Positions 1 through 34,356 of a stretch of DNA of 34,356 bases are shown here, piece by piece. The notes below the pieces were generated by a model, which had not been told where the DNA came from, made no database searches, and saw only the letters and a list, made by a program, of their open reading frames with translations. The translations under genes were made by a program, and so were the position numbers. How positions within the stretch are numbered: the stretch's first letter is position 1; every line of letters begins with the position of its first letter. Source of the stretch: Flavobacteriales bacterium (GTDB taxonomy: Bacteria > Bacteroidota > Bacteroidia > Flavobacteriales_G > Salibacteraceae); NCBI GenBank assembly GCA_020435995.1, contig JAGQYO010000036.1:1-34356 (forward strand), in the 5' to 3' direction.

Positions 1-2
1 CA

Positions 3-1022
3 GATTGGGCCAACGAAAACGTAGTTATTGGTTATAATGCTGCTAGCCAAATAATATCCTCAAGCGCGAATACCATGATTGGATATTTGGCGGGCAGTAT
101 GGTGCAACAGGACTATGGCAATACTTTTATTGGATCTTCGGCTGGATCGAGCTATATTGGTAGTGGATCAGATGGGTATAATACAACCTTGGGTGTAAAT
201 ACCGTTGTAGATAATTTTATAATTGGTAGCACGGCAATTGGCCAAAGTTCTAGGGTTTGTGATAATAATACTATTGTTTTGGGTAGCGGAACAAATGGGG
301 CAAACGAAGTTGTGGTCATGGGTAACTGTAAAGCCGTAAATGGAGCTATTGGAGATTTGGAAATTGTAGGGCCATCTGGATCAGGCACTAACGGCCTTTG
401 GGCTGATGGTGTGTGGTACGGATCAGATGTTCGTATAAAAAAGGACTTGGAACAAATTGAAGGAGCGTTAAAAATCATTAATAAACTAAATGGATACACT
501 TACTTCTATAAGGATTCTTCCGAACTAGGGTTTTCAAAAACCGGCGAAAAACAGGCAGGACTTTTAGCTCAAGAATTACTGGAATACTTTCCATACGGAG
601 TTAAAAAAGGAGCGACTGGATATTTTGGTGTCGATTATCATCATTTAATTCCATTACTTTTAGAAGGTATTAAAGAACAACAAAGCCAAATTGATGACCT
701 TAAAAAAATGTTTGCTAATCAACCAATTGTTAATCCTGAATTAGAAGATTTAAAGAATCAACTCCCGATTGGAAAGCTTAACCAAAATAATCCAAATCCA
801 TTCTCTGAAAATACAGAGATTAAATTTGAAATTTTAACAAATTACAAATTTGCCGAAATACGAATTTATGACCTTGGAGGAAATCTGCGATTGAATTCAA
901 ATGTCACCGAACAACAAGCTTTGGTGATAGATGGGCACAAGTTGGATCCTGGTATTTACGCGTATACTTTGATAGTAGACGGGGTCTCAGTTGATACTAA
1001 AACGCTCGTTGTAGCCAAATAA
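3..1022 (+). CDS. Partial secreted fibre-like protein: S74 chaperone domain plus T9SS sorting domain
   Basis: The reading frame is open from base 3, so the gene begins upstream of the window and the ATG at 75 is internal. The first 110 or so visible residues carry degenerate repeats of the N-T-x-I-G-x-x-A-G kind, as in trimeric adhesin or tail-fibre heads. A Peptidase_S74 (intramolecular chaperone) domain follows. Its signature SDVRIKKD has the Ser codon at 423-425 and a Lys five residues later, the spacing of the Ser-Lys dyad known for this family. A short coiled coil follows (about 670-720). The last 80 or so residues form a T9SS type A sorting domain (NPNPF, then GIYAYTLIVDG, ending LVVAK). 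The likely role is a surface-exposed or released trimeric fibre in a T9SS-bearing Bacteroidota cell. The natural partner or substrate cannot be read from the sequence. The next gene starts 2 bases after the stop. Confidence 0.82.
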   Translation, partial: DWANENVVIGYNAASQIISSSANTMIGYLAGSMVQQDYGNTFIGSSAGSSYIGSGSDGYNTTLGVNTVVDNFIIGSTAIGQSSRVCDNNTIVLGSGTNGANEVVVMGNCKAVNGAIGDLEIVGPSGSGTNGLWADGVWYGSDVRIKKDLEQIEGALKIINKLNGYTYFYKDSSELGFSKTGEKQAGLLAQELLEYFPYGVKKGATGYFGVDYHHLIPLLLEGIKEQQSQIDDLKKMFANQPIVNPELEDLKNQLPIGKLNQNNPNPFSENTEIKFEILTNYKFAEIRIYDLGGNLRLNSNVTEQQALVIDGHKLDPGIYAYTLIVDGVSVDTKTLVVAK

Positions 1023-1024
1023 TA

Positions 1025-3370
1025 ATGAGAATTATTATTTCATTATCCAAGCAGTACCTATTCTGGGTACTGCTTTTTTTCTTCCTTTCGAAAAATTTAA
1101 TTTCTCAATCCCTAGAAGCTAATCACTGGTATTTTGGAATTGAGGCAGGAATTAAATTTTACCCGAACGGACCTATATCAGAAGCGAATTCTAAAAGCTG
1201 GAGTAGTGGTGAAGTAGCAGCAATATCAGACCAAAATGGCCATTTACTTTTTTACGTAAGCGGTAAAAACATATACGGTTTCGATCATTTACCGATAAAT
1301 AACAGTCCACTGAGTTATTCTGGAAAACACCTCATTATCAAAAGGCCGGAGAGTCCCAATTTATATTACTTAATAACTTCTGTGAGCGCTCAGATACCGG
1401 GAAACAATTTCGCCTCATTATTGAAAATTGTTGAAATAGAAATTGACGTTAAAACCAAAGTTGCTAAATTGAATCAATCCGGTTCCACCCTTCCATTTGT
1501 AATGAGATCAGGAGGGTTCTGCGTGACTGACCATTTAAACGGAAACGATAAATGGCTGATAGTGAAATCAGATACATTAAATTCCTATTGCGTTATTCCA
1601 ATTACATCTAAGGGGATTGAGTTTCAAAATAGATCGAATATGTCAGTTGGGTCAACTTTTTCTGGAGGCATTCCAAACATCAAGTCTTCACCAAATAGTG
1701 AATATTTTTCACTGTGTTCAAACCAACCTTCTAATTTACTTCAGCTTTTTTCAATAAATAAAGCAAATGGAATAATAACGAAAAAAATTTTTTCCGATCA
1801 AAAGCTGGGTCCATTTGAAGTTTATTCTGCTTCATTTTCCCCAAATAGTGAAAGATTGATAGTTTCACGAAGAGGTCAACTTTTAAGTTATCTGATTAGA
1901 AGCAATGATTCCTTACAAATTAGCAATTCCATGACAGTCATAAAGAAATCTATTAATGCTAATGACGTCATATATGACCTTCAACTTGGCTTAGATGGCT
2001 ATATATATTTTATTGATGGGAACATAAAGGCCCAATTATCGAAGAAAATATCTCGCATCAAGTGTCCTAACTTTGCTACAGACTCAACTTTTATTCAGGA
2101 CACTCTTATAGGTCCATTAGGTAGAAACCTCGGCTCACAACTCCCCACCCTAAACCAAACGTTATACGTCAACACACATAAACTTCAAGCGCAGTCATTG
2201 TTTAAGGATACTTTGTGTGTTGGAGATTCTACTCAACTACTAGCCTACGGCGCGTCTGCCGATCAGTTTATTTGGAGTCCAGGAGTGGGTTTGTCTTGTA
2301 CCAATTGTGCTTCGCCAATGGCGGCACCTTCCAAAACCACCACTTATAGAGTTATCGGTCGTGCTACCTCTTGCACCATAGACCAGCTCGATACCGCCTT
2401 TGTTACTGTGTACGTGGTGCCTCCCACGGGGGAGATGTCTGTGATGGGTGATAAGGAGTTTTGTGCCGGCGATACGGCTCGTATGTTTCTTTCAGCGCCT
2501 TATCGCTCGTTACTTTGGAGCAATGCCTCTTCGGTAGATACACTCAAAGTGTCGCAAGCAGGGGTTTATTCTGTAACAGTAACTACTCCTTGCTACACCA
2601 AAACCGTTCATCATGTTTTAACTCAAATTGCGCAACCTAATTTTTCTCTTTCTCCCAAAGATACCACCGTGTGCCTAGGGCAAAAGGTATTGTTGCGCGG
2701 TGTGAGCAACGCAACTATTTATTGGTTTGATGGCAGCAGTGGTAACTCCACCTACGCCTTTAATGCAGGCGCTTACTATGAATATGCTCAAAATCGATGT
2801 GGTAGCGCTATCGATACTGCTATTATTCGACACAGTGTTCCCAAGGTGATTTGTGTAGTGGATTCACTCTCGGGGTTTGCTCCGTTTTCTACATCTGCCT
2901 ATCTGGCTGATACCTTTACTTCTTACAGCTGGAAGCTCAATGGGCTTGTGCTTGGTAATGCTTCTAAAATCAGTTTGGTTGATCTCCCTGCTGATACACA
3001 CAGCCTTTGGGCAATTGCCCGCAATAACTTCGGTTGCTCCGATTCGGTTTTAAAAACTATAGTGGTGTATCCCAAGCCAGAACCTCCTGAAGAACCACCC
3101 CTGTTGGATACCATGCCACTGGCTTGTAGTGTGACTGTTTTTCCAAACCCATTTGTACAAGAATTTACGCTTTCTACTCCTTCTAAAAAATATCCCTTGA
3201 CCGAAATTTCAATAACAGGTTCGGATGGTAAGTCCATATTGATTGCCAAAGAATTGGTTTACGCACAGCTTCTTACTGTATCTCTTCCCCTAGAAGCCAA
3301 TGCCACTTATTTTATTCGCTATTTCTGCAATGCTTCTTGGTTCGAACACAAGGTGGTGAAATTGAGGTAG
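1025..3370 (+). CDS. Secreted T9SS substrate with beta-propeller-like and Ig-like regions
   Basis: 781 residues. A signal peptide (hydrophobic residues 11-22) is followed by SQSLEANHWYFG, the opening typical of large Bacteroidota secreted proteins whose N-terminal 350 or so residues look like a beta-propeller (repeats of the FSPNSERLIVS and LGLDGYIYF type). Residues 390-690 hold Cys-containing Ig-like/PKD-like modules (DTLCVGDSTQLLAYG, ATYRVIG-like strands, KDTTVCLGQKVLLRG). The last 80 or so residues are a T9SS type A sorting domain (VFPNPFVQEFTL onward). The product is probably displayed or released at the cell surface; its ligand is unknown. Two oddities: an intrinsic-terminator-like hairpin lies inside the signal-peptide codons (1049-1080), and the 5' half is clearly more AT-rich than the 3' half, with a change near 2150. 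No other in-frame ATG lies near the 5' end, so the start at 1025 is favoured. Confidence 0.8.
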   Translation: MRIIISLSKQYLFWVLLFFFLSKNLISQSLEANHWYFGIEAGIKFYPNGPISEANSKSWSSGEVAAISDQNGHLLFYVSGKNIYGFDHLPINNSPLSYSGKHLIIKRPESPNLYYLITSVSAQIPGNNFASLLKIVEIEIDVKTKVAKLNQSGSTLPFVMRSGGFCVTDHLNGNDKWLIVKSDTLNSYCVIPITSKGIEFQNRSNMSVGSTFSGGIPNIKSSPNSEYFSLCSNQPSNLLQLFSINKANGIITKKIFSDQKLGPFEVYSASFSPNSERLIVSRRGQLLSYLIRSNDSLQISNSMTVIKKSINANDVIYDLQLGLDGYIYFIDGNIKAQLSKKISRIKCPNFATDSTFIQDTLIGPLGRNLGSQLPTLNQTLYVNTHKLQAQSLFKDTLCVGDSTQLLAYGASADQFIWSPGVGLSCTNCASPMAAPSKTTTYRVIGRATSCTIDQLDTAFVTVYVVPPTGEMSVMGDKEFCAGDTARMFLSAPYRSLLWSNASSVDTLKVSQAGVYSVTVTTPCYTKTVHHVLTQIAQPNFSLSPKDTTVCLGQKVLLRGVSNATIYWFDGSSGNSTYAFNAGAYYEYAQNRCGSAIDTAIIRHSVPKVICVVDSLSGFAPFSTSAYLADTFTSYSWKLNGLVLGNASKISLVDLPADTHSLWAIARNNFGCSDSVLKTIVVYPKPEPPEEPPLLDTMPLACSVTVFPNPFVQEFTLSTPSKKYPLTEISITGSDGKSILIAKELVYAQLLTVSLPLEANATYFIRYFCNASWFEHKVVKLR
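1049..1080 (+). terminator. Intrinsic terminator hairpin inside the 5' coding region of the next gene
   Basis: A perfect 10-bp inverted repeat (AAGCAGTACC at 1049-1058, GGTACTGCTT at 1066-1075) has a 7-base loop and runs into a T tract (1074-1080). It sits 27 bases after the stop of the first gene, where that gene's terminator would be expected, but codons 9-19 of the gene starting at 1025 read straight through it. Confidence 0.65.
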
Positions 3371-3490
3371 GCGAAATTTTAGTTACGGTGAGGATACCGA
3401 TATAATTTTAAGTGTATTTTCTAAAAATAAACGCTCGCTAACAAGGCGAATTTATCGTCCTTTGCACGCGCAAATTAAAATACCCGATTC

Positions 3491-4081
3491 ATGTACATCG
3501 ATTGGAAAGAAATTCTTTCTGTTACCCTAATCCTCTTCTCTATTATTGATATTGTTGGGTCACTTCCCATTATCATCGACCTTAGAAAAAAAGAAGGACA
3601 TATTCACTCTTTGAGAGCCACTTTAGTTTCTGCCATCATTATGGTATCCTTTCTTTTTGTAGGAAATTCTATTCTGCAACTCTTTGGGTTGGATGTAGCA
3701 TCCTTTGCTATGGCGGGTGCCATCGTTTTGTTTTTTATTGCATTCGAAATGATATTGGGAATCACCTTATTTAAATCGGACCCAAATACAAAGGGGGTTG
3801 GCTCCATTGTTCCGCTAGCCTTTCCACTCATTGCAGGAGCCGGCACGTTAACCACCATCCTTTCCCTACGGGCTATATATCAAGAAGAATCGATACTCAT
3901 CGGAATTATCATTAACTCCTTTATCGTTTTTGTGGTATTAAAATCGAGTACGTGGCTCGAAAATAAAATCGGCCCATCTGGATTTGCCGTCATCCGAAGG
4001 GTATTCGGAATCATCCTGCTTTCTATCGCCGTAAAAATCTTCAAAGAGAATATCATTCAGGTAATCAGTGTTTTGAGATAG
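3491..4081 (+). CDS. MarC family integral membrane protein
   Basis: 196 residues with about six hydrophobic segments, the usual size and layout of the MarC/YchE/YhgN (UPF0056) family. Recognisable family stretches are FSIIDIVGSLPI near residue 20, FFIAFEMILGI near 85, and PLAFPLIAGAGTLTTILSL near 110-125 (the conserved P-G-T motif in a membrane helix). It is an inner-membrane protein. The family was once linked to multiple-antibiotic resistance, but that link was not upheld and the transported substrate is generally unknown. The gene stands alone, with 120 bases before it and 60 after it. The ATG at 3491 is the first in frame and gives a full-length family member. Confidence 0.9.
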   Translation: MYIDWKEILSVTLILFSIIDIVGSLPIIIDLRKKEGHIHSLRATLVSAIIMVSFLFVGNSILQLFGLDVASFAMAGAIVLFFIAFEMILGITLFKSDPNTKGVGSIVPLAFPLIAGAGTLTTILSLRAIYQEESILIGIIINSFIVFVVLKSSTWLENKIGPSGFAVIRRVFGIILLSIAVKIFKENIIQVISVLR

Positions 4082-4098
4082 GAGATTAACAAATTTTA

Positions 4099-4106
4099 TA
4101 TATTTG
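4099..4106 (+). promoter_or_regulatory. Bacteroidota -7 promoter box TATATTTG
   Basis: An exact TAnnTTTG match lies 35 bases before the ATG at 4142. A TTTG (4072-4075), at the 3' end of the MarC gene, lies 23 bases upstream and could be the -33 element. Spacing is at the long end of the known range. Confidence 0.45.
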
Positions 4107-4141
4107 ATTTACTCTATTTATAAAAACATTAAAACGCGCTT

Positions 4142-5170
4142 ATGAAAATTTTAAAAATTATTTTAGGAATTGTGGTGGTGGTAGCAGGCCTTTTTTGTGC
4201 CTATTTGGCTACACTTCCCTCTACTTACAAAGTAGAAAAGTCTGTTGTGATTAATGCTAGTCCAGATTTAATTATGCAGCAATTAGCAGATTTTAAAGAA
4301 TGGGGAAATTGGAGCCCCTGGAAGGCAAAGGATCCTGCGGCGGCATATACTTATGAAGGTGAGCCCATGGCTGTTGGATCAAAAATGAGCTGGGTATCGA
4401 GCCTACCCGCCGACGATCAAAATCAAATCGGATCTGGTGGAATGGAAATTACCGAAGTTAATGGTAACGAATCGATGAACTACACTTTAACCTTTGTTAA
4501 ACCTTGGGAAATGAGTTCTTGGGGAGGATTCGCGCTTTTGCAAGAAGAAGGCGGAACCAAAGTTACTTGGAAAGACGAAGGAGAGTTGGGCTTTTTTATG
4601 CGTCCAATGGGTTCTATGATGGATGCAATGATCGGTCCCGATTTCGTAAAAGGACTTGATAACTTAAAAACCTATGTGGAAGGTAAAGCTGCTGAATTAG
4701 CTGCAAAACCCAGTTATAACGTTGAAGAAATTGCAGTGGAATCATTCTACTATATTGCGGTGCAAGACACTTGCGTAGTAGCCGATATCGGCCCAAAGTT
4801 CGGGGAAGTTATGGGAAAAGTAATGACCTATACTAAAACAAACTCAATTGAACCAGCAGGTTATCCATTCGCTATTTATCACTCGTGGGACGGTGTAGGA
4901 ACTAGGTTTACAGCTGGTGTGCCTGTAGCCAAAGCCATCAAAGGCAAGGGTGAAGTAAAAGGCGGTTCTTCGTATGCTGGCAATGCATTGAAGGTGCGGT
5001 TTACAGGCCCCTATGAACAAACTGAAAAGGTACATGAAGCCATTGGCATTTATGCCGAAATGAATGGAAAGGAAATGGTTGGTGCTCCATGGGAAGTGTA
5101 TGTGACAGACCCAATGTCGGAGCCTGATTCAACCAAGTGGATTACCGAGATATATTACCCTGTGAAGTAA
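4142..5170 (+). CDS. Membrane-anchored SRPBCC (polyketide cyclase-like) plus GyrI-like ligand-binding protein
   Basis: 342 residues. An uncleaved-looking N-terminal hydrophobic anchor (residues 4-26) precedes an SRPBCC/Polyketide_cyc2 domain (about 30-175; VEKSVVINASPDLIMQQLADFKEWGNWSPW is the classic first strand and helix, and residues 160-175 the C-terminal helix, GPDFVKGLDNLKTYVE). A GyrI-like small-molecule-binding domain follows (about 187-342, ending DPMSEPDSTKWITEIYYPVK). Both halves belong to hydrophobic-ligand-binding folds. No DNA-binding domain is present, so this is not an AraC-type regulator. The protein probably binds a small molecule at the periplasmic face of a membrane; ligand and role are unknown. 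The gene is bounded by its own -7 box and a strong terminator at 5191-5228, suggesting a single-gene transcript. Confidence 0.82.
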   Translation: MKILKIILGIVVVVAGLFCAYLATLPSTYKVEKSVVINASPDLIMQQLADFKEWGNWSPWKAKDPAAAYTYEGEPMAVGSKMSWVSSLPADDQNQIGSGGMEITEVNGNESMNYTLTFVKPWEMSSWGGFALLQEEGGTKVTWKDEGELGFFMRPMGSMMDAMIGPDFVKGLDNLKTYVEGKAAELAAKPSYNVEEIAVESFYYIAVQDTCVVADIGPKFGEVMGKVMTYTKTNSIEPAGYPFAIYHSWDGVGTRFTAGVPVAKAIKGKGEVKGGSSYAGNALKVRFTGPYEQTEKVHEAIGIYAEMNGKEMVGAPWEVYVTDPMSEPDSTKWITEIYYPVK

Positions 5171-5190
5171 ATCATTTGTTTTCGATATAC

Positions 5191-5228
5191 AAAAAGCCGT
5201 TTCAATGTAGATTTGAAACGGCTTTTTT
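5191..5228 (+). terminator. Strong intrinsic terminator
   Basis: A perfect 15-bp stem (5191-5205 with 5213-5227) has a 7-base loop and ends in six T residues (5223-5228). The arms begin with A5 and end with T5, so it could work in both directions. It ends only 3 bases before the next start codon. Confidence 0.9.
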
Positions 5229-5231
5229 ATT

Positions 5232-6164
5232 TTGATACTTCAAATCCCATCTCCTATACATCAGTTAGAAAGTGACTTTCTAGCTGAACACAGAGTGCAA
5301 CTCTTTTTAAAACGCGATGACCTCATTCACCCAGAAGTTTCGGGGAATAAATGGCGTAAACTTGAACTAAACATAACCAAAGCCCAAGAATTCGATTTGC
5401 CCATACTCACTTTTGGTGGTGCTTATTCCAATCACATTGCAGCTACAGCAGCTGCGTGCCACCACAGAGGAATCGCTTGCATAGGAATGATTCGCGGCGA
5501 GGAACACGATGGGTTAAACCCGACCTTATCCCTTGCTTCAAAACTGGGAATGCAACTTCATTTTATATCCCGAGAAGAATACGGCTACAAAGCAGAGGAA
5601 GCCTACATCCGACAGTTAAAAGACAACTTAGGCGCTTTTCATTTGGTGCCAGAAGGTGGCGCTAATTTTTTGGGTGTAATGGGCTGCACTAGCATAATTA
5701 AAGAACTCCCAAAGCCCTTCGACATTCTATGTGTGGCGGGAGGCACCGGCACCACCGCAGCTGGAATGCTATTGGGCCTCAAAGCAAATCAGCGCTTAGA
5801 ACTTTATCCCGCTTTAAAGGGTGGTGAGTTCTTACAAAAGTCGATTGCCCAACTGCTCGAATACTCCCTTTTTGAAGAAATGGCGGTGAATGAGACCCTA
5901 GAGAATCTTATCATTGTATCGGATTATCATTTTGGTGGTTATGCCAAAATCAACGCCGAATTGGTCGACTTCACCCAGCACTTTTTTAACGAATACAGTG
6001 TTCCCCTCGATTTAATCTATACTTCTAAAATGATGTTTGGCTTGTTTGATCGAATTAGCAAAGGGCTTTATAATAAAGGTACAAGTATCATTGCCGTTCA
6101 CACAGGAGGACTTCAAGGAAATGAAGGTTTCAAATCTCGAAAGGGAATTACACTCAATTTCTAG
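5232..6164 (+). CDS. PLP-dependent ACC deaminase / D-cysteine desulfhydrase family protein
   Basis: 310 residues of the fold type II PLP family that includes 1-aminocyclopropane-1-carboxylate deaminase and D-cysteine desulfhydrase. The PLP lysine is K40 in SGNKWRKLE. The cofactor-ring/substrate loop is GGAYSNHIAA (62-71). The phosphate-binding Gly-rich loop is AGGTGTTAAG. The substrate (ACC, D-cysteine or another D-amino acid) cannot be chosen from sequence alone; deaminase specificity depends on a few active-site residues that I did not assign. No ATG is available. After an in-frame stop at 5214 the only sensible start is TTG 5232, giving the expected QIPSPI opening. That start abuts the T tract of the preceding terminator, so there is no room for a Shine-Dalgarno site outside the hairpin. 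Confidence 0.85.
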   Translation: MILQIPSPIHQLESDFLAEHRVQLFLKRDDLIHPEVSGNKWRKLELNITKAQEFDLPILTFGGAYSNHIAATAAACHHRGIACIGMIRGEEHDGLNPTLSLASKLGMQLHFISREEYGYKAEEAYIRQLKDNLGAFHLVPEGGANFLGVMGCTSIIKELPKPFDILCVAGGTGTTAAGMLLGLKANQRLELYPALKGGEFLQKSIAQLLEYSLFEEMAVNETLENLIIVSDYHFGGYAKINAELVDFTQHFFNEYSVPLDLIYTSKMMFGLFDRISKGLYNKGTSIIAVHTGGLQGNEGFKSRKGITLNF

Positions 6165-6408
6165 CTTCATAGGGTTAACACCTATTGGCCCATATTGAAA
6201 CCGATTCCCCACAACCTCTTCGTCTTATCGAACTTCATCTTTAGATATATAATGTGGATAGGTATAAATTACTTCCCTCATATTCAATACCTTATTTCAC
6301 AAAGGAACGGCACGGCAAACGCAAGCACACCATACTTGTTCGCGTCTATCTTAACATTCTAATGTGGGCATTATCCAATCGCTACCACCGGAAACAAATT
6401 GCCGTGGA
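6165..6408. other. Non-coding gap with no clear element
   Basis: The longest gene-free stretch in the window. I see no strong terminator after the deaminase gene (only a weak 5-bp inverted repeat around the GTTAAC near 6172-6180), and no convincing small gene. The short open frames here overlap the neighbours, lack a start context and have no recognisable protein. Confidence 0.5.
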
Positions 6409-6416
6409 TATCTTTG
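6409..6416 (+). promoter_or_regulatory. Bacteroidota -7 promoter box TATCTTTG
   Basis: An exact TAnnTTTG match. Its last G is 5 bases before the ATG at 6421, so transcription would start at or next to the start codon (leaderless mRNA). No TTG -33 element at normal spacing was found. Confidence 0.5.
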
Positions 6417-6420
6417 TACC

Positions 6421-7404
6421 ATGTTTCGGCTTCATCCCATAAAGCAAATTTCCCTAGTGGGTTTCATCTTCGGGATGTTGGTCCCGGCGGCTTTCAGCCA
6501 AACTCGGCAAACCCCAAAACAATACATCGAACGATACGATCAAGATGCAGTGGCCGAAATGCTTAAAAGTGGCGTTCCTGCCAGCATCACCCTTTCGCAA
6601 GGTATGCTCGAAAGCGATTACGGCAATTCCAAGTTGGCCAAAGAAGCCAAAAACCATTTTGGGATTAAGTGCCATTCTACCTGGACTGGAGGAAGATACA
6701 CTATGGACGACGATGCAAAAGATGAGTGCTTTAGGGTGTACAATTCGGTCTACGAATCGTTTGTAGATCACTCCGATTTTCTGAGAAGAAACCGTCGTTA
6801 TGCCTTTCTTTTTGAGCTTAAACGAACAGACTACAAAGGTTGGGCGCACGGTCTAAAAAAAGCCGGCTATGCCACCAACCCCAAATACCCCGAATTACTT
6901 ATAAATATCATCGAGGCAAACAACCTCGACCGATTTGATAAAATGGAAAAAGGCGACCTTAAAGCTCTAGGAGGTAGCAGCAAAGACATTGACGATAACC
7001 ACGTAGCATCTTCGGGTGCAAGCTCTGGAGGAAAGTCAACAAGCGGGTCAAAAACTTCTGGCAAAAAAGGCGTTCAGATGAGCGACAATAACATCAAATA
7101 TGTGATCGCCGAGCAAAACGAAACCACTGAGTCAGTTGCCAAACGAACGAGACTGGGCCGATGGCAAATTGTGGCCTACAATGGGTTTCAAAAAGGACAA
7201 GCTATTCCTGAAGGAACGGTGGTTTACTTACAACCCAAAAGAGGTTCTTTTAAAGGCGAACAAACCGAACATGTAGTAAAAAATGGTGACACCATGTGGA
7301 AGATCAGCCAGCAATACGGCGTAAAGCTAAACAGGCTCTATCGAAAAAATAAATTGAAAAAAGGCGACCCCATTAAGATCGGCCAAAAGATTCGATTGAA
7401 ATAA
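6421..7404 (+). CDS. Secreted glucosaminidase-domain protein with LysM repeats
   Basis: 327 residues. A signal peptide (about 1-26, ending AAFSQ) precedes a glycoside hydrolase family 73-type glucosaminidase domain (about 31-175). The motif SQGMLESDYGNS carries the expected catalytic Glu (E64), followed by NHFGIKC and the Y-x-S-x-x-x-S-F-x-D-H motif typical of these autolysins. A Ser/Gly-rich linker leads to a degenerate LysM-like module and a clear C-terminal LysM (HVVKNGDTMWKISQQYGV, ending KIGQKIRLK). It should cleave N-acetylglucosaminyl linkages in peptidoglycan in the periplasm, with LysM giving wall binding. An upstream in-frame ATG (6364) would add a non-signal-like leader. The start at 6421 gives a clean signal peptide and sits just after a -7 box. 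The gene ends directly against the convergent dehydrogenase gene (7405). Confidence 0.87.
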   Translation: MFRLHPIKQISLVGFIFGMLVPAAFSQTRQTPKQYIERYDQDAVAEMLKSGVPASITLSQGMLESDYGNSKLAKEAKNHFGIKCHSTWTGGRYTMDDDAKDECFRVYNSVYESFVDHSDFLRRNRRYAFLFELKRTDYKGWAHGLKKAGYATNPKYPELLINIIEANNLDRFDKMEKGDLKALGGSSKDIDDNHVASSGASSGGKSTSGSKTSGKKGVQMSDNNIKYVIAEQNETTESVAKRTRLGRWQIVAYNGFQKGQAIPEGTVVYLQPKRGSFKGEQTEHVVKNGDTMWKISQQYGVKLNRLYRKNKLKKGDPIKIGQKIRLK

Positions 7405-8346
7405 TCACGGAAACACCGCCCTTAGCTTATCCAATAAAACTAGCGAGAGCTTCACATAACTTTCTTTTGTCCAGCCAGCTACATGTGGTGTGAGCACCAC
7501 CTGGGGCGATTGTTTTAGATATTTCAATGGCTCAGGCTCGGTTTTTAAATCCGCATCAAAGGAAGTGCTTTCGTATTCCATCACATCCAAACAAGCGCCT
7601 AGCACTTTTCCTGATTTCATTGCTTCTACAAGATCAGACGTATTTACCACCCTTCCCCTTGAAGTGTTGATGAGATAAATTGGTTTTTTACAAGATGAAA
7701 TAAATTGCCTATTGAAATAATAATGTGTTTCCGTGGTGAGTGGCACATGAAATGAAATGATATCGGCCTTGTTCCAAACTTCATTCAAAGGAGCCTCCAA
7801 AACCCAGTCGGATTCAAAATCAGACTTGTACTTGTCGAAAGCGATCACCTTACAACCGAAGCCCCGTAATCTTTCCGCGAATGCGGCACCCATTTGCCCG
7901 TATCCAATAATCCCTACCGTTTTTCCCTTGAGCTCCAACCCTCGATTTCCTTCTCGGTCCCAAATGCCCTCCCGAACTTGAGCATCTGCCTGGATCAACT
8001 TTTGAAACAAGGCGAGCAACATTCCCAATGTCTGTTCACCCACCGCATCGCGATTTCCTTCGGGAGAATTAAAAATGTGAATTCCCCTCGACTTGGCATA
8101 ATCCACATCGATATTCTCAAGTCCGCTTCCCGATCTCGCTATAAATTTAAGGCTGGTTGATAAGTCAATCAACTCCCTGTTCATGGTAAACTTAGAGCGA
8201 ATTACAACCCCGTCATATTCACCAATTACTGCCCTGATTTGGTCGAAAGTATAATGTGTAAACCAATCACACTTCCAGCCATCGCTTTCGAGCTCATCCC
8301 GAAGTACCGGATGCACAGAATCTATAAAAAGCACCCGGCCCTTCAC
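7405..8346 (-). CDS. D-2-hydroxyacid dehydrogenase (phosphoglycerate dehydrogenase-like)
   Basis: 313 residues. The NAD-binding Rossmann motif is GYGQMG (148-153). The family's catalytic triad is visible as R230 (NTSRG), E259 (DVMEYES) and H288 (TPHVAGW), with R-to-E spacing as in SerA-type enzymes. The N-terminal substrate-domain landmark ARSGSGLENID (70-80) is present. It lacks the C-terminal ACT/ASB domains of long SerA, so it is a short-type cytosolic dehydrogenase; phosphoglycerate, glyoxylate or hydroxypyruvate are possible substrates and sequence does not decide. Its ATG overlaps the stop of the upstream EamA gene by 4 bases (8343-8346), indicating translational coupling. It is the last gene of a minus-strand run and abuts the convergent LysM gene with no visible terminator. 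Confidence 0.85.
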   Translation of the reverse strand: MKGRVLFIDSVHPVLRDELESDGWKCDWFTHYTFDQIRAVIGEYDGVVIRSKFTMNRELIDLSTSLKFIARSGSGLENIDVDYAKSRGIHIFNSPEGNRDAVGEQTLGMLLALFQKLIQADAQVREGIWDREGNRGLELKGKTVGIIGYGQMGAAFAERLRGFGCKVIAFDKYKSDFESDWVLEAPLNEVWNKADIISFHVPLTTETHYYFNRQFISSCKKPIYLINTSRGRVVNTSDLVEAMKSGKVLGACLDVMEYESTSFDADLKTEPEPLKYLKQSPQVVLTPHVAGWTKESYVKLSLVLLDKLRAVFP

Positions 8347-9266
8347 ACTTGTATATTTAATTTTCGTTGTCGTTTTTTATAATAGGCCTTTATGGCTCCA
8401 TTGCCGATGACGGTACTCAAAATCAAAGCTGCACCTAAATAAAAACCTGAAGTCATTTTTTCGCTTTCTCCAAAAAACAAAAGTGCCAATACTATGGCGT
8501 AAATCGGCTCCATATTGATGCTTATGCTCACCGTAAATGGAGACAATACTTTTACAATTTGAACAGAAGTAACAAAGGCAAATGCCGTACACACCAACCC
8601 AAGGATAAGGAGGAAAGCCAGGTCTAAAAATGAGGGCGACAAATCGCCAGGTTGAACATTTTCATACAACAAGGTGTACAAGGCCATGGCCATTAATCCA
8701 CCCAACATTTCGTACATTGTAATTTGGCCAGGAGCAGCATCTCGTACCAATATTCCATTTAGGGTACCAAAAAGCGCGGCACAAAACGAAGAACACAAAG
8801 CGAGCATAATTCCCAATTGGAATTGCGATTCGAAATTAAAAATGAGGTATAGTCCAGCGATACCCACAAGGCCAAAAAATACCTCATAGGGAATGACCCT
8901 TCTTTTAAAAAAAAGCGGCTCCAGAAAAGCCACAAACAACGATGTAGATGCAAGGGTAGTGAGAACAACCGAAACATTAGAAACCTTGAGTGCTTGGAAA
9001 AAAGTGGCCCAATGGGCTCCTACAATAATTCCAACCAACATGAACTTGGCGATGGCCTTTTTGTTGGTTTCAAATTTTCTTTTTTTCCAAAGAAAAAACA
9101 GGAAAAGACCAACGAAGGCAATCCCCATTCGGTAGATGACTATCGAAAAATAAGGAACCGTAATTACCTTTCCCAAAATACCTGTGAAACCCCATATAAG
9201 AATCACAAAATGCAGCATGAGATAATCTCTATAACGCTGCACAAACGGGTGGCTACTCATGAGCAT
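8343..9266 (-). CDS. EamA/DMT-family permease
   Basis: About 307 residues with ten hydrophobic segments arranged as two EamA repeats (first repeat LHFVILIWGFTGILGKVI and AHWATFFQALKVSNVSVVLTT; second repeat FCAALFGTLNGILV onward, with SISINMEPIYAIVLALLFFGE). This is the drug/metabolite transporter superfamily in the inner membrane, typically exporting amino acids or other metabolites; the substrate is not predictable. Start choice: GTG 9278, ATG 9266 and ATG 9260 are all in frame and all overlap the end of the DUF502 gene. I prefer ATG 9266 because a GGAGG lies 5 bases before it, but 9260 is also plausible. The gene is coupled to the dehydrogenase downstream by a 4-base overlap. Confidence 0.87.
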   Translation of the reverse strand: MLMSSHPFVQRYRDYLMLHFVILIWGFTGILGKVITVPYFSIVIYRMGIAFVGLFLFFLWKKRKFETNKKAIAKFMLVGIIVGAHWATFFQALKVSNVSVVLTTLASTSLFVAFLEPLFFKRRVIPYEVFFGLVGIAGLYLIFNFESQFQLGIMLALCSSFCAALFGTLNGILVRDAAPGQITMYEMLGGLMAMALYTLLYENVQPGDLSPSFLDLAFLLILGLVCTAFAFVTSVQIVKVLSPFTVSISINMEPIYAIVLALLFFGESEKMTSGFYLGAALILSTVIGNGAIKAYYKKRQRKLNIQV

Positions 9267-9834
9267 CTTCGCCTCCACCGGCGGCTACACCACCGCTCAA
9301 TACCGTCTTCATCATTTCAGCGGCTTTGATATTTAAAACCGTGACATTCTTTCTAGGCACGATATAAATATTGCCCGTAAAACCATAAGAGTGAGGCAAA
9401 TAAACCATTACCTTATCTTCAGAAATTCCCCAATTACTTAAATCATTTTGTGTGATAAAGCCTGGTTTTTCAATATTTTCGGTGAGCTTGACCAAAACAG
9501 GCTGGGTGAATTTTTTTTTCTTTCCACCCACTATGGCACTAGTGAAATCAGTAAGTGCGGTATAAACCGTTTTGATGAGCGGCAATTTATCAAGGGCCTT
9601 ATTGAACCAATAATTAATAGGCCCTGCTATTACCGTATTTCCGAGAAAACCAATAAGGGTAATGGATAAAATCAGTGTGAGTATATCTATTCCCGGAAAA
9701 GAGTATTTCTCAGGTACAAATTGAGGTACAAGGTCGTCAATGAACTGCCAAAGTGCAACAACCACAAAGGAAGTAACGGCCAACGGCACCGTAAAAAGCA
9801 ATCCTTGCAAAAAATAATTTAATAGCCTACGCAT
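9253..9834 (-). CDS. DUF502 family membrane protein
   Basis: 193 residues. Two N-terminal hydrophobic segments (about 8-30 and 52-72) are followed by a soluble part with family landmarks: LLFTVPLAVTSFV, PLIKTVYTALTDFTSAI and the V-Y-L-P-H-S-Y-G-F-T-G motif. DUF502 proteins are widespread in Bacteroidota and other phyla and their biochemical role is not established. A GGVAAGGGEDAHE tail rich in Gly and acidic residues ends the protein. The gene overlaps MmcQ/YjbR upstream by 8 bases and the EamA gene downstream by about 14, so the four genes from 10189 to 7405 form one coupled unit. Confidence 0.85.
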   Translation of the reverse strand: MRRLLNYFLQGLLFTVPLAVTSFVVVALWQFIDDLVPQFVPEKYSFPGIDILTLILSITLIGFLGNTVIAGPINYWFNKALDKLPLIKTVYTALTDFTSAIVGGKKKKFTQPVLVKLTENIEKPGFITQNDLSNWGISEDKVMVYLPHSYGFTGNIYIVPRKNVTVLNIKAAEMMKTVLSGGVAAGGGEDAHE

Positions 9835-10189
9835 TTTTTAATAATTCCAATTTTTCGCGATCCGGTTTTTTCAGGCTTTTGGCCACCAATTCGTAAGAAT
9901 GGTCGATAAGTTCCAACTGAACTTCTAAAGGTACATCGGCATTAGACGATACCGTATTCCAATGCACCTTGCTCATGTGGTATCCCGGCACAATTCCTTG
10001 ATAAGTTTCGCGCAATTCAATGGCGCGGTCTGGGTCGCACTTTAAATTAAACGATTGAAACTCATCAATGTCGCACAAGGCGAACATTTTGCCCATTACC
10101 TTAAAAACAAGGGTTTTGTTGTCAAATGGGAAACCTTCGGTAACGCCCGATTTTCCTATGCAATAATCCCTATACTGTTCTATATTCAC
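9827..10189 (-). CDS. MmcQ/YjbR family protein
   Basis: 120 residues, the normal family length. Landmarks are the N-terminal IEQYRDYCIGKSGVTEGFPF, LVFKVMGKMFAL in the middle, and the diagnostic LKCDPDRAIELRETY followed by VPGYHMSKVHWNTV. YjbR-type proteins adopt a CyaY/frataxin-like or DNA-binding-like alpha/beta fold. They are often annotated as DNA-binding, but the function is poorly known. Cytosolic, with no signal peptide. It starts 39 bases after the Met-rich secreted protein gene, so it may be transcribed with that gene, and it overlaps DUF502 by 8 bases. Confidence 0.87.
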   Translation of the reverse strand: MNIEQYRDYCIGKSGVTEGFPFDNKTLVFKVMGKMFALCDIDEFQSFNLKCDPDRAIELRETYQGIVPGYHMSKVHWNTVSSNADVPLEVQLELIDHSYELVAKSLKKPDREKLELLKNA

Positions 10190-10228
10190 TATGCAAATTG
10201 TGAACAGCCAAAATACAAATTTGTATTC

Positions 10229-10738
10229 CTATAAATCGAAAATCGGGTTATTCGAATTGTGTTTTTCTTTCTCCTCTTTTTTAGGCGCTTGTGGTGTCAC
10301 TCTATTTTGGTTATTCGGACCTTGAGGCGCAGGAATCCACAAGTCGTTGGGCATAAAAGACTGCATCATTTGCTGGTGCATTTGAATCATTTCTTCATGC
10401 ATTTTTTGCATATCTACCATTCCTCTAGGCATATTCATAGCACCGAAACCCAAACCAGGCATTTGAAAAAATGGATCGTTGAAGCCGCCGCCCGAAAAAA
10501 TTTGTTGTGTAATTCCCATGTGCGACATTATACTGTCTACATTGCCATTGCCCGAGTAGCTCCAACTCCAAGTAGAATCGTAGCGAGTTATATTTCCATG
10601 TTCGTCAATTTCTTTATTCACATCAATTTTTACATCAGGTTGCTGAGAAATAATAGATCCCTGAGCCTTTGAATTCAGGCCCACAAACAATAACCCTGCG
10701 AACAATAAAACGGGAAATAGTGAAAATTTCGTTTTCAT
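10229..10738 (-). CDS. Secreted Met-rich protein, possible metal-binding
   Basis: 169 residues; no family recognised. The signal peptide is about residues 1-25 (ends NSKAQ). Residues 33-60 are a polar segment with DEHGNITRYDSTWSWSYSG. The notable part is 101-129, with ten Met (101, 103, 107, 110, 113, 117, 120, 124, 125, 129) and His at 114 and 121. The i/i+3/i+4 spacing from 107 to 125 would place Met and His on one face of a helix. Such Met/His helices occur in periplasmic copper-binding proteins. A low-complexity Pro/Asn/Lys tail follows. The neighbour upstream is a TonB receptor with a His-rich leader, and beyond that a Cys/His-rich protein, which supports metal handling by context. Function is inferred. 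It could instead be a structural or chaperone-like envelope protein. Confidence 0.72.
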   Translation of the reverse strand: MKTKFSLFPVLLFAGLLFVGLNSKAQGSIISQQPDVKIDVNKEIDEHGNITRYDSTWSWSYSGNGNVDSIMSHMGITQQIFSGGGFNDPFFQMPGLGFGAMNMPRGMVDMQKMHEEMIQMHQQMMQSFMPNDLWIPAPQGPNNQNRVTPQAPKKEEKEKHNSNNPIFDL

Positions 10739-10765
10739 ATCACATGCCTTTAATGATTCCTAAGC

Positions 10766-10773
10766 CAAAATTA
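10766..10773 (-). promoter_or_regulatory. Bacteroidota -7 promoter box TAATTTTG
   Basis: An exact TAnnTTTG match on the minus strand, 28 bases before the ATG at 10738. It would let the Met-rich gene and the genes after it be transcribed separately from the TonB receptor. No clear -33 TTG at the expected spacing. Confidence 0.4.
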
Positions 10774-10828
10774 AAATGGCCTCTTGGTACTTAAAATAAC
10801 TCGCGATTAAAATGTTGTTAAAGCAAAT

Positions 10829-13063
10829 CTACCCACGAAAAAGTCGCATTCGCATCCCCACATAAAAGGTCTGACCTTGAACTGGAGCCCAAATAAGCGA
10901 ACCATCAAATTCTGGATCAAAGGGCTTGTCGGCGCTAATTATCGCGTTGGGTTGTTTATAACCTAATATGTTTTCTCCACCTAGGTACACTTCCCACCAT
11001 CTAAACCTGCGCGTTATTTGGGCGTTTAAAAGTGCATAAGCATCAGATGCCTCGCTTCGAATATTCTCTGGCTTGTTGCCAATAGTAGTTGGAATACGGC
11101 TTACACCCACAAATTGTGTGGTAAGATCAGCTTGCCATTTTTGATTTATCGTTTTAAAAGCCATGGTAAACATCCCTCTCCAATTGGGAATCAATGGTGC
11201 TTGTTTTAGTCCATCGACATAATCTGTTTTTACCTCTAAGTATTTTCCAGCTACACGTACTTCAAATACCTTCCAAGGTTCGTAACCCAACTCGGCTTGA
11301 ACCGCATGAGAAAATGACCGTCCGCTTAAGTTGTAAAACATCAATTCGCCTGGTAATTCTCTGTCAACCACCACCTGGTTCTCAAAATCGGTATAAAAAT
11401 ATTCTCCGTGCATAGTAAAGTCTCGGCCCGCCAATTGAATTTTTTGGGTAATACTACCCCCTGTGTTCCAAGCAATTTCGGGCTGTAAATCATTCTGGAT
11501 TGTTATCACCCTAGAACTTACAAAAGTTGAGGCGTTTTCTGCAAATACATTGGCTACACGAAATCCTCGTCCTCCTGAAATTCGAGCAATACCACGTTCC
11601 GAAAAATTGTATTTGAAATTAGCTTTGGGGCTAATCTGAGTGCCAAACATGTTGTGGAAATCAGAACGCAAGCCGAGAACCGCTCCAAATTTACTTCCCG
11701 TATAAGAATATTCACCATATACGCCCGGCACCTGCTCTTGACGGTAATAGTTTTTTCCGTTAAAAGTTTCATCATATTGGTCGAATACATACGATGCACC
11801 TAACTTGTACTTATGATCAGTACTTTGAATAATATCCGAAAAAATGAAATTACCATACAAATAGCGCTCTTCTCCCTGATAATCTCTTAACCCCATGTAA
11901 TAAGTTTGATTATATAAGGAGCCACGGGCAAGAAAAGCCACACTGCGCCCGGGGTGATTGTGAAATACAAATCCATTTTTAAAAAAGGCCTGTAGGTGTG
12001 TTGCTTCTGCTCCAGTTCCATACAAATTGGTGGTGGCATAGTCTCGCTCTGGATTAAAATCTACTTGCCCTCCTTGTCTATCTTCGGCCAATGCCTGCAC
12101 GCCAAATTGAGCCATGTACTTTTCTCCTTCGTACTTCCATCGATTGAGCATATTCAATTGATTGCGCAAGGGCATGTCCAAAAAACCATCGTTGTTGTTG
12201 TCATTTTTTTGTCTAATCGTATTTGCATGTGCCAACACCATTGAACTCCATCTCGCATTAATTTTATCTCCAACATGCACGTTGGCTTCCAATCTACCCA
12301 TTGCATTTGCATACATGTTGATGTACAATCGCTCTTTCAATTTGTCGGGCTTCAGCAGCTCCAAGTTAATCTGACCGGTCATTGGCTCATAGCCATTTAC
12401 GACCGATCCTGTACCCTTAATAATTTGGATACTTTCTACCCAGGTGCCAGGAACATGTCCCAAACCATCAAAATTTGCCAATCCCCTGATATACGGGATG
12501 TTCTCTGCTTGAATTCCAGTATAAATTCCATCCAAACCCAGCATTTGAATTTTTTTAGAACCCGTTACGCCGTCCGAAGTCACCACATCAATAGAGGCGT
12601 TGGTTTCAAAAGCCTCAGAGATGTTGCAACAGGCGGCCCGACTCAACTCGCCTTCGTTGAGGGTTTCTACATTAATGGTTTTCATTAAGTCTATAGTGGT
12701 CGACTGCTTTCTTTCAGCCACCACAATTTCATTCATTTGTACAGAGCTTTTTAAACTCACTTGTATTTTCTGACTTTTAGATTTTACCTCAACCGTGTCG
12801 CTCGTATAACCAACATAACTAAACACCAATTTTGATGGGTAGCTTTGCGGTTCCGCTAATTCGAATTTTCCCTTTGCATCTGTTGAAGTTCCAACGGAGG
12901 TTCCTGACCAAAATACATTTACACCTGGAAGGGTTTCTGATTCGCCGTGCTCGTGCTCAGCTGCGTGGTTGTGTTCATGGGCCTCCAATACTCGCCCTTT
13001 AACTTGGGCACTTAGCATAAAACTGGAGCATACCCCAATAAGAATTATTATTATTTTTTTCAT
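10829..13063 (-). CDS. TonB-dependent receptor, His-rich leader and Cys-Cys plug motif; likely metal-related
   Basis: 744 residues. A signal peptide (1-19) is followed by a carboxypeptidase-regulatory-like domain (about 20-105). It is interrupted at once by a His/Glu stretch with His at 29, 31, 33, 37 and 39. A TonB plug follows (about 120-235; the family-specific ELSRAACCNISEAFETN with C145-C146, then RGLANFDGLGHVPGTWVESIQIIKGTGSV). The rest is a 22-strand-type barrel ending in the aromatic-poor MRMRLFRG. It is an outer-membrane importer energised by TonB. The AACCN plug variant is one I associate with Bacteroidota receptors found next to small HYC_CC_PP proteins and heavy-metal genes, which matches the gene 62 bases upstream. 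Substrate is inferred as a copper, zinc or similar metal complex, not a sugar: no SusD partner is present. Confidence 0.88.
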   Translation of the reverse strand: MKKIIIILIGVCSSFMLSAQVKGRVLEAHEHNHAAEHEHGESETLPGVNVFWSGTSVGTSTDAKGKFELAEPQSYPSKLVFSYVGYTSDTVEVKSKSQKIQVSLKSSVQMNEIVVAERKQSTTIDLMKTINVETLNEGELSRAACCNISEAFETNASIDVVTSDGVTGSKKIQMLGLDGIYTGIQAENIPYIRGLANFDGLGHVPGTWVESIQIIKGTGSVVNGYEPMTGQINLELLKPDKLKERLYINMYANAMGRLEANVHVGDKINARWSSMVLAHANTIRQKNDNNNDGFLDMPLRNQLNMLNRWKYEGEKYMAQFGVQALAEDRQGGQVDFNPERDYATTNLYGTGAEATHLQAFFKNGFVFHNHPGRSVAFLARGSLYNQTYYMGLRDYQGEERYLYGNFIFSDIIQSTDHKYKLGASYVFDQYDETFNGKNYYRQEQVPGVYGEYSYTGSKFGAVLGLRSDFHNMFGTQISPKANFKYNFSERGIARISGGRGFRVANVFAENASTFVSSRVITIQNDLQPEIAWNTGGSITQKIQLAGRDFTMHGEYFYTDFENQVVVDRELPGELMFYNLSGRSFSHAVQAELGYEPWKVFEVRVAGKYLEVKTDYVDGLKQAPLIPNWRGMFTMAFKTINQKWQADLTTQFVGVSRIPTTIGNKPENIRSEASDAYALLNAQITRRFRWWEVYLGGENILGYKQPNAIISADKPFDPEFDGSLIWAPVQGQTFYVGMRMRLFRG

Positions 13064-13070
13064 TTTCAGA

Positions 13071-13128
13071 TAGCATTTAGAACTGTAATTAGGAAATGGG
13101 TGGCGCTGGATGGCGTTCCTAAATGCTA
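13071..13128 (-). repeat. Inverted repeat spanning the gap between the Cys/His protein and the TonB receptor gene
   Basis: TAGCATTTAG (13071-13080) and CTAAATGCTA (13119-13128) are perfect 10-base inverted repeats 38 bases apart. Pairing extends through AA/TT with one bulged base. The right arm contains the stop codon of the upstream gene (13126-13128). There is no T tract after it on the minus strand, so it is not a classical terminator. It may be an attenuator or an mRNA processing or stability stem. Confidence 0.5.
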
Positions 13129-13521
13129 AAGCCTAAATACCTGAAATAAAACTTGAAAGCTTTGGGTAAGAAGAGGTGGTGGTAGCGAAAAATCGCTCAG
13201 TGTAAAAAAAACAGTTAGTGTGTTGAAGGAGTAACCCTGTGTGGCTAGCGCAAATACATTTTTCAGTGACTCGCTCTTTTTTGAAAGGTGATTGAGGGTA
13301 AATGAATCGTAAGACACATTGAGGTCTTCGTGGTCGCAGCACCTCTCGGCAATCATTTGAGTCGAATGATCTCCGTCGTGGCAGCAATCCTTAGCAGCTA
13401 AACTAACCTCTGCTGCACCCGATTGGTGACATGTCGCAACGTGGATGTGCACGCCCATAGCCCCTAGAAGGGTTAAGCCAACCAGAACAAAAGAAACTAT
13501 TTTCTTACTCAGATTCAACAC
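13126..13521 (-). CDS. Small secreted Cys/His-rich protein, HYC_CC_PP-like
   Basis: 131 residues. A hydrophobic signal segment (about 7-23) precedes a ligand-rich region with HIHVATCH (H25, H27, C31, H32), CCHDGDH (C46, C47, H48, H52) and CCDHED (C61, C62, H64), then a Pro pair (LPPPLL) near the C-terminus. This order of His/Cys, double Cys and Pro-Pro resembles the small HYC_CC_PP proteins encoded beside metal-related TonB receptors in Bacteroidota, although the first motif here is not literally HYC. It is probably periplasmic or membrane-attached and binds a soft metal; this is inference. After an in-frame stop (TAA at 13531-13533, minus strand) there is no ATG. GTG 13521 or TTG 13518 must be the start, and a full promoter lies directly upstream. 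First gene of the minus-strand metal-ligand cluster. Confidence 0.75.
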   Translation of the reverse strand: MLNLSKKIVSFVLVGLTLLGAMGVHIHVATCHQSGAAEVSLAAKDCCHDGDHSTQMIAERCCDHEDLNVSYDSFTLNHLSKKSESLKNVFALATQGYSFNTLTVFFTLSDFSLPPPLLTQSFQVLFQVFRL

Positions 13522-13525
13522 GTTG

Positions 13526-13557
13526 CAAAATTACCTTTTTTTAAACTCAATAAACAA
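13526..13557 (-). promoter_or_regulatory. Promoter TTG-N21-TAATTTTG, 5 bases from a GTG start
   Basis: On the minus strand TTG (13557-13555) and TAATTTTG (13533-13526) are separated by 21 bases, which fits the Bacteroidota -33/-7 consensus and spacing. The predicted transcription start falls on or next to the GTG at 13521. Confidence 0.6.
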
Positions 13558-13576
13558 CTTACCTCTTAAAGCCTCT

Positions 13577-13584
13577 TAAATTTG
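13577..13584 (+). promoter_or_regulatory. Bacteroidota -7 promoter box TAAATTTG
   Basis: An exact TAnnTTTG match, 20 bases before the ATG of the Nfu gene at 13604. It lies back to back with the promoter of the Cys/His gene in an 82-base divergent spacer. No -33 TTG at normal spacing. Confidence 0.45.
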
Positions 13585-13603
13585 TAACCCAAATTAGAGC
13601 GCC

Positions 13604-14230
13604 ATGAGTGAAAAGAAAAAATTGCCTGTAACTGTTTATGCAGAGTCGACCCCTAACCCAAAAACCATGAAGTTCGTGACAAACTTTTTATTTGTAAAAA
13701 ACGGAGGAATTGTAGAGTTCAATAGTGCCGAAGAAGCCGAAAAAGCTCCCTTGGCTGCTAGGTTGTTCACTTTTCCGTTTGTAACGGGAGTGTTTTTTTC
13801 GTCCAACTTTATCACCCTGGCCAAAAATGATTTGGTAGAATGGCATGACGTGTTTGGTGAGATAAGAGATTATTTGAGCAACTATTTAACTACCGGTCAT
13901 CCCGTATTTAATGACGAACCACAAGTAGCCAAAGAAGAAACCAAAAAGGCAGAAGCACCGCATATCAGCGCTCAAATGGCCCACCAGGAACCCCAAAATG
14001 ATCTCGAAAAAAGAATTGTAGAGTTACTCGAAGAATATGTTCGACCTGCCGTTGAAGCTGATGGTGGCGCCATTCATTTTCGCAAATTCGAAGCGGGAAC
14101 TTTATCTGTAGTGCTAAAAGGTTCGTGCTCGGGATGCCCTTCATCTACCGTTACCCTCAAAAATGGCATCCAAGGGCTTTTTAACCAAATGATGCCGGAG
14201 GTAAAAGAAGTAGTAGCGATTGAGGGGTAG
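13604..14230 (+). CDS. Nfu-type iron-sulfur cluster carrier (Nfu_N plus NifU-like domain)
   Basis: 208 residues. The N-terminal Nfu_N domain (about 9-100) starts with VYAESTPNPKTMKFV, a strong signature. A charged linker (105-130) leads to the NifU C-terminal domain (about 133-208) with EADGGAIHF and the cluster-binding C175-x-x-C178 in GSCSGCPSS. Two molecules share a [4Fe-4S] cluster through these cysteines and pass it to client proteins in the cytosol. Length and domain order match eukaryotic and bacterial Nfu, not the three-domain NifU. The gene is monocistronic, facing rodA downstream and diverging from the Cys/His metal-cluster gene upstream. Shared control with that cluster is possible because Fe-S centres are a main target of copper stress, but no common operator was identified. 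Confidence 0.92.
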   Translation: MSEKKKLPVTVYAESTPNPKTMKFVTNFLFVKNGGIVEFNSAEEAEKAPLAARLFTFPFVTGVFFSSNFITLAKNDLVEWHDVFGEIRDYLSNYLTTGHPVFNDEPQVAKEETKKAEAPHISAQMAHQEPQNDLEKRIVELLEEYVRPAVEADGGAIHFRKFEAGTLSVVLKGSCSGCPSSTVTLKNGIQGLFNQMMPEVKEVVAIEG

Positions 14231-14361
14231 GGTACTTACTCAACTCAGAACCTCCCATTAAAGAGCTAAGCAAATCAAGGTTTAGACTGCTAGTTGAACA
14301 TTGTCAAATTGAAAAGTCCAGAATTAGGCCGGCAATAAAGCTGGTATCAATTGCTAGCCAT

Positions 14362-15666
14362 CTAACTCAAAATATGCATCCGCTCAGAATCCATTTTGAT
14401 AAAAGTAAAAAGCAAAATGGTGAACGCCCATAAGCTCGACCCACCATAAGAAAAGAAGGGCAGTGGAATACCAATAACAGGCGCGAGTCCGATAGTCATG
14501 CCGATGTTGATAGCCAAATGAAAAAAGAATATGGAAGCCACACAATAGCCATAAATCCTTGAAAATTTTGACCGTTGCCGTTCGGCTAAAATAATGATAC
14601 GAAACAGCATCACTAAAAACAAAACAATAACCACCAAACTCCCCATAAATCCCCACTCTTCGCCTACCGTACAAAAAATAAAATCGGTACTTTGTTCAGG
14701 CACAAAATTGAATTTGGTTTGGGTACCTTGTAAAAACCCTTTTCCAAATGTTCCTCCCGATCCGATGGCTATCATCGATTGATGTACATTATATCCAGCT
14801 CCGGTCGGGTCCGATTGAATCCCTAATAATTCATTGATTCGAGCCTGCTGATGCGGTTTGAGTACATTGTTAAAAGCGAAGTCCACTAGGTAGATATATC
14901 CTGCAATAAAAATAAAAACAGCAGCCAAGGCTATTCTAATCCCCTTAACTTTCTGAAACAAATAATACAGTGTAAGACAGATGATTCCGATCACAATAAT
15001 CATGGTAACATGCCCATTGATAACCAAATTGAAGGGCAACTCAAACGTAGTGTTGTTGAGCAAAAGCGCTAGTACAAAAAGCGCAGCAGCAGCCAAACCA
15101 AATAGCAATATGTTGCCCGAAAGCCCTTCTCGGTACATCACAAAAATAAAGGCAGCATACACCAATACCGACCCAGTATCAGGTTGAAGCATAATTAATG
15201 CTGCGGGAAGAATGAGTATAAGAAATGCCTTCACACGTGTAAAAAACCCTTGAAACTTTTTGCCCAAATTGCTCAAATAAAAAGTGAGCGCTAAGGCTGT
15301 TCCATACTTGGCAATCTCAGATGGTTGAAAAGAAAAACTTCCAAGGGTGTACCATGATTTTGCACCCTTTATTTCTGTACCAAAGAATAAAACCCCGACT
15401 AAAAGAAGCATACAAAACCCATAAATAGGATAGGCCAATCTGGTAAAAAATCGAGGATCTAACATCATCACTACCCATATCATAGCATAGGAAGTAACAA
15501 TCCAAATAACCTGCTTTCCATACGACTGACTCATGTCGAAAATAGATTGGTGTTCCTCGTTGTAGGTGGCCGCGTATATGTTGAACCAGCCCATCAGCAC
15601 CAAAGCTGTAAACGTCCAAAACAGCACCCAATCGATATTTTGTATGATGCTATTTTTTGCCCTCAT
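14362..15666 (-). CDS. rodA: Rod shape-determining glycosyltransferase RodA (SEDS family)
   Basis: 434 residues with about ten membrane segments. SEDS landmarks are GAKSWYTLGSFSFQPSE (101-117), LQPDTGS (160-166), SDPTGAGYNVHQSMIAIGSGG in the large periplasmic loop, PEQSTDFIF, and the C-terminal PFFSYGGSSLW. It polymerises lipid II glycan strands in the elongasome with PBP2. The gene overlaps the 3' end of mrdA by 17 bases (15650-15666), the usual rodA-mrdA pairing. It is longer than E. coli RodA (about 370), mostly through extra residues between LLNNTTFELP and the large periplasmic loop, as in many Bacteroidota RodA proteins. Last gene of the mre operon. No clear terminator was seen in the 131 bases before the convergent Nfu gene. 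Confidence 0.94.
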   Translation of the reverse strand: MRAKNSIIQNIDWVLFWTFTALVLMGWFNIYAATYNEEHQSIFDMSQSYGKQVIWIVTSYAMIWVVMMLDPRFFTRLAYPIYGFCMLLLVGVLFFGTEIKGAKSWYTLGSFSFQPSEIAKYGTALALTFYLSNLGKKFQGFFTRVKAFLILILPAALIMLQPDTGSVLVYAAFIFVMYREGLSGNILLFGLAAAALFVLALLLNNTTFELPFNLVINGHVTMIIVIGIICLTLYYLFQKVKGIRIALAAVFIFIAGYIYLVDFAFNNVLKPHQQARINELLGIQSDPTGAGYNVHQSMIAIGSGGTFGKGFLQGTQTKFNFVPEQSTDFIFCTVGEEWGFMGSLVVIVLFLVMLFRIIILAERQRSKFSRIYGYCVASIFFFHLAINIGMTIGLAPVIGIPLPFFSYGGSSLWAFTILLFTFIKMDSERMHILS

Positions 15667-17479
15667 AAATGTCTAAAAATATGGCATCTGTAATGCGCTT
15701 TTCCTTATCTAATCGTTTGATTTCACCAGTAAGATATTGCTCAATCATAAGACTTGCAATCGGCGCGGCCCAAGTTCCCCCAAAATCCGAATATTCGACG
15801 TACACTGCAATGGCTATTTTTGGGTCATCCATTGGAGCAAAGGCAATAAAAACAGAGTGATCGGGCCATTTATCATTTTGTACTGTTCCCGTTTTTCCAC
15901 ATACTATTATGCTGTCTATTCGAGCTCGCCTCGCGGTTCCACCAGCTTCGTTAACCACTTTATACATCGCTTCGGTTACAGGCTCAAAATATTTAGCATC
16001 AACATCCGTTTCATTTTTAGTAGTGAATTCAGTCCTTTTAACCGAATCCCGTCCAATGGATTTTATCAAGTGTGGGGTATAAAAATATCCTTTGTTGGCG
16101 ATGATCGCAGCGAGATTGGCCATTTGAATGGGCACTACTAACATCTCCCCTTCTCCAATACTGTTGGAGTAAATGGTAGAAAATGCCCACCGTCTTTCTC
16201 CATACCATCGGTTGTAGTATTCTACCCCGGGCACCAAACCCTTTTTAATGTTGGGCAAATCAGTTTTCAATTCAACTCCAAACCCAAATTGCTTCACCCT
16301 CCTTTGCCATATATCCACACCGTAAGCCGCATCCCGAAATATGTTATCGTATTTGCCGCGTTGAACTAACTTTTTGTACACGTTCCAAAAATATGGGTTG
16401 CAAGAGTGTTGAATAGCCCCTACCAAATCGTCGTAAGAATGTGAACCATGACAGTTAATAATACCTCGGTTGCAGTGAAATCTGGTGTTTTCGGTAATTA
16501 CCCCTTCATCCAAGGCTACCAAGGACTGAACAATTTTAAAAATAGAACCAGGCCGGTACTGCGCATTTATGGCGCGATTAAAAAGTGGATTCAGTGAATC
16601 ATTCGCTTGCAAAGCCTTGTAGTTCTCATTTCTTGGCCTTCCTACAAGTAAGTTTGGATCATAACTAGGAGCAGTAATCATAGCCAATATTTCGCCTGTT
16701 TTGGGTTCAATGGCAACTATACTTCCCCTTTTATTTTGCATTAATTTTTCACCATAAACCTGCAAATCCCGATCAATGGTACTGATCAAGTTCTCTCCCG
16801 AAATAGGCAGTGTATCATATTCACCATCAGAGAAGCTACCTTTCACCCTGTTGTGTACATCCACCATTTGAACCCGAACACCACGCACACCTCGAAGTTC
16901 TTTTTCATATTCTTTTTCAAGGCCCAACTTTCCCACATAATCGCCCATGCGGTAATAAGAATCCTTGTCTAAATCACTTGGATTCACCTCTGAGATATAC
17001 CCAAGAATATTGGCAGCTACAGATTCTGGGTACTTTCTCAAGGTTCTTTTTTCACCATAAAACCCAGGATATTGGTAGAGCTTTTCACTAATTTCTGCCC
17101 ATTGGTCGGCCGGTATCTGTTTTTCAAATACGGATGCTTTGTAACGGCTAAACTTTTTGGCTTTCGCCATTTTATTGTCAAAGGTGGTATCAACAATTCC
17201 CAATAGCTCACAAAAGGATGCGGTGTCAATTACCCCTACCTGCCTTGGGATTACCATGAGGTCGTAGGCTGCTTCATTGTAAACCAATAATTGGCCATGC
17301 CGGTCGTATACTAAGCCCCGAACGGGATATTGAGGCACCCTTCTAAGGGCTTGGTTGTTAGCTGATAACTCATACGACTCATCAACAACTTGAATGTAGA
17401 AAAGACGGCCCACAAAGATGAGGCATACGGTAAAAAATATACCTAATATGACGAATTTTCTATCCTCAAAGGGATTCAT
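15650..17479 (-). CDS. mrdA: Penicillin-binding protein 2 (peptidoglycan DD-transpeptidase)
   Basis: 609 residues. An N-terminal membrane anchor (about 9-30) precedes the pedestal/dimerisation region (RRVPQYPVRGLVYDRHGQLL near 46-66) and the transpeptidase domain from about 250. The three active-site motifs are all present: S312-I-F-K315 (nucleophile Ser), S359-C-N361 and K529-T-G-T532. It cross-links peptidoglycan during side-wall growth and works with RodA, encoded directly downstream. The gene overlaps mreD by 4 bases (17476-17479). Length is close to E. coli PBP2 (633). It is anchored in the inner membrane with the catalytic domain in the periplasm. Confidence 0.95.
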   Translation of the reverse strand: MNPFEDRKFVILGIFFTVCLIFVGRLFYIQVVDESYELSANNQALRRVPQYPVRGLVYDRHGQLLVYNEAAYDLMVIPRQVGVIDTASFCELLGIVDTTFDNKMAKAKKFSRYKASVFEKQIPADQWAEISEKLYQYPGFYGEKRTLRKYPESVAANILGYISEVNPSDLDKDSYYRMGDYVGKLGLEKEYEKELRGVRGVRVQMVDVHNRVKGSFSDGEYDTLPISGENLISTIDRDLQVYGEKLMQNKRGSIVAIEPKTGEILAMITAPSYDPNLLVGRPRNENYKALQANDSLNPLFNRAINAQYRPGSIFKIVQSLVALDEGVITENTRFHCNRGIINCHGSHSYDDLVGAIQHSCNPYFWNVYKKLVQRGKYDNIFRDAAYGVDIWQRRVKQFGFGVELKTDLPNIKKGLVPGVEYYNRWYGERRWAFSTIYSNSIGEGEMLVVPIQMANLAAIIANKGYFYTPHLIKSIGRDSVKRTEFTTKNETDVDAKYFEPVTEAMYKVVNEAGGTARRARIDSIIVCGKTGTVQNDKWPDHSVFIAFAPMDDPKIAIAVYVEYSDFGGTWAAPIASLMIEQYLTGEIKRLDKEKRITDAIFLDIYEGKK

Positions 17480-17994
17480 TGACTGCGTTTTTTACTATAC
17501 GTGAGCAGTTGGGATAGGATGATTAGCACAAAAGTAAAAACTGTACTTAAAATTATTCTGACTAGTGTAAACAGAAATTCTTCAAACCTGAAAGCTTCAA
17601 TAAAAAAGAGGAAAAAGTGATGTAAAAACGTGAGCACAAAAGCATAGGTAACAAACCAGCTAATTCCCATTTGAGAAAGGTTGGGTGTTACTCCGAAAAC
17701 ATATCCATCTCGTGGCGCTAAAATCCGAAGTGTATAGTGTCTCACAAATGCTAGAAACACGCTAGCTGATGTATGTATACCCCATGATTGTGAAAATAAG
17801 TCTACAGATAAACCAAGTAAAAATCCAATTCCCAACACCCCAATTGGGTTTACCTCAATGGGTAAAAGCAGGATAACTAAAACATATAAATAAGGTGAAG
17901 CAAAGCCAAATAATTCAACTTGATTAAGAATAATTCCTTGAAGCAATACCAAGAAAATAAACCTGACTATATTCTGAAATATTTGATTAATCAT
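17476..17994 (-). CDS. mreD: Rod shape-determining protein MreD
   Basis: 172 residues, mostly hydrophobic, with about five membrane helices (clear segments near 8-28, 33-62, 70-90, 105-130, 140-165). MreD diverges strongly in sequence, so the call rests on size, topology and position between mreC and mrdA. The family-like stretch PYLYVLVILLLPIEVNPIG, then GFLLGLSVDLFSQSWGIHTSASVFLAFVRHYTLRIL, is characteristic of Bacteroidota MreD. It is part of the elongasome membrane complex linking MreC to PBP2/RodA. It overlaps mreC by 8 bases and mrdA by 4 bases. Confidence 0.9.
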   Translation of the reverse strand: MINQIFQNIVRFIFLVLLQGIILNQVELFGFASPYLYVLVILLLPIEVNPIGVLGIGFLLGLSVDLFSQSWGIHTSASVFLAFVRHYTLRILAPRDGYVFGVTPNLSQMGISWFVTYAFVLTFLHHFFLFFIEAFRFEEFLFTLVRIILSTVFTFVLIILSQLLTYSKKRSQ

Positions 17995-18826
17995 CGGCTT
18001 CTGTTTCGGCTTCTAATTCAAGATTTGTTTGCTCGAACTTCATTTTATTTCTAACCACATAAACATAACCCAGCTTATTAAAGTCAACAGATAACCTCAC
18101 TGTTATGTTATAAAAATCAGTTCCTGGAATATCTTCAAACTCCTTGATGGTGCCTATCAAAATATCAGGGGGAAACACAGTTCCAGAGCCTCTGGTATCT
18201 AATGAATCTCCGATTTTTATACTAACGTGGTGAGGAATATCTTTAAGCTGTGCTTCACGAGGGTTTGTTCCATTCCAAGTAAGAATTCCAAAGTAGGAAC
18301 TTCCCCTCAATTTTGCACTCACTTTAAAATCCTTGTGCAGCAGCGAAATCACCGACGCGTAGTTTTTTGAAGTTGCTTTTACTATTCCCACAACCCCAGC
18401 ATCGCTTATCACGCCCATTTGAGGTTCCACGCTAAATTCACTACCAGCATTAATAGTAATATAATTGTTGCGTTTACCTACAGTAGAGTTAATGGCTTTA
18501 GCATGTAAATATTCGTATTGCTCTAAGTGGGCCGAATCATTAAAATATACTACTCCAGGCCTCAATGAAAAATAAGATGACTGCTGTTGTGAGCGAAGCC
18601 GAGAGTTTTCAGCGGCAAGTTGCTCATTTACATTTTTTAGTTCAAGGTATTCTGTAATTTCATTCACCATATTGAATGCACCACCGCTCACCTCATTAGC
18701 AAAACCTAAAAAATTGGCCCTGTGAAATGTGTTGTATTGAATGATAATACCAATTGATAGCAGCTCGGCGAATAAAAAAACAAGCACCAATTGGTACCGC
18801 CAAAGGAACTCTATCAGGTTTCGCAC
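17987..18826 (-). CDS. mreC: Rod shape-determining protein MreC
   Basis: 279 residues. One N-terminal membrane anchor (about 10-30) is followed by a coiled coil (about 50-80; EITEYLELKNVNEQLAAENSRLRSQ) and a beta-rich periplasmic domain. Family landmarks are YITINAGSEFSVEPQMGVIS, GVVGIVKATSKNYASVISL and GTVFPPDILIGTI. MreC is the periplasmic scaffold that activates PBP2. A short acidic tail (ELEAETEADD) ends the protein. It starts 14 bases after the mreB stop and overlaps mreD by 8 bases. Confidence 0.94.
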   Translation of the reverse strand: MRNLIEFLWRYQLVLVFLFAELLSIGIIIQYNTFHRANFLGFANEVSGGAFNMVNEITEYLELKNVNEQLAAENSRLRSQQQSSYFSLRPGVVYFNDSAHLEQYEYLHAKAINSTVGKRNNYITINAGSEFSVEPQMGVISDAGVVGIVKATSKNYASVISLLHKDFKVSAKLRGSSYFGILTWNGTNPREAQLKDIPHHVSIKIGDSLDTRGSGTVFPPDILIGTIKEFEDIPGTDFYNITVRLSVDFNKLGYVYVVRNKMKFEQTNLELEAETEADD

Positions 18827-18840
18827 TTAATACTAACTAC

Positions 18841-19863
18841 TTATTTGATTAAGAAATTGAAATTATCAGCATTTTTCAATGCTATCCCTGTGCCTCTGGC
18901 TACAGCCCGAAGTGGATCCTCAGCAACATGTACTGGTAGTTTCGTTTTCATACTAATTCGCTTATCCAACCCTCTTAACATAGAACCACCACCGGCGAGG
19001 TAAATTCCTGTTTTATAAATATCTGCACTCAATTCGGGAGGCGTCATTTCGAGAGCAGAAAGAATTGCCTCTTCAATTTTTGAAATCGACTTGTCTAAAG
19101 CGTGAGCAATTTCCACATAGGAAACGTGAATTTCCTTCGGAATACCAGTCATCAAATCTCGGCCGTGTACGGCGTAGTCATCTGGTGGGTTGTCCAACTC
19201 TGGAAGGGCGGCCCCCACTTCAATTTTGATTCGTTCCGCAGTTCTTTCCCCTATGAGAATGTTATGTTGCCTACGCAAATAATCCTCTATATCCGATGTA
19301 AATTCATCACCGGCTACTCTTATAGATTTATCACAAACGATTCCTCCAAGGGCAATAACGGCAATTTCAGAAGTTCCACCGCCGATATCAATAATCATGT
19401 TACCCATGGGCTCCTCCACATCAATACCAATTCCTATAGCCGCTGCCATAGGTTCAAATATCAAATACACCTCTTTGGCACCAGCATGTTCCGCCGAGTC
19501 CTTTACAGCTCGCTTTTCCACTTCGGTAATTCCAGAAGGAATACATATAACCATTTTGAGAGATGGCTGAAATAACCTGCGGCCCGGGTTAATCATTTTG
19601 ATCATCCCTTTAATCATGTGCTCAGCCGCGTGAAAGTCAGCTATTACACCATCTTTCAAAGGCCTAATGGTTTTGATATTCTCATGTGTTTTTCCATGCA
19701 TTTGCATGGCCTGCTTACCTACAGCGATAAACCGCTGTGAAATACGATCTTGAGCTACAATCGAAGGCTCATCAACCACCACCTTGTCGTTGTGAATAAT
19801 AAGCGTATTGGCCGTACCTAAATCAATTGCAATTTCTTGGGTAAAAAAATCAAACAAGCCCAT
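18841..19863 (-). CDS. mreB: Actin-like cell-shape protein MreB
   Basis: 340 residues, normal MreB length. The actin-fold phosphate loops are DLGTANTLI (15-23) and MIIDIGGGTSEIAVI. LAGGGSMLRGLDKRI marks the adenosine site. It forms ATP-dependent filaments under the inner membrane that guide the elongasome encoded downstream. A clear Shine-Dalgarno AAAGGAG lies 7 bases before the ATG, unusual in this window and consistent with high expression. It follows purH by only 22 bases, so it is probably cotranscribed with it. Confidence 0.96.
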   Translation of the reverse strand: MGLFDFFTQEIAIDLGTANTLIIHNDKVVVDEPSIVAQDRISQRFIAVGKQAMQMHGKTHENIKTIRPLKDGVIADFHAAEHMIKGMIKMINPGRRLFQPSLKMVICIPSGITEVEKRAVKDSAEHAGAKEVYLIFEPMAAAIGIGIDVEEPMGNMIIDIGGGTSEIAVIALGGIVCDKSIRVAGDEFTSDIEDYLRRQHNILIGERTAERIKIEVGAALPELDNPPDDYAVHGRDLMTGIPKEIHVSYVEIAHALDKSISKIEEAILSALEMTPPELSADIYKTGIYLAGGGSMLRGLDKRISMKTKLPVHVAEDPLRAVARGTGIALKNADNFNFLIK

Positions 19864-19870
19864 TTATAGT

Positions 19871-19877
19871 CTCCTTT
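19871..19877 (-). promoter_or_regulatory. Ribosome binding site AAAGGAG of mreB
   Basis: AAAGGAG on the minus strand with a 7-base spacer to the mreB ATG (19863). One of the few strong Shine-Dalgarno sites in the window. Confidence 0.6.
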
Positions 19878-19885
19878 ATTTTGTC

Positions 19886-21415
19886 TTAATGTTTAAAATG
19901 TCGAGTACCGGTAAGGACCATTGCCATCCCGTTAGCATCACAATAATCTATACTTTCTTGATCCTTAATTGATCCGCCTGGCTGAATCACCGCGTGAATT
20001 CCTTCATTATGTGCAATTTCCACGCAATCGGGAAAAGGAAAAAACGCATCAGAAGCCATCACGGCACCATTTAAATCGAAGTTAAATGACTTTGCCTTGT
20101 GAATCGCTTGGCGCAGCGCATCAACTCTACTTGTTTGGCCAGTACCGCTAGCCAGAAGTTGACCACCCTTGGCCAGTACAATCGTATTGGACTTGGTGTG
20201 CTTTACCAATTTATTTGCAAAAAGCAGGTCTTTAATCTCATCGTTGGTTGGTGTAACCTTGGTGCATGTTCGAAGGTCGTTGGCCGTTTCCGTTTTAGCA
20301 TCGCGATCTTGAACCAAATACCCATTCAAAATGCTTCTTACCGTCGTAGTAGGGAGTTCCGTTTCCTTTCTTTTAAGAATAATTCGATTCTTTTTCTGCA
20401 TCAACAACTCCAAAGCGTCGTCGCTATAAGAAGGGGCAATTATTACTTCAAAAAACAATTTTTGGATCTCTGCCGAAACTTCTGAATCTATTTCCTTATT
20501 ACAAATCAAAATCCCACCAAAAGCAGAAACTGGATCAGCCGCCAATGCATCATTCCAAGCTGATAGCACCGATTTTCTTGTTGCCAATCCGCAGGCATTG
20601 TTATGCTTTAAAATGGCGAATGTAGGTGGCTCATGTTTAAAGTCCTCCATCAATGCCACTGCCGCATCTACGTCGAGTAGGTTGTTGTATGACAATTCTT
20701 TGCCGTGCAATTTTTCGAGAATCTCATCAAGGTCACCCATAAAGGAACCCGATTGATGCGGATTTTCACCATATCGGAGTGTTTGGCCTTGGTCCATAGA
20801 AACCCGCAAATAATTCTGCCGAAAATCTCGATTGAAATAATTTGAAATGGCTGAATCGTAATTTGAAGAAACTTTGAAAGCCTCCAAGGCCAACTTTTTC
20901 CGGTCGGAGAGCTCCGTTGCACCTTGGTTTTGTGAAAGCAGTTCCAATAAGTCACCATACTGGTTTACCGAAGGAACAATAACTACATCCTTAAAATTTT
21001 TAGCTGCCGCTCTAATCAAGGATATTCCGCCAATATCTATTTTTTCAATTATGGCTTGCTCATCGTCGGTAGTTACTACTGTTTTTTCGAATGGGTATAA
21101 ATCGACTATTACAAGATCAATTTCCGGAATATCAAATTCTATTAATTGCTCTTGGTCCGCACCCAATTCTCTACGCGCCAAAATACCACCAAATACTTTT
21201 GGGTGAAGTGTTTTTACCCGACCACCTAGTATTGATGGATACGACGTTAAGTCCTCAACTCTTTTAACGGGAATACCCAAATTCTCAATAAATTCTTGGG
21301 TTCCTCCTGTGGAATAAATATCAATTCCTAAATCGTGAAGTTTATGAACAATTGGCTCCAACCCATCCTTACAGAAAACGGAAACCAATGCATGTTTTAT
21401 TCTTTTAATACTCAC
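19886..21415 (-). CDS. purH: Bifunctional AICAR formyltransferase / IMP cyclohydrolase
   Basis: 509 residues. The N-terminal MGS-like IMP cyclohydrolase domain (about 1-140; YSTGGTQEFIENLGIPV, GGRVKTLHPKVFGGIL) precedes the AICAR transformylase domain (about 145-509; the catalytic Lys-His in AILKHNNACGLA, SAFGGILICNKEID, and the C-terminal FPFPDCVEIAHNEGIHAVIQPGGS). It catalyses the last two steps of de novo IMP synthesis in the cytosol. It heads the run purH-mreB-mreC-mreD-mrdA-rodA, an arrangement I recognise from other Bacteroidota. No TAnnTTTG box was found in the roughly 100 bases before its ATG. Confidence 0.96.
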   Translation of the reverse strand: MSIKRIKHALVSVFCKDGLEPIVHKLHDLGIDIYSTGGTQEFIENLGIPVKRVEDLTSYPSILGGRVKTLHPKVFGGILARRELGADQEQLIEFDIPEIDLVIVDLYPFEKTVVTTDDEQAIIEKIDIGGISLIRAAAKNFKDVVIVPSVNQYGDLLELLSQNQGATELSDRKKLALEAFKVSSNYDSAISNYFNRDFRQNYLRVSMDQGQTLRYGENPHQSGSFMGDLDEILEKLHGKELSYNNLLDVDAAVALMEDFKHEPPTFAILKHNNACGLATRKSVLSAWNDALAADPVSAFGGILICNKEIDSEVSAEIQKLFFEVIIAPSYSDDALELLMQKKNRIILKRKETELPTTTVRSILNGYLVQDRDAKTETANDLRTCTKVTPTNDEIKDLLFANKLVKHTKSNTIVLAKGGQLLASGTGQTSRVDALRQAIHKAKSFNFDLNGAVMASDAFFPFPDCVEIAHNEGIHAVIQPGGSIKDQESIDYCDANGMAMVLTGTRHFKH

Positions 21416-21640
21416 CTTGTTTGAATCTTGTACTCAGATTAGCACAACACCTTGTCTATTACCAATTAACACAATCTCATAACCCGCTCACTATAAGGGT
21501 TTTGATGTATTTTTTTAAGGTGAAAGATAAATGCCCTGCATTCTATGCAATTTTAGCAATAAACCACCGCCATTACAACGCGTAAATCACCGAAAATCAA
21601 CAATGTTGATAAAAGAATTCTATTGTTTAAAACGTTAGAA
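21416..21640. other. Intergenic region between the PurF-like gene and purH, with a small palindrome
   Basis: 225 bases with no credible gene. A palindrome ATCAACAATGTTGAT lies at 21596-21610, followed on the minus strand by TTT. It could be a weak terminator for the PurF-like gene or a protein site. The purH promoter should lie here or upstream but is not obvious. Confidence 0.4.
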
Positions 21641-23542
21641 TTAATACGCCCTTTCTCGGCTGCCTTCGTAATACAAAACGAAGGCTTTATTCACCACCCG
21701 AGTGCCCCCCGGCGTGGGGAAATTTCCTGTAAAATACCAATCCCCTTTGTGATTTGGGCAAGCCTTATGCAACCCTTCAATGGTCTGAAATATAATCTCA
21801 ATTTCTGCATTGCAATCTTCGGGCGTTACCATTTCACTTATCTTTTCAGAAATCTGCTCTGCCGTAAAAGGGGAATAAATTTCCTTTACCACATTTATTT
21901 GGTCTCGCATGGGTAGTTCCAGTTGCGCCTTTGCCTTTTTATAAACCTCCTTTATAAGTGATTCTTTTCCAGTAGCCCACAACAAATCAATAGCCGCCCT
22001 AAATGCAATAAAATCTCCCATTCGTGCCATGTCTATTCCATAACAGTCTGGATACCGAATTTGGGGCGCAGAACTTACTATCAGAATTTTTTTAGGACCG
22101 AGTCTATCTAGCATTCTAATAATTGACTTTTTGAGTGTAGTACCCCTTACGATAGAATCATCAATCACAACGATATTATCCACATCGCGTTTAACCAGCC
22201 CGTATGTTACATCATAAACATGGGCTACCAATTCATCTCGGTCATCATCTTGGGTAATAAAAGTGCGAAGTTTCACATCCTTAATTGCCAATTTTTCTAC
22301 CCTTACATTGCGAGATAATATCTTTTCTATAGCCTCCTCATTAGCCTTGGCTCCGAGTTTTAATAGCTCTTCTTTTTTCCATTTATTCAGCTCATTCTCC
22401 AGCCCATTGAGCATGCCATAAAAGGAAGTTTCAGCCGTGTTGGGAATAAACGAGAATACTGTGTTGTCAATGTCGTGATTTACGGATTTAAGAATCTGAG
22501 GTGTGAGCGATCGTCCTAATTCCTTTCTTTCCTGATAGATGTCTAAATCACTACCTCGTGAAAAATAAATTCGTTCAAAAGAACAAGCCGTTATTTTATC
22601 GCTTTTTCGAATTTCTTCTTCGCCTACCTTACCGCTTTCTTTTATAATGAGTGCATTTCCTGGTGTTAGCTCTTTGATTTGGCCCACCTTTAAATTAAAT
22701 GCCGTTTGAATCGCTGGGCGCTCCGAAGCAACAACAACTACCTCATCATCTTGGTAGTAAAATGCAGGACGAATTCCATTTGGATCTCTAAGTACAAATG
22801 CATCACCGTGACCAACTAGCCCGCACATAACATACCCGCCGTCGAAATCTTCAGCCGCATTGCGCAGCACACGACCTAAGTTCAGTGTGTCTATGATTTT
22901 CTGCGTGATTTCTCGGTTGCTATAACCTAGCATTTTGTGCTTGCGGAAAATTTCTTCATTTTCAACATCCAAAAAATGGCCAATTTTTTCTAGTACTGTA
23001 ACCGTATCTGCTTTTTGTTTAGGATGCTGCCCTAGATTTATCAAAAGATCAAATTGCTCATCAACATTAGTCATATTAAAATTTCCGGCAACAACCAAAT
23101 TCCTTGTTTTCCAGTTATTTTGCCTTAAGAATGGATGACAAGCTTCAATGCTGTTTTTACCATAAGTACCGTAGCGAAGATGGCCTAAAAACAATTCGCC
23201 ACTAAATGGGACGTTCTCTTTTAGCCAATATGGGTCTTTGGATTTATCGAGCTGCGTACCTATACGCTCCGAAATACTTGAATGAATATATCGAAAAAGA
23301 TCTTGAATAGGTTGTTTGTCAACCGAGCGATAGCGAGATATATAACGTTTTCCTGGCTCTATCCCTAGCTTTATGTTGGCTATACCAGCTCCATCCTGAC
23401 CTCGATTGTGCTGTTTTTCCATCAACAAATACATTTTGTTGAGACCATAGTAGGGGGTTCCGTACTTTTTTACATAGAAATCGAGTGGTTTTAGTAGTCT
23501 TACGAGAGCCACACCGCACTCGTGTTTTATGAAATCACTCAT
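21641..23542 (-). CDS. Long amidophosphoribosyltransferase-like protein (PurF family)
   Basis: 633 residues, clearly longer than classical PurF (about 470-510). The N-terminal Ntn-hydrolase glutaminase domain has its nucleophile Cys at position 9 (HECGVAL), preceded by a short propeptide as in PurF precursors. QHNRGQDGAGIAN (44-56), HLRYGTYGKNS (121-131) and GNFNMTN are the expected glutamine-site motifs. The phosphoribosyltransferase domain has the PRPP loop VVIDDSIVRGTTL (458-470). Extra length lies in several insertions (about 60-110, 165-225 and 375-430). It should transfer ammonia from glutamine to PRPP, the first step of purine synthesis. Bacteroidota carry such a roughly 630-residue form, sometimes beside a standard PurF. 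Whether it is the only PurF here cannot be seen. Confidence 0.85.
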   Translation of the reverse strand: MSDFIKHECGVALVRLLKPLDFYVKKYGTPYYGLNKMYLLMEKQHNRGQDGAGIANIKLGIEPGKRYISRYRSVDKQPIQDLFRYIHSSISERIGTQLDKSKDPYWLKENVPFSGELFLGHLRYGTYGKNSIEACHPFLRQNNWKTRNLVVAGNFNMTNVDEQFDLLINLGQHPKQKADTVTVLEKIGHFLDVENEEIFRKHKMLGYSNREITQKIIDTLNLGRVLRNAAEDFDGGYVMCGLVGHGDAFVLRDPNGIRPAFYYQDDEVVVVASERPAIQTAFNLKVGQIKELTPGNALIIKESGKVGEEEIRKSDKITACSFERIYFSRGSDLDIYQERKELGRSLTPQILKSVNHDIDNTVFSFIPNTAETSFYGMLNGLENELNKWKKEELLKLGAKANEEAIEKILSRNVRVEKLAIKDVKLRTFITQDDDRDELVAHVYDVTYGLVKRDVDNIVVIDDSIVRGTTLKKSIIRMLDRLGPKKILIVSSAPQIRYPDCYGIDMARMGDFIAFRAAIDLLWATGKESLIKEVYKKAKAQLELPMRDQINVVKEIYSPFTAEQISEKISEMVTPEDCNAEIEIIFQTIEGLHKACPNHKGDWYFTGNFPTPGGTRVVNKAFVLYYEGSRERAY

Positions 23543-23572
23543 ATAAAAAGATACGTGCTTTTATTAGGCCGA

Positions 23573-23580
23573 CAAAGATA
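23573..23580 (-). promoter_or_regulatory. Bacteroidota -7 promoter box TATCTTTG
   Basis: An exact TAnnTTTG match on the minus strand, 31 bases before the ATG at 23542 of the PurF-like gene. A TTTC in place of TTTG lies at roughly the -33 position. Confidence 0.5.
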
Positions 23581-23662
23581 CTTTTTTGACTAGAATTGAA
23601 AGTGTTCTATTTATGACAGCTTTGAATTTTTATTTTCATTTTTGGACAAAGCAAAAAATATC

Positions 23663-24409
23663 ATGAAAGCAACTATTACACATAGCGGAAAAAGCTACCA
23701 AGTCGATTTAACAAAACCTCTTGATATTTCTATTCCAATGTCATCCCATCCGAAAAACATGAAGGCGTGGTACCTCGATCCACTTTCAATGGAACCAGTA
23801 AAAGGTGATGGCTTTGTAGGTGAAGTAGCCCAAGGTGGTTCGGTAAATTTTAGAAATATCCTATTTAACCCGCATGGTCATGGTACACATACCGAATGCC
23901 TAGGCCATATCACCAAAGAGATTTATTCTGTAAATGAGCATATTAAACAGTTTTTCTATTTAGCTGAAGTCATGACTTTTTCACCAAAACCTATGGATAA
24001 AGATCTGGTGGTTACGCTTGAACAATTTAAAAGCAAAAGAAAGTACCCATCTTCTGAAGCCGTTATTTTTAGAACCATGCCCAATAGCAATGAAAAATTA
24101 CACAGACAATATTCCGATTCAAACCCTCCATACATTGAAGAATCATTAGCTCAACACCTTTGTGAAGCAGGCGTTAAACACCTTCTAATCGACACGCCCA
24201 GTGTGGATCGTGAAGTTGACGGAGGAAAACTACTGGCACATCATGCTTTTTGGAATGTGCCGGCAAACCCTCGCTTTGATTGCTCCATCACTGAGCTGAT
24301 TTATGTTCCTCATGAAATTGAAGATGGTTTGTATTTGCTAAACCTGAGTTTTGCCAGTTTTGAAAATGACGCAAGCCCAAGCAAGCCTTTATTATTTAGG
24401 CTTGCTTGA
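23663..24409 (+). CDS. Cyclase family protein (kynurenine formamidase-like metal hydrolase)
   Basis: 248 residues. This is the cyclase/KynB-like fold, a Zn- or Mn-dependent hydrolase family. The metal motif is H71-G-H73-G-T-H76-T-E78 with H82 downstream (NPHGHGTHTECLGH), where the canonical pattern HxGTHxD has Asp in place of E78. LIDTPSVDRE and HHAFWNVPANP are further family landmarks. No signal peptide. The natural substrate (N-formylkynurenine, another amide or a cyclic ester) is not predictable, and no tryptophan-degradation genes are nearby. A TTG at 23642 would extend the frame by 7 residues, but ATG 23663 is the natural start. Its last 11 codons form one side of a strong hairpin shared with the convergent Fic gene. 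Confidence 0.83.
   Translation: MKATITHSGKSYQVDLTKPLDISIPMSSHPKNMKAWYLDPLSMEPVKGDGFVGEVAQGGSVNFRNILFNPHGHGTHTECLGHITKEIYSVNEHIKQFFYLAEVMTFSPKPMDKDLVVTLEQFKSKRKYPSSEAVIFRTMPNSNEKLHRQYSDSNPPYIEESLAQHLCEAGVKHLLIDTPSVDREVDGGKLLAHHAFWNVPANPRFDCSITELIYVPHEIEDGLYLLNLSFASFENDASPSKPLLFRLA
24378..24408. terminator. Terminator-like hairpin shared by convergent genes, no T tract
   Basis: Perfect 11-bp arms CAAGCAAGCCT (24378-24388) and AGGCTTGCTTG (24398-24408) with a 9-base loop. The hairpin lies within the last codons of the cyclase gene and just beyond the stop of the Fic gene (24412). Neither strand has a run of T after it, so it may act as an mRNA 3'-end stabiliser or a factor-assisted terminator. 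Confidence 0.55.
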
Positions 24410-24411
24410 GA

Positions 24412-25494
24412 TCAGGCCAATTTTAGGTGACTTATCAGCGATTCTTTTACCAACTTACAAATAAGGGTGTAAAATGGAATGGGGTCGTTATTGATTTGCA
24501 CATCTTCAAGGGCCTTATAGTATGCCATTCGAGAGGCATTGTCCCCTTTCAGAATAGCCAAGGTGTATCCATTTCTCAGGAGAATTAAATTCATAATCAA
24601 CCGTGAAGTGCGACCGTTTCCATCAATAAATGGATGAATACTTACAAGCCTTTCGTGCATTTCTGCGGCTAGTAAAACAGGGTGCATTTTATCAACCTGA
24701 GCTGTATAATGAACAAAATAATCCTCCATCATTTTTTGGATTAGAAATGGCTCTGGCGGCACGTGCTGGCTACCACCTATTCGCACTCCTACACTTCTGT
24801 AAACCCCAGCATTGCGCCTGTCAATTCCTTTTAAAACTAAATTGTGCAATTGCTTAAGTCCATATTCATTAATGGGTGTTTTGTTTTTAGCCAAATCTCG
24901 AATAAAATCAATGGCATCGTCGTGGTTAATAGCCTCTAAATGCTCCTGAATAGACTTGCCTGAAATGGTCAAACCTTCCTTAATGACCAAAAATGTTTCT
25001 TGTAGTGTAAGGGTATTTCCTTCAATTCGATTACTCTCAAAAGTGTAATCCATCCCAAATGCTTCATTTAACTTTTCAAATTGAACACCCTTAACTGGCT
25101 TGGCATCTCGCCATTTGGCCTTCAACATATCAATTTCAACTAATTCTTGTTTTATAAAATCAGGAACCTTATCCAAATTAAGTGCCTTCGGACCACTGAG
25201 GTATTCTACCCTTGACTCCATGGCATGTAACACTTCGCTGGCTACATCAGGATAATCATCCAAAACATCATAAACCTTGTCAACCAGCCAGGCTTTGAGA
25301 AGTTGATGATCCGAAAAACCCAACTCATTTGATAATTTACCTAATTGCTCTTTGGTGGGCATACGCTGTCCATTCTCAAATCTACTGAGCAAGCTAGCGT
25401 CTATATCAGTGTGTTTCGACAAAGATTTTAAACTCATATTTCTGCGAGATCTTTCGTCTCTCAATAATTTCGCAAACATGACATTATTTTTCAT
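24412..25494 (-). CDS. Fic-domain AMP-transferase with N-terminal XRE-type HTH
   Basis: About 360 residues from ATG 25494. An XRE-family helix-turn-helix (about 6-55; SLKSLSKHTDIDASLLSRFENGQRMPT) is followed by a Fic_N-like region and the Fic core. The active-site motif is H287-PFIDGNG-R295 (HPFIDGNGR), intact with catalytic His. The inhibitory motif S154-x-x-x-E158-G (SNRIEG) lies N-terminal to the core, as in class II Fic proteins, so the enzyme is self-inhibited and needs no separate antitoxin. It should transfer AMP from ATP to a hydroxyl of a target protein; the target is unknown. ATGs at 25509, 25494 and 25479 are all in frame. 25494 has the A-rich context usual here, while 25479 begins closest to the HTH. 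A palindrome at 25493-25509 overlaps this region. Confidence 0.87.
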   Translation of the reverse strand: MKNNVMFAKLLRDERSRRNMSLKSLSKHTDIDASLLSRFENGQRMPTKEQLGKLSNELGFSDHQLLKAWLVDKVYDVLDDYPDVASEVLHAMESRVEYLSGPKALNLDKVPDFIKQELVEIDMLKAKWRDAKPVKGVQFEKLNEAFGMDYTFESNRIEGNTLTLQETFLVIKEGLTISGKSIQEHLEAINHDDAIDFIRDLAKNKTPINEYGLKQLHNLVLKGIDRRNAGVYRSVGVRIGGSQHVPPEPFLIQKMMEDYFVHYTAQVDKMHPVLLAAEMHERLVSIHPFIDGNGRTSRLIMNLILLRNGYTLAILKGDNASRMAYYKALEDVQINNDPIPFYTLICKLVKESLISHLKLA

Positions 25495-25509
25495 GACAAA
25501 TATTGTCAT
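25477..25509 (-). promoter_or_regulatory. Palindrome plus half-site at the Fic gene start, possible self-operator
   Basis: ATGACAAATATTGTCAT (25493-25509) has perfect 7-base arms around ATA. A further half-site CATGACAT lies at 25477-25484, in direct orientation 15 bases from the left arm. A near -7 box (AATATTTG on the minus strand) sits inside the palindrome, so a bound HTH protein would block transcription. The encoded XRE domain is the obvious candidate ligand. Confidence 0.5.
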
Positions 25510-25599
25510 TTTTTTGTTAACATTCCACACTTAATCAATTCTTTTTTTATCCTTTTACGCTCTTTCTTCTCGGTTCTAAATTGCCAAAAAGTATTTTTT

Positions 25600-27516
25600 A
25601 TGAGAATTTTACTCATTTCATTCGTCATCATTTTCTCGTTTAGCGGTTTTACACAATCAAAAAAAGCAGAAAAGGCAAGAACCCTTGTAAAAGATGGAAT
25701 GATGTCGGAAAGCAGAATGGAATATGAGCAATCCATTAAGCTATTTGCAAAAGCAACCAAAGTGGACCCTACCTACGCTCAAGGATGGTACAGCCTAGGA
25801 ACGGCTTATAACAAAATAGGGCTCAACCGCGAGAAGCAATTCAAGGCCTTTTTGAAAGTCACCCAATTAGATAGCAATTCTCAGTTAGGCTTAAACGCCT
25901 ATTCCTACCTTAGCGCTCTTTATACCCAGTCGGGAATTTTTGACACAGCATATTATTACTTCACCAAATATTTGGAACATGCCAATTTCAAAAGCCAAAA
26001 CCCAGCAGAGGTGTCCGAAAAAAAAGCCAACATGGAATTTGCCTCAAATGCTTATTTACATCCCATAAAAATAGATCCTTGGCCACTGAATGAGAAAATC
26101 AATGACCCAAATGCCCTCCAATATTTTCCCGTACTTTCTGGAGATGGAGAGTTAATGCTTTTTACACGACGTATGAAAGGAAGCCAAAATGAAGATCTTT
26201 ATATTTCTCGGTATTTAGGCGACTGGCACGAACCCAAAAAACTGCCATTATCTATTAACAGCGACGAAGCCGAGGGCACGGCTACCATGAGCGCCGATGG
26301 AAATATGATTGTTTGTAGTTATTGTGGAGATAGCCGCGAAAGCTATGGAAATTGCGACTTGTATTTTTCTATAAAAAAAGGAAGCGACTGGGAACCATTA
26401 AAAAACCTAGGCGCCACAATCAACTCAAAATCCTATGATTCTCAACCGTCTCTCTCAGCCGATGGGCGAACATTATTCTTTACTTCTGATCGAGAAGGAG
26501 GGATCGGCGGACTTGATATTTATTATTCCAAACGCGATGAATCTGATGAGTGGGCCCAACCTGTAAACATGGGCCCGGCAATAAATACAACTAAAAACGA
26601 AGGTTCTCCATTTATTCATTCCAACGGACAGTCTTTTTTCTTTTCATCTCAAGGGCACCTGGGCATGGGTGGCTACGATCTCTATTTGAGTGAGTTTGAA
26701 AAAGGTGCTTGGCAAGAAGCAAGAAATTTAGGTTATCCCATCAACGACCAAAACAACCAGCTTTCATTATTTGTAACGGGCGACGGGAAACGCGGTTTCT
26801 TCAGTAAGGAAGAATTTACCGATCAAAGTATAATGGCCAATCAATCACGTATTTTTTCATTTAATGTACCCGTGGAACTCAAGCTAGGGCACCGAAGTAA
26901 CTATGTAAAAGGCAAAGTGTTCGATAACCTTAAAAAACGACCTATTGGTGCCTCATTGAAACTCGTAAACCTCGAAACAGGAGAAACCATAGGATTTGTT
27001 TATGCCAACTCCCAACGAGGTGATTACCTGATGATGCTTCCAGAAGGAGCAGAATATGCCTTTTATGCAGAAACGCCCGGTTACTTATTCAAAAGCATCG
27101 CCTTTGACTACAGCGAAAAGAAGAATTTTGACCCAATTGAGCTAGATATTTACTTAGATCCAATCATTAAAGGTGTGACAGTGCAGTTGAGTAATATTTA
27201 TTTTGAAACGGGAAAAGCCACCCTGATGTCAAAATCGAAAATTGAGCTAGACAAACTATATAAACTCATGAAGCAAAACCCCAGTCTCAAAATAGAACTA
27301 GGTGGTCATACTGATAATACTGGAGGAGATAAAATCAACTTGGAGTTATCACAAAAAAGAGTTGATGCTGTGAAAACGCATCTTGTTAATAAAGGAATTC
27401 CAGCAGATAGAATGGTTGGAAAAGGATATGGAGCGAACAAGCCCATTGGATCAAACGACACACCAGAAGGACGAAAAGAAAACCGAAGAGTGGAGTTTAC
27501 GGTGCTCGAAAATTAA
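25600..27516 (+). CDS. PorE-like outer-membrane protein: TPR, PD40 propeller, carboxypeptidase-regulatory and OmpA domains
   Basis: 638 residues. A signal peptide (about 1-19, ending GFTQS, with no lipobox Cys) is followed by TPR repeats (about 25-140; YAQGWYSLGTAYNKIGLNREK), five or so PD40/WD40-like blades (about 165-410; repeats of LSADGRTLFFTSDREGGIGGLDIYYS and similar), a carboxypeptidase-regulatory-like beta domain (about 430-510; VKGKVFDNLKKRPIGASLKL) and an OmpA C-terminal domain (about 520-638). In the OmpA domain D572 (GHTDN) and R587 (LSQKR) have the spacing of the diaminopimelate-binding pair, so it should anchor to peptidoglycan. This architecture matches PorE and related Bacteroidota proteins that tie the T9SS or other outer-membrane assemblies to the wall. 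Which assembly is not shown. It diverges from the Fic gene and ends at a bidirectional terminator. Confidence 0.86.
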   Translation: MRILLISFVIIFSFSGFTQSKKAEKARTLVKDGMMSESRMEYEQSIKLFAKATKVDPTYAQGWYSLGTAYNKIGLNREKQFKAFLKVTQLDSNSQLGLNAYSYLSALYTQSGIFDTAYYYFTKYLEHANFKSQNPAEVSEKKANMEFASNAYLHPIKIDPWPLNEKINDPNALQYFPVLSGDGELMLFTRRMKGSQNEDLYISRYLGDWHEPKKLPLSINSDEAEGTATMSADGNMIVCSYCGDSRESYGNCDLYFSIKKGSDWEPLKNLGATINSKSYDSQPSLSADGRTLFFTSDREGGIGGLDIYYSKRDESDEWAQPVNMGPAINTTKNEGSPFIHSNGQSFFFSSQGHLGMGGYDLYLSEFEKGAWQEARNLGYPINDQNNQLSLFVTGDGKRGFFSKEEFTDQSIMANQSRIFSFNVPVELKLGHRSNYVKGKVFDNLKKRPIGASLKLVNLETGETIGFVYANSQRGDYLMMLPEGAEYAFYAETPGYLFKSIAFDYSEKKNFDPIELDIYLDPIIKGVTVQLSNIYFETGKATLMSKSKIELDKLYKLMKQNPSLKIELGGHTDNTGGDKINLELSQKRVDAVKTHLVNKGIPADRMVGKGYGANKPIGSNDTPEGRKENRRVEFTVLEN

Positions 27517-27545
27517 AAAACCCGACTTTTTCAAATCGGGTTTTT
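27516..27545. terminator. Bidirectional intrinsic terminator
   Basis: AAAAACCCGA (27516-27525) and TCGGGTTTTT (27536-27545) are perfect 10-bp arms around a 10-base spacer. The hairpin lies between the convergent PorE-like gene and odhB. The A and T tracts allow action on both strands. Confidence 0.85.
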
Positions 27546-27564
27546 CCAGTTGTTTTCTTTTTTC

Positions 27565-28794
27565 TTACAATCCCAACAAAACTTCTTCTGGAGCTTTGGC
27601 TCCAAACATAAGCTTCAAAGGGTTTTCAATCATTTCCTTCACTTTCACCAAGAAAGAAACTGATTCTTTTCCATCAATAATTCTGTGATCATAAGAAAGC
27701 GCTAAGTACATCATTGGCCTAATTACCACCTGACCATTTATGGCCATTGGTCGCTCAACGATGTTGTGCATTCCCAAAATCGCCGATTGTGGAGGATTAA
27801 TAATAGGCGTACTCATCATTGAACCAAAAACACCGCCATTGGTAATTGTGAAAGTACCGCCTGTCATTTCATCAATCGATATTTTTCCATCTCTTGCTTT
27901 TACAGCCAATCGTTTTATTTCTGCTTCTATTTCGGCAAGGCTCATTTGCTCCGCATTGCGGACTACCGGAACCATTAAACCTTTTGGAGAGCTAACGGCA
28001 ATCCCTATATCGGCGTAATTATGGGTTACGATATCTTGGCCGTCAATCATACCATTAATAGTAGGAAACAACCCTAAAGCCTCTGTGCAAGCCTTCGTAA
28101 AAAACGACATAAAACCCAAATTCACATTGTGTTTTTCACGGAAAGCGTCTTTGTATTTATTTCTCAAGTCCATTACCGCACTCATATCCACTTCATTAAA
28201 AGTAGTGAGCATAGCGGTTTCTTGTTTTACAGCCACTAAGCGCTCAGCAACCTTCCTTCGCAGCGAAGACATTTTTTGCTGGCTTCGATCTCTGGTACCT
28301 CCCCAACCTTGCATAGCATGATTTGCATCGATTCCTCCCGAAATGTAGGCCTCTACATCAGATTTGGTAATTCGACCATTGGCACCACTTCCCTTCAACT
28401 TAGAAAAATCGATTTCATTTTTCTTCATAACCTCTTTAGCCAAAGGAGTTGCATTAGCCATAGTCGCAACCTCAACTTTCACATCCGCACTTTTAGGAGC
28501 TTCCGCTTTTGCCGCAACAGGCTTCTCAACTTTAGGAGCGGCTTTCGGTTCACCTTTCACACTTGTATCAATAGAGCAAACGACACTACCAACTTCAATC
28601 GCTTCACCTTCAGGAGCTAACAATTTAATTGCGCCAGCAAATTCGGCATTCAATTCTAAAGTCGCTTTGTCAGAGTCGATTTCGGCAATAACCTGGTCTA
28701 CTTCCACATAATCGCCATCTTGAACTAACCAAGAAGCAATTTCAACTTCGGTAATTGACTCCCCTGGGCTAGGAATTTTCATCTCTTTTACCAT
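27565..28794 (-). CDS. odhB: 2-oxoglutarate dehydrogenase E2, dihydrolipoyl succinyltransferase
   Basis: 409 residues. The lipoyl domain (about 1-77) has the lipoylated K43 in [11 protein letters not shown]. An Ala/Pro/Lys-rich linker leads to the E3/E1-binding domain (about 110-150; [32 protein letters not shown]) and the catalytic acyltransferase domain (about 180-409), with H370 and D374 in [13 protein letters not shown]. It transfers the succinyl group to CoA in the TCA cycle as the core of the cytosolic complex. It starts 23 bases after the sucA stop on the same strand, so the two form an operon. The E3 subunit (lpd) is not in the window. Confidence 0.95.
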
Positions 28795-28817
28795 TCTAAT
28801 AACTTTTTCTTTACCGA

Positions 28818-31529
28818 TTAATCCGCAAATGCGGTGTCCATTACTTTAGCAATTCGCGTCGCATGACGCACTCTAGAGCCCGTGGCGGGAGCAGCAGAAC
28901 TGAACTGACTTATTCTTTTGAGTCCACCCTTTGGGAATCTTCTCAATACAAATGACCACGCGCCCATATTTTCAGGCTCCTCTTGAATCCAAAACCTTTT
29001 ATCAGCATTCGGGTAACGGTTAATCACCTCTTCGAGCTGCTCATAAGGCACAGGATATAATTGTTCCATTCTTATAAATGCCAAATTAGTTGCGCCTCTT
29101 TTTTCTCGCTCTTCTAATAAATCATAATAGATCTTACCTGTGCAAAACATAAGTTTTTCAACTTTTAATGGATCTACAAATGGGTCATCTATCACTTCTT
29201 TGAATCCACCTGAAGTGAAATCAGCAATTGTCGACACACATTTCGGATGACGCAATAAACTCTTTGGTGTAAATACAATGAGAGGCTTTCGAAATGGTCG
29301 GTGAAGTTGCCTTCTTAGCAAATGAAAGAAATTAGCGGGTGTGGTAACATTTGCAAGTTGATAGTTATTTTCTGCAGCCGATTCTAAAAACCGCTCCATA
29401 CGCGCCGAAGAATGTTCTGCACCTTGCCCTTCATAACCATGCGGTAATAACATAACCAAGCCATTCATTACCTTCCACTTATCTTCGCCCGCGGCCAAAA
29501 ACTGGTCGATAATAATTTGGGCTCCATTGAAAAAATCACCAAATTGAGCCTCCCAAATCGGTAGCGTATTGGGCATTGCCATTCCATAGCCATACTCAAA
29601 GCCAAGCACCCCATATTCTGATAACAGGCTATTGTAAATACTAAACTTAGCGCCCTTATTTGCAACTGTTGCCAAGGAAATAAATTTCTCTTCGCTATCT
29701 TCAACTTTTACAACCGCATGCCGATGCGAAAAGGTACCCCGCTCGACATCCTGCCCAGAAATACGCACCGAAAACCCTTCATCCAACAACGTTGCATAGG
29801 CCATCATTTCACCAATTGCCCAGTCCAATGTATGGCCTTCTTCAATCATTTTTTGTCGATCAGCCATTAGCCTTTCAACTTTATTAAAAAATGATTTGTC
29901 TTTAGGTAAAGTTGATATCTTGGTACCTAATTCTATGAATTTTTTCTTGCTTACAGATGTTTTAGGAGACTCTTTAAAGTCTTGCAATGTTCCGGGCCTT
30001 ATACCTTCCCAGGTTTTTTCCAAAAAGCTCGTAATTACGGCTAGGTCATTATGACGTGACTTACTCAAGTCATCTTCAAGCATAATTTTAAAGTCTTCCT
30101 CAGCCTTCTTTTGTGAAGCCTTATCTAGAATCCCATCTGTAATTAGTTTTTCTAAATAGATATCCCTCACGTTGGGGTGCTTTGCAATTGCCTTGTAAAG
30201 CAACGGCTGCGTAAACCGAGGTTCATCTCCCTCATTATGGCCATATTTTCTATAGCACAACAAGTCGATGAATACATCTTTATGATAACGTTGACGGTAA
30301 TCAAGGGCCAATTTGATGGTGTGAACTACAGCCTCCACATCGTCGCCATTCACGTGAAAAACAGGAGACAAAGTCACCTTTCCAATGTCAGTGCAATATG
30401 TACTTGTGCGCGCATCGATGTAGTTGGTAGTAAACCCAATTTGATTATTGATAACAATGTGCACAGTTCCACCAGTACGATAGCCATCAAGCCCTGCCAT
30501 TTGCACCAGTTCGTACACAATGCCTTGCCCCGCAATGGAGGCATCGCCATGAATTAAAATGGGACAGATACTGCCTTCATCATTCAAATAATCATCAATC
30601 TTGGCCCTCACAATTCCTTGAACAACAGGATCTACGGCCTCAAGGTGAGAAGGATTAGGAGCCAAAGTCATTTGAACATCCTTGCCTCGATCGGTTATTA
30701 TATTACAAGAATAACCCAAGTGATATTTCACATCACCATCAAAGAGATTATCCTCATATTCTTTGCCTTCGAATTCGGTAAAGATGTCCTCGTATGATTT
30801 ATTAAAAATGTTAGCCAACACATTCAACCTTCCTCTGTGGGCCATTCCAAAAATGAATTCTTTCAAGCCTAATTCAGCACCGTGTTCCACAAGGGCATTG
30901 AGAGCAGGAATTAAAGCCTCACCCCCTTCAAGTGAAAACCTTTTTTGGCCTACAAATTTTTTGTGTAAAAAAGATTCAAATCCAACTGCTTGGTTCAGCT
31001 TTTTAAGAATTTCTAGTTTTTCTTCTTTTGAAAAATCCGGTGTATTTCTATTGGGTTCAAGTTTAGATTTGAGCCACGCCACTACGGTTGGTTTTCTGAT
31101 ATAGACGTATTCTACACCTATTGAAGCGCAGTATGTTTGTTCCAAGTGCGCAACAATATCTTTGAGCTTGGCTGGCCCAATGCCAATTTCAGACCCAGCT
31201 TCAAATACGGTATCTAAATCAGATTCTCCAAGTCCAAAATTTGATAGGGCGAGGGTTGGAGCATATTTTCTTCTGGCCCTTACTGGGTTTGTGTCAGTAA
31301 ACAAATGTCCTCTGGCGCGGTAGTCATCTATTAACTTAATAACAGCAAATTCCTTTTGAACATTGTCAGGAACTCTGTCCTTTTTTTCAAAGTTTGCATT
31401 CGAAAACTCAAATCCTTCAAAAAACTTTTTCCAACCAAAATCGATTGATTCTGGATCTTTTTGGTATTGTTCATAAAGGTGTTCAATGGCACTTACGTCG
31501 CCATTGCTTAGGTAAGAAAACTTGTCCAT
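28818..31529 (-). CDS. sucA: 2-oxoglutarate dehydrogenase E1, thiamine-dependent decarboxylase
   Basis: 903 residues, normal length. The N-terminal E2-binding peptide ([21 protein letters not shown]) is typical of OGDH E1. Catalytic-domain landmarks are [14 protein letters not shown], the thiamine-diphosphate/Mg motif from [14 protein letters not shown] to [10 protein letters not shown] (about 327-368), [24 protein letters not shown], the transketolase-like pyrimidine domain [10 protein letters not shown], and the C-terminal [23 protein letters not shown]. It decarboxylates 2-oxoglutarate and loads the succinyl group on odhB lipoate. It is the first gene of the sucA-odhB operon and has a good -7 box upstream. 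Confidence 0.96.
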
Positions 31530-31552
31530 TAAAGCCTTTAAATTTTTAAAAG

Positions 31553-31560
31553 CAAATCTA
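31553..31560 (-). promoter_or_regulatory. Bacteroidota -7 promoter box TAGATTTG
   Basis: An exact TAnnTTTG match on the minus strand, 24 bases before the sucA ATG. A TTG lies 14 bases further upstream (31577-31575), slightly closer than the usual -33 spacing. Confidence 0.5.
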
Positions 31561-31646
31561 TGGTATTCTTATCCCAATTCCCATTTAAAGCTCTCGAAGA
31601 TGTCCTAAAAATCCACAATTCATAACGCGTCTTCTGCTTATATTTC

Positions 31647-31654
31647 CATCTTTG
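31647..31654 (+). promoter_or_regulatory. Near-consensus -7 box CATCTTTG
   Basis: One mismatch from TAnnTTTG, 9 bases before the ATG at 31663. If used, the leader would be only a few bases long. It is divergent from the sucA promoter within a 133-base spacer. Confidence 0.3.
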
Positions 31655-31662
31655 CTCAACGT

Positions 31663-32415
31663 ATGTCAAAGATTTCAGCCGTAGTAATTACGCTTAATGA
31701 GGAACGCAACATAAAACGTTGTATACAATCGCTCGACGGAGTTGCCGACGAGGTTATTGTTGTAGACTCTCATTCCACTGATCAAACCGTTGACATAGCA
31801 GAGTCGTGCGGAGCTACAGTGTATCAAATAGATTGGGCGGGATACAGCCTCACCAAGAATTTTGGTCATTCGAAGGCTAATTACGAGTATATTCTATCCA
31901 TAGATGCAGATGAAGCTCTCTCAGAAGAATTAAAATCGGCTATTTTAAAGGTGAAAAAAGAAAGTTTGCATGGCACCTACTCGTTTAATCGACTAACCAA
32001 CTACTGTGGTAAATGGATTAAACACGGTGGATGGTACCCCGACGAAAAACTTAGGTTATTTCCGACCAAATCCTCTATATGGGAAGGTGATATACATGAA
32101 AAGCTTGTATTTCATCCATCTCAAAAAAACACAAAACTTAAGGGAGACCTATTACATTACAGCTACTATACCTTCGAAGAACATCAGACGCGTGCAGATA
32201 AATATTCTTCTTTAACGGCAATTAAAATGCACCAAAACGGAAAAACCGCGAGCGTTTTTAAGCCGTTTATCAGCGCGTTTTCTAGATTTTTCGGTATGTA
32301 TATTATTGAAGGGGGCATTCTAGATGGAAAAATGGGATTGATTATCGCCTATATTTCTGCAAAATCAAACTTCTTCAAATACCAAGAACTAAAACGGCTA
32401 AACAGTTCTAAATGA
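31663..32415 (+). CDS. Family 2 glycosyltransferase, WaaE/KdtX-like
   Basis: 250 residues. GT-A fold, with N-terminal SAVVITLNEERNIKRCIQSL, the nucleotide-binding Asp in VIVVDSHSTDQT (D35) and the metal-binding DAD motif (D81-A-D83-E) in LSIDADEAL. GGWYPDEKLRLF and WEGDIHEKL are landmarks of the WaaE/KdtX-type LPS-core glycosyltransferases common in Bacteroidota. It is a cytosolic or membrane-associated enzyme adding a sugar to a lipid-linked or core acceptor; donor and acceptor are unknown. A weakly hydrophobic C-terminal segment (about 205-235) may bind the membrane. Its stop overlaps the ATG of the GT9 gene (ATGA at 32412-32415), so the two are coupled and probably work on the same glycan. 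Confidence 0.88.
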   Translation: MSKISAVVITLNEERNIKRCIQSLDGVADEVIVVDSHSTDQTVDIAESCGATVYQIDWAGYSLTKNFGHSKANYEYILSIDADEALSEELKSAILKVKKESLHGTYSFNRLTNYCGKWIKHGGWYPDEKLRLFPTKSSIWEGDIHEKLVFHPSQKNTKLKGDLLHYSYYTFEEHQTRADKYSSLTAIKMHQNGKTASVFKPFISAFSRFFGMYIIEGGILDGKMGLIIAYISAKSNFFKYQELKRLNSSK

Positions 32416-33416
32416 AATTAAAAAGAATCATCATTAGCCGCGTAGATAGCATTGGCGATGTCATGCTGACTTTGCCTTTAACTGGTGTTATCAAAAAACA
32501 CATTCCTGACGCCGAAATTATATTTCTAGGAAAGAGTTACACCCAATCAATCATAGAATCTTGTTCCCATGTAGATCAATTTGTAAACTGGGACAACATT
32601 AAAAGCGCCGAGGACAAGGTCGATCAATTTAAATTGCTTCAGGCCGACACCATCATCCATGTTTTGCCAAACATTCAGGTGGCTGCACTAGCTCAAAGAG
32701 CTCGCATTAAAAACCGAATTGGAACATCCCGTCGGTGGTTTCATCACCTGTATTGCAATAAACTGGTAAGCCTATCTAGGAGGAAAAGTGAATTGCACGA
32801 GGCCCAACTCAATATTAAGCTCATCACCGACCTTCTAAATGTAGTTGTGCCAGACTTAGCTGAACTCCCAGATTTTTATGGTTTTAATAGCCGTGTTCCC
32901 TTGAAAGAGGAGTTTAAAACATTATTAGCATTACATCCGAAAAACATCATTCTACATCCAAAATCCCAAGGAAGCGCGCGTGAATGGGGGTTAAAGAATT
33001 TTGATGAACTCATCCAGTTGTTTGCGAAAGAAGATGTAGGCGTTTTTATAACTGGAACAGCCGACGAAGGAAAACTTATTCAACATGGCTTGACCCTCGA
33101 TGGTACAAATGTGTACAACATGACTGGTAAAATGGATTTAACTCAGCTGATTTCCTTTATTCAATCGTGCGATGGGCTGCTAGCGGCCAGCACCGGCCCA
33201 TTGCATATTGCAGCCGCCCTTGGCAAACGAACCGTTGGTTTGTATTCTCCTTTAAAACCTATATACCCAGCACGCTGGGGAGCACTTGGAAAAAACACCA
33301 TTAACCTAACGTATGAAGGCCCGCTCGATTTGGGAGTGACTGTAAAAACAGACCATTCAATGGAAAAAATTAAACCTCAGCGGGTATTTCATGCTCTGAT
33401 GAATCCAGATTCCTAG
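32412..33416 (+). CDS. Family 9 glycosyltransferase (heptosyltransferase-like)
   Basis: 334 residues. N-terminal RIIISRVDSIGDVMLTLPLTGVIKKHIP is the GT9 acceptor-domain signature. The C-terminal nucleotide-sugar domain has ILHPKSQGSAREWGLKNFDEL and the family motif ASTGPLHIAAALGKRTVGLYSP. It belongs with WaaC/WaaF/WaaQ-type enzymes that add heptose or another sugar to the LPS inner core, in the cytosol at the inner membrane. Bacteroidota LPS often lacks heptose, so the true donor is uncertain. It is coupled to the GT2 gene upstream by a 4-base overlap. Its last 47 bases (33370-33416) overlap the end of the convergent ligase-like gene on the other strand. Confidence 0.88.
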   Translation: MKLKRIIISRVDSIGDVMLTLPLTGVIKKHIPDAEIIFLGKSYTQSIIESCSHVDQFVNWDNIKSAEDKVDQFKLLQADTIIHVLPNIQVAALAQRARIKNRIGTSRRWFHHLYCNKLVSLSRRKSELHEAQLNIKLITDLLNVVVPDLAELPDFYGFNSRVPLKEEFKTLLALHPKNIILHPKSQGSAREWGLKNFDELIQLFAKEDVGVFITGTADEGKLIQHGLTLDGTNVYNMTGKMDLTQLISFIQSCDGLLAASTGPLHIAAALGKRTVGLYSPLKPIYPARWGALGKNTINLTYEGPLDLGVTVKTDHSMEKIKPQRVFHALMNPDS

Positions 33417-34356
33417 AAGATGCAAATGAAAAAAGGCAATAAAATACAGTAGCAAAAGTCAACCCTATTTGCCCTTCTATGGTATCCTCTACTAACATTG
33501 AAGAAAGGAGGATTCCTGCGAAAATTAAATACGGATAGTTGTATTTATAAACAAAGATGGGCCTTACAAAAATGAAAATAAGTAGTAGAAATCCCAGTAT
33601 TCCGTAGGTTATCCAATATGTAAGATATTGGTTATGTGGCTTCAAGCGGTAATTATCACTTAAGTTGGATTCTAATTCTTGATAGGCTTTCTTCATTTCA
33701 TCGTAGGTATCCCCGGTTCCTACCCCAATAATCCAATGTTTTTTAAGAACATGAACGGCTGCCTTCCAAAATTCAAATCGCTGCGCAGCCGAATTGCCTT
33801 CAGGGTTGCCAGCTCCCATCAAATAAGAATGCATTTCCCATGATATTTGATACATTCGTTTTCTAACGCCTTGTTCATCCATCAAATAATAATTTGTTTC
33901 ACCATTTTCGATTGCCACAACTTGTCTTTCGTCAAGCTTGCTCACTCCGCTTGAGTCCTTTGGGTCCGCTTTGGAAGTTAAAAAACGAATAAGCGTAGTC
34001 ATGATTTGCTCCCCACTTTTGCCAACACTATCTACGGGAATATCGCTTTTTTTTTGCCACTCTTCACGGAGCTCCTTCCAGCATATATAAGTCCAAATCA
34101 AATGGCCATTCTCTACTGCCTTGTTGTTCAAATTGTGATAATAAATATTGCCACTTGGTGTATGGTAGGGAAGCTTAGTTTGAGATAAATCATCGGACTT
34201 AAAAAAGGGCTTAATTGCAGGATAGAACAAATAACCGCTTCCTAATAACACCGATACAAAAGCGGTAGTGACAACCATCTTCACCATTTTCTGATTCTTT
34301 AATCGCATGAGCCAACATATGATCGCTACGGCTGATGAAATGCATAGGACCATTAT
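33370..34356 (-). CDS. Partial O-antigen ligase / polymerase-like membrane protein (C-terminal part)
   Basis: The frame stays open to the right edge (about 328 residues visible), so the N-terminal half lies outside the window and the ATG at 34353 is probably internal. Two hydrophobic helices (near 1-17 and 26-48) flank a large hydrophilic loop (about 50-240) that holds FEFWKAAVHVLKKHWIIGVGTGDTYDEM and the diagnostic LKPHNQYLTYWITYGILGFLLLI, the Wzy_C/WaaL-like signature (H-N-x-x-L near the end of the periplasmic loop). Two further helices end the protein. It probably ligates or polymerises a lipid-linked surface glycan at the periplasmic face, consistent with the GT2 and GT9 genes beside it. 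It overlaps the GT9 gene tail-to-tail by 47 bases. Confidence 0.82.
   Translation of the reverse strand: MMVLCISSAVAIICWLMRLKNQKMVKMVVTTAFVSVLLGSGYLFYPAIKPFFKSDDLSQTKLPYHTPSGNIYYHNLNNKAVENGHLIWTYICWKELREEWQKKSDIPVDSVGKSGEQIMTTLIRFLTSKADPKDSSGVSKLDERQVVAIENGETNYYLMDEQGVRKRMYQISWEMHSYLMGAGNPEGNSAAQRFEFWKAAVHVLKKHWIIGVGTGDTYDEMKKAYQELESNLSDNYRLKPHNQYLTYWITYGILGFLLLIFIFVRPIFVYKYNYPYLIFAGILLSSMLVEDTIEGQIGLTFATVFYCLFSFASSRNLDSSEHEIPAEV

Follow-up and report, generated by a model that had tools for sequence, protein, structure and literature searches.

The three adjacent genes described here, located in a 34,356-nucleotide stretch of Flavobacteriales DNA (the window), are best explained as two functional things placed side by side, a reading to which we give rather better than even chances: a conserved uptake pair, made up of a TonB-dependent receptor with an AACC plug motif and a small HYC_CC_PP-like secreted protein, and a Met-rich envelope protein from a family linked to genes of the small heat-shock protein HSP20, for which a stress or proteostasis factor would be the likeliest identity. 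An earlier, sequence-only reading had combined the three proteins, each rich in a different class of metal ligand (Cys/His, His and Met), into a single copper or zinc chain across the outer membrane and periplasm. As the family of the Met-rich gene adjoins small heat-shock protein genes elsewhere, the three genes are probably not one metal-handling chain.

All three ORFs were found where that reading had placed them, on the minus strand (Table 1), with the transcription order HYC_CC_PP-like protein, TonB receptor and Met-rich protein, and with intergenic gaps of 62 nt between the first two genes and 90 nt between the receptor and the Met-rich gene. Its residue counts were largely reproduced. 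The five His of the receptor N-terminus are at positions 29, 31, 33, 37 and 39, the Cys-Cys plug motif corresponds to Cys 145-146 in AACCN, and the Met-rich protein carries 10 Met and two His within the 29 residues 101-129, the spacing of Met 110, 113, 117, 120 and 124 matching the helix repeat as proposed for a single helix face. The Cys/His cluster of the small protein between residues 25 and 64 was also present, its total being 11 (five Cys and six His) rather than the 10 counted earlier. The AACC motif and the cysteines of the HYC-like protein are conserved, whereas the His cluster and the Met cluster are local to the genome or the sub-branch, and thus the latter two do not generalise.

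Table 1. Features of the three-gene locus (window coordinates).
Feature	Position	Strand	Evidence
Secreted Met-rich protein (169 aa), a divergent representative of an undescribed Bacteroidia family	10229..10738	-	Profile E 1.1e-13; HSP20 linkage of main-branch relatives
Met cluster, residues 101-129 (MNMPRGMVDMQKMHEEMIQMHQQMMQSFM) of the Met-rich protein, with helix 110-128	10352..10438	-	10 Met in 29 residues; helix pLDDT about 82-87
Conserved beta hairpin, residues 35-60 (DVKIDVNKEIDEHGNITRYDSTWSWS) of the Met-rich protein	10559..10636	-	Invariant residues and AlphaFold strands
TonB-dependent outer-membrane receptor, 744 aa, CarbopepD_reg_2 and plug with AACCN	10829..13063	-	Pfam PF13715, PF07715
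HYC_CC_PP-like protein of 131 aa, small, secreted and rich in Cys/His	13126..13521	-	NF047658 below cut-off; aligned homologues

The AACC receptor and the HYC_CC_PP-like protein form a genuine, conserved outer-membrane pair. A receptor match (E 1e-60 or better) was obtained in 35 of the 42 genomes of the order, and AACC[NS] was present in the plug of all 30 receptors that were read. An HYC-like gene, called by a simple pattern (a CC pair, and PP near the end), lay beside the receptor in 23 of these 30 loci, and a small secreted CxxC protein (Pfam HMA) was encoded at approximately 20 of them; when HMA calls were tested on three proteins, two scored above the Pfam cut-off and one just below. The earlier statement that HYC_CC_PP proteins sit beside metal-related receptors was therefore borne out as regards the conserved link with the AACC receptor, its metal part being plausible only. 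The frequent secreted HMA neighbours, together with a cation diffusion facilitator at one locus, make a metal substrate plausible, and the receptor would import a metal or metal complex in a TonB-driven manner with the small Cys/His protein acting as an accessory. At the receptor loci of most genera of the order (L011-L031), the secreted HMA-domain protein is encoded too and ends in a CC motif, but the corresponding loci of the window's nearest relatives lack it. The cation diffusion facilitator has a His-rich N-terminus, and its gene (L031:604-1500) separates the HMA gene from that of the receptor.

The receptor aligns over its full length with its relatives and possesses both the plug (PF07715, 25.0 bits with a cut-off of 23.9) and the full barrel of a TonB-dependent receptor, preceded by CarbopepD_reg_2 (PF13715, 68.1 bits). 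Its only Cys residues past the signal peptide are those of AACCN, and AACC was invariant in 12 aligned receptors. The five-His N-terminus occurs in this genome only; receptors of related genomes carry zero to two His there. The domain order, plug and barrel length are those of SusC/RagA-like receptors with an N-terminal CarbopepD_reg_2; the window receptor nevertheless scored far below the cut-off of that model (61.9 versus 368 bits), has the conserved AACC plug motif, and no SusD partner was seen adjoining it. No PDB chain was matched by the receptor sequence at E 1e-5, and its profile retrieved SusC homologues only, at 1e-8, the match with these (8aa4) comprising the N-terminal part and the plug. 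The copper-importing TonB transporters OprC, MbnT and CrtA, whose description does not include an AACC motif (PMC12914433), resemble the window receptor in being TonB-dependent outer-membrane transporters, with a metal also proposed for the latter, but they are not among its PDB matches, and none of the proven copper transporters in the PDB was homologous to it by sequence or profile. Scanning the genome contigs with receptor peptide patterns gave no relatives; the receptor matches reported here come from genome searches.

The small protein matched NF047658 over its whole length (residues 6-126) with 23.6 bits (E 5.6e-5), which is under the curated cut-off of 28 bits, and it is therefore named HYC_CC_PP-like. 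Nine of 12 aligned homologues matched the same model (best E 4.8e-15), and C31, C46, C61, C62, P115 and P116 were invariant in all 12. As in the HYC_CC_PP family, a signal peptide is followed by the Cys/His motif and the CC pair, the C-terminal PP is retained and the gene adjoins a TonB receptor. The HYC triplet, however, reads HVATC in the window copy and HxMxC in the subgroup of its nearest relatives. Our literature search for HYC_CC_PP returned no papers.

Judging from profile comparisons, the Met-rich protein belongs to a family of small envelope (lipo)proteins that has no name, occurs in Bacteroidia and combines a conserved beta hairpin with an amphipathic helix. A phylum-wide search with this protein gave five weak matches, four of which were directly downstream of an HSP20 gene; profile searches then showed it to be spread over the class, in many taxonomic families. 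Scanning named genomes gave 180 relatives, and 80 of their loci were retained. In order to avoid circularity, the window protein was left out of a test profile based on 99 relatives. Residues 24-127 of the omitted protein were matched with E 1.1e-13, compared with 0.03 for the best-scoring of 5000 shuffles, and residues 1-70 alone gave E 1.5e-14, so that the family match does not rest on Met. No match above cut-off was found in Pfam and NCBIfam; DUF3669 (E 0.005, below cut-off) fell in the Met helix and was judged compositional. Order-level profile matches with E 0.001-0.1 looked like signal-peptide or unrelated matches, and those of them that were read (L050, L053, L061 and L062) are not family members. 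Searches of phage records gave no match, neither experiments nor papers dealing with the family turned up, and literature joining HSP20 with an envelope lipoprotein in Bacteroidota yielded nothing relevant.

Alignment of 102 relatives located the conserved part of the protein in the hairpin, where D45, G48, N49, D54 and S55 were invariant. The columns of Met 110, 113, 124 and 125 were occupied mainly by Ile, Leu or Phe, that of Met 120 mainly by Arg, that of His 114 mainly by Arg and that of His 121 mainly by Gln, and Met 117 was the sole conserved Met of the helix (94 of 102 relatives). The conservation of Met and His ligands by which Met-rich copper-binding proteins are recognized was thus not found, and as most relatives have Ile, Leu or Phe in the Met columns, Met here provides a hydrophobic surface of the helix and not a metal site under conservation. 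The AlphaFold model of the window protein supported the proposal that the Met segment is helical, and in both this model and that of a main-branch relative the two hairpin strands were followed by a C-terminal helix, although with modest confidence (mean pLDDT 65). Comparison of the model with PDB folds gave nothing under E 2.9, and that of the family profile with the PDB nothing below E 0.18. Most members have a lipobox Cys after the signal peptide; in the window protein GLNSKAQ replaces the SCNGQ of its relatives, and owing to this loss the protein is probably soluble.

The genomic neighbourhood of the relatives points to HSP20. In 72 of the 80 main-branch loci an HSP20 gene was located directly upstream on the same strand, with gaps of 31-392 nt; of the other eight loci, two were cut by a contig end and three had HSP20 1.4-1.8 kb upstream. 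Class-wide, HSP20 was found within 1.5 kb at 15 of 22 loci from several families. The binomial probability of this linkage arising by chance is negligible, a value to be read with caution as the loci are related. The Met-rich protein itself is unlike HSP20 (PF00011), as it is not an alpha-crystallin and carries a signal peptide. The small lipoprotein genes directly behind HSP20 (L113-L192) occur throughout Flavobacteriaceae.

These data bear directly on the proposed chain, in which copper or zinc would be acquired or buffered by the receptor, the HYC-like protein and the Met-rich protein together, with a periplasmic Cu(I) site in the Met helix. Such a chain would be compatible with the one-strand gene order and the short gaps, with the frequent secreted HMA partner of the receptor/HYC pair, and with a Met cluster exceeding the expectation from composition (equalled in 14 of 100,000 shuffles of the mature protein); some proteins use Met-rich helices to bind Cu(I). 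Against it, under the refuting condition that the earlier reading had itself set, no AACC receptor was present at any of the 80 named main-branch loci, up to 5 kb on each side, nor within about 7-10 kb at the four nearest sub-branch relatives (L109-L112), and none of the 34 other genomes in its taxonomic family, most of which carry the receptor, gave a match to the Met-rich protein. Furthermore, the Met and His positions are not kept as ligands and the usual neighbour of the family is HSP20. We therefore consider a three-member chain unlikely.

In the tree, the window protein groups with L109 and with three proteins of family f96 (L110-L112) with support of 94/90, and its place is not firm because of long branches. 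HSP20 is not a neighbour in this sub-branch, and the single HSP20 gene of the present genome is on another contig (C165), outside the window. As the sub-branch is without HSP20 linkage, the evidence from gene neighbourhoods comes by way of more distant relatives, and the function assigned to the window member is an extrapolation from these. The f96 proteins are both Met-rich and Cys-rich, their C-terminal tails holding CC and C pairs, and their genes adjoin a DUF1883 gene; three copies are known, attempts to widen the set having given no more. From these sequences, a metal role may have been acquired within the sub-branch. One could then envisage recruitment in this lineage, whereby an old stress-family scaffold, its hydrophobic face turned Met-rich, came to buffer metal for the receptor next to it. 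The Met-rich state is indeed local to this genome and its f96 cousins, and the five-His N-terminus of the receptor is local to the genome as well, so that two ligand-rich changes coincide. Yet the arrangement exists in one genome only, no receptor is near the Met-rich f96 cousins, and the exchange of Met for Leu, Ile or Phe is expected drift in a hydrophobic helix, and recruitment thus seems improbable to us. Its fuller version, in which an HSP20-co-encoded envelope family moved, in one lineage, into an HYC_CC_PP/TonB-receptor locus, its hydrophobic helix becoming a metal-binding face and its stress scaffold a metal buffer, appears very doubtful.

The closest receptors, 60-62% identical to that of the window, come from four genomes of one genus (g14; L004-L007, G031-G034), and at these loci HSP20 is directly downstream of the receptor, in the slot occupied by the Met-rich gene in the window. 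We conjecture an ancestral order of HYC, receptor, HSP20 and family gene, from which HSP20 was lost in the window and the family gene in g14; this would explain the shared slot behind the receptor. The correspondence of the two places also speaks against an unrelated single-gene insertion beside the receptor, with its own promoter and without any tie to envelope metal or heat-shock biology, as do the clear family membership and the constraint on the conserved hairpin. Such an insertion would account for a gene that none of the other 34 family genomes contains and for a Bacteroidota -7-like TAATTTTG (window 10766-10773, minus strand) 28 nt upstream of its ATG, although the window shows no enrichment of the motif (29 occurrences versus 42 expected), and we regard such an insertion as highly unlikely. 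TAATTTTG is also present at window 13526-13533 on the minus strand, 5 nt ahead of the HYC-like start.

Under the preferred reading of an uptake pair beside a member of an HSP20-linked family, the homology, the gene linkage and the residue substitutions are established by the data, and we infer a proteostasis function, an envelope location and a history of rearrangement for the Met-rich protein. It would serve stress response or proteostasis on the envelope side, as a member of a family whose genes accompany that of the cytoplasmic holdase HSP20, and its hydrophobic amphipathic helix may bind membranes or unfolded proteins. In the present genome the face of this helix has drifted to Met, loss of the lipobox Cys has probably left the protein soluble, and its gene would have come to lie behind the receptor through rearrangement. 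Periplasmic chaperones of the Spy/CpxP type are small envelope proteins whose amphipathic helices form a helical cradle. By analogy, the Met-rich protein is likewise small, of the envelope, equipped with an amphipathic helix and proposed to have a stress role, but it shows no Pfam match to these chaperones and consists of a beta hairpin and one helix instead of a helical cradle.

Setting the spurious third partner apart from the conserved and still uncharacterised receptor unit (HYC_CC_PP-like protein, AACC receptor and often HMA) keeps copper or zinc experiments focused. The undescribed HSP20-linked envelope family is a by-product of this analysis and its more interesting result: it is without a Pfam or NCBIfam model and common behind HSP20 in Flavobacteriaceae, which suggests that the expression of a cytoplasmic small heat-shock protein is coupled with that of an envelope lipoprotein. 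In two relatives, the lipoprotein gene is followed immediately downstream by one for a DegP/HtrA-like protease (L165:5939-7486 and L183:5516-7066), an arrangement that fits an envelope stress setting. Some of the gaps between HSP20 and the lipoprotein gene hold a further small conserved gene of about 88 aa (MPRKFKSGDWVKVRGK...).
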